From the NCBI RefSeq assembly GCF_019204045.1, contig NZ_JAGSPC010000001.1:1984001-2048000 (forward strand): a stretch of DNA of 64,000 nucleotides. The letters are read 5' to 3'. Both the position numbers and the translations under genes were made by a program. The notes below the pieces were generated by a model, which was given only the letters and a program-made list of their open reading frames with translations, searched no databases and was not told where the DNA came from. This document shows positions 1 through 64,000 of the stretch, piece by piece (within the stretch, counting starts at the first letter, position 1; the number at the start of each line of letters is the position of its first letter). Source of the stretch: Erythrobacter crassostreae (GTDB lineage: Bacteria > Pseudomonadota > Alphaproteobacteria > Sphingomonadales > Sphingomonadaceae).

Positions 1-428
1 GGCTGACTGTTCGTTTGGGGCCGCACCGTGTTCGCCGTCCGGTGTCCTACCCCAGTCATCTGCCCGAACGCGCACAAAGGTGGCAGCCGCCGTTGGACCC
101 CGAACCTTCTGCGTTGTCACCGTTTGCACTGCGCGATAGGCCTTTGAAATTGCTGGATAGAGCCGAGGCGATTGCGGTCCTTTATGCATCGCCGGATGGC
201 CTGCCGCAGCGGTTCCGCTGGCGCGGCAACGTACATGAAGTGGCGCGGGTGGAGGGCCCCGAAAGGATCGCACCTGAATGGTGGCGCGAGAAATCGACCG
301 TGCGTCTGCGTGATTACTACAGGATCGAGGATGCCGAAGGACACCGTTACTGGATTTATCGCCACGGTATCGCAGGTGATGGCCGGGGAGGCGCACCGGA
401 TTGGTATTTGCAGGGGATCTACGCCTGA
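1..428 (+). CDS. imuB: ImuB, Y-family polymerase-like protein, C-terminal end (partial)
   Basis: Only the last ~142 codons are present; the frame is open to the left edge (codon phase starts at base 3), so the gene begins outside the window. ImuB is the catalytically inactive Y-family polymerase homologue that bridges ImuA and DnaE2 on the beta clamp during SOS mutagenesis. The visible part matches the ImuB tail: a Pro/Arg stretch ending SHLPER, a 'LLDRAEAI' beta segment, then RFRWRG, 'EWWRE' and 'RDYYRIEDAEGHRYWIYR', the closing little domain typical of this family. The assignment rests on recalled family pattern plus the presence of dnaE2 downstream on the same strand, although three unrelated genes lie between them. 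The N-terminal polymerase core and clamp motif cannot be seen. Confidence 0.8.
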   Translation, partial: LTVRLGPHRVRRPVSYPSHLPERAQRWQPPLDPEPSALSPFALRDRPLKLLDRAEAIAVLYASPDGLPQRFRWRGNVHEVARVEGPERIAPEWWREKSTVRLRDYYRIEDAEGHRYWIYRHGIAGDGRGGAPDWYLQGIYA

Positions 429-460
429 AACCTCGTTGAAGGGCGAAAAACCGATAGCTG

Positions 461-493
461 GGTTAGTAATTTTTTTGCAATTCATTGCTAACC
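461..493. repeat. Inverted repeat between imuB and the PilZ gene
   Basis: GGTTAGTAA (461-469) and TTGCTAACC (485-493) form a 9-bp near-perfect inverted repeat around a T-rich loop. It lies 9 bp before the PilZ start codon, so it could fold in the 5' leader of that gene, end imuB transcripts, or bind a regulator. The sequence alone does not decide. Confidence 0.4.
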
Positions 494-501
494 AATTCAC
501 C

Positions 502-840
502 ATGAACATGCACAGCATCTCGCGCGCTGCACAGCGCCGCTCGCTCAGCCTGATGATAAGGGGCCGTGTAAAGTCGCGTCCGGTCTATTGTGACTTGATT
601 GATATTTCCGAAGGTGGCTGCAAGGTTCGCGGATCAGCTGGCTTTGCCAGTGTCGGTGATCGCATGACGATGAAGGTAGGCGGAGTGAACGCACCTTTGG
701 GCCGGGTCGCATGGGTAGACGGGAAATTTGCTGGCATCTCTTTTGAAGGCGAGATGCATGCCGCTGTGATCGATCATCTGATCCAGCAGCAAGACCAAAA
801 ATTTGCAGATGACGCGGTCGAAGATCGCCGCCGACTCTGA
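502..840 (+). CDS. PilZ domain protein
   Basis: A 112-residue single-domain protein. PilZ domains bind cyclic di-GMP. The two signature pieces are present: an Arg-rich RxxxR motif near residues 12-22 (RRSLSLMIRGR) and D/NxSxxG, here DISEGG, near residues 37-42, followed by the beta-barrel strands. There is no other domain, membrane segment or signal peptide, so it is probably a cytoplasmic adaptor, as is common in alphaproteobacteria. The ATG at 502 was chosen because it starts just ahead of the domain; the same frame is open far upstream but there overlaps imuB. The Shine-Dalgarno is weak. It ends just before a strong two-way terminator. Confidence 0.8.
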   Translation: MNMHSISRAAQRRSLSLMIRGRVKSRPVYCDLIDISEGGCKVRGSAGFASVGDRMTMKVGGVNAPLGRVAWVDGKFAGISFEGEMHAAVIDHLIQQQDQKFADDAVEDRRRL

Positions 841-856
841 AAATTCAAACCTCGAC

Positions 857-895
857 AAAAAAGGGGCCGCTGCGATTAGCGGCGACCCCTTTTTT
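857..895. terminator. Bidirectional rho-independent terminator
   Basis: AAAAAAGGGG and CCCCTTTTTT enclose a second stem (CCGCT/AGCGG), giving a strong hairpin with a T run on either strand. It separates the convergent PilZ and lipoprotein genes and can end both transcripts. Confidence 0.85.
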
Positions 896-911
896 GTTTG
901 TGATCAGAGGA

Positions 912-1481
912 TCAGTTTGCCGCGAATGGCAGCGAGCTGTGGTGAAGAACAATCTTCAGATCGCCAGCATCATCTTTTTCATAGGCGAACGAATACTCAA
1001 CCTTGGTGTCGTTTCCGTCAGCGCCGGTGAAGAAGTAGTTGCCCATTGCAACAGCCATGTCGCCGCTATCTGCGATCACGGTGCCATTGTTTTCCCAGCG
1101 CACAGCTGTGTACGGTGCAATTGCGAAGCCGCCATCTTCGGTTCCTTCGGTGCCTACGAAGTAGCTAAGCGCTTCTTCGGTGCTTTCGCGGAACTGGTCT
1201 TCTGCAGCGAGGGTCGGCTTGAACAGAATTGTTGAGTCGTCGCCGTAGGCGTAATGTGTAGCTATGTGCTCAGCTGCGCGTGCGCTGAAGTCACCTTCTT
1301 CGGTGAAGGTCTGGCCGATGGCAACGATGCCTTCACCCCAAGCTTGTTGAGCTGCGGTTACTTCTTCAGCAGTGATCGGGTTAGCTGTTTCGGCTGTAGC
1401 TGTGGCTGCTTCATCTGAACCACAAGCTGCAAGTGCGAGGGTGCTGGCGCCAAGAACAGATGCGTAAACGAACTTTTTCAT
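912..1481 (-). CDS. Lipoprotein with an NTF2-like domain
   Basis: A 189-residue protein with a type II signal: basic start MKK, hydrophobic core, lipobox LALAAC (Cys20), so it is anchored to a membrane on the periplasmic side. The rest resembles small SnoaL/NTF2-like proteins that are sometimes mislabelled as phosphoribosyl-AMP cyclohydrolase: an N-terminal helix (TAEEVTAAQQAWGEGI), then strands ending 'DLKIVLHHSSLPF', the usual closing motif. The ligand is unknown. AAGGGAG sits about 8 bases before the ATG. A weak EcfG-like promoter lies upstream at 1603-1629. The gene is transcribed towards PilZ and away from the SOS operon. Confidence 0.65.
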   Translation of the reverse strand: MKKFVYASVLGASTLALAACGSDEAATATAETANPITAEEVTAAQQAWGEGIVAIGQTFTEEGDFSARAAEHIATHYAYGDDSTILFKPTLAAEDQFRESTEEALSYFVGTEGTEDGGFAIAPYTAVRWENNGTVIADSGDMAVAMGNYFFTGADGNDTKVEYSFAYEKDDAGDLKIVLHHSSLPFAAN

Positions 1482-1602
1482 TTCATACTCCCTTGAAGGG
1501 AGCCTGCACGGCCCCCTTATAAATCAGGCGGCTTAAGAGCCGCAGGTTACGTCCGACATCACGAGCAGGATTGCTCGCCAGAGGGGCCCGGTCCGTGGCG
1601 GT

Positions 1603-1629
1603 ATTACGTATCATTCGAGATTGGGTTCC
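1603..1629 (-). promoter_or_regulatory. Possible EcfG-type (general stress) promoter
   Basis: On the minus strand GGAAC is followed after exactly 16 bases by CGTAAT. Alphaproteobacterial EcfG sigma factors use GGAAC-N16/17-CGTT, so the -35 is perfect and the -10 matches 3 of 4. It would drive the lipoprotein gene with a leader of about 110 bases. Single short motif, low certainty. Confidence 0.3.
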
Positions 1630-1651
1630 CATCAAATTGCACAATTTGCAT

Positions 1652-1680
1652 TTGTTGGATTTAGATTAAGAACATATAAG
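1652..1680 (+). promoter_or_regulatory. Sigma70-like promoter of the radical SAM-UdgX-DnaE2 operon
   Basis: TTGTTG (1652-1657), a 17-bp spacer and TATAAG (1675-1680) fit a housekeeping promoter. Transcription would start near 1687, leaving a leader of only about 10 bases before the ATG at 1698. The -10 lies inside the SOS box, so LexA binding would block it directly. Confidence 0.55.
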
Positions 1681-1684
1681 GAAC
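1670..1684 (+). promoter_or_regulatory. LexA (SOS) box, alphaproteobacterial type
   Basis: GAACATATAAGGAAC is a perfect GAAC-N7-GAAC direct repeat, the complement of GTTC-N7-GTTC, the LexA site known from alphaproteobacteria. It ends 13 bases before the start codon of the radical SAM gene and covers the predicted -10. This puts the downstream operon ending in dnaE2 under DNA-damage control. Confidence 0.8.
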
Positions 1685-1697
1685 AAAAAGGTGTTCC

Positions 1698-2948
1698 ATG
1701 TCTCGATATATGACTCAGCAAACGCTCCGACAAAAGCTTGAAATCCTTGCCGATGCGGCGAAGTACGATGCATCCTGCGCTTCTTCTGGCACGGCGAAGA
1801 AAAATTCGCTCGGCGGGAAGGGTATTGGTTCGACCGAAGGGATGGGCATTTGTCATGCCTATGCGCCCGATGGACGCTGTATCTCTCTGCTCAAGGTGCT
1901 GCTCACCAATCACTGCATCTTTGATTGCCATTATTGTATCAACCGCAAGAGCAGTAATGTGCGCCGAGCGCGCTTCACCCCGCAAGAGGTCGCGGACCTC
2001 ACGATCAATTTCTACAAGCGCAATTATATCGAGGGACTGTTCCTTTCCTCGGGTATCATCAAAAGCTCGAACCATACGATGGAGCAGATGGTCGAATGTG
2101 CGCGGATATTGCGCGAGGAATATGACTTTCGTGGCTACATTCACCTAAAGACTATCCCAGAGGCCGATCCCGGGCTGATCCATCAGGCAGGGCTGTTTGC
2201 GGACCGTGTCTCGATCAATGTCGAGCTGCCCACCCCCAGTGGCCTGACGCGGCTCGCGCCGGATAAAGATGCAGCGCAAATCGAAGGCGCGCTGGCGAAG
2301 ACCAAGTCGCGCATTATTGAGGCAAAGGACGAGCGCAAACGGTTCAAACACGCGCCGCGTTTCGCCCCTGCAGGGCAATCAACTCAGATGATCGTGGGGG
2401 CGGATGATGCCTCTGATGCGGATATCGTGGGCAAGGCGAGCAACCTGTACGGCAATTTCGGGCTGCGCCGGGTATATTACAGCGCGTTTTCGCCGATCCC
2501 TGATGCGAGCGCGGTGCTGCCTTTGAAACGGCCACCTCTGATGCGCGAGCACCGATTGTACCAGTCGGACTGGTTGATGCGGTTTTATGGCTATGCTCCG
2601 GGCGAAGTGGCGCAGGCGACGGACAGGCATGGCAATCTGCCGCTCGACATTGATCCGAAGCTTGCTTGGGCGCTTAAATTCCGCGGTCAATTCCCGGTTG
2701 ATGTGAACCGTGCTTCGAAAGAGCAATTGCTGCGGGTGCCGGGATTGGGGACGACGGCTGTCGGGCGGATATTGGCGGCGCGGCGGCACCGGACTTTGCG
2801 ATTGGACGATGTGGCGAAGCTGACCCAGTCGATTGCCAAGGTCCGGCCGTTTCTGGTGGCGCTCGATTGGCGGCCTACCACCCTTACAGACAGAGCCGAT
2901 CTGCGCGCATTGTTGGCGCCGAAGCAGGAACAGCTGGAGCTGTTTTGA
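1698..2948 (+). CDS. Putative DNA modification/repair radical SAM protein
   Basis: A 416-residue member of the radical SAM family typically found beside UdgX (TIGR03916-like, 'rSAM linked to UDG'). The 4Fe-4S motif is CX3CX2C at residues 73-80 (CIFDCHYC). A helix-hairpin-helix DNA-binding motif follows near residues 342-370 (LLRVPGLGTTAVGRIL), a combination that suggests action on DNA, but the reaction is not established. It has some likeness to spore photoproduct lyase-type enzymes in organization. The start at 1698 has AAAAGG 6 bases upstream; GGAACA/TGTTCC (1680-1697) could fold a hairpin with that Shine-Dalgarno in its loop. Its stop overlaps the next start (ATGA), indicating coupled translation with UdgX. 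Confidence 0.85.
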   Translation: MSRYMTQQTLRQKLEILADAAKYDASCASSGTAKKNSLGGKGIGSTEGMGICHAYAPDGRCISLLKVLLTNHCIFDCHYCINRKSSNVRRARFTPQEVADLTINFYKRNYIEGLFLSSGIIKSSNHTMEQMVECARILREEYDFRGYIHLKTIPEADPGLIHQAGLFADRVSINVELPTPSGLTRLAPDKDAAQIEGALAKTKSRIIEAKDERKRFKHAPRFAPAGQSTQMIVGADDASDADIVGKASNLYGNFGLRRVYYSAFSPIPDASAVLPLKRPPLMREHRLYQSDWLMRFYGYAPGEVAQATDRHGNLPLDIDPKLAWALKFRGQFPVDVNRASKEQLLRVPGLGTTAVGRILAARRHRTLRLDDVAKLTQSIAKVRPFLVALDWRPTTLTDRADLRALLAPKQEQLELF

Positions 2949-4408
2949 TGATGGTCGCGCAAAGAGTTTCAGGACAAGATATCAACCTTAGCGCGCATTA
3001 CACCGTGCACTTGCCTGCGCCCGATGATTTCGCGTTCTGGCGCGAACGGGCGCGTGCCTTGACCCAGAGCGATGTCCCACCGGACCGCGTCAGCTGGGTC
3101 GAGCCCGGCGGAACAGGCGATCTGTTTGCACATGGAGGGCCTTCTCCCGAAGACAAGCCCCTGCCTCTGCCGAACAAAGGTGCAGCAGCTGTCCGTGCCA
3201 GCAAACGCTTTTTGAGGCTTGCCCGTAACGCTGCGCTGCATTCCGATACAGAGCGGTTCGGCTTGCTCTACCGGATGCTCTGGCGGCTGCAGTCAAAGCC
3301 GCGCGTGATGGAGGATAAGGCTGATCCCGACGTGCGCCGGATCGAAGAACTCGACAAATCTGTGCGCCGTGACAGTCACAAGATGCACGCTTTCGTCCGC
3401 TTTCGCGAGGTAGAGAGCGATGAAGGCGAACACTACATTGCCTGGTTTGAGCCGGACCATCACATCGTGCGCGCGAATGCCGGTTTTTTCAGACGACGCT
3501 TTGCCAATATGAATTGGTCTATCCTGACCCCGCGCGGCTGTATCCATTGGGACGGCGAGACGATGCGCGAAAGCGGCCCTGCGCAGCGCTCGGACGCGCC
3601 ATCCGACGACCCGACCGAGGATCTGTGGAAGTCCTACTACGCATCCACTTTTAACCCCGCCCGTTTGAAAGTCGGTGCGATGATGGCAGAGATGCCCAAG
3701 AAATACTGGAAGAACATGCCAGAGGCGGAGCTGATCCCTGATCTGATCGCCAGCGCGCAGGCCCGCGAAGCTGGAATGGTGGCCGCAGGCGAACGCGAGG
3801 AGCGCGAGCGGCCACAAACTCTCGCAGAAATCAGCGATGCGATCTCTGCCTGTCGCGATTGCCCGATTGCGGAGTGCGGAACGCGTGCGGTTATGGGGGA
3901 GGGGCCATCCGATGCACCCTTAATGATCGTCGGCGAACAACCCGGTGACCAAGAAGACCAACAAGGCAGACCGTTTGTAGGGCCAGCGGGCCAGCTGCTT
4001 GATGAGTGTTCAGAGCAAGCTGGTATTGATCGAAGCGCGGCCTACGTCACAAATGCGGTTAAGCACTTCAAATACACTCAGCGCGGTAAGCGCCGCATCC
4101 ATCAGTCGCCCACGGCGAAGGAAATCGACACCTGCCGCTGGTGGCTGGAGGCCGAGCGCGCTTTGGCAAAGCCGCGCATAGTGCTGGCATTGGGAGCAAG
4201 CGCGGCGCGCAGCCTGCTCGGTAAGACGGTGAGCATTTCCAAGGCGCGAGGCACGCCGCTCCCGCTCGACGACGGCAGCGAGCTATGGGTGACAGTTCAC
4301 CCGTCCTATCTGCTGCGTCTGGATGGGGCTGCGCGTGAGGAGCAGGGTGCATTGTTCGCCCGCGATCTGTCAGCAGTCACAGCACGGCTTAAGGAGCTTG
4401 GGGCGTGA
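2948..4408 (+). CDS. udgX: DUF4130-UdgX fusion, uracil-DNA crosslinking protein
   Basis: 486 residues. The N-terminal ~250 residues are the DUF4130 domain (TIGR03915-like, companion of the radical SAM protein). The C-terminal ~200 are UdgX, a family 4-related uracil-DNA glycosylase that captures uracil sites by covalent bonding through a histidine. Visible motifs: motif A GEQPGDQEDQ (329-338), the UdgX-specific loop KRRIHQSP (381-388, suicide His385), motif B HPS (451-453), and Cys302, Cys305 and Cys396 that fit the iron-sulfur cluster. The longer open frame begins upstream inside the radical SAM gene; ATG 2948 was chosen because it overlaps that gene's stop by 1 base in the usual ATGA fashion. 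It is the middle gene of the SOS operon; dnaE2 starts 1 base after its stop. Confidence 0.9.
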   Translation: MMVAQRVSGQDINLSAHYTVHLPAPDDFAFWRERARALTQSDVPPDRVSWVEPGGTGDLFAHGGPSPEDKPLPLPNKGAAAVRASKRFLRLARNAALHSDTERFGLLYRMLWRLQSKPRVMEDKADPDVRRIEELDKSVRRDSHKMHAFVRFREVESDEGEHYIAWFEPDHHIVRANAGFFRRRFANMNWSILTPRGCIHWDGETMRESGPAQRSDAPSDDPTEDLWKSYYASTFNPARLKVGAMMAEMPKKYWKNMPEAELIPDLIASAQAREAGMVAAGEREERERPQTLAEISDAISACRDCPIAECGTRAVMGEGPSDAPLMIVGEQPGDQEDQQGRPFVGPAGQLLDECSEQAGIDRSAAYVTNAVKHFKYTQRGKRRIHQSPTAKEIDTCRWWLEAERALAKPRIVLALGASAARSLLGKTVSISKARGTPLPLDDGSELWVTVHPSYLLRLDGAAREEQGALFARDLSAVTARLKELGA

Positions 4409-4409
4409 C

Positions 4410-7400
4410 ATGCCAGAGGCTCCGCTTACCCCTGACAAACGCACGTTGGAGATTGATCCTGACCTGATCGAGGCTCCACCGCGCGCACCATTTGTGGAGC
4501 TGGGGCTGGTCAGCTGTTTCAGTTTTCTGCGCGGTGCCTCCGATGCGGTGGATATCGTGATGACTGCCCGCGCGCTTGGTTATGATGCGATCGGGATTGC
4601 CGATGCCAATTCTTTTGCCGGCGTTGTGCGCATCCATACCGAAGCGGCGACGCTCAAATTGCGGCCAGTGATTGGTGCGCGAATTGAGACGGTCGAGGGA
4701 CTGGCATTCCTCGCCTATCCGAAAAATCGTGCTGCTTATGGCAGGCTTTGCCGGTTGATCAGCGCGGGCCGGATGCAGACGCTTTCGGGAGAATGGCAGG
4801 AAAAGGGCACCTGTGAGATCGATTGCGCAATGCTGGCGGAACATTCTGATGATGTGCAACTGATCCTGCTGACTCCAGATGATCTGGAGGCGGAGTTCAC
4901 CATCCCTGCCTGGGCCAGCAATGTCATTGCACTCGATGGCAGCGAGCTCGCCAGCCATGTAACAGGCGCCTTGCCTGATCTGCTGCCGCATCTGGTGCGC
5001 GGGCTGCCTAGTTTGCGCCACTTGGCCGCAAGTTACCTTTATCGCGGAGATGATACGGCGCGGATCGACCGCCTCGATGCGCTGGCGCGGGTAAACGGCC
5101 TGACGCTGCTTGCCACCAATGATGTGCATTATCACGCGCCCGAACGCCGCCCGTTGCAGGATGTGATGACGGCTATCGCGAACAAGACCACGGTGGCCGA
5201 GGCAGGGCACCTGCTTCATGCGAATTCTGAAAGGCACCTGAAAAGCCCAGAGGTGATGCAGAGATTGTTTGCCCGATGGCCGCACGCAGTCAAAGCCACA
5301 CGAGAAGTTGCCGATGCTTGCGGCTTCTCGCTCAACGAGCTGCGTTACGAATATCCTGAAGAAATCTACCCCGATGGCATGTCTCCGCAAGAGTATCTGG
5401 AGATAGAGACATGGCGCGGGGCAGAGCGGCGGTATCCAAGCGGGGTGCCCGATAGTGTTCAGCAGACGCTAGAGCGCGAGTTGAATTTGATCGCGAAACT
5501 TGATCTCGCGCGGTATTTTCTGACGATCAAGGATATCGTCGACTTTGCGCGCGGGGTAGAGCCGCCGATCCTGTGTCAGGGGCGGGGGAGCGCCGCCAAT
5601 TCGGCTGTTTGCTATTGCCTTGAAATTACCAGCGTGGATCCGGCCAAGCATCAACTTTTGTTTGATCGCTTCATTTCCGAAGAACGCAAAGAGCCGCCCG
5701 ATATCGACGTCGATTTCGAGCATGAACGGCGCGAGGAAGTGATCCAGTACATTTACAAGAAATATGGCCGTCACCGCGCGGGCCTGACGGCGACGGTTAT
5801 TCATTACCGCCCGCGTATGGCGATCCGCGAAGTTGGCAAGGTGATGGGTTTGAGTGAAGATATCACAAGCTCCCTTGCGCGCACCGTATGGGGCGGACAT
5901 GGGCGAGAGATCGGCGAGGCGCATGTCGAGGATATCGGCATGAAGCTGGAAGATCCGCATCTCAAACGTGTGCTTAAACTGACCGAACAGATGATCGGGA
6001 TGCCGCGCCACCTTTCCCAGCATGTCGGCGGGTTCATCCTGACCGAAAGCGCGCTGACAGAAACGGTGCCGATCGGGAATGGCGCGATGCCGGATCGCAG
6101 TTTTATCGAGTGGGATAAGGACGATATCGAAGCGCTCGGCATCCTTAAGGTCGATGTGCTGGCGCTGGGCATGCTGACCTGCATCAAGAAATGCCTCGAC
6201 CTGCTGGAGGTGCACCATGGCCGCGCTCTGACGTTGGCCACGGTCCCGCGTGAAGACCCGGAGACATACGCCATGCTGCGCAAAGGGGATTCGCTGGGTG
6301 TGTTTCAGGTGGAAAGCCGTGCGCAGATGAACATGCTTCCGCGCCTGCGTCCGCGCGAATTTTACGACCTTGTCATTCAGGTCGCGATTGTACGACCCGG
6401 CCCGATTCAGGGTGATATGGTGCATCCCTACCTCAAGCGGCGGCGCGGAGCAGAGCCGGTGCAAATTCCGGCGCCATCTCCCGCCCATGGTCCGCCTGAT
6501 GAGTTGTCGAGTATTCTTGCCCGCACTTTAGGTGTGCCCATCTTTCAGGAACAGGCGATGAAAATCGCGCTCGATGCAGCCAAATTCACTTCATTGGAGG
6601 CTAACCGGCTGCGAAAGGCGATGGCGACATTCCGTAGCCGCGGCATGGTAGATGAACTGCAAGATATGATGGTCGAACGGATGGTTACGCGCGGCTATGA
6701 GCGCGATTTTGCGCAGAGGTGCTTTAACCAGATCCGCGGCTTTGGCGAATACGGCTTTCCCGAAAGCCACGCGGCCAGCTTTGCGCATCTGGTCTACGTT
6801 TCAAGCTGGCTCAAATGTCATTTCCCCGCCGCCTTTGCTGCCGGGCTGCTCAACTCTCAGCCGATGGGCTTTTATGCCCCCGCACAGATCGTGCGTGATG
6901 CGCGCGAGCACGGTGTTGAGGTGTTGCCTACAGATGTGAACCACTCACAGTGGGATTGCACGCTTGAAGAGATTGGGACGTCGCAGGAAGGGCAATCGGG
7001 ACGACTTGATCGCAATATCGCTTTGCGGCTTGGCCTGCGCCAGATCGATGGACTGCACGAACATATCGCCGCGCAATTGATCGCAGAGCGTGAGGATCGC
7101 GGTCTCTACCGCGACGTTGCTCAATTGCGAGAGCGGGCGGGGCTGTCTCCTGCGCATATCGAACGCTTGGCGAGCGCGGATTGTTTTGGTTCGATGCAGC
7201 TTTCACGCAGGCAGGCCTTGTGGGATGCGCGCAGTCTGATCGCGGGTCCAGATTTGCCATTGTTTCGTGCGGCTGAAGAGCGTGATGAAGGTGCCGAGCG
7301 TATGCAGGTGCAATTGCCGACTATGCCGATGTCCGAAGAAGTGGTCGCCGATTACCAGACCACCCGGCTCAGTTTGAAAGCGCACCCGATGGCATTCTTG

Positions 7401-7712
7401 CGCCCAGGATTGGCGGAGCGCGGATTTGTGCGGGCTTGTGACCTGCGAGATCGCAAGTTTCGTAGCATGGTTCAGGTCGCCGGAGTGGTCCTCATCCGGC
7501 AGCGTCCGGGCAGCGCGAAGGGTGTGTGCTTCATCACCCTTGAAGATGAAACTGGTGTGATCAATCTGGTTGTCTGGCCGGACCTTAAGGAGAAGCAGCG
7601 GCGCGTTGTGATGGGCGCGCGGTTGATGGAGGTGCGCGGACGGGTCGAGTATGACGATGAGGTGATCCACGTGATTGCCCAGAATATGACCGACGCAACA
7701 GATCAGCTTTAA
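4410..7712 (+). CDS. dnaE2: Error-prone DNA polymerase III alpha subunit DnaE2 (ImuC), truncated by an in-frame stop
   Basis: 1100 residues of a C-family polymerase that copies damaged DNA with ImuA and ImuB. Order: PHP domain (about 29-270) in which the metal-binding His of the replicative enzyme is replaced (VSCFSF near 34-39), polymerase core with catalytic aspartates in PDIDVDFEH (Asp431, Asp433), helix-hairpin-helix, and a C-terminal OB fold (about 1020-1085). Start ATG 4410 has AAGGAG 13 bases upstream and lies 1 base after the udgX stop. The frame is broken by TAA at 7710-7712; the same frame then continues without another stop to 7901 and ends in KSRDFH, the usual DnaE2 C-terminus. 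So the protein appears to lack its last ~62 residues, by mutation or by a base-calling error. Confidence 0.92.
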   Translation: MPEAPLTPDKRTLEIDPDLIEAPPRAPFVELGLVSCFSFLRGASDAVDIVMTARALGYDAIGIADANSFAGVVRIHTEAATLKLRPVIGARIETVEGLAFLAYPKNRAAYGRLCRLISAGRMQTLSGEWQEKGTCEIDCAMLAEHSDDVQLILLTPDDLEAEFTIPAWASNVIALDGSELASHVTGALPDLLPHLVRGLPSLRHLAASYLYRGDDTARIDRLDALARVNGLTLLATNDVHYHAPERRPLQDVMTAIANKTTVAEAGHLLHANSERHLKSPEVMQRLFARWPHAVKATREVADACGFSLNELRYEYPEEIYPDGMSPQEYLEIETWRGAERRYPSGVPDSVQQTLERELNLIAKLDLARYFLTIKDIVDFARGVEPPILCQGRGSAANSAVCYCLEITSVDPAKHQLLFDRFISEERKEPPDIDVDFEHERREEVIQYIYKKYGRHRAGLTATVIHYRPRMAIREVGKVMGLSEDITSSLARTVWGGHGREIGEAHVEDIGMKLEDPHLKRVLKLTEQMIGMPRHLSQHVGGFILTESALTETVPIGNGAMPDRSFIEWDKDDIEALGILKVDVLALGMLTCIKKCLDLLEVHHGRALTLATVPREDPETYAMLRKGDSLGVFQVESRAQMNMLPRLRPREFYDLVIQVAIVRPGPIQGDMVHPYLKRRRGAEPVQIPAPSPAHGPPDELSSILARTLGVPIFQEQAMKIALDAAKFTSLEANRLRKAMATFRSRGMVDELQDMMVERMVTRGYERDFAQRCFNQIRGFGEYGFPESHAASFAHLVYVSSWLKCHFPAAFAAGLLNSQPMGFYAPAQIVRDAREHGVEVLPTDVNHSQWDCTLEEIGTSQEGQSGRLDRNIALRLGLRQIDGLHEHIAAQLIAEREDRGLYRDVAQLRERAGLSPAHIERLASADCFGSMQLSRRQALWDARSLIAGPDLPLFRAAEERDEGAERMQVQLPTMPMSEEVVADYQTTRLSLKAHPMAFLRPGLAERGFVRACDLRDRKFRSMVQVAGVVLIRQRPGSAKGVCFITLEDETGVINLVVWPDLKEKQRRVVMGARLMEVRGRVEYDDEVIHVIAQNMTDATDQL

Positions 7713-7901
7713 CGGCTTTCTGATGATATGTTGAATGCACCGGTGGCACGGGCAGACCATGTCAATGCGCCGCTTATCAGCCGCAAACCGTCGGGCGAGA
7801 AAGAGCCGTTGAAACCGCGAGATATGATCGATCAATTGCCAAACGTGACAGGCCATCCGCGCAATCATCGGATCATTCCCAAATCACGCGACTTTCATTA
7901 A
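7713..7901 (+). pseudogene. dnaE2: Detached C-terminus of dnaE2 after a premature stop
   Basis: In the same phase as dnaE2, the codons after the TAA read RLSDDMLNAPVARADHV..., later PLISRKPSGEKEPLKPRD, and finish GHPRNHRIIPKSRDFH before a TAA at 7899-7901. The ending [K/R]SRDFH is characteristic of full-length DnaE2. One base change in codon 1101 (for example TAC or TAT for TAA) would restore a 1163-residue protein. An internal ATG at 7728 could start a 57-residue peptide, but it lacks a clear Shine-Dalgarno. Confidence 0.8.
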
Positions 7902-7910
7902 GCGCCGAGT

Positions 7911-8648
7911 ATGACTCGCAAAAACGCATTTAAGATCAGCCGGAAGGTTGGGCGCTTTAAGGGTGATCGAAGAGCGATCTGGCTCTTGGCCCTCTTCGCA
8001 GTCGCTATTGCTGGTTGGGGTTGGTTGGAGCGCCATCCGCAGCATAATCCATGGGCACCGCTCGATCTGCGCGATCCGATTGGAATGGCGACAGCGACGA
8101 AGATGGTGGCGCTCAAAGATAATGTTGAAATGTGCAGAGCCACGCTGGAGCGGAGCGAAGTGGTTTTCGGAGTCTTGCCGACCAGCGGAGACGGCGCATG
8201 CGAGCGCAGCGACCGAACCCAACTGTCAGACTATCCTCTGGCGCCAAGCACGCCCGCTGTCACATGCCCCGTTGCCGCCGGTCTGGAAGTGTGGCGCGCG
8301 AAAAGCGTCGCGCCAGCAGCTCGTACAATCTTTGGAAGTGATCTTGCGACGATTGAGCACCTCGGCGCATATTCCTGCCGCCGCCTATATGGCCGCGACG
8401 AGGGGCCGTGGAGCGAACATGCGACAAGCAACGCCATCGACATCGCGGCCTTCGTTCTGAAGGATGGTCGCCGGATCAGCGTTCTGAGGGATTGGAACGG
8501 TGACGCGGACGAACGCAAATTCTTGCGCGAGGTGCGTGATGGAGCCTGCGGAGCATTCGCCACAGTGCTCTCGCCCGACTACAACGCGGCCCACGCAGAT
8601 CATTTTCATTTTGATCAACAGAGCCGCTGGAGCGGCGCGTGCCGATAG
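7911..8648 (+). CDS. Extensin-like (PF06904) membrane-anchored protein
   Basis: 245 residues. A basic N-terminus is followed by one membrane segment (about 22-38, AIWLLALFAVAIAGWGW), so the body lies in the periplasm. The C-terminal half is the bacterial 'extensin-like' domain: paired cysteines (CPVAAGLEVW, YSCRRLYG), 'SEHATSNAIDIAAF' and the metal-site motif ADHFHFD near the end. These resemble D,D-peptidase/VanY-like metal-binding folds and a role in cell-wall trimming is likely, but no substrate is proven. It begins 10 bases after the restored dnaE2 end and could be cotranscribed with it, though its function looks unrelated to SOS. The gene ends 6 bases before the convergent phoB stop. Confidence 0.85.
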   Translation: MTRKNAFKISRKVGRFKGDRRAIWLLALFAVAIAGWGWLERHPQHNPWAPLDLRDPIGMATATKMVALKDNVEMCRATLERSEVVFGVLPTSGDGACERSDRTQLSDYPLAPSTPAVTCPVAAGLEVWRAKSVAPAARTIFGSDLATIEHLGAYSCRRLYGRDEGPWSEHATSNAIDIAAFVLKDGRRISVLRDWNGDADERKFLREVRDGACGAFATVLSPDYNAAHADHFHFDQQSRWSGACR

Positions 8649-8654
8649 AGCCTG

Positions 8655-9344
8655 TCAGCTAGGCTCAAGCGCGTATCCGGCAGAGCGAACCGTACGGATC
8701 GGGTCCTTCACCCCATCTACTTCGATTGCCTTGCGAAGGCGGCGAATGTGCACATCCACAGTGCGCAATTCGATGTCGGAGCCTGTACCCCAGACACCAT
8801 CGAGCAATTGGCCACGGCTGAACACACGGCCTGGGCTTTCCATAAAGAATTTCAGCAGCCGGTACTCTGTCGGGCCAAGCTGGAGCGGCTGCCCGCGCCG
8901 CTGCACTTTGTGTGCAACAGGATCGAGCATTATGTCACCAGCTTCAATGGTTTCCCCAGCCAAGGCAGGGCGGATCCGCCGCATAACCGCAGCAACACGG
9001 GCCAGCAGCTCTCGCGGACTGAAAGGCTTGGTCAGGTAGTCATCCGCACCGGTTTCCAAACCACGCACGCGGTCATCTTCGGCTTCGCGGGCGGTGAGCA
9101 TGATGATCGGCACATGCGATGTTTCTTTGTCGCGGCGCAGGCGGCGGCACACTTCGATCCCGCTGGTGCCTTCGATCATCCAATCGAGGATGATGAGATC
9201 GGGCACATCTTCGCTCGCCAGGACCAAAGCTTCATCGCCATCGCTGGTCGTGCGAACATCATAGCCTTCATTTTGAAAGCGGTATTCGAGCAATTCGGAG
9301 AGAGCCGGATCGTCTTCGACAAGTAGCAATTTGGCCGCAGACAT
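8655..9344 (-). CDS. phoB: Phosphate regulon response regulator PhoB
   Basis: 229 residues: a receiver domain with the acidic pocket (VEDDP) and phospho-acceptor Asp in LIILDWMI (about residue 54), a conserved Lys in TKPFSPREL, then an OmpR-type winged helix (GPTEYRLLKFF, ELRTVDVHIRRLRKAI). Phosphorylated PhoB activates Pho-box promoters under phosphate limitation. It is the last gene of phoR/pstCAB/phoU/phoB. A 125-base spacer with a small hairpin (9369-9390) separates it from phoU, so it may also have its own promoter. The neighbourhood, with PhoR and pst genes, makes PhoB rather than another OmpR-type regulator the best name. Confidence 0.93.
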   Translation of the reverse strand: MSAAKLLLVEDDPALSELLEYRFQNEGYDVRTTSDGDEALVLASEDVPDLIILDWMIEGTSGIEVCRRLRRDKETSHVPIIMLTAREAEDDRVRGLETGADDYLTKPFSPRELLARVAAVMRRIRPALAGETIEAGDIMLDPVAHKVQRRGQPLQLGPTEYRLLKFFMESPGRVFSRGQLLDGVWGTGSDIELRTVDVHIRRLRKAIEVDGVKDPIRTVRSAGYALEPS

Positions 9345-9368
9345 GTGAGAGAATCTCCCTAACCCCTA

Positions 9369-9390
9369 GCTTGCGAACGCAATCGCAAGC
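9369..9390 (-). other. Hairpin between phoU and phoB
   Basis: GCTTGCG and CGCAAGC form a 7-bp stem with an 8-base loop and no T run after it on the minus strand. It may lower readthrough from phoU into phoB or protect an mRNA end. Confidence 0.4.
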
Positions 9391-9468
9391 GCTCCGGACA
9401 CTATGTTTCCCCTTCGCTACAGTTTGATGAAAAGCGCCTCGGCAACTTATCCCCAAACCCGAAAGCAA

Positions 9469-10140
9469 TCAGTTTTCGTCGTCTTCTGGCGGATAGAAGC
9501 CTGTCGCAGCAAAGTGAACCATCTCGGCTACGTTGGTGGCGTGATCACCGATACGCTCAAGATTACGAGCCACGAAAAGCAACTGGGCCGCACTCGAGAT
9601 TGTCGCAGGATTTTCAACCATGTGACTGACAAGGTTGCGGAAAATACTGTTGTAAAAGGCATCGACCTTTGCATCTGTCGCAATCACTTCTCGCGCCAGC
9701 TCCGGATCACGCGCCGCATAGGCGGTGAGGACATCATGCACCATTTCGCAAGCAAGATCACCCATTGCTGGGATCAGCGTCAGCGGCTCAAAACGGTCGC
9801 GACCTTCAATCATGTTCACACGTTTGGCGATGTTCTTGGAATAGTCACCAATCCGCTCAACGACGCCTGCAATTTTCAGTGCGGCAATCACTTCGCGCAA
9901 GTCGTCCGCCATCGGTGCGCGCAAAGCGATGATACGAACGGCCAGCTTGTCGACTTCGGATTCGATCGCGTCGATCTTCTTGTCGCGGGCGACCACTCGC
10001 TCGGCCAATTCGGCATCGCCGCGGATCATCGCGTCGAGAGCTTCCTGAATTGCCACTTCGGCGAGGCCCCCCATCTCCGCGATCAATCCGCGCAGCCGGG
10101 TGATGTCCTCATCGAAAGCTTTGACTGTATGCTCTGCCAT
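9469..10140 (-). CDS. phoU: Phosphate signalling protein PhoU
   Basis: 223 residues, the standard PhoU length, all-helical with two copies of a three-helix bundle. Conserved elements include 'FDEDITRLRGLIAEMGGLAE', 'RVVARDKKIDAIESEVD' in repeat 1 and 'EVIATDAKVDAFYNSIFR' in repeat 2, which carry the E/DxxxD metal-binding motifs, and 'RNLERIGDHATNVAEMV' near the end. PhoU links the Pst transporter to PhoR and keeps the Pho response off when phosphate is plentiful. The ATG overlaps the pstB stop (TGATG), so the two are translationally coupled. Confidence 0.95.
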   Translation of the reverse strand: MAEHTVKAFDEDITRLRGLIAEMGGLAEVAIQEALDAMIRGDAELAERVVARDKKIDAIESEVDKLAVRIIALRAPMADDLREVIAALKIAGVVERIGDYSKNIAKRVNMIEGRDRFEPLTLIPAMGDLACEMVHDVLTAYAARDPELAREVIATDAKVDAFYNSIFRNLVSHMVENPATISSAAQLLFVARNLERIGDHATNVAEMVHFAATGFYPPEDDEN

Positions 10141-10928
10141 CAGCCGTACCGTCCTGTAATATAGTCTTGCGTTCTTTGTTCGATCGGATTGGTGAAGATG
10201 TCCGAAGTACGTCCGTATTCCACCATCTTACCAAGGTGGAAAAAAGCGGTACGCTGCGAAACGCGGGCTGCCTGTTGCATTGAGTGCGTCACAATGACGA
10301 TCGCGTAGCGGCCTGACAGCTCATCAATCAGTTCTTCGATCTTTGCCGTTGCAATGGGATCAAGGGCTGATGCCGGTTCATCCATCAGGATCACTTCGGG
10401 ATCGACCGCAATTGCCCGCGCAATGCAAAGCCGTTGTTGCTGGCCACCAGAAAGGGCGGTGCCTGAGTCTTCTAACCGGTCTTTGACCTCGTCCCAAAGG
10501 CCCGCGCGTGTCAGAGACTTTTCGACAATCGCATCAAGGTCAGGTTTCTTCTCGGCGAGGCCGTGAATTTTCGGGCCGTAGGCGATGTTGTCGTAGATCG
10601 ATTTTGGGAACGGGTTCGGCTTTTGAAACACCATTCCCACGCGCGCGCGCAATTGGACGACATCCATCACATTTGAGTGGATGTCTTCGCCTTCAAGCTC
10701 AATCAATCCATCCACTTTCGCGATAGGGATCGTATCGTTCATGCGGTTAAAGCAGCGAAGGAAAGTCGATTTTCCGCAACCTGACGGACCGATGAAGGCC
10801 GTCACATAGTCGGGCGAGATATCGATCGATACCTCATCAATCGCTTTCTTATCGCCATAATAGACCGAGACATCGCGAGCCCTCATCTTGGCTTCGGTGT
10901 CGTTCAGATTTTCGTGAATTACAGTCAC
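10140..10928 (-). CDS. pstB: Phosphate ABC transporter ATP-binding protein PstB
   Basis: 262 residues. Walker [11 protein letters not shown]-loop '[16 protein letters not shown]' (the PstB-specific form), signature SGGQQQRL, Walker [13 protein letters not shown] and the switch His in VTHSMQQA are all present. It powers high-affinity phosphate uptake with PstC and PstA in the inner membrane. The GTG start at 10928 overlaps the pstA stop (GTGA); a second possible start is the Met at residue 15, just ahead of the ABC core. Confidence 0.96.
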
Positions 10929-12202
10929 CAGCTCTTCTCGAACTTGTTGCGGAGGTAAATTGCGACGCCGTTCATCAACAGGAGGAACAGCAAGAGGACG
11001 ATGATGGCAGCGCTAGTACGTTCTACGAAGCCCCGGTCAATTTCATCGGACCAAAGAAAGATTTGCATCGGCAATACCGTAGATGGGGAGGTAAAGCCAT
11101 CCGGTGGTGTCGCGACAAAGGCGCGCATACCGATCAAGAGCAGTGGAGCCGTCTCTCCCAAAGCGCGGGCCATGCCGATGATTGTACCGGTAAGCATGCC
11201 CGGCATGGCGAGCGGGAGCACGTGATGGAATACGACTTGTACCGGTGAGGCCCCGACTGCGAGCGCACCATCGCGGATCGACGGCGGCACTGCTTTGATC
11301 GCGTTCCGACCGGAAATGACGATGACCGGCATCGTCATCAGCGCGAGTGTCATACCGCCAATCAGCGGTGCAGAGCGCAAATTCGGAAACAACCACAGAA
11401 ACACAGCGAGGCCCAGCAGACCGAAGATAATCGACGGCACAGCCGCGAGATTGTTGATTGAAACCTCAATCAAGTCAGTCCAGCGATTCTTCGGCGCGTA
11501 TTCCTCAAGATAGAGCGCCGCCATCACGCCGATTGGAAAGGCCAGCACGAACGTCACGATCATTGTCAGGATCGAACCTTTAAGCGCTCCCCAAATACCA
11601 GCAGATTGAGGGCTTGTCGCATCCGAACGAGAGAGGAAACCTGCATCCCAGTTTTCCGCCAATTTGCCCGACGCGGCTAGATCTTTTGCCAAGGCTTGCA
11701 TCTCGGGCGAGCCTTCGCCGGCAAGGCCGGATGCAAGATCAGACGATGCAGGGAGGTAAAACGTTTCAGTCTTGCCGAGTAGCGAGGGGTCTTGAGTGAG
11801 CGCCAGGGCGACGTCGCGCCATGCCTCGTCGCTGACCTCGGCTGAACCTACTTCGCCCAATTCCTTTTCGGCAAAGAATTGCACCACGTCCGGCAGCCCT
11901 TGCGCTTCCAGCATCTGTATCGCCCTTGGCTCCGCCAAAGAGGTTTCGTCGCCCGCGATACCGGCATCGGCAAAGTCGATCGACACTTCGAGCTCAGCGC
12001 GTTGGAAACCGCCTATGCCGTTGATGAACATATTGCCGAGCAAGAAGACCAGAACGGCGACCGAAAAAATGATCGCCCCTTGTCCGACGCGCTTGAAATT
12101 GCGCTCCTTGCGGTATCGTTTCGCAAGGCGCTTTTCGAACTCAGGGGTTCGTGTCGGGCCCAGCTCGTGGGCTGAGGCTGTGGATGATGCGATATCAGTC
12201 AT
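10925..12202 (-). CDS. pstA: Phosphate ABC transporter permease PstA
   Basis: About 425 residues, longer than the E. coli protein (~296) because of a periplasmic segment of ~120 residues between the first membrane helix (about 45-65) and the transport core, a feature common in alphaproteobacteria. The core shows a permease fold with the EAA loop '[26 protein letters not shown]' and '[17 protein letters not shown]'. ATG 12202 overlaps the pstC stop by 8 bases; an in-frame GTG at 12211 is the alternative start. It pairs with PstC to form the channel. Confidence 0.93.
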
Positions 12203-13583
12203 AGGCTTCACGGAACCGCTTAACGACGCGCAAGGCGATGATGTTGAGAACCAGCGTTACGAGGAACAGCGTAAAGCCGAGCGCGAACGCGCTAAGATAG
12301 GTCGGGTGATCGGTGCTTTGTTCACCGGTCAGCAGTTTGACGATTTGAACCGTAACCGTTGTCATGCGGTCCAGCGGATTGGCGCTGAGGTTGGCGGCGG
12401 TGGATGCAGCCATCACGACAATCATTGTTTCACCGATCGCGCGGCTGATCGCCAGCATGATGCCTGCGACGATTCCAGGAAGCGCAGCAGGGAAAAGCAC
12501 CCTTTTGATCGTTTCGGATTTTGTCGCGCCCATGGCATAGCTGCCGTCGCGCATCGCGCTGGGCACAGCAGCGATTGAATCGTCAGCCATCGACGATACG
12601 AATGGAATAATCATCACGCCCATCACAACACCGGCTGCAAGTGCGCTTTCTGTAGAGGCTCCGGATATCCCGATAGCCACAGCCGCATCGCGTATGGCGG
12701 GCGCCACCGTGAGCGCTGCGAAGTAACCGTACACGACGGTCGGAACACCGGCGAGAATCTCGAGAGCAGGCTTAACCCATGCGCGCAAGCGGGGGTTGGC
12801 ATATTGCGTAAGGTAGATCGCGCTCATCAATCCAAGCGGGATCGCAACAATCATCGCGATGATAGCACCGATGAACAATGTGCCCCAGAATAGAGGTATC
12901 GCGCCGTATTTTGCACCATCGGGATTGTCGGCGCTGCTCATAGGGTCCGGGCCCCAGAATGTGCCAGTGAAGAAATCGATCGGCGACACCATCCCGAAGA
13001 ACCGGATTGTCTCAAATACAAGACTGGCGAAAATGCCGAATGTTGTGAGGATCGCAACGAGGGAAGCCAGAAGCAAAACCGCCATGACGGTCCGTTCGAC
13101 CCGCGTCCGAGCACGGAAATCCGGGCGGATCCGAAGGAATGCATAGGCACCACCGGCAAAACCGATGAAGATCGTTACCAGCACACCGATCAGGCTGTAA
13201 CGGTCAATGGCTTCACGGAATGGCTCAATCAGAGGCTTTGCAGCATCATTGAATACGCCAATCGCATTGCCGCTTGCCACGGCGCGGGCTTCCGAAAGCC
13301 ACGCTTCGCGCTGAAAACCAAATTCCGGCAGAGCGGCTGCAGCAGGTGATGCGAGCACGCTTTGTGTCACAAGCTGCGGTGCGAGAATTGACCAGATCGC
13401 TACGAAAATCAGGACAGGAATGACAATCCAGACTGCCACATACCACGCGTGGTACACCGGCCGGGCAACTGGACGCGCTTCCGGATCAGCTTTTTGGAAA
13501 CTCCACGCTTTCGCGCGGCCCGCCAGCCATCCGACGAGACCCAGCCCAATGGCAATCAGAATGAGCGTGATAGGCGACATCAA
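12195..13583 (-). CDS. pstC: Phosphate ABC transporter permease PstC
   Basis: 462 residues with an N-terminal extension: a first membrane helix (2-20), a second near 47-70, then a periplasmic stretch before the six-helix core. The core contains the permease loop 'YAMGATKSETIKRVLFPAALPGIVAGI' and 'ISRAIGETMIVVMAAS', typical of PstC. It is the first gene of the pst part of the cluster, and the Pho box at 13726-13743 lies about 140 bp upstream. The substrate-binding protein PstS, usually next to pstC, is not in this window, so it must be encoded elsewhere. Confidence 0.94.
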   Translation of the reverse strand: MMSPITLILIAIGLGLVGWLAGRAKAWSFQKADPEARPVARPVYHAWYVAVWIVIPVLIFVAIWSILAPQLVTQSVLASPAAAALPEFGFQREAWLSEARAVASGNAIGVFNDAAKPLIEPFREAIDRYSLIGVLVTIFIGFAGGAYAFLRIRPDFRARTRVERTVMAVLLLASLVAILTTFGIFASLVFETIRFFGMVSPIDFFTGTFWGPDPMSSADNPDGAKYGAIPLFWGTLFIGAIIAMIVAIPLGLMSAIYLTQYANPRLRAWVKPALEILAGVPTVVYGYFAALTVAPAIRDAAVAIGISGASTESALAAGVVMGVMIIPFVSSMADDSIAAVPSAMRDGSYAMGATKSETIKRVLFPAALPGIVAGIMLAISRAIGETMIVVMAASTAANLSANPLDRMTTVTVQIVKLLTGEQSTDHPTYLSAFALGFTLFLVTLVLNIIALRVVKRFREAYD

Positions 13584-13725
13584 CTAAACCCTGTTCCCCT
13601 GACGGCCCCGTGCAATGCGGGCATTCTATTCTGCTTTGTCACGCACGGATTTCTTATCTGATCCCGTGCGAATCTCTATCGACAGCATTCAATTTCGGTC
13701 TTTGTAACTGCGATGTTGAGGAAAT

Positions 13726-13743
13726 AAGACAATGCGATGACAA
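13726..13743 (-). promoter_or_regulatory. Pho box upstream of pstC
   Basis: On the minus strand the sequence TTGTCAT CGCA TTGTCTT has two 7-bp direct repeats close to CTGTCAT with the required 4-bp spacer, the PhoB-binding unit. It lies in the 178-bp gap after phoR and ~140 bp before pstC. PhoB encoded in the same cluster would activate pstCAB-phoU-phoB from here. Confidence 0.7.
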
Positions 13744-13761
13744 TTCTTCGGCGGACGTTCT

Positions 13762-14976
13762 TTAATTCGCTGTTTCTGCGTTCGCAGGCGTTTTTGTATG
13801 ATCATCTGCAAGTGGCAGTCGAACGATGACGCTCGTCCCTTTGCCGAGTTCGCTCTCAATGCCAAGACGGCCTCTGTGACGTTCCACAATATGTTTGACG
13901 ATCGCCAATCCCAAACCGGTGCCGCCAGAGGCTCGGCTGCGGCCAGGATCAGTCCGATAAAACCGGCGTGTTAGGTGCGGGATTTGTTCAGTGGCGATGC
14001 CTTCGCCCTCATCCACAACCGAAATACGCGCATGGTTGTCCCTTGCGAAATCAAGCATCACTTTAACCGGCGTGCCAGGTGCGCCGTATTTCAACGCGTT
14101 GTCGACCAGGTTGCGGATCAACTGTTCAAGCTGTTGCATGTCACCATGCACAGACGCTTCGCAATTGAGTGCAAATTCAAGGCGGTCAATCCGATCAGTG
14201 CCTGCAGCATCGGATGCGGCCCTTATGACGAGCGGTCCAAGAGAGATCAGATCGCTAGGGAGATCGTGCTTCTCGGCTTCGACACGCGAAAGGCTCATTA
14301 AGTCACTGATCAGGCTTTGCAGGCGTTTGCCTTCACGCTCAATCGTACCCAGGAATTTCTGGGAAGTCGGCGAATCCAAACTGTCACCGCTCTCGCTAAG
14401 GGTCTCAACATAGCCGAGGATTGCAGCAAGCGGCGTGCGCAGTTCATGGCTGGCATTGGCCACAAAATCCGTATGCGCGCGGCTGATGTCCGCCTCTGCG
14501 GTTTGGTTGATCAATTCAATGACAGCCATATTCTCGTCAATGGATTGGCGGTTTATTTCCCATATATCCTGTCGCCGAACCAATCCGCGCACGATGGCAC
14601 GCCCATTGCGGTTCTGACCCAGCAGAGAGATTGCTTCGGGTTGGCGAAATGCCATCCGGGCATCCTGACCAAGCATATGCTGACCTAGCATGCGCCGCGC
14701 GGCCGCATTGGCCATCGCAACACTGTTTTTCTCGGTGATCATAATCGGCGTTGATGAATTCTCGATCAGACTGCGAATCGAATCGAGGCTGAAGGATTTT
14801 TTGACCACGACTTTGGGTGCTTCTGCGGGGCGCACAGAGATCAGCAAAAGTGATCCCGTCCAAACCACAAACACAGCCAGCGAGACGATCGGGTCCAAGC
14901 CAAGCAGGATCATCGCAACGAAGGTTACGCCAGCCAGCAATACGCCTGCTACGGGAAATGTCTGCATGGTACCCAT
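13762..14976 (-). CDS. phoR: Phosphate regulon sensor histidine kinase PhoR
   Basis: About 404 residues: two N-terminal membrane helices (about 5-45) without a periplasmic sensor, a PAS-like region ('PIMITEKNSVAMANAAARRML'), then HisKA with the phospho-accepting His in FVANASHELRTPL (residue ~177) and HATPase with N-box (LIRNLVDNALKYG), G1 (VVDEGEGI) and G2 (GGTGLGLAIVKHIVERH). It phosphorylates PhoB under control of PhoU/Pst. The frame extends to a TTG at 14997, but ATG 14976, with AGG upstream, looks better. A separate short spacer with the Pho box divides it from pstC. Confidence 0.92.
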   Translation of the reverse strand: MGTMQTFPVAGVLLAGVTFVAMILLGLDPIVSLAVFVVWTGSLLLISVRPAEAPKVVVKKSFSLDSIRSLIENSSTPIMITEKNSVAMANAAARRMLGQHMLGQDARMAFRQPEAISLLGQNRNGRAIVRGLVRRQDIWEINRQSIDENMAVIELINQTAEADISRAHTDFVANASHELRTPLAAILGYVETLSESGDSLDSPTSQKFLGTIEREGKRLQSLISDLMSLSRVEAEKHDLPSDLISLGPLVIRAASDAAGTDRIDRLEFALNCEASVHGDMQQLEQLIRNLVDNALKYGAPGTPVKVMLDFARDNHARISVVDEGEGIATEQIPHLTRRFYRTDPGRSRASGGTGLGLAIVKHIVERHRGRLGIESELGKGTSVIVRLPLADDHTKTPANAETAN

Positions 14977-15081
14977 TGCAATAACCTGTACTGGCAAGCC
15001 TCGCAGCTTGGAAGATCAGCATTTGCAATTTTTGGGGAGGGCCTTCCAAAAAAAGTCATACAACTTTTGAGCGAAGGGAGG

Positions 15082-15156
15082 TGGTGACCCCTACGGGAAT
15101 CGAACCCGTGTTTCAGCCGTGAAAGGGCCGCGTCCTAACCGCTAGACGAAGGGGCC
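15082..15156 (-). tRNA. tRNA-Glu (anticodon TTC)
   Basis: The minus strand folds as a full cloverleaf: acceptor GGCCCCT/AGGGGTC, D-arm with TAGCGGTTAGGA, anticodon loop CTTTCAC giving TTC, T-arm ACGGGTTCGAATCCCGT, discriminator A and an encoded CCA. TTC reads GAA and GAG. It stands between phoR and recJ in its own spacer. Confidence 0.97.
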
Positions 15157-15249
15157 ACGCTTATTTGCGAGAGCGCGCATCTAGGGGTGGAGGATGAATC
15201 GGTCAAGCCCGTATCCATCGGTTTCTTGAAAATTTGTGCAGATGCCCTC

Positions 15250-17031
15250 TCAATCGGCGAATGCAGCGTCTTCGAGATGGAGTTCTGCGGCAGGACGAGG
15301 GCCCCAATCATCAATCTTTACACGGCCAGCGAGATGGAACCGGCGCCCTTTGCTTCGATGTAGCAGCGTTTGAGCCAATTCGGTTTCGGCTGCGCGAAAG
15401 GCGATACCTTTGAATGACCGGCCATCTTCTCCGGAGGCAATGATGCGAAGGTGGTCTTTTCCGACGATGTCAGCCTTCACAATCCGGACAGGGCCAACGG
15501 CCACACGCGGCGCAGGCCAGCCGACTCCATATGGCCCGGCGGTTTCTAGCGTATTGACCAGATCCGGCGTTAACCCTCCGGGCGTAAGGGACAAATCAAG
15601 CTTCATGGATTGCTCGGCCCGCGCTCGGTCCACATCGCGTGCAAGCCGCGTGTCGAGAAATTCTATGAATGCGGTCAGGTTCTCAGTCGGAAGGGTGAGG
15701 CCGGCGGCCATTGCGTGACCGCCGCCTGCGACCAATAGTCCTTGCTCACGTGCAGCTATGATCGCTGCGCCCAAATCGACGCCGCTGATTGATCTCCCAG
15801 AGCCTTTGCCAGTTCCGTCAGAATCGTTGGCGATCACGATGGACGGCTTGCCGGTTTTCTCTTTAATTCGTCCGGCCACGATCCCGATTACGCCAGGATG
15901 CCATCCATCACCGGAGACGACATGAACTGCCATATTGTGCTGACCTGCGAGTTGGGACTCGGCTGCTTCCTGAACTTCGGCCTCGATGGCTCTGCGTTCT
16001 TCATTTAACTTCGAAAGTTGCTCCGAAATTTCGCGCGCTTCCTCGGGATCTTTTGTGGTGAGCAAACGGACGCCAAGAGTTGATTCGCCAATCCGACCGC
16101 CTGCGTTGATACGGGGGCCGAGTGCGAAGCCCAGGTCGCTGGCTTGAGGTGCGCGTTTAAGACGGCTGGCATCCATCAAAGCAGCCATGCCAATGCGATC
16201 GCGGCGGGTCAGGACTTTTAGACCTTGAGAGACAAATGCGCGGTTTAGCCCGTGAAGCGCGGCAACGTCGGCGACGGTTCCCAACGCGACAAGATCAAGC
16301 AGAGCCATCAAGTTCGGCTCTTTGCGATCTTGGAAGTAATCTTTCGCGCGCAATGTTCTGACCAGAGCTATGCCGAGCAGGAATGCGACACCGACCGCCG
16401 CGAGGTGACCAAAACTTGCCGCCAAATCGCTTTCGTCGAGCCTGTTCGGGTTAACGAGTGCGGCAGTCGGAGGAAGTTCTGCGGAGCATTTGTGATGGTC
16501 GACTACAATCACGTCGAGACCTACATCGCGGGCCATGGTAAGTGCTTCGAACGCCATTGCACCGCAATCAACGGTGACGATGAGGCTCGAGCCCGCTTCA
16601 CTTAGCTTGACCAGTGCCTCTCCGCTTGGGCCATAGCCTTCTAACAATCGATCAGGGATGTAATAGCTTGCCTCGAGCCCGAGGTTTCGCAGTAGCTCTA
16701 CGAGAAGAGCAGCGCTCGTCGCACCATCAACATCATAGTCGCCGTAGATAGTGACTTGCTCTTTTTCGAGCACGGCCTTTGCAATCCGCTCTGCAGCCTG
16801 ATCCATGTCTCGAAATTCGGACGGATCGGGCAGGAAGTCCCGCATGGTCGGCGCAGCATGGCGGCCAACGTCATCTTGCGCCACTCCGCGCGTGATGAGG
16901 AGCTGTGACAATATGTCGTTCTCAAGGCTTTGCGCTTCACCCAAATCCATATTCCCGCCGCGCCAAAGCCACGCTTTTCCGGAAAGAGATTTAGAAACGC
17001 CTAGGACGTGGGAAAGGGAATGGGATGGCAT
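15250..17031 (-). CDS. recJ: Single-stranded-DNA-specific exonuclease RecJ
   Basis: 593 residues, near the family norm. A DHH phosphoesterase: motif I DYDVDG (98-103), motif II TVDCG (153-157), motif III DHH (178-180), then the DHHA1 part with GGGHAMAAGLTL and a C-terminal OB fold ending in 'WGPRPAAELHLEDAAF'. RecJ degrades 5' ends of single strands in recombination and mismatch repair. The ATG at 17031 precedes a short N-terminal tail; the divergent flavodoxin-like gene starts ~80 bp away. The gene ends ~90 bp before tRNA-Glu. Confidence 0.95.
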   Translation of the reverse strand: MPSHSLSHVLGVSKSLSGKAWLWRGGNMDLGEAQSLENDILSQLLITRGVAQDDVGRHAAPTMRDFLPDPSEFRDMDQAAERIAKAVLEKEQVTIYGDYDVDGATSAALLVELLRNLGLEASYYIPDRLLEGYGPSGEALVKLSEAGSSLIVTVDCGAMAFEALTMARDVGLDVIVVDHHKCSAELPPTAALVNPNRLDESDLAASFGHLAAVGVAFLLGIALVRTLRAKDYFQDRKEPNLMALLDLVALGTVADVAALHGLNRAFVSQGLKVLTRRDRIGMAALMDASRLKRAPQASDLGFALGPRINAGGRIGESTLGVRLLTTKDPEEAREISEQLSKLNEERRAIEAEVQEAAESQLAGQHNMAVHVVSGDGWHPGVIGIVAGRIKEKTGKPSIVIANDSDGTGKGSGRSISGVDLGAAIIAAREQGLLVAGGGHAMAAGLTLPTENLTAFIEFLDTRLARDVDRARAEQSMKLDLSLTPGGLTPDLVNTLETAGPYGVGWPAPRVAVGPVRIVKADIVGKDHLRIIASGEDGRSFKGIAFRAAETELAQTLLHRSKGRRFHLAGRVKIDDWGPRPAAELHLEDAAFAD

Positions 17032-17112
17032 GGCAAAGCGTTACCCTATTGCCGCCAACCAAAACAGAGCATGCCATTGACAATCGACAGGCCGGTGTTG
17101 TTCGTGCCTTTT

Positions 17113-17595
17113 ATGTCAAATCCAACAGTATTTCTGGTCATCTGGCACAGCCGCACCGGCGCGAGCGAGAGGATGGCACATGCGATTGCCGAAGCTGGTG
17201 GTGCCAAACTGGTGAGGGCATACGACGTCACGTCCGACATGTTGACCGCTGCAACGGGTTACGTTTTTGTGTGTCCGGAAAACCTTGGCGCATTGAGCGG
17301 CGAGATGAAGGAAATGTTCGATCGGGTTTATTACGATGTGCTCGGTTTGATCGAGGGCCGGGCGTATGCAACGGTCATTGCTGCTGGATCTGACGGGGAA
17401 GGAGCCCAACGGCAACTCGACCGCATTGTAACCGGCTGGCGCCTCAAGCGAGTGATGGAGCCGAAGATCGTCAACTTCGCTGCGCAGGAGCCGGAGGACA
17501 TTCTCGCCACGAAGTCGGTGCCAGCCAAGGTGTTGAAGGAATGTGAAAATATTGGCCGCGGTTTCGAGGAAGGTTTGAAGCTCGGGCTTTTTTGA
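17113..17595 (+). CDS. Flavodoxin/NAD(P)H-dependent oxidoreductase-like protein
   Basis: About 160 residues with the flavodoxin order: strand 1 FLVIWHSRTGASERMAHAI carries the phosphate-binding SRTGAS loop for FMN, then 'YVFVCPENLGALSGEMKEMFDRVYYD' matches the PxNxGxxSGxMKxFxDR pattern of NADPH-dependent FMN reductases, and 'ATVIAAGSDGEGA' the third loop. Probably a cytoplasmic flavin-dependent reductase with an unknown partner. The frame runs upstream to 17008, but that part overlaps recJ; ATG 17113 begins right before the first strand. Another possible start is ATG at 17071. Confidence 0.75.
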   Translation: MSNPTVFLVIWHSRTGASERMAHAIAEAGGAKLVRAYDVTSDMLTAATGYVFVCPENLGALSGEMKEMFDRVYYDVLGLIEGRAYATVIAAGSDGEGAQRQLDRIVTGWRLKRVMEPKIVNFAAQEPEDILATKSVPAKVLKECENIGRGFEEGLKLGLF

Positions 17596-17715
17596 TCCAA
17601 ACGTGCCGAGCGGTGTGGGCTATGGGGTATTGTAGACTCGACGCTGCGAACATTTCACGTCAGGATCATTTCGAGATATTGAGATGCGCTTGCAAGACTA
17701 AGGGGGTCTTGGACA

Positions 17716-18534
17716 ATTACGCAGAACGTTGATGTTCCCGCCACTGGGCTGCGCTTGCTGTTTGCATCAGGCAAACGGCCCAACCGGACTTTGATTAGAG
17801 AATTTGCGGATGCTCAGTCATCAACATCCCTAAGCCACGATCCGCTGGCCGATCAACCGCTTCAGCTTGTTGTGAACGAAGGTGAAACACTCAAAAGGTC
17901 TAAGGCATCACAAGAGGACGAAACTGAGGAGTTTTGGGTTGAGCTTCTGCGTGATGGTTTGACGTTTGATCTAAGAGGTCTTGCCCCGGGAGAAGCGGAA
18001 TCGATTCCGGCGACGGATTATCGGTATGATGTTGACCAGTCGCCTGCTGCTCTCCGTTTAGAAGCCATTCATTTGTTGCCTGGCCAGCATCTTGCGGGCG
18101 GTGCCAATTCGGTTCCAGTTTTGCGAGGTTTGATTGCATTGGCATGCGACCTGATCCGTCACTTTGATGATTTGGTTGCGATTGTTTGGGAGCCCGCCCG
18201 CAGCCTGATTGGACGGCGTTATTTCGAATCCGTGGCATCTGCTTGGCTGGAAGGCGGCGCATTTCCTGCGCTTGGCCTCACTTCCTTTCGGGAAACGTCG
18301 GACGGCGCGTTGCAAACTGTTGGCCTTGATTTTTGGATTGGCCAAGAATTGCGCATCGAGGCTCCATTGTCGTCCGAAAAAGTCGAGGCCACGCGATTGG
18401 GCGCACGGATTGTCAATCAACTCGTGATCATCGGCGGGCTAGAACAAAGCGAACGGATCACCGCACCCGATGGCTCTCATTTGATCATGCGCCCCTCACG
18501 CAATGGCAATTTTGTACGGGTTATGCGCGAATAA
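17716..18534 (+). CDS. Conserved hypothetical protein, possibly DUF4261-like; start uncertain
   Basis: I do not recognise this protein with confidence. The reading frame is well used from about 17716 to the TAA at 18532. The first standard start codon is TTG 17755, yet the codons before it look coding (VDVPATGLRLLFASGKRPN), and AGGGGG (17701-17706) lies 9 bases before an ATT at 17716. Thus it may begin with the rare codon ATT, or an ATG may be miscalled. The 260-270 residues contain no signal peptide or membrane helix; the middle 'LRGLIALACDLIRHFDDLVAIVWEPARSLIGRRYF' and the tail 'LGARIVNQLVIIGGLEQSERI' recall DUF4261 proteins. It is coupled to the AHH nuclease gene (TAATG overlap). Confidence 0.6.
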   Translation: MTQNVDVPATGLRLLFASGKRPNRTLIREFADAQSSTSLSHDPLADQPLQLVVNEGETLKRSKASQEDETEEFWVELLRDGLTFDLRGLAPGEAESIPATDYRYDVDQSPAALRLEAIHLLPGQHLAGGANSVPVLRGLIALACDLIRHFDDLVAIVWEPARSLIGRRYFESVASAWLEGGAFPALGLTSFRETSDGALQTVGLDFWIGQELRIEAPLSSEKVEATRLGARIVNQLVIIGGLEQSERITAPDGSHLIMRPSRNGNFVRVMRE

Positions 18535-19085
18535 TGAAGGCTGCGACGGGAGGCTTATCTAGCAGATTTTCATCGTTAAGATGCGGGAGCAACCGAAGAA
18601 GCGTTTCGTTTCGAAGCGTCAATCGCAGCCATTCCGCAGGTTACGATCCAGAACTTCAACGGCACCATCTTCTTCCGCTCCAGCTGCTTTCAAAACCGTG
18701 CTTCGGTTCGATGTTCGCGGTAATCGGCAGAAGCTCGGTCGGTTTTGACGATTTCCGCTTCAACGGTTTGTTGCTGCCCGCAAGTGAAGCCGCAACTTTG
18801 CGAACAGGGATGCCGCTGCATCGCGGCCCCCATCGCTCCTACAATGAACTTGTCTGCGAGCGAGTGGGAAGCATTGAGGCGCATTGGAAGTCAGCAATCG
18901 CGGCGAATGCCGAAGATGCGATAGACGATGTGCTAATGCGTTTGCGGTTGCTGCAAACGGCATTGAGGCGAAGGCTGCTTCAAGAGCGTCGCCGGTTTAT
19001 CTTGAATCGAAAAGACCCGCTTGGCACTGGTTTTGATTTTGCGGAGCTGGACGCGATGGCCGAAAGTCTATGGGAAGCGACTTAG
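18534..19085 (+). CDS. AHH-type HNH/Endo VII nuclease
   Basis: 183 residues. The middle holds an AHH nuclease domain: ELQRHHLLP (His44-His45), a spacer with 'FRFNGLLLPAS', then LHRGPHRSYNELV (His96, His100), the ordered His/Asn residues of the HNH/endonuclease VII superfamily. Such domains usually sit at the C-terminal end of polymorphic toxins, but here the domain stands nearly alone, without export signal. The ATG at 18534 shares a base with the upstream stop, so both genes are made together; the first gene might be a partner or inhibitor, but this is only inference. A hairpin at 19072-19095 covers the stop. Confidence 0.7.
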   Translation: MKAATGGLSSRFSSLRCGSNRRSVSFRSVNRSHSAGYDPELQRHHLLPLQLLSKPCFGSMFAVIGRSSVGFDDFRFNGLLLPASEAATLRTGMPLHRGPHRSYNELVCERVGSIEAHWKSAIAANAEDAIDDVLMRLRLLQTALRRRLLQERRRFILNRKDPLGTGFDFAELDAMAESLWEAT

Positions 19086-19095
19086 GCCGCTTCCC
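19072..19095. terminator. Hairpin at the end of the AHH gene
   Basis: GGGAAGCG and CGCTTCCC form a perfect 8-bp stem that spans the AHH stop codon between two convergent genes. No T run follows, so termination would be weak or Rho-assisted. Confidence 0.45.
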
Positions 19096-19110
19096 AATCG
19101 GATCGATGAT

Positions 19111-20097
19111 TTAGTCTTGCCAAGACGTGTAGTCAGAGTCAGCTAGCATTCGCGCTTTCGCAGCGTGGTACTCGCGCTCTATACGGGCGACCATGTCCTC
19201 GACAGTACCCAGTGTTTTGACCGCTCCGATGCCTTGGCCAGAACCCCAAATGTCTTTCCAGGCTTTTGCCTTGGTGTTGCCACCGGAACCGAAATTCATT
19301 TTCGAAGGATCACTGGTCGGCAAATCATCGGGATCAAGGCCAGCATTTTCAATCGATGAACGCAGGTAATTCCCGTGAACGCCCGTGAATAGGTTTGAAT
19401 AGACGATGCCTTCTGCTGAGCCATCAACGATGCCTTGCTTGTAAGCCTGATCCGCATTGGCTTCTTCTGTCGCGATAAACGCGCTGCCGGCATAGCCAAA
19501 GTCCGCGCCCATTGCTTGTGCAGAGAGAACCGAAGCGCCATTGGCGATGGAACCTGACAGCGCGACCAAACCATCGAACCATTCGCGGATTTCCTGCATC
19601 AAAGCGAAGGGCGATTGCGTGCCTGCATGACCGCCCGCACCCGCGGCAACCGGGATGAGACCGTCAGCACCTTTTTCGATCGCCTTGTTAGCAAAGCGGT
19701 TGTTGATGACATCGTGCATCGAGATGCCGCCCCAGCCTCGCACCGCATCGAATATCTCTGTACGGGCACCCAATGACGTGATGACTAGTGGAACCTGCCA
19801 TTTCTCACACGTTGCCATATCGGCCATGACTCGGTCATTCGACCTATGGACGATTTGGTTTACCGCGAATGGAGCCGCAGGACGATCTGGGTTCTCGCGG
19901 TTGTGCTTCGCAAGTTCCTCAGTGATTTGGTGCAGCCATTCATCAAGCAGCGTTTGCGGACGCGCGTTGAGAGCTGGGAAGCTGCCAATGATCCCGGCCT
20001 TACATTGTGCGATCACCAATTCGGGGCCGGATACAATGAACAACGGCGATCCGATCAGGGGTAGGCGAAGGCGATCAAATGGGGCGGGAAGTGGCAT
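19111..20097 (-). CDS. Nitronate monooxygenase family protein
   Basis: 328 residues of the NPD/2-nitropropane dioxygenase TIM barrel that uses FMN. Family pieces: PLIGSPLFIVSGPELVIA at the N-terminus, VITSLGAR, the glycine run VAAGAGGHAGTQSPFAL with the catalytic His in GGHAG, 'VALSGSIANGASVLSAQAMGADFGYAGSAFIAT' for phosphate binding. Such enzymes oxidize alkyl nitronates, though many members have other or unknown substrates. It follows the amidohydrolase gene on the same strand with a 13-bp-stem hairpin between them and is probably cotranscribed; AGGAGA is close to its start. Confidence 0.88.
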   Translation of the reverse strand: MPLPAPFDRLRLPLIGSPLFIVSGPELVIAQCKAGIIGSFPALNARPQTLLDEWLHQITEELAKHNRENPDRPAAPFAVNQIVHRSNDRVMADMATCEKWQVPLVITSLGARTEIFDAVRGWGGISMHDVINNRFANKAIEKGADGLIPVAAGAGGHAGTQSPFALMQEIREWFDGLVALSGSIANGASVLSAQAMGADFGYAGSAFIATEEANADQAYKQGIVDGSAEGIVYSNLFTGVHGNYLRSSIENAGLDPDDLPTSDPSKMNFGSGGNTKAKAWKDIWGSGQGIGAVKTLGTVEDMVARIEREYHAAKARMLADSDYTSWQD

Positions 20098-20111
20098 GCG
20101 TCTCTCCTAGA

Positions 20112-20160
20112 ACATTCTTGCCTGCGCGTTAGGTTGCAAATTGCAATCAGGCAAGAATGT
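20112..20160 (-). repeat. Long perfect inverted repeat between amidohydrolase and nitronate monooxygenase genes
   Basis: ACATTCTTGCCTG (20112-20124) is repeated exactly inverted at 20148-20160. The right arm overlaps the last codons of the amidohydrolase. Inside the loop there is a second small palindrome, TTGCAAATTGCAA. There is no T run, so it may be an mRNA processing or stability element rather than a terminator. Confidence 0.6.
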
Positions 20161-21190
20161 CTTCAACGCGGTAGAAGCGTGCTGCGTTCCCAGCAAAAAG
20201 CGCTGCCTTCTCATCTGCGCTCGCGCCGCTCGCAATTCGTTTGAATGCGTTCCAAAGTACTGGGTAGGTCGCACCCCAGCGATCCACCGGATAATTGCTT
20301 TCAAACATCGCCCGGTCTGTGCCGAAAGCTTCAATACACGTCTCGATGTACGGCTTCCAAAGTTTGGCAAGTTCTTCTGAACCAATGCCCGCTGCAGGGC
20401 CCTTTTCCGGCATTGCGCAATTGTGCATCGCCAATCCGCCAAGTTTGATCATGACATTGTCACACTTGCCCAGCTCGATAATGTTTTCTCGCCATATGCC
20501 GAAACGCTCTTCCAGCTTTCCGGTATAACTCGCCATGCCAAGAGGAGTGCCGCAATGGTCAAGGCAGATCGGTGTATCGGGGAAGGCGCGTGCGAGATCG
20601 ATCACATCGGGCAATTGCGGTTCCAACACCCACGCATCAAAACTCATCCCGCGTTTGCCAAGCTCGGTAAAACCTTCGCGAAACTTCGTGTCTTTGTAGA
20701 GTTTAGGCGGTGCGTGGAAGGGAGGGCCTAACACTTCGGTATCCGCATCCCAGGCGCCCTGATGACGGATGCCTTTGAAACGGTTTGGAGACGCGGCGAG
20801 CAATGCATCCAAAGCCTCACCAGCAGAGGACCCCAGTAATAAATCTGCATGCCCGACAATGCCTGCGCAAAGGCGGGTATTCCCGTAAAGACCACTCGCT
20901 GATTGTGCCGCTACGCCGTTCACAAACTCGACTTCGCCGACAGATTTCTTCGCATCTCCATAGGCCGCATTATAGAATGCGCCGCACTCCATGAAGATGG
21001 TCGCGAGGATATTATGACCGCTCGCCACCTCCTCATTGAATTGGTCAAATGTATAATGCGCAACGGGCACCAATCCGTCGATGAACCGATGGCGCGGCTC
21101 CGGGAACATCGGCAGCATCGGCCGTAAATCCCACAGGTGATGATGGGGATCGATAATAGGCCAATCGGGTTCGAGGATGGCTTCGTTCAT
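20147..21190 (-). CDS. Amidohydrolase family protein (amidohydrolase 2 type)
   Basis: 347 residues of the PF04909 metal-dependent TIM barrel. The N-terminal metal ligands appear in WPIIDPHHHLWDL, a further His in GIRHQGAW, 'PICLDHCGTPLG' on a later strand, and the closing Asp region 'FESNYPVDRWG'. These enzymes hydrolyse lactones or decarboxylate acids in catabolic routes; the substrate here is unknown. Start ATG 21190 has GGGAAAG about 10 bases upstream; the frame continues to 21319 with another possible ATG at 21259. The gene is divergent from the DEAD-box helicase across a 266-bp spacer in which no clear operator was found. Confidence 0.87.
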   Translation of the reverse strand: MNEAILEPDWPIIDPHHHLWDLRPMLPMFPEPRHRFIDGLVPVAHYTFDQFNEEVASGHNILATIFMECGAFYNAAYGDAKKSVGEVEFVNGVAAQSASGLYGNTRLCAGIVGHADLLLGSSAGEALDALLAASPNRFKGIRHQGAWDADTEVLGPPFHAPPKLYKDTKFREGFTELGKRGMSFDAWVLEPQLPDVIDLARAFPDTPICLDHCGTPLGMASYTGKLEERFGIWRENIIELGKCDNVMIKLGGLAMHNCAMPEKGPAAGIGSEELAKLWKPYIETCIEAFGTDRAMFESNYPVDRWGATYPVLWNAFKRIASGASADEKAALFAGNAARFYRVEDILA

Positions 21191-21456
21191 GCTAGTATTC
21201 TTTCCCGTCGCGTAGCTTTTCAGCGTATCGCTTTTGATGAAACTTTGTGGGTCTGACATACTCATAGGGCAGAAGAAAGCAGTGACGCATTTTGCGCTGC
21301 AGCATTTTTCGCAAGCCAAACGGGTTATCTTCGCCTATAGGTGCCTCATCTATCGCGAGACGTGTTGGTCTCGCCCGCCAGCTTACATCCATTCTGTCGG
21401 TCAATCTTTCCCGTTCCGCGCAAAGCATGCGCGCGTGCGCAGCCAGAGTTTTACCT

Positions 21457-23355
21457 ATGTCTTTCCCCGATCTTCCCGCGACGCTTGCCGATGCTTTAAC
21501 CGAACGCGAATATACGGCCGCCACAGACGTGCAGTCCGCTGTTCTGAAGCCGGAAGCACGCGGGCGTGACTTGGTCGTTTCTGCGCAAACCGGATCCGGC
21601 AAAACTGTCGCATTCGGATTGGCGTTTTCCGATGAGCTCTTGGACGAGAACGGCAAAGTTCCCTTTTCGATTGCTCCGAAAGCGCTTGTGATCGCGCCGA
21701 CACGTGAGCTTGCACTGCAAGTCAGCCGCGAACTCGGCTGGCTTTACGCCAAAGCCGGCGCGCGCGTTGCAACATGCGTTGGCGGAATGAACCCTTCGCA
21801 GGAACGCAAAGCGCTTCGCAGCGGCGCCACCATCGTTGTTGGTACGCCTGGCCGTCTTCGCGATCACCTTGAACGCGGTGCTCTCGACCTGTCCGAGCTC
21901 GCCGTTGCCGTATTGGATGAGGCAGACGAGATGCTCGATATGGGCTTCCGTGAAGAGCTCGAAGCAATTCTGGACGCGACACCTGAAGGCCGCCGGACGC
22001 TCCTGTTCTCCGCCACGATGCCGCGTCCAATTGAGGCTCTGGCGCGCCGTTATCAGCTTAACTCGCTGCGGATTGCCACGATCGGCAAAGAGCGCGGTCA
22101 CGGCGACATCACGTACCAAGCGGTCACTGTTTCACCGCCGGAAATCGAGAATGCCGTCGTAAACCTCTTGCGCTTTCACGAAGCTGAGACAGCAATTCTA
22201 TTTTGCGGGACGCGCGACAAGGTGCGTCATCTTCACGCAACGCTGCAAGAGCGCGGTTTTGGCGTGGTCGCTCTTTCAGGCGAGCATTCCCAGCAGGAAA
22301 GAAATCAGGCGCTTCAGGCGCTGCGTGATAAACGTGCCCGGGTTTGTGTGGCCACTGACGTTGCTGCGCGCGGGATCGATCTTCCGAGCGTCAGCTTGGT
22401 TGTGCATGTCGAAATTCCCCGCGATGCCGAAACACTTCAACACCGTTCAGGCCGGACCGGACGTGCAGGTAAGAAGGGTACGGCTGTACTGATCGTGCCG
22501 TTTTCGCGCCGCCGCCGCGTCGAAAGTATGCTGCGAAATGCGAAGATCAATGCGGAATGGACTGATGCCCCTGATCGTGATGCGATCAAGGCAAAGGATC
22601 ACGAACGTCTTCTTTCCAAACTTATGGAGCCGGTCGAGATCGACGATGCTGACCGCGAAATTGCCCAGAAGATTCTCGCGGAACGCAGCGCAGAAGAAAT
22701 TGCGTCAATGCTGGTCCAAACACATCGCGCAAAAATGCCTGAGCCCGAAGAACTGACGGCAAATACGCCGGAAGCGCGCAAGGCTGCGCAGAAGGATAAA
22801 CTTCGTCCAGGCTTTGAAGATACGGTCTGGTTCAAGATGGATATCGGACGCCGCCAGAACGCGGATGTCCGCTGGATATTGCCCCTTATTTGCCGCCGCG
22901 GGCACGTGACCCGAAACGAGATCGGAGCGATCCGTATCTCGCAAGGCGAAACCTTCTTCCAAATCCCGAAGGCGCACGCTGAGAAGTTCAACGACGCCAT
23001 TCAGCGTACAGCTGAGTCGGACAAAGATGATCAGCCTGTCCATATTGAGCAGTCAGACGAGGCACCGCGCGATGCTGGCCGGCGCAATCGCCGCGAAGGT
23101 TCGGGTGAGCGCGACTTTGAGCGTGGCGGTCAGCGCGGCGGGCACATGAAACCAAAGCCATTCCGCAAAGGCGGCGGCAAGCCGCATGACAACGCAAGTG
23201 GCAGCCCAAGTGGGAAGGGTAAACCATGGGAAGGCGGCGAAGGGAAGCCAGGCAAAAAGCACAAACCGAAAGGCAAATTTTCTGGAAAGCCGAAAGGTAA
23301 ACCCGCAGGTAAAGGCGGTTATCCCAAAAAGGGCGGCAAGCCTTTCAAGGACTAA
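21457..23355 (+). CDS. DEAD-box RNA helicase with DbpA-type RNA-binding domain
   Basis: 632 residues. Helicase motifs in order: Q-motif region (TDVQSAVL), I AQTGSGKT, Ia PTRELALQV, Ib GTPGRL, II DEAD, III SAT, IV ILFCGTR, V ATDVAARGIDLP, VI HRSGRTGRAG. After ~470 residues comes the DbpA RNA-binding domain ('WFKMDIGRRQNADVRWILPLICRRG'), then a 100-residue Lys/Gly/Pro-rich tail that ends KGGKPFKD, likely disordered and RNA-binding. The set resembles CsdA/DeaD or DbpA helicases that act in ribosome assembly or at low temperature. ATG 21457 was chosen at the conserved start MSFPDLP; the frame runs open to 21292 without likeness to the family. Confidence 0.93.
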   Translation: MSFPDLPATLADALTEREYTAATDVQSAVLKPEARGRDLVVSAQTGSGKTVAFGLAFSDELLDENGKVPFSIAPKALVIAPTRELALQVSRELGWLYAKAGARVATCVGGMNPSQERKALRSGATIVVGTPGRLRDHLERGALDLSELAVAVLDEADEMLDMGFREELEAILDATPEGRRTLLFSATMPRPIEALARRYQLNSLRIATIGKERGHGDITYQAVTVSPPEIENAVVNLLRFHEAETAILFCGTRDKVRHLHATLQERGFGVVALSGEHSQQERNQALQALRDKRARVCVATDVAARGIDLPSVSLVVHVEIPRDAETLQHRSGRTGRAGKKGTAVLIVPFSRRRRVESMLRNAKINAEWTDAPDRDAIKAKDHERLLSKLMEPVEIDDADREIAQKILAERSAEEIASMLVQTHRAKMPEPEELTANTPEARKAAQKDKLRPGFEDTVWFKMDIGRRQNADVRWILPLICRRGHVTRNEIGAIRISQGETFFQIPKAHAEKFNDAIQRTAESDKDDQPVHIEQSDEAPRDAGRRNRREGSGERDFERGGQRGGHMKPKPFRKGGGKPHDNASGSPSGKGKPWEGGEGKPGKKHKPKGKFSGKPKGKPAGKGGYPKKGGKPFKD

Positions 23356-23359
23356 GTTT

Positions 23360-24538
23360 TCAGCGAGCCATCAATGCATCGCCAATCGCTCTGTTAAGAT
23401 AAGACGACGACGCGGTGTTGGCTGATACGACTACAACACGCCTTGCAGTTTCTGTCGTTACCGCGCGAGCGACAAAATATGAACGGTAACCCGCGTTCGC
23501 GCCTGTGTGCCAAACATCAGTTTGGTTTTTGGCATCGTCCACCGTCAGAACTATGCCCAAGCCATAGAACGACCCCGGTTCCCATTTTGTCTCCGCCTGA
23601 GGAGTGACCATCGCGGTCGCGACTTCTGTCGGAATGGCATTTTCGGTTCCGGTTGCTGCATCCATCAGTGCTGCAATGAACCGGGCGTAGTCGCGTGACG
23701 TGGTCCAAAGGCCTGCTGCTGCTTGCTCTGGATACACATGCCAGCTGTCTTCAAGTGAGCTGAAAACGCCTTCGGTCGGGTCAAAACCTGCATCGGCGCC
23801 AACAATGACAAGCGGAGCGATCGCAGCCTCATCAATCGGTTGTGCGAATGTGCTTTCGGCCATGCCCAGCGGTTTGAGCAAGACCTCCTCTGCCAATTTG
23901 TGGAAGGCTTTGCCCGTGACATCTTCGGCCCACAATTGTGCAATTGTATAGCCTCCACCCGAATATCGGAATTCTCCCGGTTCGCCGTCAAAGGCTAGCT
24001 GGCTCTCAAATATGCGTGGGGGGTCATTGATGACCTCCGCAGTGCTGGGCAGCGAAGCGTCACGCGCGTAACCGGGGTATCCGGACTGTGACGCACCAGT
24101 TGAATGCGACAGCAACTGGCGGAGAGTGACAGGCCGATCGCCGCCTTCGAGTGCGGCAATGTCGAGCGAGGTGATCTGTTCGCGAATATCATCATCAAGC
24201 CCGACACCTTTTTGATCAGCCACAATCAAGATAGAGGCGGCGGCCGCAGCCTTGGACAGGCTGGCGACTTGCATCAATCCGTCCGCTCTGGCGCGTCCGA
24301 CATAGTGGCTCTCGGGCGCCTGATCGCCGTCTATCACCGTAATGCTCACAGCTGTAACACCAAGCTTGGCTGCCTCTTTCGCAATCAAGCTCTGCATTTC
24401 GTCTGGCGTCGCCGCCGTCAAATTTTTCTCGAAATCAGGATCAAGAGACGGTTCGAATATGCTGGCAAGCACCAATGCGCCAATGGAAAGCGCAAGGACG
24501 GCGAATACAGATAATCCGATTTTTCGCCGTGTAGTCAT
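23360..24538 (-). CDS. Serine hydrolase, beta-lactamase class C/D,D-peptidase fold
   Basis: 392 residues with an N-terminal membrane segment (about 7-27) that serves as signal anchor; the domain lies in the periplasm. Class C-type motifs: SLSK (Ser93, Lys96), the YxN-like element as YSGGGY, and HTGANAG in place of KTG. These suit an esterase or D-aminopeptidase-like enzyme more than a true beta-lactamase, but the substrate is unknown. It is convergent with the helicase, their stops only 4 bases apart, and lies 18 bases downstream of leuA on the same strand, so it may be read through from leuA. Confidence 0.85.
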   Translation of the reverse strand: MTTRRKIGLSVFAVLALSIGALVLASIFEPSLDPDFEKNLTAATPDEMQSLIAKEAAKLGVTAVSITVIDGDQAPESHYVGRARADGLMQVASLSKAAAAASILIVADQKGVGLDDDIREQITSLDIAALEGGDRPVTLRQLLSHSTGASQSGYPGYARDASLPSTAEVINDPPRIFESQLAFDGEPGEFRYSGGGYTIAQLWAEDVTGKAFHKLAEEVLLKPLGMAESTFAQPIDEAAIAPLVIVGADAGFDPTEGVFSSLEDSWHVYPEQAAAGLWTTSRDYARFIAALMDAATGTENAIPTEVATAMVTPQAETKWEPGSFYGLGIVLTVDDAKNQTDVWHTGANAGYRSYFVARAVTTETARRVVVVSANTASSSYLNRAIGDALMAR

Positions 24539-24556
24539 CTATTGTCTCGCCACAAG

Positions 24557-26230
24557 TTAGCCGACCGAAGAATTCGCTGCGCTCAGCACGGCCCGGACAC
24601 TTGCAGTTGCGATGTCTTCGTCAATTCCGCATCCCCAGATCACCTTATCGCCGGATTGGCACATCAAATAGGCTGCAGCGCGTGCGTCACGGCCAGTGCC
24701 CATCGCGTGCTCCGAGTAATCAAGCACCTTGATGTCAAGGTCGAAGGCGGCCTCCAAAGTGCTGACCACGCTGGAAATTAGGCCATTGCCGCGGCCCGAG
24801 ACGCTTTGTTCGCCGCCATCAACTGCGATCTTGCCTGCAAAGATCCGCGTACCGTCAGAAGCGCGGCTTTCTTCATAGTCAACCAGGCTGAACCGGCGGT
24901 CATCGGTCTTCACATGATAGGCGTTTTTGAACGCGTCCCAAATGTCGGCTGCGTTCAATTCTCGGCCAAGTTGATCGGCCATGAGCTGCACGTGTTTCGA
25001 GAAATCGGCTTGCATCTTTTTCGGCAGTTTAAGCCCCTGATCCTGTTCCAGAACCCACGCAAATCCGCCTTTGCCAGACTGCGAATTCACACGGATCACA
25101 GCCTCATAATCTCGGCCAAGATCGGCGGGGTCGATTGGCAGATAAGGCACGCGCCATTGTTCATCATTTTGCGCTGTGTTGGCCTCAAACCCCTTCTTGA
25201 TTGCGTCCTGATGTGAGCCGGAAAATGCCGTGTAGACCAGTTCTCCGCCATAGGGGTGCCGCTGATGCACGGGCAGATCATTGCAATATTCGACCGTCTC
25301 GATCACCCGGTCGATATTGGAAAAATCAATGCCAGGATTGATGCCCTGAGTGTAGAGGTTGAGCGCCATGGTCACGAGGCAGCAATTGCCGGTGCGTTCA
25401 CCGTTTCCGAACAGGCAGCCCTCAACACGGTCCGCGCCGGCCATCAGGCCCAGCTCCGCCGCCGCAACGCCCGTTCCGCGATCATTATGCGTATGGAGTG
25501 AGATTATAGCGGCCTCGCGACTTGGCAGATTGCGGCAGAAATACTCTATCTGATCCGCATAAATGTTGGGCGTCGCAGCCTCGACCGTTGCCGGCAGGTT
25601 GAGAATGATTGGCTTGTCTGGAGTGGGCTGGAGCACCTCCATAACAGCGGCGCATACATCAATGCTGAAATCAAGCTCCGCAGTCGAGAACGTCTCTGGC
25701 GAGTATTGGAAATGCCAGTCAGTCTCTGGGCGCTTTGCCGCTTCATCTCGCATGATCTTGGCGCCCGCGACGGCAATCTCGCGCACTTCGTCTTTTGACA
25801 TACGAAACACGATATCCCGCCATGCCGGGCTTAGGGCGTTGTAGAGGTGGACGATGGCTTTCTTTGCGCCCGCAAGGCTTTCAAATGACGTGCGTATCAG
25901 ATCTTCGCGCGACTGCGTGAGAACCTGTACTGTCACATCGTCAGGGATCGCACCCGACTTTACTAATCCCGAAATGAAGTCGAATTCGGTCGCGCCTGCG
26001 CTCGGAAAGCCGACTTCGATTTCTTTAACGCCAATCTCGACCAAGAGATCGAAAAAGCGGCGCTTCTTAACCGCGTCCATCGGATCGATGATGGACTGGT
26101 TGCCATCGCGTAGATCGGTAGAGAGCCAACGCGGCGCTTGTTCGATAAGGCGCGATGGCCATTGGCGATCAGGCAGATTTATCTGGCCAAATGGACGGTA
26201 TTTTGCGGAAGGGTTCTTGAGCATGGTCAT
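24557..26230 (-). CDS. leuA: 2-isopropylmalate synthase (LeuA2 type)
   Basis: 557 residues, the length of the LeuA2 class. It joins acetyl-CoA and 3-methyl-2-oxobutanoate in the first step of leucine synthesis. Seen: '[19 protein letters not shown]' (substrate/metal site with DLRDGNQ), '[14 protein letters not shown]', the metal-binding HTHNDRG, and '[14 protein letters not shown]'. The last ~120 residues are the LeuA regulatory domain for leucine feedback, with '[34 protein letters not shown]'. The start is ATG 26230 or ATG 26224 two codons later. The ~290-bp upstream spacer holds a possible leader peptide and a strong hairpin. Confidence 0.95.
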
Positions 26231-26268
26231 GGAAACAGGAGCTTTGCGAATGGTATCTGAAAGATGTG

Positions 26269-26296
26269 GCGGCCTATCCCTTGGAAGTTAGGCCGC
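26269..26296 (-). other. Hairpin in the leuA leader
   Basis: GCGGCCTA and TAGGCCGC form an 8-bp stem about 40 bases before leuA. Its loop contains CCAAGGG, which complements CCCTTGG (26323-26329) at the end of a short upstream reading frame, so two exclusive folds are possible. No T run follows the stem. Confidence 0.45.
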
Positions 26297-26316
26297 ATTC
26301 ACTCGCACGCAGCCTG

Positions 26317-26367
26317 TCACCCCCAAGGGCGCATAAGTCGCAGGTCTAGGCTGTTGAACCGTGTCAT
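26317..26367 (-). CDS. Possible leuA leader peptide
   Basis: A 16-codon frame reads MTRFNSLDLRLMRPWG, with AAGGA directly before the ATG. Three Leu codons in alternate positions (LDLRL) followed by a hairpin before leuA would fit attenuation, but leucines are fewer than in the classical leu leader and the Shine-Dalgarno spacing is too short. Tentative. Confidence 0.3.
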   Translation of the reverse strand: MTRFNSLDLRLMRPWG

Positions 26368-26522
26368 TCCTTACGTTCTCGCCGATTTGTCCGCGCGGCT
26401 CAAGCTTTTTGGAAGAAATATCCGCATTGCTGTAACTTGCGGTCTGGTGAGCGCGAATACACCGATGTCAGCAGGCAACAGGCAGCCAGCACAATGACAA
26501 TGTTTTTTGGAGGAATACCCCT

Positions 26523-27083
26523 ATGAAGAATTCAGTTTTTAAATCCGCACTTGTCGGCGCTTTGTTGGCGACAGTCGCAGCGTGTAATGCACCAGCAACT
26601 GAAACCACTGATGGCGGTGATACGACCGAATTGGTTGCAGAAACCGGTTATTATGCCGACCTTGGCGGCGAGCCGACAGGCCCGACTCACACAGCGACAA
26701 AGGACGATGCGCTCGCCGTGTCAGGATATGACGTTGTCAGCTATTTCTCAGGTGACGGCGTTCCTGTCGAAGGCGCTGAAGAGTTTACCGTTCGCTACAA
26801 TGGCTTCGATTATCGCTTTGCGTCTGAAGACAATGCAAAGACCTTTATCGAAGATGCAGCGAAGTATGCCCCTGCTTATGGCGGTTACTGTGCATGGGCA
26901 ATCGGGGCCAACGATGCGCTCGCACCTGGTGATCCCGAAGTTTACGAAATCGTCGATGGCACGTTGTACCTGAACTTCAGCGAAGATGTTCAAGGACGTT
27001 GGGAAGAAGACATTCCTGGCTTCATAGCTGCCGGTGATACGAACTACCCAACCCACTCACCTGACGAACACTTTCAAGACTAA
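26523..27083 (+). CDS. YHS domain lipoprotein
   Basis: 186 residues. Signal peptide with lipobox ATVAAC (Cys21). After a Thr/Glu-rich linker there is a YHS-type domain: GYDVVSYF, then 'FTVRYNGFDYRFASEDNAKTFIEDAAKYAPAYGGYCAWAI'. YHS domains often bind metal, with Tyr/His/Ser or Cys residues; here GGYCAWA holds the Cys. It is a close relative of the protein at 27930-28409 (same GYDxVSYF...GDGVPV and YAPxxGGxCAWA order), suggesting a local duplication in which one copy became a lipoprotein. GGAGGAATACCCCT precedes the ATG. A strong terminator follows. Confidence 0.85.
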   Translation: MKNSVFKSALVGALLATVAACNAPATETTDGGDTTELVAETGYYADLGGEPTGPTHTATKDDALAVSGYDVVSYFSGDGVPVEGAEEFTVRYNGFDYRFASEDNAKTFIEDAAKYAPAYGGYCAWAIGANDALAPGDPEVYEIVDGTLYLNFSEDVQGRWEEDIPGFIAAGDTNYPTHSPDEHFQD

Positions 27084-27103
27084 ATAGCACCCTTAGTGCT
27101 CGC

Positions 27104-27143
27104 AAAGACCCCGTTAGCGCGAAAAGCGTTGGCGGGGTCTTTC
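27104..27143. terminator. Bidirectional rho-independent terminator
   Basis: AAAGACCCCG and CGGGGTCTTT enclose an inner GCGC/AAGC loop region, with T or A runs on both sides. It lies between the convergent YHS lipoprotein and the I78-type gene. Confidence 0.85.
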
Positions 27144-27157
27144 TATTGCAAGGATGT

Positions 27158-27649
27158 TTATCCGCAGCGTGCGTCGCGGATGATGTCTTGAGTATCCAGC
27201 ATAATGTTCAGACGCGGACTCGCCGCATCTGTATTGAATGCTGGGGCGTTGGGCCGGAGCCAACGGATTTCCCGTCCCAGAAGAACCACGTTCTCAATAT
27301 CAGTTTGCGTCGGCGCATCTGCCACGCGGCCTATAAACGGTCCCATCCTATTTGCATCGCATGTTGCGGAATTCGGGTCGGTTGCGGTGCCTGCTACAAA
27401 TGGGCCTGCGGCTGCGTTGGGCAGCGGTGGGGCAACAGTAGGAGCGCCAGAGGGAGAGCCTTGAACCGCCGTGGCAGTCGTCGCTGCGGGATTGGCTGCG
27501 TCGTCGCCCGCTTCTGTCGCTGGCCCATTGATGCGTGCGGCGAAGTCTTCTGCCGCCGCAGTGGTGCTATCGGATGAATTGGGCGTGTTTCCACATGCGG
27601 GCAGAGCCAACATTGCAAGTGCAGCGATTGAAGCGCGTTTGATGGCCAT
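27158..27649 (-). CDS. Lipoprotein with a peptidase inhibitor I78-like domain
   Basis: 163 residues. Lipobox LALPAC (Cys19) marks a lipoprotein; a Thr/Ala/Pro-rich linker of ~70 residues follows. The last ~65 residues, from CDANRMGPFIGRVAD to RLNIMLDTQDIIRDARCG, match the I78 inhibitor pattern (Cys-Asp/Glu start, IGR, PxxxxT.D...PRLNI..D....I....CG). I78 proteins inhibit serine proteases such as elastase and are common in the periplasm of sphingomonads. It could protect envelope proteins from proteolysis. It lies between two YHS genes on the opposite strand. Confidence 0.75.
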   Translation of the reverse strand: MAIKRASIAALAMLALPACGNTPNSSDSTTAAAEDFAARINGPATEAGDDAANPAATTATAVQGSPSGAPTVAPPLPNAAAGPFVAGTATDPNSATCDANRMGPFIGRVADAPTQTDIENVVLLGREIRWLRPNAPAFNTDAASPRLNIMLDTQDIIRDARCG

Positions 27650-27929
27650 GATCTGTCCCGTCCAAATTGCGAATTCTCAGCGCGTGAAACGTGTTTAGTT
27701 TTTCCGGCTCATGACAGTCAATGCGCGATTTCTCCCATGTGGAGCGAGAAATTCGAACTTTTTTCAAATGAGGTGTCACCAATCGCGAAGTCCCCGCGAA
27801 CTCCATGATGTAAGCGGCCATTTGGTAGCTCTCAGGACCACCCGCCAGTTCCCCTGCTGGTTTACCCCTGATGACTCCTCCTGAAAGCCAACCGAATGGT
27901 CGCTGCACAGAGTTTTTAGGAGACCCCCG

Positions 27930-28409
27930 ATGAAGTTTCGCACAATCCTTATCGCCGCTGCTGCGCTTGCCGCGCCAATTGCTGCGATCGCCCCAGCACA
28001 TGCCGATGGCGGCATCTTTGTGGGCGTAAATCAAGGCAGCATTGCCGTGGGCGGATTTGATACCGTCAGCTATTTTCAAGGCGATGGCGTGCCGGTGAAG
28101 GGCGATGCTCGCTTCACTGTCCAGTACATGGATGCTGAATGGCGTTTTTCGAGCCAGGCAAACGCAGATGCCTTCAAAGAAAACCCTGCCGCATATGCCC
28201 CGCAATTTGGTGGCCACTGCGCTTGGGCGATGAGCCGCGGCTCGCTCGCACCCGGTGATCCGCAAGTCTACAAGCTCGTCGATGGCAAGCTGTATCTGAA
28301 CGTGAACAAGCAAGTTCAATCGATGTGGCTGAAAGATATTCCTGGCTTCATCGCAAAAGCGAATGTTGCCTGGAAAAACATCCCAACCGGGCAGCGTTTC
28401 GGCGACTGA
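27930..28409 (+). CDS. YHS domain protein, secreted
   Basis: 159 residues with a clear Sec signal peptide (AAALAAPIAAIAPAHA, cleavage near residue 26), so it is periplasmic. The YHS-type domain reads GGFDTVSYFQGDGVPVKG, 'FTVQYMDAEWRFSSQANADAFKENPAAYAPQFGGHCAWAM', then 'YKLVDGKLYLNVNKQVQSMWLKDIPGF'. The His-Cys pair in GGHCAWA is a plausible metal site. It is homologous to the lipoprotein at 26523. AGGAGA is well placed before the ATG. The Cys-repeat protein follows 110 bases later, after a 12-bp-stem hairpin. Confidence 0.87.
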   Translation: MKFRTILIAAAALAAPIAAIAPAHADGGIFVGVNQGSIAVGGFDTVSYFQGDGVPVKGDARFTVQYMDAEWRFSSQANADAFKENPAAYAPQFGGHCAWAMSRGSLAPGDPQVYKLVDGKLYLNVNKQVQSMWLKDIPGFIAKANVAWKNIPTGQRFGD

Positions 28410-28421
28410 TCCCATCCCCGA

Positions 28422-28471
28422 ATTGAGCGCCCCGGTTTAACCCTGACCCCCAATCCGCTGGGGCGCTCAAT
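28422..28471 (+). terminator. 12-bp inverted repeat after the YHS gene
   Basis: ATTGAGCGCCCC (28422-28433) is exactly inverted at 28460-28471, with a 26-base loop. It may end the YHS transcript or attenuate reading into the Cys-repeat gene; only a broken T run follows (AAATTTTACC). Confidence 0.55.
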
Positions 28472-28521
28472 ACCCACAAATTTTACCACCCCTGAGAGAG
28501 AAGCCCGAAAGGAATACCCCC

Positions 28522-28923
28522 ATGTCAAATTCAAAGAGCCTCACCAAAATGTTGATGGTTGCTGGCGGCCTTGCTGTTGCAACAGTGGGCACACCTGCCC
28601 TTGCTGATGCCCCATGCGGTCCGAGCACCAGCGCTTCAAGCGCATCTTCCGGAGTTTACGGCGGCAACCGTGCCGCTGAAGCACGCGCTGAACGCAAAGC
28701 GCGTAAGGCAGCTAAGAAAGCCGCCAAAAAAGCAGCCAAAGCAGAAGCTTGTGCCGCAGCAGCTTGTGCAGCGAATGCGTGCGCAGCGTCTGCATGCGGT
28801 GCAGCGACCTGCGGTGCAGCGACCTGCGGTGCTGCCGCGTGCGGCGCTGCCGATTGCGCCGCGGCGGCTGATGACTGTGCAGCGAGCGCTTGTGCAGCTG
28901 GAGCTTGCGCACCGAAAGCCTGA
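28522..28923 (+). CDS. Secreted Ala/Cys-repeat protein, function unknown
   Basis: 133 residues; I do not know a family for it. Three parts: a Sec signal peptide (cleavage after TPALA, residue 28), a Lys/Arg/Ala helix-like segment (about 49-75, e.g. RKARKAAKKAAKKAAKAEA), and a tail of almost only Ala and Cys. Cys residues stand at 77, 82, 87, 92, 97, 102, 107 and 112, exactly every fifth residue, then at 119, 124 and 129; Cys32 is the only other one. In DNA the tail has 15-base units such as TGCGGTGCAGCGACC repeated in tandem. AAAGGAATACCCCC before the ATG is a good ribosome site. A metal-binding or disulfide-linked structural role in the periplasm is possible. Confidence 0.7.
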   Translation: MSNSKSLTKMLMVAGGLAVATVGTPALADAPCGPSTSASSASSGVYGGNRAAEARAERKARKAAKKAAKKAAKAEACAAAACAANACAASACGAATCGAATCGAAACGAADCAAAADDCAASACAAGACAPKA

Positions 28924-29017
28924 CGGTGCGCTCTTTGGGGTGCAGCAGGCCTATACTTCCTCCTAGGTGGGTCGGCTGCATCCCTTTTTTTCAAAGAGTA
29001 GGCTTAGGAGGATAGTC

Positions 29018-29045
29018 GGCCCGCGAAGCGATTGCTTCGCGGGCC
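29018..29045. terminator. Perfect 12-bp hairpin between convergent genes
   Basis: GGCCCGCGAAGC and GCTTCGCGGGCC are separated by GATT. The hairpin stands between the Cys-repeat gene and the DUF4329 gene and most likely ends transcription from both sides, although the flanking T/A runs are short. Confidence 0.7.
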
Positions 29046-29059
29046 GTATCTATTTGGGG

Positions 29060-29662
29060 TCAGCAATCTGCTGAATTGTCCCGAAACCGGTTCATCAGGG
29101 CAGGGATGTCGTACTCGCGCTCAGGCGCGTAAGCCTCGCACAATTCGTAGTTCGGGTCTTGGGCAAGGCATCCTTCGCCGCAGACCATTTGGGCTACTTC
29201 GCGACTGCCGTCGATCCACCAGAAGCGGCCACCGGGGGTGGCAAGGTAACCGTCCATCCCGAGGGCGGAATCGCTCCGTAGATCAAGCACCGACGGCACT
29301 TCGCTGTCATATCGCTCGTTTTGTGCAGCGTGCGTGTGAAAACTGGCGAGAGGCTTCATGCCCGGCTCGTCAAAGAAAGCTATGCCGCAACTTGCTTCGT
29401 CACCCGGCTTGGGAGAGGACGCGCCGAGTTCGCCATTGCTGCGTTCAAAGATGATGCCGCACAGCTCGATATCTTCGGAAAAGGATTGCTTTTGCAGAGC
29501 ATCTAGCTGCGCCCGAGCGAAGGCTTGGACTTCATCCTGTGTGGTTGTAACCACGAAGTCCTCTGGGCCTTTGACGTTGAAGTAGGCGCGCCCGACAATG
29601 ACGGCCCATGCAAGGCCGCAGAGTCCAAAAATCAAAAGGGTGGTGGAGCGGGTGTTGTTCAT
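29060..29662 (-). CDS. DUF4329-like protein with a JAB/MPN-type His motif
   Basis: 200 residues. An N-terminal membrane segment (about 8-27) anchors it, with the rest outside the cytoplasm. The core has 'CGIIFERSNGELGASSPKPGDEASCGIAFF' and SFHTHAAQNERYDSEVPSVLDL, i.e. HxH followed by SxxD, which recalls the JAMM metal site and the DUF4329 family (peptidase-like domains, often tied to polymorphic toxins). A further set of four Cys is near the C-terminus (CGEGC, ELCEAY, SADC). Function unknown. It ends near the hairpin at 29018 and lies 19 bases after ilvC on the same strand. Confidence 0.65.
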   Translation of the reverse strand: MNNTRSTTLLIFGLCGLAWAVIVGRAYFNVKGPEDFVVTTTQDEVQAFARAQLDALQKQSFSEDIELCGIIFERSNGELGASSPKPGDEASCGIAFFDEPGMKPLASFHTHAAQNERYDSEVPSVLDLRSDSALGMDGYLATPGGRFWWIDGSREVAQMVCGEGCLAQDPNYELCEAYAPEREYDIPALMNRFRDNSADC

Positions 29663-29681
29663 GTCACCCGCTCCGGTGCCC

Positions 29682-30728
<1,047 letters not shown>

Positions 30729-31244
30729 TTAGGCGCCCGCCGCGCCGCGTATCATTCCTACAACGCCCGAACGGCCAACCTCGACAAGGCCGAGGCCGCG
30801 CATAAGGGCGATGAAACTATCAATTTTGTCCGGCGCTCCGGTGAGTTCGAACACGAAACTTTCGGTGGTGGTATCGACCACGCTGGCGCGGAAGATATCT
30901 GCAACGCGTAGCGCCTCAACGCGCGCATCGCCTTTCCCGCTTACCTTAATCAGCGCAAGCTCTCGCTCAACATGCGGGCCTGCTGTGGTGAGATCGGTTA
31001 CGCCGTGAACCGGCACAAGCCGTTCAAGCTGAGCCTCGATCTGGTCAATCACTTCTGGCGGGCCGTTTGTAACAACGGTGATCCGGCTGATCGCGTGATC
31101 GTCCGATATATCGGCCACGGTAAGGCTGTCGATGTTGTAACCGCGCGCCGTGAACAGGCCGGTGATCTTCGCCAGAATACCGGGCTCGTTATCGACAGTT
31201 ACGTTCAGGACGTGGCGCTCAGATGCTGCGCTTTGAATTTTCAT
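30729..31244 (-). CDS. ilvN: Acetolactate synthase small (regulatory) subunit
   Basis: 171 residues with an N-terminal ACT domain ('LNVTVDNEPGILAKITGLFTARGYNIDSLTVADI') that senses valine, followed by the second half 'ERELALIKVSGKGDARVEALRVADIFRASVVD'. It activates IlvB and gives it end-product inhibition. This long form is often called IlvH. The start codon shares a base with the ilvB stop region (coordinates meet at 31244), so synthesis of both subunits is coupled. Confidence 0.96.
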   Translation of the reverse strand: MKIQSAASERHVLNVTVDNEPGILAKITGLFTARGYNIDSLTVADISDDHAISRITVVTNGPPEVIDQIEAQLERLVPVHGVTDLTTAGPHVERELALIKVSGKGDARVEALRVADIFRASVVDTTTESFVFELTGAPDKIDSFIALMRGLGLVEVGRSGVVGMIRGAAGA

Positions 31245-32998
31245 CAGACAAGTGCCTTCGCTTCATCATCCATCGTTCCATCTACCTGATCGCCATAAAG
31301 CAGCATTTCGGTGTGCGCAGCACCGGAAGGGATCATTGGCAGGCAGTTAGCATCTGCGGCCACGCAGCAATCGACAATTACCGGCCCATCATATTCCATC
31401 ATGCTCAGAATGCCCGCATCAAGGTCTTTCTCGTCCTGAATGCGGATGCCTTTCCAGCCATATGCTTCGGCCAGCGCCACGAAATCAGGCAGGCTGTCAG
31501 AATAGCTGTTTGAATACCGGCTTTCATAGGTCAGTTCCTGCCACTGACGCACCATGCCCATATATTCGTTATTCAGGATGAAAACCTTGATCGGCAGACG
31601 ATACTGGCTGGCTGTGCCGAGCTCCTGAATGTTCATCTGGATCGAGGCTTCGCCTGCAATATCGATCACTAAAGCATCTGGGTGGCCAAGCTGCGCGCCA
31701 ATGGCCGCTGGCATGCCGTAACCCATCGTGCCGAGGCCGCCACTGGTCAGCCATTTGTTCGGCTTGTCGAAGCCGAAATATTGCGCCGCCCACATCTGGT
31801 GCTGGCCGACTTCGGTGGTGATGATCGGCGAACGATCTTTGGTCAGAGCATAGAGGCGCTCAACCGCTTTTTGCGGCATGATCGCGTCGGGGTTCTTTTT
31901 CGATTTCTCCGGATAGGCGAGACATTCCCGTGCACGCCAACCGGCGATGCGTGCTTTCCATTCACCAAGGTCCTGCGCCTTGCGCTGACCCCATGCCTCA
32001 ATCATCTGACCGAGGACGGTCGCGCAATCGCCGACAATGCCTAGATCAACGGGAACGTTTTTGTTGATCGAGCTGCGGTCGATATCGACATGAATTTTCG
32101 TGCTATCGGGCGAGAATGCGTCGAGCCGGCCGGTTACACGGTCGTCAAATCGTGCCCCAATGCAAACCATCACGTCAGCACGGTTCATGGCCATGTTAGC
32201 TTCGAATGTCCCGTGCATCCCCAGCATTCCAAGCCAGTCGGGATGCGTGTTTGCAAAACAACCGAGGCCCATAAGGGTCGAAGTGACAGGTGCGCCGGTC
32301 ATATCCTGCAATTGGCGCAGCAATTCGGTTGCTTCCGGGCCGGAATTGATCACGCCGCCGCCGGTGTAGAAGATCGGGCGCTCTGCCCCTGCGAGCATGT
32401 CGACCGCTTCGATGATCTGCTCCGCCGGAGCTGCCATTTGCGGGGCATAGCGATGCGAAGCTGTAAGCTTTGATGCACGGCTTTCCGAAGGAACGGCGAT
32501 CTGTACGTCCTTTGGAATGTCGACAACAACCGGACCCGGTCGGCCCGTTGTCGCGATGCGGAAAGCCTCTTCAAGAGTTGCTTTCAAATCAGCAGGGTCT
32601 TTGACGAGGTAGTTGTGTTTTGTGCAGTGGCGCGTGATTCCAACTGTGTCAGCTTCTTGGAACGCATCAGTTCCGATCAAGGCAGTTGGGACCTGCCCGG
32701 TGATGACAACCATCGGGATCGAATCCATAAACGCATCGGCAATGCCGGTTACGGCATTGGTTGCCCCTGGACCCGAGGTGACTAGAACTACGCCCGGTTT
32801 GCCTGTGGCGCGGGCGTAACCCTCGGCAGCATGCGCTGCTCCGGCTTCATGACGGACCAAAATATGCCGGATACGCTCTTCGCCAAACAGCTCGTCGTAA
32901 ATGGGCAGCACCGCTCCACCGGGATAGCCGAATACGAATTCGACTTCCTGATCGACGAGGCATTCCATCAACAAGGCGGCTCCTGAGCGCTGCGCCAA
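31244..32998 (-). CDS. ilvB: Acetolactate synthase large (catalytic) subunit
   Basis: About 584 residues, ThDP enzyme that makes acetolactate from pyruvate. Family marks: FGYPGGAVLPIYDELF, 'HEAGAAHAAEGYARATG' with catalytic Glu, 'GPGATNAVTGIADA', and the ThDP/Mg motif 'DIAGEASIQMNIQELGTASQ' (a GDx-like site, here IAGEAS). The frame is open to an ATG at 33043, but that stretch is the attenuator terminator hairpin. The TTG at 32998, 8 bases after GGGAGA, fits the usual beginning (AQRSGAALL) and lies beyond the terminator, so it is preferred. Confidence 0.95.
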   Translation of the reverse strand: MAQRSGAALLMECLVDQEVEFVFGYPGGAVLPIYDELFGEERIRHILVRHEAGAAHAAEGYARATGKPGVVLVTSGPGATNAVTGIADAFMDSIPMVVITGQVPTALIGTDAFQEADTVGITRHCTKHNYLVKDPADLKATLEEAFRIATTGRPGPVVVDIPKDVQIAVPSESRASKLTASHRYAPQMAAPAEQIIEAVDMLAGAERPIFYTGGGVINSGPEATELLRQLQDMTGAPVTSTLMGLGCFANTHPDWLGMLGMHGTFEANMAMNRADVMVCIGARFDDRVTGRLDAFSPDSTKIHVDIDRSSINKNVPVDLGIVGDCATVLGQMIEAWGQRKAQDLGEWKARIAGWRARECLAYPEKSKKNPDAIMPQKAVERLYALTKDRSPIITTEVGQHQMWAAQYFGFDKPNKWLTSGGLGTMGYGMPAAIGAQLGHPDALVIDIAGEASIQMNIQELGTASQYRLPIKVFILNNEYMGMVRQWQELTYESRYSNSYSDSLPDFVALAEAYGWKGIRIQDEKDLDAGILSMMEYDGPVIVDCCVAADANCLPMIPSGAAHTEMLLYGDQVDGTMDDEAKALV

Positions 32999-33014
32999 CT
33001 TACTTCTCCCAAAT

Positions 33015-33050
33015 GAAAAACGGCCCGAAGCGGATATTCGCATCGGACCG
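33015..33050 (-). terminator. Attenuator terminator of the ilvBNC operon
   Basis: On the minus strand CGGTCCGA pairs with TCGGGCCG (8 bp, one G-T pair) and the stem continues as GCG/CGC above a T-T mismatch, followed by TTTTT (33020-33016). It lies between the leader peptide and ilvB. Its 5' arm overlaps GATCGGTCC (33045-33053), which can instead pair with GGATTGATC (33081-33089), i.e. an antiterminator. Confidence 0.85.
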
Positions 33051-33089
33051 ATCTGGACGTATTCTATTCGAAGAATCCTAGATCAATCC
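33045..33089 (-). promoter_or_regulatory. Antiterminator fold of the ilv leader
   Basis: GGATTGATC at 33089-33081 (minus strand), covering the last leader-peptide codons, can pair over all nine bases (two G-T) with GATCGGTCC at 33053-33045. This pairing uses up the first arm of the terminator. A ribosome stalled on the Ile/Val/Leu codons upstream leaves it free to form; a ribosome that reaches the stop codon covers it. Confidence 0.75.
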
Positions 33090-33119
33090 GTTCTCTACTA
33101 CGAGTAGTACGATAATCAT
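33078..33119 (-). CDS. ilv operon leader peptide
   Basis: A 13-codon frame encodes MIIVLLVVENGLI, with 9 of 13 residues Ile, Val or Leu, and ends in TAG. GGTGAAGG lies about 8 bases before the ATG. It sits ~80 bases before ilvB, followed by antiterminator and terminator sequences. Scarcity of any branched-chain aminoacyl-tRNA would stall the ribosome and let the operon be transcribed. Too short for ordinary gene finders. Confidence 0.88.
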   Translation of the reverse strand: MIIVLLVVENGLI

Positions 33120-33250
33120 GGTCTGGATGCCTTCACCTATAAACTGCGGTCATCATTAACGGTAATCAGATGTGAAACCAAGGATTCATTGTGCACCGCG
33201 GTAACGGCGCTTGATCACCCGATATAAGGCACAATCTATCGCGTCAACGG

Positions 33251-34207
33251 TTAATCGTGTAATAATGATGCAAAAATAGTCTCAATATCGATATTTTGAG
33301 ATTCAACTCGGTGCCACTCATCAGGCGATTGATTGCGGAACCATGTGAATTGCCGTTTTGCGTAATTCCGTGTTGCTTGTGCTCCGCGAGCAATCAAATC
33401 TTCTCGCTCAATTTGGTCGGCCAGAAACGCTGCGATCTCCGGAACGCCAATGGCTCGCATAACCGGCAAATCAGGCAGCAGATCGCGCTCTAAGAGTGCC
33501 TCAATTTCGGCAATTGCGCCTGATTTCAGCATCGCTTCGAACCGAACTGCGCACCTATCATAAAGCCACTGGCGTTCAGGCAGCAGAACCGCTGCGGTCA
33601 AATCGACATCGTCGCCAATGCCGCCGGTCTTTGCGAGTTGCCAATCTCCCAGCGTCACTCCGGTAGAACGTTTCACTTCCAAGGCGCGCGCGATGCGTTG
33701 ACTGTCGCCGGGCTCCAACTGACTTGCGCGCTCGGGGTCTTCGATCATAAGCGCAGCGTAAGCGGAGGCTGTTTCGAGCGAGCGAACAACTTCACGGATT
33801 TCCGGATCAATCTCGGGAATAGGCGCGATTCCCTCTATCAGCACCTTCATATACATGCCGGTTCCGCCAACCAAGACAGGAAGAGCGCCCGCATCATGGG
33901 CCTTGGCTATCACGCTTCGCGCCTGCTTCGCCCATTCCGCCGCAGAGCAGCTTTGATCACCATCCCATGCACCGTAGAGGTGATGAGGGCACAGGGATTG
34001 TTCTTCTTCAGTGGGTGCGGCGGAGACAATCGGGATGTCCCGATACACTTGCATACTGTCCGCATTGACAATCCAGGTGTCGAGTTTGGCTTTTGCGCGC
34101 GCTTTTGCCAGATCAAGCGCAACTGCGCTCTTGCCGCTGGCGGTTGGCCCTGCGATGAGCGCGAGCCTGTTTTGCGGTGAAGTCCTTGGAGATGATGTAG
34201 TGCTCAT
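33251..34207 (-). CDS. miaA: tRNA dimethylallyltransferase MiaA
   Basis: About 318 residues. It transfers dimethylallyl to A37 of tRNAs that read codons starting with U. P-loop GPTASGKSA, 'WIVNADSMQVYRDIPI' (catalytic Asp, QVYR), 'LPVLVGGTGMYMKVLIEG', 'GDSQRIARALEV' and the closing 'RNYAKRQFTWFRN' are all present. The frame also has an ATG at 34228; ATG 34207 is closer to the domain start. Its 5' end overlaps that of serB, read the other way. Its own stop lies downstream of the ilv leader, on the same strand, so miaA transcripts could run towards ilv. Confidence 0.94.
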   Translation of the reverse strand: MSTTSSPRTSPQNRLALIAGPTASGKSAVALDLAKARAKAKLDTWIVNADSMQVYRDIPIVSAAPTEEEQSLCPHHLYGAWDGDQSCSAAEWAKQARSVIAKAHDAGALPVLVGGTGMYMKVLIEGIAPIPEIDPEIREVVRSLETASAYAALMIEDPERASQLEPGDSQRIARALEVKRSTGVTLGDWQLAKTGGIGDDVDLTAAVLLPERQWLYDRCAVRFEAMLKSGAIAEIEALLERDLLPDLPVMRAIGVPEIAAFLADQIEREDLIARGAQATRNYAKRQFTWFRNQSPDEWHRVESQNIDIETIFASLLHD

Positions 34208-35114
34208 TGCGCGTCTGATAGCAGACACTGGCGGCGGGGAAACGGTTGATCTTGAAACCCGGCTTGATGCGGCGGCCGATGCCTATGCAGCGGAGGGCAT
34301 GCCGTTGACCTCTGCGGTGAAGCTCGATTTCGCCTCTTCAGCGATTGAAGGCGACGTTTTGCAGCTGAGCTTTGCCGAGGGTGATCCGCAAAAAATCCTC
34401 GCGGGGATCGACAGGTTCTTTGCTCCGACCGATGCGTTGGTAACCGAATCCGAGATTATCGTGCCGCAATTGTTTGTGTCCGACATGGATTCTACAATGA
34501 TAGAACAGGAATGCATCGATGAGCTTGCTGACTTTGCAGGGCTCAAAGATCAGATTTCTGACATCACAGAGCGTGCAATGCAGGGAGAACTCGATTTTGA
34601 GAGTGCCTTGCGCGAGCGTGTGGCATTGCTTGAGGGTTTGGATGAAAGCGCGATCGCAACCTGTCTGGCCGAACGGATCAGAGCAACACCGGGAGCGAAA
34701 ACACTCACCGGAACTCTGGCCGCGCAAGGCGCGAGATGCGTTCTAGTCACCGGCGGGTTCCATCACTTTGCAGACGCGGTGGCAGAGGAGCTCGGGTTTC
34801 AGCGTGTTGTTGGAAACCGTCTGGACGTGGTCGGCGGAAAACTGACGGGTAAGCTCCTTGGCGGGATCACTGACGCGCAAACCAAAGCCGCTGTCCTTAA
34901 AGAAGAGCTCGGCAAGCTTGGTCCCGCTGCGCACAGTTTGGCAACTGGTGACGGCGCGAATGACATTCCCATGATCGAGGCCGCGAATTACGGCTTTGCC
35001 TATCGCGCAAAGCCAAAGGCGAGGGCAGCCGCAAATGGCAGGGTGGATCGCGGTGACCTGAGCGTGATCCTCGCGCTGCTTGGGATTCCCCCGAAAGACT
35101 GGATTACGGGTTAG
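34200..35114 (+). CDS. serB: Phosphoserine phosphatase SerB
   Basis: 304 residues. Last step of serine synthesis. HAD motifs: DMDSTMIEQE (nucleophile Asp and acid Asp), VLVTGGF for motif II, a Lys in the 'LGGITDAQTKAAVL' region, and GDGANDIPMIEAA for motif IV; an ACT-like N-terminal part of ~75 residues precedes them. GTG 34200 was chosen: GGAG lies 8 bases upstream and it gives the usual LIARLIAD beginning. The frame stays open to 34011, but only inside miaA. The overlap with the divergent miaA start is 8 bases. Confidence 0.93.
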   Translation: MLIARLIADTGGGETVDLETRLDAAADAYAAEGMPLTSAVKLDFASSAIEGDVLQLSFAEGDPQKILAGIDRFFAPTDALVTESEIIVPQLFVSDMDSTMIEQECIDELADFAGLKDQISDITERAMQGELDFESALRERVALLEGLDESAIATCLAERIRATPGAKTLTGTLAAQGARCVLVTGGFHHFADAVAEELGFQRVVGNRLDVVGGKLTGKLLGGITDAQTKAAVLKEELGKLGPAAHSLATGDGANDIPMIEAANYGFAYRAKPKARAAANGRVDRGDLSVILALLGIPPKDWITG

Positions 35115-35189
35115 TACCTGCGACAAGTCGCAAGATTTTACAGGTGGTTTGAGGAAAAAGGGTTTTCGTTCGGGACTGAAACCTGTTAT

Positions 35190-35203
35190 TTACACTGGTG
35201 TAA
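35190..35203. promoter_or_regulatory. Palindromic operator before the first Coq4 gene
   Basis: TTACACTGGTGTAA has 6-bp arms (TTACAC/GTGTAA) around a 2-bp centre. A near copy, TGACATCAATGTAA, lies before the second Coq4 gene, and both are followed by GT. The shared form T[T/G]ACA[C/T]-N2-[G/A]TGTAA fits a dimeric TetR-like repressor site; the regulator gene is not in the window. Confidence 0.6.
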
Positions 35204-35255
35204 GTAAGGGTTGCTTGAACGCGACCTGATGTCGACTCAAAAGGCCCGAAGACCC

Positions 35256-36086
35256 ATGACCGCAACAGACTATTCTCTGCAGTTTGCCAATGACGGCACT
35301 GTCCTGCGCCACCCAGAACGGCCGCAGCCGCGTTACTCGCTGCCGCGCGCGATCAAGAACTTTCGCCTTTTGATGAAAGACAAGGAAGACACCAGCCTTG
35401 TCTTCAAAATCTATGAATCGCTTCCTTCAAGCGATTTCATGCCGCGTGTCCGCGATTTGGCCCTTTCTGAGCGCGGCGAAGACCTCCGCCGCTCAGAACC
35501 CAACCTGCCAGATATTCTGGATGACCACGAAACCTTACGGAAAACTCCAAAGGGCAGCCTTGGGCACGCATATTGCGACTTCATGGAAAGCGAAGGTTTG
35601 AGCGCAGCGGGGCTCGTCGCCGAGTCCGACAAGCTTGGCCGCACAAAATACGATGATCTGGTCCAGTGGTTTGGTGACCGTTCACGCGACACGCATGATC
35701 TTTTCCATGTTCTGACCGATTACGGGCGCGACGCGCTGGGCGAACAATGTGTGCTGCTGTTCACGCACGGCCAATCGCCAACTCAGGGTCACCTTCTGAT
35801 TGGCTATGCCGGCTCTGCCAACATCAAGAAGATGGCATGGGGCAGCAAAGCTCCGGTCATGGGCGCTGTGCGTCAGGCAAAGAAGACCGGCAAAGGCGCA
35901 CCGCGATTGATCGAGCAACCGATCCGCGAATTGCTCAAATTGCCGCTCGAAGATGTGCGAGCCGCGCTCAACATTCCGGAACCGACCGAATATCGCGAAT
36001 GTCACCGTATTTGGCGTGAAGAAGGGATCGATCCGATGGATCTGCTCGCCAGCGCGAACACTTCGAACGAACTCGCTTCGGCTTGA
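35256..36086 (+). CDS. Coq4 family protein (copy 1)
   Basis: 276 residues. Coq4 is an ubiquinone-synthesis factor that binds metal with HDxxH-(x11)-E; here HDLFH (147-151) and Glu163 fit exactly. The family also includes many bacterial paralogues that are not proven to act in quinone synthesis. The N-terminal part has 'RAIKNFRLLMKDKEDTSLVFKIYESL', shared with copy 2 at 36928. No signal peptide. ATG 35256 gives a start ~50 bases after the palindrome, like copy 2; ATG 35229 is the alternative. A strong two-way terminator follows. Confidence 0.85.
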   Translation: MTATDYSLQFANDGTVLRHPERPQPRYSLPRAIKNFRLLMKDKEDTSLVFKIYESLPSSDFMPRVRDLALSERGEDLRRSEPNLPDILDDHETLRKTPKGSLGHAYCDFMESEGLSAAGLVAESDKLGRTKYDDLVQWFGDRSRDTHDLFHVLTDYGRDALGEQCVLLFTHGQSPTQGHLLIGYAGSANIKKMAWGSKAPVMGAVRQAKKTGKGAPRLIEQPIRELLKLPLEDVRAALNIPEPTEYRECHRIWREEGIDPMDLLASANTSNELASA

Positions 36087-36106
36087 GCCGACAAATTGGC
36101 GAAATG

Positions 36107-36150
36107 AAAAGCCGCTAGAGCCAGCTCGCAATCTGGCTCAGCGGCTTTTT
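36107..36150. terminator. Bidirectional rho-independent terminator
   Basis: AAAAGCCGCT and AGCGGCTTTTT, with an inner stem GAGCCAG/CTGGCTC, form a long hairpin with T runs on both strands. It overlaps the last codons of the nitroreductase and lies 20 bases after the first Coq4 gene. Confidence 0.88.
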
Positions 36151-36801
36151 CTTTACCGCATGCGCTGGAACGGTTGCGTCCTTTGTCGGACGTCCGACGA
36201 CGACGATCATCAACGGCTTCTCCCACTCAGGGCGTTCGCATGCTTCGCGCAGGAATCCCATGGGTGAGGGCGTGTGGGTTAGCGTGGCCAGACCCGCTTC
36301 GTGCAAAGTCGCGATCAGCATTCCGCAGGCTATTCCTACACTTTCATTGACGTAGTAATTCTGCGTCTTGCCGTCTTCCTCGATGCCGCCTTTGCGCTGC
36401 GCGAATACAACAATCAGGTACGGCGCTGTTTCAAGAAATGGTTTGTCCTCATCAGTACCGAGATCGCTCAAGGCATCGAGCCATTCATCAGACGCTTTTG
36501 GATTGTCGCCATCCGCGCCGTAAAACCTGCGCTCTTCGGCTTCGGCTGCCTCGCGGATCGCGCGCTTTTTCTCTGGGCTCGACACGACCGCAAAATGCCA
36601 GGGTTGATGGTTCGCGCCATTGGGGGCGGTTCCTGCCGCTTCGATAGCGGCTTCGATGGCGTTCCGCGGAACGGATGCATCGGAAAAATAGCGGCACGTT
36701 CGGCGCTGCTTCAATTTGTCCCTTAGGGCCTGAGCTCTGGCGATGCTTTCATCGTCGTTGAGAGTTTCCAACGAGTATGGAATTGTGTCGTGTTCACGCA
36801 T
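36115..36801 (-). CDS. Nitroreductase family flavoprotein
   Basis: 228 residues of the FMN-dependent nitroreductase fold, nearest in style to the BluB/iodotyrosine deiodinase branch: RRTCRYFSDASVPR for FMN phosphate binding, 'AGTAPNGANHQPWHFAVV' (the typical APSGxNxQPW loop), 'VNESVGIACGMLIATLHEAGLATLTHTPSPMGFL'. The true substrate is open. The frame extends to 36891, but ATG 36801 (MREHDTIPY) is near the family start, and the earlier part overlaps the promoter of Coq4 copy 2. It lies between the two Coq4 genes on the opposite strand, which may mean a shared role in quinone or flavin-linked metabolism. Confidence 0.85.
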   Translation of the reverse strand: MREHDTIPYSLETLNDDESIARAQALRDKLKQRRTCRYFSDASVPRNAIEAAIEAAGTAPNGANHQPWHFAVVSSPEKKRAIREAAEAEERRFYGADGDNPKASDEWLDALSDLGTDEDKPFLETAPYLIVVFAQRKGGIEEDGKTQNYYVNESVGIACGMLIATLHEAGLATLTHTPSPMGFLREACERPEWEKPLMIVVVGRPTKDATVPAHAVKKKPLSQIASWL

Positions 36802-36859
36802 GCAATCCCTATGATCAGTAGCGGGTGCAAAGGGAAGGGTGACGTAGCGGAAATCTATC

Positions 36860-36887
36860 TTGACAGCCGCTGACATCAATGTAAGTT
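36860..36887 (+). promoter_or_regulatory. Promoter with palindromic operator before the second Coq4 gene
   Basis: TTGACA (36860-36865), a 16-bp spacer and TAAGTT (36882-36887) form a good -35/-10 pair. The palindrome TGACATCAATGTAA (36871-36884) lies between and over these elements, where a bound repressor would block RNA polymerase. It matches the site before Coq4 copy 1. Confidence 0.6.
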
Positions 36888-36927
36888 GCAATTCGTGAAC
36901 CTAAATTTTGTTTGATAGGAATACCCG

Positions 36928-37755
36928 ATGTCGACCCTTGATCTCCCTTTGATCGCTAATGACCGCGACATAACCGGTTTCAGGCCCTTTAAGGCGTTGC
37001 ATCATTTCCGAAATCTGATCGCGGATAAGGAAGATACCAAAGAGGTTTTCTTCATTATCGAAGCGCTCAAGGGATGGAAGATCCGGCAGCAAGCAGAAGC
37101 ATTCTTGCGTTCTGACAAGGCAAGAGACTTCATTGTGCGCGAAGATAGGCTACCGATTGCGAATATGCTCGACGATCACAGCCGGTGGGCAGATTGCGGC
37201 CCGGATACCGTGGCGCAGCATTATACAAGGTTTATGGAGCGCGAGAAACTGACCGCCAATGGTCTTGTGGATGAAAGCTATGAATGGCGTCCGCGCGAAG
37301 ATCGCCCAGCCGATCAGGTAGAATGGTATCTAAACCGGCTTCGTGACACGCACGATCTTTTCCACGTGCTGACCACCTATGGGCGTGATGCGTTGGGTGA
37401 AGCTGCATTGCTCGGCTTTTCATTTGAACAAAACCACAATCTTGGCGTGAAATTCATCGCTTATGCCGGCGCGCGGCAAATAAAGAAGGTCACCGGCACA
37501 TCGGCGCCGCTATACGCTGCGATCAAAGAAGGTCGCGCGCTTGGCAAAGCCGCCAAAAAACTGGCGCATATGGATATCGAAGCGGTGATGCGCGAAGACA
37601 TCGAAATAGCCCGCGCTCGTCTGGGTGTTGGGCAGCCAGTGGTATACCGCGAGTGTCTCCGCATTCTCGAAAACGAAGGGCATGTGGCTGAAGGTCTAGG
37701 CCTCAGCGAGCAATCTCCAGACATGTGCTGCGATAGCGGCGCACAAGCTGCGTAA
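36928..37755 (+). CDS. Coq4 family protein (copy 2)
   Basis: 275 residues. Metal motif HDLFH (142-146) and Glu158, the HDxxH-(x11)-E pattern of Coq4. Homologous over its length with copy 1 (FRNLIADKEDT, RDTHDLFHVLTxYGRDALGE), so the two arose by duplication. The C-terminal tail with a Cys pair (MCCDSG) is not shared. GATAGGAATACCC is placed ahead of the ATG. Both copies sit under the same kind of palindrome and are likely controlled together. Whether either acts in ubiquinone synthesis is unknown. Confidence 0.85.
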   Translation: MSTLDLPLIANDRDITGFRPFKALHHFRNLIADKEDTKEVFFIIEALKGWKIRQQAEAFLRSDKARDFIVREDRLPIANMLDDHSRWADCGPDTVAQHYTRFMEREKLTANGLVDESYEWRPREDRPADQVEWYLNRLRDTHDLFHVLTTYGRDALGEAALLGFSFEQNHNLGVKFIAYAGARQIKKVTGTSAPLYAAIKEGRALGKAAKKLAHMDIEAVMREDIEIARARLGVGQPVVYRECLRILENEGHVAEGLGLSEQSPDMCCDSGAQAA

Positions 37756-37767
37756 AAATTGAGTGGG

Positions 37768-38988
37768 CTACGTTCTCGCTAGATTTCTGCGCAGCGCGAA
37801 AAATGCCAAGATCAGAATGATCACAGAAAGAAGGAATGGCGCACCGGGAAAGAAAATCCCGGTATCGTCGGCATAGATACCGAACAGCGTGGTCATCATG
37901 ATCGGACCGACAATGCTCGTCAGGCTGATCATGGACGCAACGGCCCCCTGCAGCTCGCCTTGTGCGTCATCCGAAATGCGTTCTGACATAAGCTGCTGCA
38001 TCGCGGGAAATGTCAGCCCAGCAAAGCTGCCTAGCACGACCCCCATTATCATTGCCCAACTTCCCGGCGCAAAAGCGAAGAGTACGTAAGCAGGTATAGC
38101 GAATACAATACCCAGCACGCATGTGGCATTAGGGCCGAATCTGGCGGTCGACTTGCCGGTCAGCGCGCCCTGAACGATAGCCAACAGCAATCCATAAAGA
38201 GCGACGCTTAGCCCGATTTCGATCAAATTCCATTCGAATTTCAGAATGTTGTAGTAGGCCCAAACTGTAAACGTGGATTGCGATGCGAGTTGCATCAGAA
38301 AAATCACGCCAAGGAATGAGAGAACCACAGGCGTCTTCGCCATCTGGATTATCGTTCCAAACGGATTGGCACGGGACATTGTGAAGCGCCGCCGTCTGTC
38401 TGTGGGCAGCGTTTCACGAAGGATGAAGTATCCGAGCATCGAACCGGCGATGCAAAGCACGGCTGCGGCGATAAATGGCAACCGGTCACCATAGCTGCCC
38501 AGCAATCCGCCCACAGCCGGGCCGACAACAAAGCCGCTCGCCCCTGCGCCGCCTAGAATGCCGAAGTATTTGCCGCGTTCCTCTGGTGTGGCGACATCGG
38601 CAACACAGCTGTTCGCCGCGGCCCAGCTCGCGCCCATTACTCCGGAGAGGATCCGGCCAGCAAAGAGCCACCATAGGTCAGGTGCAAGCGCCATGATGAT
38701 ATAGTCAATGCCGAGCAGGAACAGCGTGAACAGCAATATTGGCCGACGGCCATAGCGATCAGACAGGCCGCCCATGATCGGCGCGAACAGGAACTGCATT
38801 ACGGCGTAAGCGAACAGCAGCCAGCCGCCGATTTCTGCCGTGCGATCAACGCCTTCACCAGTAAGGTTCTCAAGAAGGGTTGGCATGACCGGGATGATCA
38901 ATCCGATGCCGACCATATCCACAAACACAATGAAAGCGACGAACGCCAAAGTCGTATTTTTGCCGTTTGAGGGTGTTTCGCTGCTCAC
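37768..38988 (-). CDS. MFS transporter, TetA/multidrug type
   Basis: 406 residues with 12 predicted membrane helices. The loop between helices 2 and 3 is GGLSDRYGRRPILL, the MFS motif A, and helix 5 has the drug-exporter motif C form 'GFVVGPAVGGLLG'. The overall order, with IIPVMPTLL in helix 1, recalls the TCR/Tet group (DHA1 family). Likely a proton-driven exporter of unknown substrate. It follows the DUF6122 gene with one base between, so it is part of a purL-led transcript; no repressor gene adjoins it. Its stop faces that of Coq4 copy 2, 12 bases away. Confidence 0.87.
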   Translation of the reverse strand: MSSETPSNGKNTTLAFVAFIVFVDMVGIGLIIPVMPTLLENLTGEGVDRTAEIGGWLLFAYAVMQFLFAPIMGGLSDRYGRRPILLFTLFLLGIDYIIMALAPDLWWLFAGRILSGVMGASWAAANSCVADVATPEERGKYFGILGGAGASGFVVGPAVGGLLGSYGDRLPFIAAAVLCIAGSMLGYFILRETLPTDRRRRFTMSRANPFGTIIQMAKTPVVLSFLGVIFLMQLASQSTFTVWAYYNILKFEWNLIEIGLSVALYGLLLAIVQGALTGKSTARFGPNATCVLGIVFAIPAYVLFAFAPGSWAMIMGVVLGSFAGLTFPAMQQLMSERISDDAQGELQGAVASMISLTSIVGPIMMTTLFGIYADDTGIFFPGAPFLLSVIILILAFFALRRNLART

Positions 38989-38989
38989 A

Positions 38990-41562
<2,573 letters not shown>

Positions 41563-41577
41563 GCCGAGCCGTTTAGA

Positions 41578-42252
41578 TCACACGCTCGGCGCAGCCAAGC
41601 CACCTCTTCGCACGAAATAGCGGTTCTCCCCGACCCACGCAGCAATTCCAGTAAGAATTCCGAATGCAACCAGTGATTGAATGTACAGGAACGGTCCGGC
41701 TTCGGTCGGTGCAGGCCCAAACCAATTGATCGCCTGAAACACGAGAAGGACCGACAGGAGAATAAGTGGAGGGCCAATCGGTCCGCGCGATCGGCGCATA
41801 TAGAAAATGAACGCCGCGAGCGTGATTCCCAGCTCAAGAGGAATGGCGATTGCCGGATAGTTCCAGAGGCCCAAGCCATAGGTCGCCTCGCCTCCAGCCA
41901 TTGTCAGGTCTGGGCGGTGCGTAATCCAATCCAGCACCCAGTGCGACATGACAACCAAACCAGCCAGAAAGCCGCCCATGGCATTTCTGGTCCAGAGCAT
42001 AACGATCAATGCAAACGCGATCGCCCAAATCCCAGTTCCAGCCAAGCTATGAGTGTAGGGCATATAATAAAGATCGAGCGGCACCATCGCCGTCGCGCCC
42101 GGCTCAACCCGCATTTTTTCAATGCCTCCCAATGCGAAGGCGAAGAAACCCCAATCAACCAATTGAGCAGCCAGAAAAGTTGTCGCGAGTTTGGGCGCAC
42201 GTGGTCCAAGGGCAGCCGCGACAAAGGCGGGCGCGAAGTGTCCGATAAACAT
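41578..42252 (-). CDS. Membrane protein, YdjM-like metal-site pattern
   Basis: 224 residues, about six membrane helices. 'MFIGHFAPAFVAAALGPRAPKLATTFLAAQLVDW' begins with GH and ends a helix in D, then YTHSLAGT and 'MSHWVLDWITHRPDL' (HxxxD-like). These His/Asp positions resemble the YdjM/DUF457 group of membrane-bound metal-dependent hydrolase-like proteins. The C-terminal half is only hydrophobic. Function unknown. It precedes purL by 15 bases in the same direction, and a smaller protein with a similar His/Asp layout follows purL. Confidence 0.65.
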   Translation of the reverse strand: MFIGHFAPAFVAAALGPRAPKLATTFLAAQLVDWGFFAFALGGIEKMRVEPGATAMVPLDLYYMPYTHSLAGTGIWAIAFALIVMLWTRNAMGGFLAGLVVMSHWVLDWITHRPDLTMAGGEATYGLGLWNYPAIAIPLELGITLAAFIFYMRRSRGPIGPPLILLSVLLVFQAINWFGPAPTEAGPFLYIQSLVAFGILTGIAAWVGENRYFVRRGGLAAPSV

Positions 42253-42284
42253 GCGATTTTCCCCTGTGCGCCCCTGTTGCGTCT

Positions 42285-42689
42285 CTACTTAGTAAACCGA
42301 AGAGCAACGAATGTCGCTACCGCGCTAGTCATACCAGTAGCAAACCCGCCCCAGATGATGTCCATGACCGTTACTTTGGTTGCCCACACTTTGAAAACAG
42401 CCTGACTGGTAAGATCGAAAGTGGCGTAGCAAAGCGCGCCCAGCAACACGCCGTTCAACAAAGCAACCGCGACTTTGCCGCTTTGAATCCCCGGGCGGAT
42501 TGCGAACCAGACCATACCGAGCAGGTATAGGAAATAGAAGGTGCCAGCAGCCGCCAGGTTGAAGTTTTCGGCCATGATTTCGCCAATGATTGGCCGATAG
42601 AGATTGGGACCAGCCCAGCTGAGCCACATCGCATCAAGCGCGCCGAACACAAATGCTGCGCAGATATAGGCAATGACATATCTCGGCAT
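42285..42689 (-). CDS. DUF2177 family membrane protein
   Basis: 134 residues with four membrane helices. Family features: 'FGALDAMWLSWAGPNLYRPIIGEIM' at the N-terminus and 'LLGALCYATFDLTSQAVFKVW...MDIIWGGFATG' in the second half, which are the most conserved parts of DUF2177. No known function. It heads the minus-strand group ahead of the YdjM-like gene and purL; xseB starts in the opposite direction 77 bases away. Confidence 0.85.
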   Translation of the reverse strand: MPRYVIAYICAAFVFGALDAMWLSWAGPNLYRPIIGEIMAENFNLAAAGTFYFLYLLGMVWFAIRPGIQSGKVAVALLNGVLLGALCYATFDLTSQAVFKVWATKVTVMDIIWGGFATGMTSAVATFVALRFTK

Positions 42690-42765
42690 TCGCGATTCCC
42701 CGATTGTGGTTCGTATTTTTCGAGAGCCTTGACCGTGCCGTTAGTCGCGGTCAATGCTTCGAAGC

Positions 42766-43035
42766 ATGGATGAGGGTAATGGTCCCGCAGGAAATGCGGC
42801 AGATATCGCAGAGATGAGCTTTGAACAGGCGCTGACCGCGCTTGAGGGCATTGTTCAGCAATTGGAGCAGGGCGATGTGCCGCTCGACGATTCGATCACG
42901 CTGTATGAGCGGGGTGAGCAGTTGCGCGCCGCGTGTCAGAAGCGGCTTGATGCAGCGCAGGCCCGGATTGAGAAGATCGTGACGGGTGCAGATGGTAAGC
43001 CAAGCGGGACCACTCCGCTGGACGGGGCCAACTGA
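42766..43035 (+). CDS. xseB: Exodeoxyribonuclease VII small subunit
   Basis: 89 residues. Two-helix small subunit that joins XseA to degrade single-stranded DNA. 'SFEQALTALEGIVQQLEQGDVPLDDSITLYERGEQLRAACQKRLD' is the conserved hairpin with LExG(D)VPLxxS. ATG 42766 is used here; ATG 42754 four codons earlier is equally possible. It stops 1 base before ispA begins, the common xseB-ispA order. Confidence 0.94.
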   Translation: MDEGNGPAGNAADIAEMSFEQALTALEGIVQQLEQGDVPLDDSITLYERGEQLRAACQKRLDAAQARIEKIVTGADGKPSGTTPLDGAN

Positions 43036-43036
43036 T

Positions 43037-43951
43037 ATGGCGCTGGTCGGGGTTGAAAGCGATTTGCTGGGTGATGGGCTGAAGCGCGTTCAGGGCGAAA
43101 TTGATTCGGTCTTTGATGCGTTTCTACCGGTGCCTGATGATACCCGCGCGCGGTTGGTTAAGGCAATGCGCTATGCCGCGATTGGTGGCGGCAAGCGGGT
43201 TCGCCCGCTACTCCTCGTCAGCACCGCAGAATTGTTTGGCGTCGACCGCACCGCCGCATTGCGAGCAGGCGCGGCGGTTGAGGCGATCCATGTCTATTCG
43301 TTGATCCACGATGATTTGCCTTGCATGGATGATGATGATTTGCGCCACGGCAAGGCGACGGTTCACAAGACCTTTGACGAAGCAACCGCTGTGCTCGCCG
43401 GGGATTCGCTCCACGCGCTGGCGTTTGAAATTCTTGCCGATACTGGAACGAGTTCCGATCCCTTTGTGCGCAGCGAATTGATCGCCACGCTTGGCACGGC
43501 CAGCGGCATGAACGGTATGGCCGGTGGCCAGATGATGGATATGGTCGCGGATGACGAGGGCATTGAATACGACCTGCATTCGATTACCAAATTGCAGCAG
43601 CTGAAAACCGGAGCATTGCTGGCGGCGTCCGTCGAAATGGGCGCGATTCTTGGCAAAATCCCGCATGAAGGCCGCGCACATTTGCGCGCCTATTCGCGCG
43701 ATATCGGACTTGCGTTCCAGATCGCAGACGATTTGCTGGATGTGACCGGTGATCAGGAAAAGGCTGGCAAGGCGCTCCGCAAAGATGAAGAGCAGGGCAA
43801 GCAAACGTTTGTCACGCTGATGGGGGTCGATCAGGCCCGAGATCAGGCCAGCGCGCTGGTCGAACAAGCGGTTGCGCATCTCGGATCGTACGGTGACGAG
43901 GCCAATCTGTTGCGTGCACTCGCACGCTTTATTGTGGAGCGTGATCGGTGA
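43037..43951 (+). CDS. ispA: Polyprenyl (farnesyl/geranyl) diphosphate synthase
   Basis: 304 residues. It condenses IPP with DMAPP/GPP. First Asp-rich motif with a two-residue insert: DDLPCMDDDD, second: DDLLD, plus 'GGGKRVRPLL' and 'GGQMMDM'. The DDxxxxD form of the first motif marks the bacterial type II farnesyl synthase. Start ATG 43037, 1 base after the xseB stop. The stop overlaps the next gene's GTG (GTGA). Confidence 0.94.
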   Translation: MALVGVESDLLGDGLKRVQGEIDSVFDAFLPVPDDTRARLVKAMRYAAIGGGKRVRPLLLVSTAELFGVDRTAALRAGAAVEAIHVYSLIHDDLPCMDDDDLRHGKATVHKTFDEATAVLAGDSLHALAFEILADTGTSSDPFVRSELIATLGTASGMNGMAGGQMMDMVADDEGIEYDLHSITKLQQLKTGALLAASVEMGAILGKIPHEGRAHLRAYSRDIGLAFQIADDLLDVTGDQEKAGKALRKDEEQGKQTFVTLMGVDQARDQASALVEQAVAHLGSYGDEANLLRALARFIVERDR

Positions 43952-44412
43952 GAAATTCTGTCATCATTTTGGCCGGAGTGACGGTATTTTTGGCTGCTTG
44001 TTCAGCTGAACCTGGTACTTCGGAAGGCTCGCCCCAAGCCGAAGCATCATCGAGTGCTGATCCGCATGACGGGCACCATATGGGCCCTTCCAAAGAGGCC
44101 GCACGCGAAAAACAAGAATTCGCCGAGGCGCTTGCAGATCACTTCGATGCGCAGGAATGCCGTAGTTCAGAGCTTATCGGAACGATGCGGCGAACAGAGC
44201 CGGATGAAACGGGATTGTACGTTCGGTCGTATCAAGCCTCTGCCGTCTGCGCAGATGAATTGAAGGTCGCAATCGAGGCCCGCGGTTTTAGTGAAGCTGA
44301 GCCTGGTCGTTACATCAATGAACCTGACGGCGGTAAAACTGAGCGGGTCGTGATCAGAATGGCGGATGATGGCTCCACGGCCGGCATCGAATGGGAGGTC
44401 GAAACGAAATGA
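43948..44412 (+). CDS. Hypothetical lipoprotein
   Basis: 154 residues. Lipobox VFLAAC (Cys18) after a short hydrophobic core, then a Ser/Glu/His-rich linker with DPHDGHHMG, a possible metal-binding patch. The globular part has two Cys (AQECRSSEL, SAVCADEL) and ends in 'VVIRMADDGSTAGIEWEVETK'. I recognise no family. The GTG start overlaps the ispA stop and its own stop overlaps coaD (ATGA), so it is inside a tightly coupled operon. Confidence 0.75.
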   Translation: MRNSVIILAGVTVFLAACSAEPGTSEGSPQAEASSSADPHDGHHMGPSKEAAREKQEFAEALADHFDAQECRSSELIGTMRRTEPDETGLYVRSYQASAVCADELKVAIEARGFSEAEPGRYINEPDGGKTERVVIRMADDGSTAGIEWEVETK

Positions 44413-44921
44413 CCCAACGTATCGGAATTTATCCCGGAACATTCGATCCGATTACATTGGGACATGCCGATATTATCCGGCGCGGGTCCAAGTTGGTCGA
44501 TAAACTGATCATCGGGGTCACAACGAACCCTTCAAAAAATCCTATGTTCACCACGGAAGAACGTTTTGCGAGTGTTGAGCGTGAGGTGAAAAACCTCGGC
44601 GTTAAAAATGTCCAAGTGGTTGGCTTCAATGCTCTGCTGGTGAAGTTCGCGCAAAAACAGGGCGCCAGCGTGATTATTCGCGGACTGCGTGCGGTGGCGG
44701 ATTTCGAATACGAATATCAGATGGCTGGCATGAACCAGCAGCTTGATGACGATATCGAGACAGTCTTTCTGATGGCGGACGTTTCCTTGCAACCGATTGC
44801 CAGCAAGTTGGTCAAGGAAATCGCATTGTATGGCGGTGATATAGCACCGTTCGTAAGCGATTCTGTACGCGGAGAGGTGAATGCGCGGGTCGAGGAAATC
44901 GGCCGTAAGGGCGATTTCTGA
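44409..44921 (+). CDS. coaD: Phosphopantetheine adenylyltransferase
   Basis: 170 residues. Makes dephospho-CoA from ATP and 4'-phosphopantetheine. Nucleotidyltransferase motif YPGTFDPITLGHADII (T/HxGH), 'VIIRGLRAVADFEYEYQMAGMN' and 'SSKLVKEIA'-like 'ASKLVKEIALYGGDI' near the end. ATG 44409 overlaps the lipoprotein stop; the frame's earlier start at 44391 is inside that gene. Confidence 0.96.
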   Translation: MTQRIGIYPGTFDPITLGHADIIRRGSKLVDKLIIGVTTNPSKNPMFTTEERFASVEREVKNLGVKNVQVVGFNALLVKFAQKQGASVIIRGLRAVADFEYEYQMAGMNQQLDDDIETVFLMADVSLQPIASKLVKEIALYGGDIAPFVSDSVRGEVNARVEEIGRKGDF

Positions 44922-45016
44922 TTCCATTCGAACGTGGGCAAGTCCGACGGTTGGGATACTCATTCATTGAAGTGTCAGGCGCGCCCCGTTAGAGCCTGCG
45001 TTAACAGAACCAATTC

Positions 45017-45709
45017 ATGAAGATAATGATGATCAAGAAAACTCTGGGCGCGATGGCCGCTCTCTCGCTGTTTGCCGCACCAACTGCCGCTTTTGCGCAG
45101 GATGACGAAGAAGTCGTTGCGCGGCCGAGCGTTTTTTCGCCAATCAATTATGACGCGACCGAAGACGTTGAAGATGTCTGGGTTCTCGACTTATCGAATG
45201 GTGAGCGGGTGAAGGTCCGCTTGATGCCTGAATGGGCGCCTAATCATGTCGAACGGATCAAAACGCTGACCCGGCTGGGCTTTTACGATGGCATCATTTT
45301 CCACCGCGTGATTGACGGTTTCATGGCCCAAGGCGGCGATCCGACCGGAACCGGCCAAGGTGGCAGTGAGCTTCCTGATCTTAAGGCCGAGTTTAACCCG
45401 ATGCCGCATGTTCGTGGATCGCTTGCGATGGCGCGCGCGACCGAAGAAGACAGCGCGAACAGTCAGTTCTTCATCGTGTTTTACCCGCGTTTTAGCCTTG
45501 ATAAGCGTTACACAAATTTCGGTCGTGTGATCGAAAACATGGCTGGCGTGGATAGCATAAACCGCGGTGAGCCGCCTCAGGAACCGACCCGTATTCTTCA
45601 GGCATCTCTAGCAAGTGACAACAAAGCGCCGCCCGTGGCGCCGAGTGCCCCGGCAACTGCTGACACTCCAGTGACTGCCGATATGCTAAGCGCGCCGATC
45701 CAGCAGTAA
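45017..45709 (+). CDS. Periplasmic cyclophilin-type peptidyl-prolyl isomerase
   Basis: 230 residues. Signal peptide to about residue 28 (TAAFAQ). Cyclophilin core: 'FYDGIIFHRVIDGFMAQGGDPTGTGQGG' holds the catalytic Arg and Phe/Met/Gln, 'RGSLAMARATEEDSANSQFFI' the second half of the site, and 'YTNFGRVIENM'. A short insert of ~35 residues precedes the core. The C-terminal Ala/Pro-rich tail (about 195-230) is probably disordered. It may help fold envelope proteins. It lies 95 bases after coaD, with queA 39 bases on. Confidence 0.92.
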   Translation: MKIMMIKKTLGAMAALSLFAAPTAAFAQDDEEVVARPSVFSPINYDATEDVEDVWVLDLSNGERVKVRLMPEWAPNHVERIKTLTRLGFYDGIIFHRVIDGFMAQGGDPTGTGQGGSELPDLKAEFNPMPHVRGSLAMARATEEDSANSQFFIVFYPRFSLDKRYTNFGRVIENMAGVDSINRGEPPQEPTRILQASLASDNKAPPVAPSAPATADTPVTADMLSAPIQQ

Positions 45710-45748
45710 CGCTTTCCCTGAAGCACGAGCACCGCTAGGCGCACGCCG

Positions 45749-46783
45749 ATGCGTGTAGATCTTTTTGATTTTGAACTCCCGCAAGAGCGGATTGCGCTGC
45801 GGCCTGTGCGACCGCGCGATGCGGCGCGGATGCTGCTTGTGCGCGGCGATGAGGCATTCTCTGACAAGGGCGTGCGCGATCTTCCCGATCTGCTTGATCC
45901 AGGCGATGTCCTTGTTTTCAATGACACTCGGGTCATTCCGGCGCAGTTAGAAGGCCGCCGCGCCAATGGCGAGGCAAGGATTGGCGCCACTCTGCACAAG
46001 CGTATCGATCTGCGCCGCTGGCAGGCGTTCGTCCGCAATGCCAAGCGGGTAAAGCTCGGAGATCAACTGGTGTTCGGCGGCGGTGTTACAGCAATCGCAC
46101 AGGACCGGTTTGAAGACGGTAGCCTGACACTGATGTTTGAAGGTGATGAGCCGGTAGAGGTTTTGTTGGACAGGGCAGGCACTATGCCTCTTCCCCCATA
46201 CATTGCCCAAAAGCGGGGCGTGGATGAGCAGGATTTGTCCGATTATCAAACGATGTTCGCAAAGGAAGATGGCGCGGTTGCAGCGCCCACGGCGTCTTTG
46301 CACTTTACGGAAGAGCTGATCGCGGCGATCGATGCGCGCGGCATTCGGCGTGAAACGCTGACACTCCACGTAGGGGCGGGGACGTTCTTACCTGTGAAAG
46401 CGGACGATACCGACAACCACGCGATGCATTCGGAGTTTGGCCGGATTACTAAGGAAACTGCCGAACGGTTGAATGCGGCGCGTGCAGCGGGCGGCCGAAT
46501 CATTGGCGTTGGCACAACAGCGCTTCGATTGTTGGAAAGCGCCGCGACGCCTGACCGCATTATTCATCCGTTCGCGGGTGATACCGACATCTTCATCACG
46601 CCCGGATACACATTCAATGGTGTTGACGGGTTGATGACCAATTTCCATCTGCCCAAATCGACTTTGATGATGCTGGTCAGCGCTCTTATGGGGCGCGATC
46701 GGATGATGGCGGTATACAAACATGCGATTGCACAGGGATATCGTTTCTATTCCTATGGTGACTCCTCGCTGCTGCTTCCCTAA
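45749..46783 (+). CDS. queA: S-adenosylmethionine:tRNA ribosyltransferase-isomerase QueA
   Basis: 344 residues. Adds the ring precursor of queuosine to tRNA. Family sequences: '[25 protein letters not shown]', [14 protein letters not shown], '[41 protein letters not shown]' and '[19 protein letters not shown]'. Together with tgt downstream it belongs to the queuosine pathway, but here a two-gene ABC exporter lies between them. Confidence 0.96.
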
Positions 46784-46792
46784 TCGGGTTGC

Positions 46793-47733
46793 ATGTCCGA
46801 ACCGATCCTTTCCATTTCCGGCCTTTCGAAAACCTATAAAGGCGGCGTCAAAGCGCTCGACGATGTGCAGCTTGATATTCGCAAGGGTGAGATTTTCGCT
46901 TTGCTCGGGCCCAACGGTGCGGGCAAGACGACGCTAATTGGGGCCGTTTGCGGCTTGGTTCGGCCAACTGCAGGAACGATAAGTGCGTTCGGCCATGACT
47001 TGGCGATAGATTGGCGGGCAGCGAGGGCGCGGATCGGCTTGGTTCCGCAAGAGCTGAGCACGGATATGTTCGAGACAGTCTACCGTGCGGTATCCTATTC
47101 CCGCGGTCTCTTTGGCCACCCGCCGGACAAAGCGCGGATCGAAGAAGTCCTTCGCAGCCTTACTCTGTGGGAAAAGAAGGACAGCCAGATTCGCGAGCTT
47201 TCTGGCGGAATGAAGCGACGTGTTTTGATTGCAAAAGCGCTCGCTCATGAGCCCGAGTTGCTGTTCCTTGATGAACCTACCGCCGGCGTCGATGTGGATC
47301 TGCGTAAGGATATGTGGAAACAAATCGCGGCGCTGCGCGAGCGCGGTACAACGATCATCCTCACGACGCACTATATTGAAGAGGCAGAAGAGATGGCCGA
47401 CCGCGTCGGTATCATTCGCAAAGGTCAAATTCTTATGGTGGATGATAAAGACGCCATTATGCAGCGCATGGGCCGGACAGAAGCGGTAATTGAATTGAGC
47501 GAGCCGCTTGCCGAACTGCCAGCTAGCATTGCTGAATTTCCGGTTGAACTGCGTGAAGACGGGCAGGAGCTTTGCTATCGCGGCGGCGACGGAGCAGGCG
47601 GCGGACGCGAAGATGTTGCGCGATTGACCAAAGCTCTTATCGCGGCGGGTATCGATTATCGCGGGATCGACATCCACGACAGTTCGCTTGAGGATATTTT
47701 TGTCGGCCTTGTATCTGAGCAGGAGGCCGCACA

Positions 47734-47737
<4 letters not shown>
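46793..47737 (+). CDS. ABC transporter ATP-binding protein (ABC-2 exporter, YadG-like)
   Basis: 314 residues. Walker A GPNGAGKTT, Q-loop VPQEL, signature LSGGMKRR, Walker B LLFLDEPTAGVD, His-switch TTHY. The C-terminal ~80 residues form the extension seen in ABC-2 type exporters such as YadG. Coupled to the permease gene by a 4-base overlap. Substrate unknown. Confidence 0.9.
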
Positions 47738-49648
<1,911 letters not shown>

Positions 49649-49679
49649 TCCGCCCGTTTCGGGCGCAATTGGGGGCAAT

Positions 49680-51668
49680 ATGTATTTCAAAGCCGTTTCG
49701 CGCGCGTTCGGTGCGCTTTCTGTTCTCACGCTATCGGCAATTGCTGCCCCGGTTTTTGCGCAGGACAGTGAGGCCGAAGAGCTGGCAGCCCGTTTTGGTG
49801 CGCGACCCAGTGTTCTGGATATCAGTCTTTCGCCGTCCGGGAATAAGATTGCTTACATTTCCTCTGACAATGCGACGACTGAACTGTTGTATGTTGTTGA
49901 TCTCACCTCCAACCCAGAGCCTCAACTCATAACCAGCTTGGATGATGCCAATGCCGAACTGACATCCTGCAATTGGGCAAATGACGTCTGGTTGGTTTGC
50001 AATGTGCTCGGAATGTCCGTTGTCGATGGCCAAACGCCGATATACATCAGCCGCCTACTGTCAGTTGCGACGGACGGTTCCAAGCCCAATTTGCTGACTT
50101 CGCGCGACTCCACACGGGCGAGAGGTATCCAGCAAAATGGTGGACGTGTTCTGGCGCTCGATGTGGAAGGCGAAGAAAACCGAATTCTGGTAACGCGTCA
50201 GTTTCTTGAAGGAACGGCGCTGGGAACACGCCTTGGTAATGCCGACCCAGGTCTGGGCGTCGAAATGATCGACGTGACGAAGAACCGCCGGCGCACAGTC
50301 GAAAAGCCCGATGAAGAAGCGTCCCGCTACGTCGCAGATGAGAATGGCGAAATCCGCGTAAAAGTGCGGAGCCTAATGGATACAAGGGGGCAATTGGCAG
50401 GCGAGTACCGGTATTTCTATCGCAAGCCAGATTCCGATAAATGGGAGCCGTTTGCAGAGGACCTGTCGAGCTTTCGCCCCGTCAATGTCAGCGCAAAAGA
50501 CAACATTGCTTACGGATACATGCGAAAAGATGGGGTCTGGGCTCTCTATGGAGTGCCGCTGGATGGAACAGGTGAAGTCAAAGAGGTTGCCGCGCGAGGT
50601 GACGTAGACGCCGATGGACTTCTAACCATTGGGCGGAAGCAGCGTGCAGTGGGCGTGAGCTGGGCAACCGAGAAGCGGCAAGTCGAATATTTCGACAGTG
50701 ATTTGGCTAAGCTAGCACGCGGATTGCAGAATGCGCTGCCCGGAAAGCCATTGATCAGCATTATCGATGCCTCAGCTGACGAAAACACGCTGCTAATTGT
50801 TGCATCAAGCGATGTTGACCCCGGTATGACCTACCTTCTGGAGCGCGACACTAAGGCTCTTTCTCCGCTTCTTCCGTTACGAGATCCGCTCGTAGAGCGG
50901 CAAATGGCACCGATGAAACCGATCAACTTCTCTGCTGCCGACGGGACTGAAATTCCTGGCTACCTGACTTTACCTTTGGGGGCTGATGGCCCTGTTCCTG
51001 CAATCGTCTTGCCGCATGGCGGACCGGGATCGCGCGATTATTGGGGCTTTGACTGGATGGTCCAGTTTTTCGCGGCGCGCGGATATGCGGTGCTCCAACC
51101 GAATTTTCGCGGTTCTGCCGGTTACGGTGAGGCATGGTTCGGTCGCAACGGTTTCAAGGCGTGGGACGTGGCAATCGGCGACGTGAATGATGCGGGGCGC
51201 TGGCTCGTCAAAGAAGGCATCGCCAACCCCGATCGTATGGGCATTGTTGGCTGGTCCTATGGCGGATATGCCGCCTTGCAATCACAAGTCGTCGATCCCG
51301 ACTTGTACAAATCGGTTGTCGCGATCGCACCGGTTACAGATCTGCGCCTGACGATTGAAGAGGCACGCGATTACACGAACTTTCAGGTCACGCGTGAATT
51401 CATCGGCGAAGGCCCGCATTTGAAAGAAGGCAGTCCTGCGAACTTTGCAGAGCGGTTTAAAGCGCCGGTTCTATTGTTCCACGGTACGCTGGATATGAAT
51501 GTCGGCTATCTACAATCGCGCCGGATGGAAGATCGGTTGCAAGATGCAGGGCACCCTGTGAAGTACGTCGAGTATGAAGGGTTCGACCATTTCCTAGATC
51601 ATGGCCAAGTGCGCGGAAATATGTTGTTGGCGATTGATAATTTCCTTACCGAACATCTCGGCGAATAA
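49680..51668 (+). CDS. S9 family prolyl oligopeptidase-like peptidase, exported
   Basis: 662 residues. Signal peptide to about residue 26 (AAPVFAQ), beta-propeller-like N-terminal region (about 35-400), then an alpha/beta hydrolase: HGGPGSRDYWGF, the nucleophile GWSYGGYAAL (Ser526), Asp in FHGTLDMNV and His in GFDHFLDHG. S9 peptidases of this kind cut peptides or act as acyl-aminoacyl peptidases, probably in the periplasm. ATG 49680 follows a small GCCCG/CGGGC hairpin after tgt. It heads towards chorismate mutase, 30 bases on. Confidence 0.92.
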   Translation: MYFKAVSRAFGALSVLTLSAIAAPVFAQDSEAEELAARFGARPSVLDISLSPSGNKIAYISSDNATTELLYVVDLTSNPEPQLITSLDDANAELTSCNWANDVWLVCNVLGMSVVDGQTPIYISRLLSVATDGSKPNLLTSRDSTRARGIQQNGGRVLALDVEGEENRILVTRQFLEGTALGTRLGNADPGLGVEMIDVTKNRRRTVEKPDEEASRYVADENGEIRVKVRSLMDTRGQLAGEYRYFYRKPDSDKWEPFAEDLSSFRPVNVSAKDNIAYGYMRKDGVWALYGVPLDGTGEVKEVAARGDVDADGLLTIGRKQRAVGVSWATEKRQVEYFDSDLAKLARGLQNALPGKPLISIIDASADENTLLIVASSDVDPGMTYLLERDTKALSPLLPLRDPLVERQMAPMKPINFSAADGTEIPGYLTLPLGADGPVPAIVLPHGGPGSRDYWGFDWMVQFFAARGYAVLQPNFRGSAGYGEAWFGRNGFKAWDVAIGDVNDAGRWLVKEGIANPDRMGIVGWSYGGYAALQSQVVDPDLYKSVVAIAPVTDLRLTIEEARDYTNFQVTREFIGEGPHLKEGSPANFAERFKAPVLLFHGTLDMNVGYLQSRRMEDRLQDAGHPVKYVEYEGFDHFLDHGQVRGNMLLAIDNFLTEHLGE

Positions 51669-51698
51669 TCACCCCTGATCCCCGAAAGGTTTTGCGAT

Positions 51699-52001
51699 AT
51701 GGCGTTAGCGCCCGATGATTGCACCACAATGCTCGAAGTGCGTGCTGGCGTGGACGAGACCGACCGTGAATTGGTGGCTCTTTTGACGCGCCGGTTCGGT
51801 TATATGCGGGCCGCTGCGCGGATAAAGCCTACCCGTGACGCGGTGCGCGATGAAGATCGCAAAGCGAGCGTTATCAATGCAGCGGTTAAAGAGGCGGAGG
51901 CCGCCGGCATCCCGTCAGAAGTGATTGCAGACATCTGGGAACGTCTGGTGGAGGGCTCAATTGCGTATGAATTTGATAAGTGGGATCGAATCCGGAAGTG
52001 A
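51699..52001 (+). CDS. Chorismate mutase, AroQ type
   Basis: 100 residues, all helical. 'MLEVRAGVDETDRELVALLTRRFGYMRAAARIKPTRDAVRDEDRK' has the Arg and Lys residues that bind chorismate (R in LEVR, R in LTRR, K in RIK), with the closing 'GIPSEVIADIWERLVEGSIAYE'. It makes prephenate for Phe and Tyr synthesis. AAAGG lies 11 bases before the ATG. A terminator follows at 52037. Confidence 0.9.
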   Translation: MALAPDDCTTMLEVRAGVDETDRELVALLTRRFGYMRAAARIKPTRDAVRDEDRKASVINAAVKEAEAAGIPSEVIADIWERLVEGSIAYEFDKWDRIRK

Positions 52002-52036
52002 TGCGTATTTATGTTACTCATTACGAGGCACATAGG

Positions 52037-52065
52037 AAGGCGGTCCATTCGGGGCCGCCTTTTTT
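52037..52065 (+). terminator. Rho-independent terminator after chorismate mutase
   Basis: AAGGCGG and CCGCCTT form the stem, followed by TTTTTT on the plus strand. Confidence 0.85.
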
Positions 52066-52094
52066 AGTTTTCGGTGTGAGCATTCGGCACAAAC

Positions 52095-52123
52095 AAAAAA
52101 GGGCGGCCCCGCAGAACCGCCCC
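52095..52123 (-). terminator. Rho-independent terminator after rpsD
   Basis: On the minus strand GGGCGG and CCGCCC form the stem, with TTTTTTG after it. It ends rpsD transcription. Confidence 0.85.
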
Positions 52124-52147
52124 ATTTGATTTGGTTTCCCGCAGCAA

Positions 52148-52762
52148 TTAGCGCGAGTAGAACTCGACCACGAGGTTTGGTTCCATAGTGACCGGATAGG
52201 GCACTTCATCAAGCTTAGGAATGCGGGTGAAAGCGACCTTGTCGTTGCCTTCTGGAACAACGTAGTCAGGAATTTCACGCTCTGGCAGGCTCTGTGCTTC
52301 GATGACGAGAGCCATTTCCTTGGCTTTGCTGCCCAGGCTGATCACATCACCCAAATCGCAGCGACGCGATGGAATGTTACACTTCACGCCGTTCACATAA
52401 ATGTGGCCGTGGTTCACGATTTGACGCGCAGCAAAGATCGTAGGAGCGAACTTTGCGCGGTACACGATCATGTCCAGACGGCGCTCAAGCAAACCGATCA
52501 GGTTCTGGCCGGTATCACCCTTAAGGCGAGTCGCGTCTTTGTAGGTGGAGCGGAACTGTTTCTCGGTAACGTCGCCGTAATAGCCTTTAAGCTTTTGTTT
52601 GGCGCGCAGCTGAAGACCGAAGTCGCTCATCTTGCTCTTGCGACGCTGACCGTGCTGGCCCGGGCCGTAGGAACGCTTGTTTACCGGAGAATTCGGACGA
52701 CCCCAGATGTTTTCGCCCATCCGGCGGTCGAGCTTGTACTTGGCGCTTTTGCGCTTTGACAT
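52148..52762 (-). CDS. rpsD: 30S ribosomal protein S4
   Basis: 204 residues. Starts '[22 protein letters not shown]' and has the S4 RNA-binding domain '[33 protein letters not shown]'. It lacks the N-terminal zinc Cys motif found in some bacteria. Nucleates 30S assembly. The open frame upstream to 52876 has no likeness to S4, so ATG 52762 is the start. It stands alone with its own terminator, as often in alphaproteobacteria. Confidence 0.97.
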
Positions 52763-52957
52763 AGTCTTTCCTTCAATTTTGCAGGGTCGCCCATTTGGCA
52801 ACCGTTTAACCCGGCATCGCACCACAGAACCATATCTGTCCTGTGCGGCTACCGCTTCACCGGGATGCGGAGCCAATTGCGAGCGCGCCCATTAGCACGA
52901 ATGGGAGGCCCGTCAAGTTTCGCATGCAGTAGGTTCCAGTTGAAACCTGTGATCGAA

Positions 52958-53230
52958 TCAGCGGCGCTGGTTAAACTCGCGCCATTCGTTCTTGGTTTTG
53001 CAGACTTTAGTCGCGCGGCGGCTGCTGGCGTCTGTTCTGACACGGCGGCAAATGCGCTTCTCTTCTTTCGCTTTTGGCTCGGCTGTAGGAACGCTTTCTT
53101 CCTTCTTGCCAGCCTCAGTCGCTTCTGCAGCCTCGACACCTTTCGCTTGATCTTCAGGTTGGGCAGCAAGAGCTGGAACTGCGAGCAGCAAAGCGATGGG
53201 CGCCGCAGCACGGCCAAAGGTGATTTTCAT
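52958..53230 (-). CDS. Small secreted protein, function unknown
   Basis: About 90 residues. Signal peptide (FGRAAAPIALLLAVPALA, cleavage near residue 22), a Glu/Ala/Lys-rich linker, and a basic Cys-pair tail KRICRRVRTDASSRRATKVC followed by 'KTKNEWREFNQ'. The pattern ICRRxxxTxSR...VCKTxxEW is one I associate with small conserved sphingomonad periplasmic proteins without a known role. The start is ATG 53230 or ATG 53242 four codons earlier. Confidence 0.7.
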   Translation of the reverse strand: MKITFGRAAAPIALLLAVPALAAQPEDQAKGVEAAEATEAGKKEESVPTAEPKAKEEKRICRRVRTDASSRRATKVCKTKNEWREFNQRR

Positions 53231-53361
53231 CAATGATCTCACGGGGTTTGATTAGAGGGTATGGTCGTATGCTATCGTCACGGACGGGGCATGTCTACGG
53301 CGACTTTTGGCGATTGAATAAACGAAACTTCATTCCGCATCTTCGCGCAATTCTTGAAATA

Positions 53362-54207
53362 TTAAACCCCTAAAGGCGTGGCGAGAACATCATAGTGTTT
53401 GCCGCGTCCGTAAATTCTAGAATGCTCAAAGCCAGCATCGTCCAACAAAGCATTTACAGCGCCTTTATCCGTCCACCTGTCGTCATGCTCATAAAAGATC
53501 GCAATGATGCGTTTCGCATGGGGTGATTGAAGAAGCTCGCGGATCACCGTTTCTTCGTGGCCTTCCACATCGATCTTTACGAAGATCGGCAGATACTCGG
53601 GCAAATGACCGGCCAGCGCATCCATGGTTTGAAGGCGGACACTGGCTTGAGTGTGCTCTCTACTCAGCTGCATACCGTGATCGCCCAGAGTGGCGAGGCC
53701 GCTATGCCCCTTGCTCAGAGTGATCGGGAACTCACCGACTTTATCGGAAAGGCCGAAATTGAGCGCTTCCGAACGTTCGTCCAGTTCGTTTGCAGATAGG
53801 TTTGCAACCAGCCGCTCATAGGTTGGACCAACAGGCTCCAATGCGATGATTTTCGCGCATGATGCGTTCTGCCCGGCGACCAGCGAAAACAACCCTTGGT
53901 TTGCGCCGATGTCCACGAAACAGAAAGGCTCACGGACCGAGGCAAGTAAGTCCGCCAGATAGCTGCCATACGTGCCGTAGTGGCAATAGGCGTAAGTCTT
54001 GTCGCCCCAGTTGGACCACATCTTCACACCATAGGTCGTGGTGACGGGGGTCGATCTCCCGCCGCCCAGCAAGCCGCGAATATGCCGCATCGTCCGTGCG
54101 CGAACGACACGAAGGTGACGCCACAACAGAAAATCGCGGGCCATCCGCTTCGGATCATGTTCGGGCCACGCAGATCGAAAGCTGCCGGCAGGCTCAAGAC
54201 GGTTCAT
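53362..54207 (-). CDS. FkbM family methyltransferase
   Basis: 281 residues. SAM-binding start FCFVDIGANQGLFSLVAG (motif I, about 97-114), 'IIALEPVGPTYERLVANL' (motif II with the acidic residue), and the FkbM ending 'FVKIDVEGHEETVIRELL'. Such enzymes often O-methylate sugars or polyketides; the target is unknown. It lies 15 bases after the trmJ-like gene on the same strand, so it may be the tail of the rpiB-glyA-nrdR-trmJ operon. Confidence 0.87.
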   Translation of the reverse strand: MNRLEPAGSFRSAWPEHDPKRMARDFLLWRHLRVVRARTMRHIRGLLGGGRSTPVTTTYGVKMWSNWGDKTYAYCHYGTYGSYLADLLASVREPFCFVDIGANQGLFSLVAGQNASCAKIIALEPVGPTYERLVANLSANELDERSEALNFGLSDKVGEFPITLSKGHSGLATLGDHGMQLSREHTQASVRLQTMDALAGHLPEYLPIFVKIDVEGHEETVIRELLQSPHAKRIIAIFYEHDDRWTDKGAVNALLDDAGFEHSRIYGRGKHYDVLATPLGV

Positions 54208-54222
54208 AATTGGTCCACGGCG

Positions 54223-55008
54223 TTAATCGCGCCGCTCCCGACCAAGCGTTCTGAGAATCCCTCTGAAAGTTCGCACTTCGAGATGATTCCAGCCCGGTTT
54301 TGTTAGAACACTGCGCAAGGTCTGGCGCGTGGCATCGGCCCGTGCTTCGGGCAAGAAATATCCGCGCGGCCTCAGCATTTCCTCGAATTGATCGACCAAC
54401 CCGTCAAGCTCTGCTTGCGGGGCAGGGGGCAGCAATTCTTCCTCGGCAGTGGGTTGGACTAGATCGCTGTCGGCGCCTGTCTTGCGCGCAATTCTCGACC
54501 ACTCATAGGCAGTCAGAATTACAGCCTGCGCCAGGTTAAGAGAACCGAATTCAGGATTGATCGGGACTGTCAGAATATGACGAGCGAGGGACACATCTTC
54601 AGTCGCAAGGCCCGATGCTTCGCGGCCGAACAGGACGGCATGCCTACCTGCTTTGGTGTGCATCAAGCGCGCCGCATTATCTGGGCCGACCACGGGTTTG
54701 GTCACCCCGCGTTTGCGCACTGTGGTCGCGTAAATATGTTCGCAGTCGGCAACTGCTTCAGCTGTTGTCTCGTACACTTTGGCGCGATCCAGAACGATGT
54801 CTGCTCCGGCTGCAGCGGGGCCGGCTGATGGGTTAGGCCAGCCATCTCGCGGGGCAACGATGCGCATTTCGGTAAGCCCGAAATTGAGCATAGCGCGGGC
54901 CGCTTTGCCAATATTCTCGCCCAGTTGCGGACGCACGAGCACGATGATCGGCGGATTCAACCGATCAGTCCTTGGCCGCTTCTTGAACGGTGCTGGCAAA
55001 TTCCTCAA
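54223..55008 (-). CDS. tRNA/rRNA methyltransferase, TrmJ-like (SPOUT)
   Basis: 261 residues. SPOUT fold with knot motifs: '[25 protein letters not shown]' (motif 1, N in ENIG), '[14 protein letters not shown]' (motif 2) and '[22 protein letters not shown]' (motif 3). This fits TrmJ, which 2'-O-methylates position 32 of tRNA; the C-terminal ~90 residues agree. ATG 55008 overlaps nrdR by 44 bases; TTG 54960, just before LNPPIIVLV, is the alternative start. Confidence 0.88.
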
Positions 55009-55438
55009 AATCGCGCGCTTCAGAGAAATCGCGATAGACGCTGGCGAACCGGATGTAAGCGACGCTGTCGATCTGCTTCAAACCGTCCATCACCATCTCT
55101 CCAATTTTGGAAGACGCGACTTCTGGTTCACCTGCGGTTTCAACCTGTCTTTGAATGCCAGAAATTAGTTGATCGATCCGCTCTTGGCTGACGCCGCGTT
55201 TACGGCAGGCGAGGGACACCGATTGCTCGATCTTTGATCGGTTGAAGGTCTCGCGGCGTTCTTCGCCCTCGGTTCCCGATTTCACAATCGTAACCTCGCG
55301 CAATTGCACCCGTTCAAACGTTGTAAAGCGCGCGCCGCAAGACGAGCATTGCCGTCGCCGCCTGATCGAGGTCGAATCCTCGGTCGGACGTGAGTCTTTC
55401 ACCTGACTGTCGTCAAAGGCGCAGAAGGGGCAACGCAC
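54965..55438 (-). CDS. nrdR: Transcriptional repressor NrdR
   Basis: 157 residues. N-terminal zinc ribbon [17 protein letters not shown]...[12 protein letters not shown], then an ATP-cone ('[26 protein letters not shown]'). Represses ribonucleotide reductase genes when dATP/ATP levels allow. It sits between glyA and trmJ, the common place in sphingomonads. The final 44 bases overlap the trmJ frame. Confidence 0.96.
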
Positions 55439-55450
55439 GGTCGGCGGCTC

Positions 55451-56761
55451 TTATGCGTTCGGATACACTGGGAAGGCGGAGCAAAGGTCTGCCACGCGGC
55501 CACGCACGCTTTCCTCAACCTGAATGTCACCTTCGGCACCGTTCTTGGCCAGACCATCGACGACTTCCGCGATCAGTTTGCCAATGACGCGGAATTCCGC
55601 TGGGCCAAAGCCGCGCGTGGTGCCTGCCGGCGTTCCAAGGCGGATACCGCTGGTCACAAATGGTGATCGTGTATCGAACGGAATGCCGTTCTTGTTGCAG
55701 GTCAGCCAGGCGCGATCGAGGCCTTTTTCAGCGTCTTTGCCAGTCACATCTTTGGCAGTCAGATCGACCAGCATCGAGTGGTTATCTGTTCCGCCAGAAA
55801 CAATCCGCAGGTCGTTCTCTTCAAGGCTTGCCGCGAGCGCGCGGGCATTCTCGACTATGCGGTGAGAATAGCTTTTGAACTCCGGAGTGAGCGCTTCGCG
55901 GAAAGCCACTGCTTTTGCCGCGACCACGTGCATCAGCGGGCCGCCCTGAAGGCCGGGAAAGACCGCCATGTTGAGCGGCTTGGTAAATTTCTCATCATTC
56001 CACAGGATGATGCCAGAGCGCGGACCACGAAGGCTCTTATGCGTAGTCGAAGTAACTATATCGCAGTGCGGGAAAGGCGAGGGGTGCGCGCCGCCTGCCA
56101 CTAGACCGGAAATGTGGCTCATATCGCACAGGAGGATCGCACCCACTTCATCTGCAATCGCGCGGAAAGCGGAAAAGTCCCATGTCCGCGAATAGGCAGT
56201 GCCGCCGCAAATGATTAGTTTCGGTTTGTGCTCACGCGCGGTTGCCGCGACTGCATCCATATCGATCAGCTCGTCCTCGGCGCGAACGCCGTAGCTTACC
56301 GGATTGAACCACTTGCCGCTCATATTGACTGGCGAACCGTGGGTCAGGTGGCCACCCGAGTTAAGATCGAGGCCCATAAAGGTATCACCTGGCTGCAAAA
56401 GCGCGAGGAAAACCGCTTGGTTCATCTGGCTGCCGCTGTTCGGTTGGACGTTGGCGAATTCGCATCCGAACAATTCTTTCGCGCGGTCGATAGCCAGTGT
56501 TTCAACTACGTCAGCATAGTCGCAGCCGCCGTAGTATCGCTTGCCCGGATAGCCTTCGGCGTACTTGTTCGTGAAGACGCTGCCGGTCGCTTCGAGCACA
56601 GCTTTAGAGGCGATATTCTCACTCGCGATCAGTTCGATTTTGTCCTGCTGGCGTGCCAGTTCATTACCGATGGCTGCCGCGATTTCGGGATCCGCTGTCG
56701 CAAGATCATCGTTCCAGAATGAATCCATGGAGTTCAGTACTTCGGAGGGATGGGTGCTCAT
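55451..56761 (-). CDS. glyA: Serine hydroxymethyltransferase
   Basis: 436 residues. Makes glycine and 5,10-methylene-THF from serine with PLP. '[36 protein letters not shown]' at the N-terminus, '[14 protein letters not shown]', the PLP Lys in [17 protein letters not shown] 56761 overlaps the rpiB stop (ATGA); the longer frame to 56932 is antisense-like noise inside rpiB. Confidence 0.97.
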
Positions 56762-57237
56762 TGGTGCGTCTCGATGTGATCGGTAGAAACAGGTGGGTTG
56801 CCGAGTTTTGCAACACGGCGCTGGTGGCGACCGGCGGGGTCGCCTTCGTCGGCAAATTCGGTGTCTAGAAATGTAGCTACGCAGCTCTTGGCCATTTCGA
56901 TGCCTATTAAACGCGCGCCGAGGGCAATACAATTTGCATCATTATGTTCGCGCGCGAGTGCAGCTGAAAGCGGCTCTGATACCAGCGCGCATCGGACACC
57001 GGGATGGCGATTAACGCTGATCGAAATTCCGATCCCGCTTCCGCATAGGGCAATTCCGCGCTCTACGGTCCCGTCGGCAACAACACTTGCCAGCTTATAT
57101 CCGTAATCCGGATAGTCGACGCTTTCGCCCACATCGGGGCCAAGGTCGGCAACTTCGTGTCCGGCGTCCATCAACCATTCGGCAAGTTCAGCCTTTAGGT
57201 CGGTCGCGGCGTGATCAGAGGCAATGGCAATACGCAT
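56758..57237 (-). CDS. rpiB: Ribose-5-phosphate isomerase B
   Basis: 159 residues. '[20 protein letters not shown]' (substrate loop SDHA), '[11 protein letters not shown]' and the anion-hole '[25 protein letters not shown]' with the active Cys, then '[15 protein letters not shown]'. Interconverts ribose-5-P and ribulose-5-P. ATG 57237 chosen; ATG 57246 is three codons earlier. First gene of rpiB-glyA-nrdR-trmJ. Confidence 0.94.
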
Positions 57238-57315
57238 GCGGGCCATATAGTGGCACACGGCGTAACACTCCACCCCGTGAAACCAGCTTTTCTACCGTCT
57301 GATTGCGTATTTCAC

Positions 57316-57951
57316 TCAAGTCGTCTCGGAAGGCTCGTCTTTGCTTTCCTGATGCTCGCGCAGTTGATTGAGCAATTCGCGTTGGGCTGGAATGACAGAC
57401 GCCATGCTTTCATCGAGATATGCCTGATTGGCATCTGCAAAACTGGCCGAGCCTACAACATCGGGCATACGGTCAAAGAACTGCTTACCGCTGGGCGTTT
57501 GCACAAATGCAAGGATGTCGCGCAGCTCTTCTTCAGAAAACAGATCGGCATAGGCGGCGGTCATACCGTCCATAATCGAAGGGATATGTTTGCGCAGGAT
57601 GACCTTCGATTCTTCGGTGTATTTGACGATCCATTCATCGAATATCTTCACTGCTTCCGGATCATCTTCAGGCATAAAATCGCCGAGCGCTTGGCGCAGC
57701 TGAATAATAGTCTGATCCATGGACCCAAAGAACAAGGCCTCACGGGTTTCCTTAGGGTATCCGATCGTTACGATTTGTCCGGCTAGATCGAGAGAAGCGG
57801 TATCGAGTTCAGTTAGACTTGTCTCGCTTTGGTCTTCTGTTTCCGAAAAAGGCGATGGTTCCGAAGGCTGCTCTTGCGCCAAGGCAGAGATGGGCGCGGC
57901 CAACACGGCAATTGGGAGGGCGCGGAGCGATACTGACTTAATTAAATGCAT
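57316..57951 (-). CDS. DUF2059 domain protein, exported
   Basis: 211 residues. Signal peptide to about residue 25 (ISALAQ), acidic linker with SETEDQSETS, then a helical DUF2059 domain: 'ILRKHIPSIMDGMTAAYADLFSEEELRDILAFVQTPSGKQFFDRMPDV' is its hallmark (YaxxFsexEL..i..Fy.spxGkk). Periplasmic, no known function. Its own unit between rpiB and parA. Confidence 0.85.
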   Translation of the reverse strand: MHLIKSVSLRALPIAVLAAPISALAQEQPSEPSPFSETEDQSETSLTELDTASLDLAGQIVTIGYPKETREALFFGSMDQTIIQLRQALGDFMPEDDPEAVKIFDEWIVKYTEESKVILRKHIPSIMDGMTAAYADLFSEEELRDILAFVQTPSGKQFFDRMPDVVGSASFADANQAYLDESMASVIPAQRELLNQLREHQESKDEPSETT

Positions 57952-58012
57952 GTAAACAGACTGACCAAATGGAGATATTGATGCAAGAACGGATCGACAA
58001 ATTGCGGTTTGA

Positions 58013-58633
58013 TCAGCCGAGTTTCTTCTTCAGCCACTTCCACAAGGCTTCGACTTCCTTCGCTGCCTTGCTGTCCGGCTTGATCTCGGACGCTGTTTCG
58101 CCGCGGGCAGAGGAACGATGGAATGGCGCACGGTCGCCCAATTCGACCGGGCAGACTTCTAGACCCATCTCCTTGGCTGTGGCGCGGGCTTCTTTGGTTA
58201 GGACTGTTGCGCCTGATGGCACGGCGTTGAGCACCACGTAGGCGGGCTTCTTCGCAAAGCTGACGAGATCTGCAATTGGTTCCAGTGCATGAAGATCGAA
58301 TGCGCGCGGTTTGGTCGGGATAAGGACGATATCCGCTGCCTTAATCGCTTCGCGCGCGGCGGCGTCTGCGTGGGGCGGGGTATCGACTACGATGAAATCG
58401 ACGCTGTTCTTCTTCGCGCTTTCAATCGTACGGCCCAGTCGGGCGGGCGGCGCTGTCACTACAACCGGCAGAAAATCACCGCGCCAATCACCCCAAGCCG
58501 CTGCAGTCGCTTGCGGATCAGTGTCGATCACACAGCTTTCATATTTCGCGGCGGCTGCACGCGTGGCAAGATGGACAGCAAGAGTTGTCTTTCCGGAGCC
58601 GCCTTTTTGGCTGACGATGGCGATTGTTGGCAT
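58013..58633 (-). CDS. ParA-family ATPase
   Basis: 206 residues. Deviant Walker A QKGGSGKTT (residues 9-17), switch I region 'VIDTDPQATAAAWGDW', Walker B 'VDFIVVDTPPHADAAA'. This short form, without N-terminal extension and without a ParB gene beside it, is like the orphan ParA/MinD proteins that place cellular structures rather than chromosome partition proteins. An inactivated relative (60776-61110) lies in the same direction on the other side of the metalloprotease gene. Confidence 0.88.
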   Translation of the reverse strand: MPTIAIVSQKGGSGKTTLAVHLATRAAAAKYESCVIDTDPQATAAAWGDWRGDFLPVVVTAPPARLGRTIESAKKNSVDFIVVDTPPHADAAAREAIKAADIVLIPTKPRAFDLHALEPIADLVSFAKKPAYVVLNAVPSGATVLTKEARATAKEMGLEVCPVELGDRAPFHRSSARGETASEIKPDSKAAKEVEALWKWLKKKLG

Positions 58634-58865
58634 CTGTGAACTTTCTGTCAGTCAGAGGCTGCAAGTAGAATCGTGGGACAGTCGGAACGGTCACTGCTAT
58701 CAAACGACCATTCGGGCGGGCCTCAAAGATATGCAAGTTTGTCGTGCAACTTGTCCGCAAGATCCATGCGATCCTCTGGATGTTTCACTGCCACAAAATT
58801 GGCCTCATCAAAACGTTAAGATAATTCGGGTACCCGCGCTTCTCAAAATGGACGGGGCGTAATCG

Positions 58866-60767
58866 ATGACACTGGGTATCAAAAAGGCGAGCCGGATTGG
58901 GCTCGCTCTTTCCGCTTTTGCTGTGATGACAGCGTGTGGCGGTGGAGGAAATTCGTCCTCGCCTGGCGCGGTTGGATCATCGCCGCCGTCTTCGTCGGCG
59001 CCTACGCCGACAGAGCCAATCAATATGACTCTGTCATTTGCGCAAACACACGTGATCCCAAATGCAGGGCGGGATTTTGCATTTTCTGATGACCCAATGT
59101 CTTTGCGTCTGGTCGGCAATCGTCCGGCGCTCGCGCTGGTCCAGCTTGACCGTGGTGATGCATCTGCACCCAAGTTGCTCGGCATCCAAAACGGTGAAGT
59201 TTTTGGCGAGATTGCATTGAATGTCCCGTCCGCTCTGCCTGCGACCGCTGGTGACGGCGCTTCATACGCTGACAATGTGTATAGCGCGGCCATTCCGGCT
59301 GAATGGGTTGTTCCGGGAGTGCAGCTGGCGGTGTCCGCCGACAATTACCTTCGGGGCGATGCTCGAGACATGGAGGTGGGCGCGGCTTCCAAATTGAATA
59401 TTGCGATGCTGCCATTCTATCTGTTTGGTGCGAATGAAACCAACACGCAAACGCTGGAATCAGCCGGTGATGTTGACCAAGTCATCGCCGACGAAATGCT
59501 GGCTAAATGGCCGGTGGCTGAATTGGAAGCGGAACGGCATCCTGCTGAAAAAGTATCGCTGCCCAGCATCGTAATCCATCCGCGCAGCGGCGGTCAGGCT
59601 TACGCGATCAATTCTGCCGATCAAAAAAGAGACGGCTTTGCCATCATGTCGTCTGTGCTGCGCATGGCGAAGGCGATCCGGACGGCAAATGGTGAAAGCC
59701 CTACGGCCACATTGTATTATGCGCCGCTATTGGCGGTGAATGCTCCCAGCATGACCTATGCCAGTCCGGGCGGCGGTTTAGGCGGCGGCGGCGGCGCCAC
59801 AGGAGACTATCGCCAAGCGGGTGTTTTCTTCCATGAACTTGGCCACGCGATGGGCTTGGCGCACGCCAACGACGCCTACAATGCAGGGCGTTATCCCTAT
59901 ATTGGCGGAAGTCTGCTTGGGTCCGCATGGGGCTATGACGGGTTCAAAAATTTGATGCAGAGCCCGCAAATGCCGGAGGGGGCGAGCAACTTTGGCAGAT
60001 GCGCCGCCGGCAGCCGCCAGATTGACGAAAATGGCGTCTGCTACCGGCAGGACCCGATGCAAAGCGGGAGCGGTGATCAAGCGGACGGTTTCCGCTTTGC
60101 GATGCACGGCGACGGGAACGTCGCCCGATTACAGCGATGGTTCGAAGGCGTCGCCAGCGATGGCGCAGGGGGCCGTGAGTTCTCTGGGGGACGCATTTTC
60201 GTCGATGAAGAAGGCCCCAATCTTTATACACGCTGGGACAGCATCGATAACGCAATGCGGCTTCACACGCCGACCACGGCAAGCGGCGGATTGTACGGAA
60301 CAGATGGCGGTCTGCCAGTCACGCGCAACGTCGATGTTCACACAATCATGATCGATTTCAGTCGTGCGGGGACTGTTGGAGCTTCGCAAATCTACGCACC
60401 GGTTAGCTATCGCGGAAACTTGCTTCGCCGGTTTGATCCTACAATTGCAGCAGACCGCGCGGCGTTTGAAACCGATCGGGGTGAATATTACTGGTATTGC
60501 AAGGGCACCGGCTGTGATTACACGCTGCGTGTCACCTATGCCGATGGATCGGTCTTGCACAGGGTTCTGAAAAACGCCTTCCGACCATGGTTCACGCCGC
60601 GCGACCCGGTTCGCGACAGCGCGTTTGATCCGGCGGATGGCGACAGCCAGCGGCTTTGGGCAATCAATGTTCCGGGTGATCAAGCGATCGCAAGGCTGGA
60701 ATTGCTGGATACGCCGCGCGTGTGGGAAGGCATGCCTGCTAATCCCGCGGTCTTGCTATCGCGATAA
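58866..60767 (+). CDS. M66 (StcE/TagA-like) metalloprotease lipoprotein
   Basis: 633 residues. Signal with lipobox VMTAC (Cys24) followed by a Gly/Ser/Pro-rich linker, so it is a surface or periplasmic lipoprotein. Zinc motif HELGHAMGLAH (His323, Glu324, His327, His333) and, after ~30 residues, 'LLGSAWGYDGF', which corresponds to the STWGWD element of StcE-type M66 peptidases. Those of enterobacteria cut mucin-like glycoproteins. The N-terminal 'TLSFAQTHVIPN...LVGNRPALALV' agrees with the StcE N-domain. The gene has no partner secretion genes here and is set between parA and a parA remnant. Confidence 0.82.
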   Translation: MTLGIKKASRIGLALSAFAVMTACGGGGNSSSPGAVGSSPPSSSAPTPTEPINMTLSFAQTHVIPNAGRDFAFSDDPMSLRLVGNRPALALVQLDRGDASAPKLLGIQNGEVFGEIALNVPSALPATAGDGASYADNVYSAAIPAEWVVPGVQLAVSADNYLRGDARDMEVGAASKLNIAMLPFYLFGANETNTQTLESAGDVDQVIADEMLAKWPVAELEAERHPAEKVSLPSIVIHPRSGGQAYAINSADQKRDGFAIMSSVLRMAKAIRTANGESPTATLYYAPLLAVNAPSMTYASPGGGLGGGGGATGDYRQAGVFFHELGHAMGLAHANDAYNAGRYPYIGGSLLGSAWGYDGFKNLMQSPQMPEGASNFGRCAAGSRQIDENGVCYRQDPMQSGSGDQADGFRFAMHGDGNVARLQRWFEGVASDGAGGREFSGGRIFVDEEGPNLYTRWDSIDNAMRLHTPTTASGGLYGTDGGLPVTRNVDVHTIMIDFSRAGTVGASQIYAPVSYRGNLLRRFDPTIAADRAAFETDRGEYYWYCKGTGCDYTLRVTYADGSVLHRVLKNAFRPWFTPRDPVRDSAFDPADGDSQRLWAINVPGDQAIARLELLDTPRVWEGMPANPAVLLSR

Positions 60768-60775
60768 GCACTGAC

Positions 60776-61110
60776 CGGATCGTCAGGGCGGACAGGTTTG
60801 GTCGGGACAAGGACGATGTCACCTGCCTTTATCGCTTCAGGTGCCGCTGCATCCGCATGAGGAGGCGTGTCGACAATGATATGGTCGACCTTTTCCTCCC
60901 TAGCGCTTTCGATTGTGAGGCCAAGACGGGCCGGGGGAGCTGTTTCAGCAACGGGCGCTAGTTGCCGTGCCAATCACCTCAAGCCGCCGCAGGATCGGTG
61001 TCGATCATGCAGCTATCATGTTTCTCCTGCGCTGCACGCGTGACGAGGTTAACCGCGAGCGTGATCTTACCGGAACCGTCTTTCTGGCTGACGATGGCGA
61101 TGGTTGGCAT
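60776..61110 (-). pseudogene. Decayed parA copy
   Basis: From 61110 downwards the minus strand reads MPTIAIVSQKDGSGKITLAV..., matching the intact ParA start but with a damaged Walker A (KDGSGKIT for KGGSGKTT). A stop (TGA) and a frameshift follow after CMIDTDPAAA, then the frame resumes with APPARLGLTIESAREEKVD and IIVDTPPHADAAAPEAIKAG before likeness ends near PTKP. About the first half of the gene is kept. It has the same orientation as the intact parA at 58013. Confidence 0.85.
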
Positions 61111-61142
61111 CGAGTGTTTTATCCCTGCACACTCGCCAACGC

Positions 61143-61658
61143 CTATTCGTCCGTATCAATAATTGAAATTGTTTCGCCAAGAACGTCGAGAAAGAATTTT
61201 TGCGTCGCTCTTCCTTCGTCGGTCAGCTTCGCATTTAAAAATTGTCCGTCAGGGCAGCTGTCGCCGATGATTGGCGAAATGGCTGATTTGGTAGAAATGA
61301 GGTTCAGTTCCACAAGCTTCGCATAGCTTTCCGTTGCAGTTGATGGCTGACCATCAGGAGAAACACGGCAATAAGTGTTGTTGAAGTTTCTCGGCACTCT
61401 CAACAATTTTTGTATATCGGACGACGTTAGACTCGGCAGAATTTCTACTATTTCCTCGGGAGGATTGAGTTTGGACACAGCTTGCTTGTCTAAAGCGATC
61501 GTTAGTCCGCTCGTTCCTAGCCCAATGTTCGAAACTGATGCGTCGTTAAATGCCCCTCGAATGGTGCCGATCATTGAAAAAAACAGGATTAAGACAACGA
61601 TTGGCCAAATACTGGTTCTCAGTACATCAATCCATATTGCCGGTCTTGTATCTGACAT
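61143..61658 (-). CDS. Hypothetical single-span membrane protein
   Basis: 171 residues. One membrane helix (about 15-36, SIWPIVVLILFFSMIG), no signal peptide, then a soluble region with Cys at about 97 and 134 and the ending 'FFLDVLGETISIIDTDE'. I recognise no family. Base composition is visibly richer in A and T than its neighbours, which suggests recent arrival, together with the parA/M66 insertion next to it. Confidence 0.6.
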   Translation of the reverse strand: MSDTRPAIWIDVLRTSIWPIVVLILFFSMIGTIRGAFNDASVSNIGLGTSGLTIALDKQAVSKLNPPEEIVEILPSLTSSDIQKLLRVPRNFNNTYCRVSPDGQPSTATESYAKLVELNLISTKSAISPIIGDSCPDGQFLNAKLTDEGRATQKFFLDVLGETISIIDTDE

Positions 61659-61715
61659 TTAAGTAATCCCCCTGAATTTTCGGGACTACGTCAGACAAAA
61701 TATTCCTGTCAATTC

Positions 61716-63743
61716 CTACTGATCCAAGAAACTCCGCATTTTACGTGAGCGGCTTGGGTGCTTCAGCTTGCGTAGCGCCTTAGCCTCAATCTGGCGGATA
61801 CGCTCACGGGTAACCGAGAACTGCTGGCCGACTTCCTCAAGCGTATGATCGGTGTTCATGCCGATACCGAAACGCATGCGTAGCACGCGCTCTTCACGCG
61901 GGGTGAGAGAGGCGAGGACGCGGGTGACCGTTTCCTTGAGGTTCGCCTGAATTGCGGCGTCCACAGGGATGATCGCGTTCTTATCTTCGATGAAGTCGCC
62001 CAGGTGGGAATCTTCCTCGTCGCCAATCGGCGTTTCGAGAGAGATCGGCTCTTTCGCGATCTTCATAACCTTACGCACTTTTTCAAGCGGCATGGAAAGA
62101 CGCGCTGCCATTTCCTCAGGGGTCGGCTCGCGGCCTTCCTCGTGCAGGAATTGACGTGATGTGCGGACCAGTTTGTTGATCGTCTCGATCATATGAACCG
62201 GAATACGGATCGTGCGGGCCTGGTCGGCAATCGAGCGGGTGATTGCCTGACGGATCCACCACGTCGCGTAGGTCGAGAATTTGTAACCGCGGCGATACTC
62301 AAATTTGTCGACGGCCTTCATCAGGCCGATATTGCCTTCCTGAATAAGATCAAGGAATTGCAGGCCGCGATTGGTGTATTTCTTGGCGATAGAAATCACG
62401 AGGCGAAGGTTCGCCTCAACCATTTCCTTCTTGGCGATACGCGCTTCACGCTCGCCTTTTTGCACCATGTTAACGATGCGGCGGAATTCGGCCAGCGCCA
62501 TGCCGGTTTGCGCAGCAATGTCGGTGATTTCCGCACGGATGCGGTCGATTGCGGCCTCTTCCTTCTCGGCAAAGGCTTTCCACTTCTTGTCCTTCTTCGC
62601 ATTGGCGATGATCCAGCTGTCGTCCAGCTCGTTGCCAACATAGGATTTCAAGAAGTCGATGCGTTTGATTTTATGACGCTCGGCAAGGCGCAGCATCTGG
62701 CCGCCAAGTGCGGTCAGGCGGCGATTGAACGCATAAAGATTGTCGACCAGGAATTCGATCTTGGTCGCGTGGAATTGCATGCTTTCCACTTCGGCGGTGA
62801 GTTCTTCGCCGAGGTTCTCGTACTTGTTTTCTTTCGCCTTCGGAAACTCGCCGCCAGCAGCGAGCGTTTCCACACGCTCAGCTTGCAGCTTTTCAAAGGT
62901 TTTGAAGAGCTTCGTAATCCGTGCAAAACGCTCGATAGCGTCCGGCTTAAGAGTGGCTTCCATCTGGGCGAGGGAGAGAGTGTTGTCCTCCTCTTCCTCT
63001 TCTTCCTTTTTGGACTCGCCGCCTTCGCCTTCTTCGGCGTCAATGTCTTCAGAATCGGAATCGTCTTCGTCATCGTCACGAATTGTCGGGCCAGCGGTCT
63101 CTTCCGAGATCTCGCCGTCGTCGTCTTCGTTTTCCTCTTCCATCTTGTCAGGCGGCGGCTCTTTAGAAAGCATCGCGTCAAGATCGAGGATTTCGCGCAG
63201 CTGCATGTCTTCAGCGTTGAGCGCTTCCGACCATTGGATGATGGCGTGGAATGTAATCGGGCTCTGGCAAAGACCCATGATCATCATGTCACGGCCGGAT
63301 TCGATCCGTTTCGCAATGGCAATCTCACCCTCGCGGCTGAGCAGCTCAACAGCGCCCATCTCGCGCAGATACATGCGCACCGGATCATCGGTGCGGCCAT
63401 CGGCAGCGGCCTTTTTAACAGGCGCGGCCTTAGCGTCTTTCTTGGTGTCTTTCTTGTCGGCGCCAACAGCGATTTCTTCGACTTCGTTTTCTTGCTGAGC
63501 TTCCGCTTCGGCTTCCTCGTCATTCTCGACGATCTGCACGCCCATTTCGGACAGCGCCGTTTGAATGTCCTCGATTTGGTCAGGGCTCATCTCTCCCGAA
63601 GGCAAAGCAGTGTTGAGCTCATCATACGTGATGTAGCCCTTCTTCTTTCCCTTGGTCATAAGCTTCTTCACTGCCGACTCATTAAGATCGATCAATGGAG
63701 CGTCTTCGTTATCGGACTTATTCTTTTTAGCGGTCGTGGCCAT
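61716..63743 (-). CDS. rpoD: RNA polymerase primary sigma factor RpoD
   Basis: 675 residues. Region 1.1 at the N-terminus ([28 protein letters not shown]), region 1.2 '[29 protein letters not shown]', a very acidic non-conserved insert (about 198-262, with long Glu/Asp runs), region 2 ('[27 protein letters not shown]', then '[16 protein letters not shown]'), region 3, and region 4 '[30 protein letters not shown]'. Directs transcription of housekeeping genes. Follows dnaG, as usual. Confidence 0.97.
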
Positions 63744-63790
63744 GTATCGCTATCAATCCATTTCGCGGTTTGCCTGCGGGAAGGGCTGGT

Positions 63791-64000
63791 TTAGCCGTCC
63801 GAAGACACCGAATTTTCATCTCGCGCCGCATTGGTTGCGGCCTTTTTTCGCCCAAATGCTTTTAGACGTTCTTCAACTGTTATGAGCTGCTGTCGCAACC
63901 GGGCCTGCTCTGCAAATGACCCTTCCGGATCATCATCAAACCTCGCAATCGTCGCCGCCATAGCAGCTTCGAGCGCTGGTTTATGGGCCAGCAACGACAC
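63791..64000 (-). CDS. dnaG: DNA primase DnaG, C-terminal end (partial)
   Basis: About 69 residues, open to the right edge of the window. The helical run 'LAHKPALEAAMAATIARFDDDPEGSFAEQARLRQQLITVEERLKAF' fits the C-terminal DnaB-binding part of alphaproteobacterial primases. The call relies mainly on its place just before rpoD on the same strand (48-bp gap). Confidence 0.7.
   Translation of the reverse strand: MSLLAHKPALEAAMAATIARFDDDPEGSFAEQARLRQQLITVEERLKAFGRKKAATNAARDENSVSSDG

Follow-up and report, generated by a model that had tools for sequence, protein, structure and literature searches.

The window, the whole stretch of 64,000 nucleotides analysed here, carries a dnaE2 gene in the order SOS box, radical SAM gene (TIGR03916), TIGR03915–UdgX fusion, dnaE2 and extensin-like gene (Table 1). 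The dnaE2 frame (4410–7901, forward strand) encodes 1100 residues, is interrupted by an in-frame TAA at 7710–7712, remains open for 62 further codons and closes with a second TAA; the read-through product ends in IIPKSRDFH. Translation thus confirms the preliminary description of this DNA, which had reported a single in-frame stop at 7710 followed by an intact frame of 62 codons up to KSRDFH. The start at 4410 agrees with that of relatives, M1 and P2 being present in at least 90% of 70 sequences. The protein matches the NCBIfam family of error-prone DNA polymerases, NF004225, with 1370.6 bits (cut-off 939), and Pfam recognises PHP, pol III alpha, finger, HhH and OB domains. The motifs PDIDVDF (at 430) and KVDVLALG (at 580) are both present; their aspartates are presumably the catalytic ones. 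The replicative C-terminal domain is absent according to both Pfam and the fold model, as the DnaE2 type requires. The available part of PMC3919608 describes the DnaE2 type as lacking this domain.

Table 1. Features of the dnaE2 region; positions refer to the window.
Feature	Position	Strand	Basis
imuB, C-terminal end; the rest of the 550-residue frame lies upstream of the window	1..428	+	DUF6504 at the end, IMS match
SOS (LexA) box GAACATATAAGGAAC before the operon, putative	1670..1684	+	GAACN7GAAC pattern, position, conservation
Radical SAM gene linked to UDG	1698..2948	+	TIGR03916
Fused TIGR03915/DUF4130 and UdgX uracil-DNA-binding gene, start uncertain	2867..4408	+	family matches
dnaE2 as read, 1100 codons and TAA; PHP, polymerase, finger, HhH and OB complete	4410..7712	+	translation, family matches, fold model
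Premature TAA in frame (codon 1101), within the short final helix that follows the OB fold	7710..7712	+	translation, relatives, fold model
Orphaned tail, variable linker part; still open, no sign of decay	7713..7853	+	translation, alignment, branch changes
Orphaned conserved DnaE2 tip HPRNHRIIPKSRDFH	7854..7898	+	alignment, phylum sample, plasmid copies
Normal stop position of dnaE2	7899..7901	+	translation, relatives
Extensin-like gene directly after dnaE2, now preceded by some 200 untranslated bases of the dnaE2 tail	7911..8648	+	Pfam

An AlphaFold2 model of the read-through protein, built with 69 relatives (mean pLDDT 78.4, pTM 0.68), shows a body folded to about residue 1105, followed by an unstructured segment, 1106–1163, with pLDDT below 50. 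The stop codon falls within the short last helix, 1097–1102. Since the TAA lies just behind the OB fold, all the folded domains survive; the earlier statement that the polymerase, HhH and OB parts remain is thus borne out by the Pfam matches and the model. Structures similar by sequence are replicative alpha subunits, and the closest folds are these subunits and PolC; they hold no information on the tail.

The SOS box before the radical SAM gene has the pattern GAACN7GAAC, which is also found within 120 bases upstream of 13 of the 37 radical SAM gene homologues with a mapped start. Since the count of this pattern in the window shows no enrichment (one occurrence found, 2.05 expected), the call rests on the place and the conservation of the box; two other SOS-like patterns do not occur in the window. 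The window opens inside imuB, a point absent from the preliminary description. The imuB frame has an IMS match and up to 69% identity to upstream frames of the phylum sample described below. Directly before it lies a 283-residue ImuA-like frame, which matches NF033429 with an E-value of 2.5e-6, yet with 27.5 bits stays below the cut-off of 150; neither Pfam nor a defence-system library gave a match for this frame. Both frames are open upstream of the window. A second GAACN7GAAC box precedes the ImuA-like gene, so that dnaE2 appears to belong to a second SOS operon, a few kilobases from imuA–imuB. Family matches and the pattern search therefore agree with the earlier view that the surroundings (operon, SOS box, radical SAM and UdgX genes) look functional.

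The stop is peculiar to this genome. The read-through DnaE2 was searched against 114 genus genomes, among them the present one, and 108 matched. Only this genome and one congener (G087) have an internal dnaE2 stop, and at the 7710 site the stop is unique among the 114. The congener's TAA (locus L104) lies elsewhere, at about residue 675, in a fragmented assembly of 260 contigs with 7% contamination; a shared stop was accordingly rejected. In 106 of the other 107 genomes that matched, the match table shows, on our reading, a piece reaching query residue 1154 or beyond, and the exception (G062) is an assembly of 590 contigs. The nearest relatives, G101 (91%) and G010 (90%), and 27 further genomes have a sense codon at the stop site (29 of the 29 read). 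The same is true of a second collection of 80 loci, from Sphingomonadales and Rhodobacterales going by their titles: a sense codon is present in every one of the 78 loci that cover the site, with a widely varying residue, and the other two (L050 and L054) end before it. The idea that DnaE2 of relatives might normally end here, raised in the preliminary description, is excluded by these genus genomes and 78 loci, which read through the site.

The age of the stop can be approached from the constraint on the sequence behind it. Changes on this branch were assigned by parsimony against G101 and G010, the tail being codons 1102–1163. Three nonsynonymous and 12 synonymous changes fall in the tail on this branch, and two and 13 on the G101 branch; for the body, the corresponding ratios are 59:177 and 89:180. 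The chance of three or fewer nonsynonymous changes in 15 is 0.002 to 0.00001 for a neutral nonsynonymous share of 0.6 to 0.75. With dS at 1.2 to 1.6, synonymous sites are almost saturated and these counts are therefore minima; with such a dS and only 15 changes, a long unconstrained period is excluded, while a short one is not. For the pair of this genome and G010, dN reaches 0.119 for the tail against 0.066 for the body, and for G101 and G010 the values are 0.106 and 0.082; the tail is a fast-evolving part of the protein in other pairs too. Since the orphaned tail shows no decay, the TAA arose very recently, is an error or is bypassed.

The reading favoured here, with a probability of about 0.6, is that of a real and very recent nonsense mutation in the strain or its population, which truncates DnaE2 behind the OB fold and probably weakens it. 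The next best explanation, although an unlikely one, is that the consensus has a wrong base at this site and that the organism makes full-length DnaE2. The lack of decay in the tail fits an error as well as a young mutation, neither tail nor tip showing relaxation on this branch, and it is one codon alone that parts the frame from the genus-wide reading. The assembly itself, 84.06% complete in seven contigs, is incomplete, which either broken marker genes or missing contigs might explain. It also contains a second break, a kup frameshift that lies outside the window (locus L132, contig C1 near 1,806,000). The shift falls about 70 codons short of the gene's end and leaves a frame of 582, compared with 647 to 677 in four relatives; it may itself be either real or an error. 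Against an error stand the low rate of breaks, two in 404 genes, and the kind of error needed: to our knowledge, a stop-creating substitution is a rare error in polished assemblies.

The break rate comes from a comparison with G101 over 584 kb, covering 404 G101 genes with an orthologue and 151,635 residues. The totals are counts by inspection, with 24 candidate rows scripted per direction. The two breaks in this genome are the dnaE2 stop and the kup frameshift; in the 410 genes of G101, none was confirmed, with five of its frame-change candidates judged by position only. For this genome, all 17 frames with a candidate stop were checked by their codon-position pattern, and the four besides dnaE2 that have a third-position pattern before the stop were each examined singly. 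Candidate 379521 was rejected as an over-long start; 534650 and 475580 are, in our own reading, frames opposite another gene. Candidate 446174, with IPPT and HAD matches, is a tRNA-modification gene, which we take to be miaA; its over-long start faces a HAD-hydrolase gene on the other strand, and the G010 homologue of the tRNA-modification gene starts later. The frame-change candidates of this genome were two, the real one in kup and 32169, the latter again read as an over-long start. For G101, 12 of 13 stop-candidate frames were judged by pattern and 258253 was examined separately; of its six frame-change candidates, 258253 was examined closely and five were judged by position, four of them lying within the first 65 residues. 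Across the whole genome, 24 ABC and 22 TonB-receptor domain matches above cut-off contain no internal stop (a frameshift need not show in such matches). A noisy assembly with many broken genes was rejected on these grounds. The consensus is clean and a stop-creating substitution error is unlikely; with little to suggest a noisy assembly, the balance tips towards a real allele, whose odds against an error are judged to be about 3 to 1. The choice left by the preliminary description, between a strain-specific change and a base-calling error, still stands, with the weight now on the former.

The lost part of the protein is not uniform. In an alignment of 70 sequences (A1), from which the tip-less loci L053 and L081 and other rows were left out, the majority fraction is 0.26 in the linker (1121–1147), 0.86 in the last 16 residues and 0.84–0.85 in the polymerase core. 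A count over loci is fairer than this figure because of the omission of the two tip-less loci: 105 of 107 loci end in RDFH, the exceptions being L053 and L081, which have no tip. Some genomes are present in both collections behind this count, and L050 and L054, whose contigs end earlier, were dropped from the initial 109. A wider sample of the phylum comprised 160 genomes, 56 of them with DnaE2 at an E-value of 1e-150 or better. Leaving aside this genome and G010, 59 of the 60 DnaE2 copies end in R[DNE]F[HRQ]-COOH. Where DnaE2 comes from other classes of the phylum (20 copies), the ends as printed show the tip after the OB fold with almost no linker. The DnaE2 described here, as read, has no such end, the tip lying behind the stop. 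The tip is not an established family criterion, so its loss does not expel the gene from the family.

Outside the genome sets, 16 plasmid copies of DnaE2, hand-picked for spread, give a mixed picture. Nine end in R[DN]F[HRC], two of them from Actinomycetota; two have near-variant ends (SRDWQ and SHDFH), one from Actinomycetota and one from Nitrospirota; five have no tip, namely two from Streptomyces, two from Rhodanobacter and one from Deinococcus. The tip-less Streptomyces copies adjoin a Y-family gene, the Rhodanobacter ones have none in the fetched flank, and the Deinococcus copy is annotated as pol III alpha. An ImuB-like match is present in the fetched flank of 54 of the 60 DnaE2 loci of the phylum sample. 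The sole tip-less copy of that sample (L240 in genome G180) also ends before the OB fold; its fetched flank contains no ImuB-like match, and one is found elsewhere in the genome. A link between the tip and imuB is unproven, since loci without a tip or without ImuB are too few and the plasmid copies are mixed.

The recruitment of DnaE2 to ImuA–ImuB is modelled, not solved, in the cited literature, as far as its available parts go. According to the accessible text of PMC10421592, direct biochemical or structural evidence for the proposed mutasome contacts had been missing. In the AlphaFold models of PMC12926913, going by the sections available, the main DnaE2–ImuB contacts are made by the PHP domain and the (HhH)2 region. 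Both the PHP and HhH domains are retained here, and the suggestion of the preliminary description that the product may be unable to join the ImuA/ImuB mutasome is left without support by those models. The available part of PMC3919608 refers to "protruding C-terminal tails" of DnaE2 that are mostly predicted to be unstructured; the lost tail is of the same kind, being unfolded in the model. Taken together, contacts modelled in retained domains and mostly unstructured tails suggest that the truncated enzyme most likely folds and can meet ImuB, but does so without the conserved peptide.

Under a recent nonsense mutation, the ImuA–ImuB-dependent SOS polymerase would be cut just behind its OB fold. 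The truncated DnaE2 would be made on SOS induction, would fold and still polymerise, and would probably still meet ImuB through its PHP and HhH parts. It would be missing a short docking or regulatory peptide, and damage-induced mutagenesis might then be weakened, not abolished; the weakening of SOS mutagenesis is a guess. Induced mutagenesis that depends on dnaE2 is described for Caulobacter crescentus in PMC6511836. DnaE2 is not essential, so the allele can persist for a while.

A real stop may also have no effect, the truncated polymerase being fully active and the tail dispensable in this lineage. All the folded domains are kept, the published ImuB contacts (PMC12926913, in its available part) lie within them, and other tip-less DnaE2 exist (2 of 107 loci, 1 of 60 copies in the phylum sample, 5 of 16 plasmid copies). 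Nevertheless, the loss of the tip is rare in the genome sets, and the last 16 residues, in the alignment without L053 and L081, are conserved like the catalytic core, which makes a harmless truncation improbable. Least probable is a bypass of the stop, in which read-through or re-initiation supplies the tail within the protein or as a separate small peptide: the tail shows no decay and in-frame starts follow the stop, including ATG 7728 and TTG 7809 (the latter with a purine-rich stretch upstream), but ATG 7728 has no purine-rich motif in the 18 bases upstream of it, the product from TTG 7809 would have only 30 residues, no relative read has a stop here that would point to an evolved mechanism, and TAA is the least leaky stop.

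A recent nonsense mutation of this sort is ordinary as an allele and adds to the young disruptions known from SOS genes that a cell can do without. Strain-level nonsense alleles are a known kind among dispensable stress genes, and this case is like them in being a young, single stop among intact neighbours, with nothing special that differs. The stop marks a place at which truncation leaves every folded domain of DnaE2 untouched, and the case draws notice to a terminal tip with roughly the conservation of the active site. The part worth following is this tip. The conservation of the tip suggests that it has a function. Its exactly terminal position, the variable length of the linker and the lack of folding in the monomer model would give it the look of a docking peptide. 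It is possible, and proposed here tentatively, that the tip is an unrecognised docking motif at the very C-terminus, on a variable linker, that recruits the polymerase to ImuA, ImuB or the clamp. Such a motif would be kept across classes of Pseudomonadota, and some Actinomycetota and a Nitrospirota have comparable ends; this strain would then be a natural tip-less mutant in which the role can be read. A conserved tip on a flexible tether would offer a small, testable handle on the recruitment of DnaE2 to ImuA–ImuB.

The role of the tip seems to be undescribed. DnaE2 together with 'RDFH' was not found in an open-access library, nor together with 'SRDFH' among the matches listed there; a motif given in a figure or supplement only would escape such a search, and the DnaE2 tail was not found in the titles or abstract openings among the matches listed for literature on the C-termini of ImuA, ImuB and ImuC. 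The available parts of PMC3919608, PMC12926913 and PMC10421592 do not mention a terminal tip; the conserved RDFH end is thus a feature found here and absent from what PMC3919608, in that part, says of the protruding tails. The group named DnaE2A in the accessible text of PMC12926913 resembles the present gene in domain order, in the PDIDVDF and KVDVLALG motifs, in the adjacent imuB and ImuA-like genes and in the putative SOS boxes; unlike that group, this copy stops at residue 1100, without the tail and the RDFH tip.

Two further features of the gene were observed. In alignment A1, residues 1113–1121 (window 7746–7772) form a second conserved island in the tail, ARAD[HE]V..P. In 14 of the 108 matched genus genomes (e.g., G080, G102 and G061), the dnaE2 match is split near query residue 860 into two pieces on the same contig, which are 109 to 181 bases apart and lie in a single open frame; the arrangement resembles an insertion, in frame, that separates the polymerase part from the HhH part.
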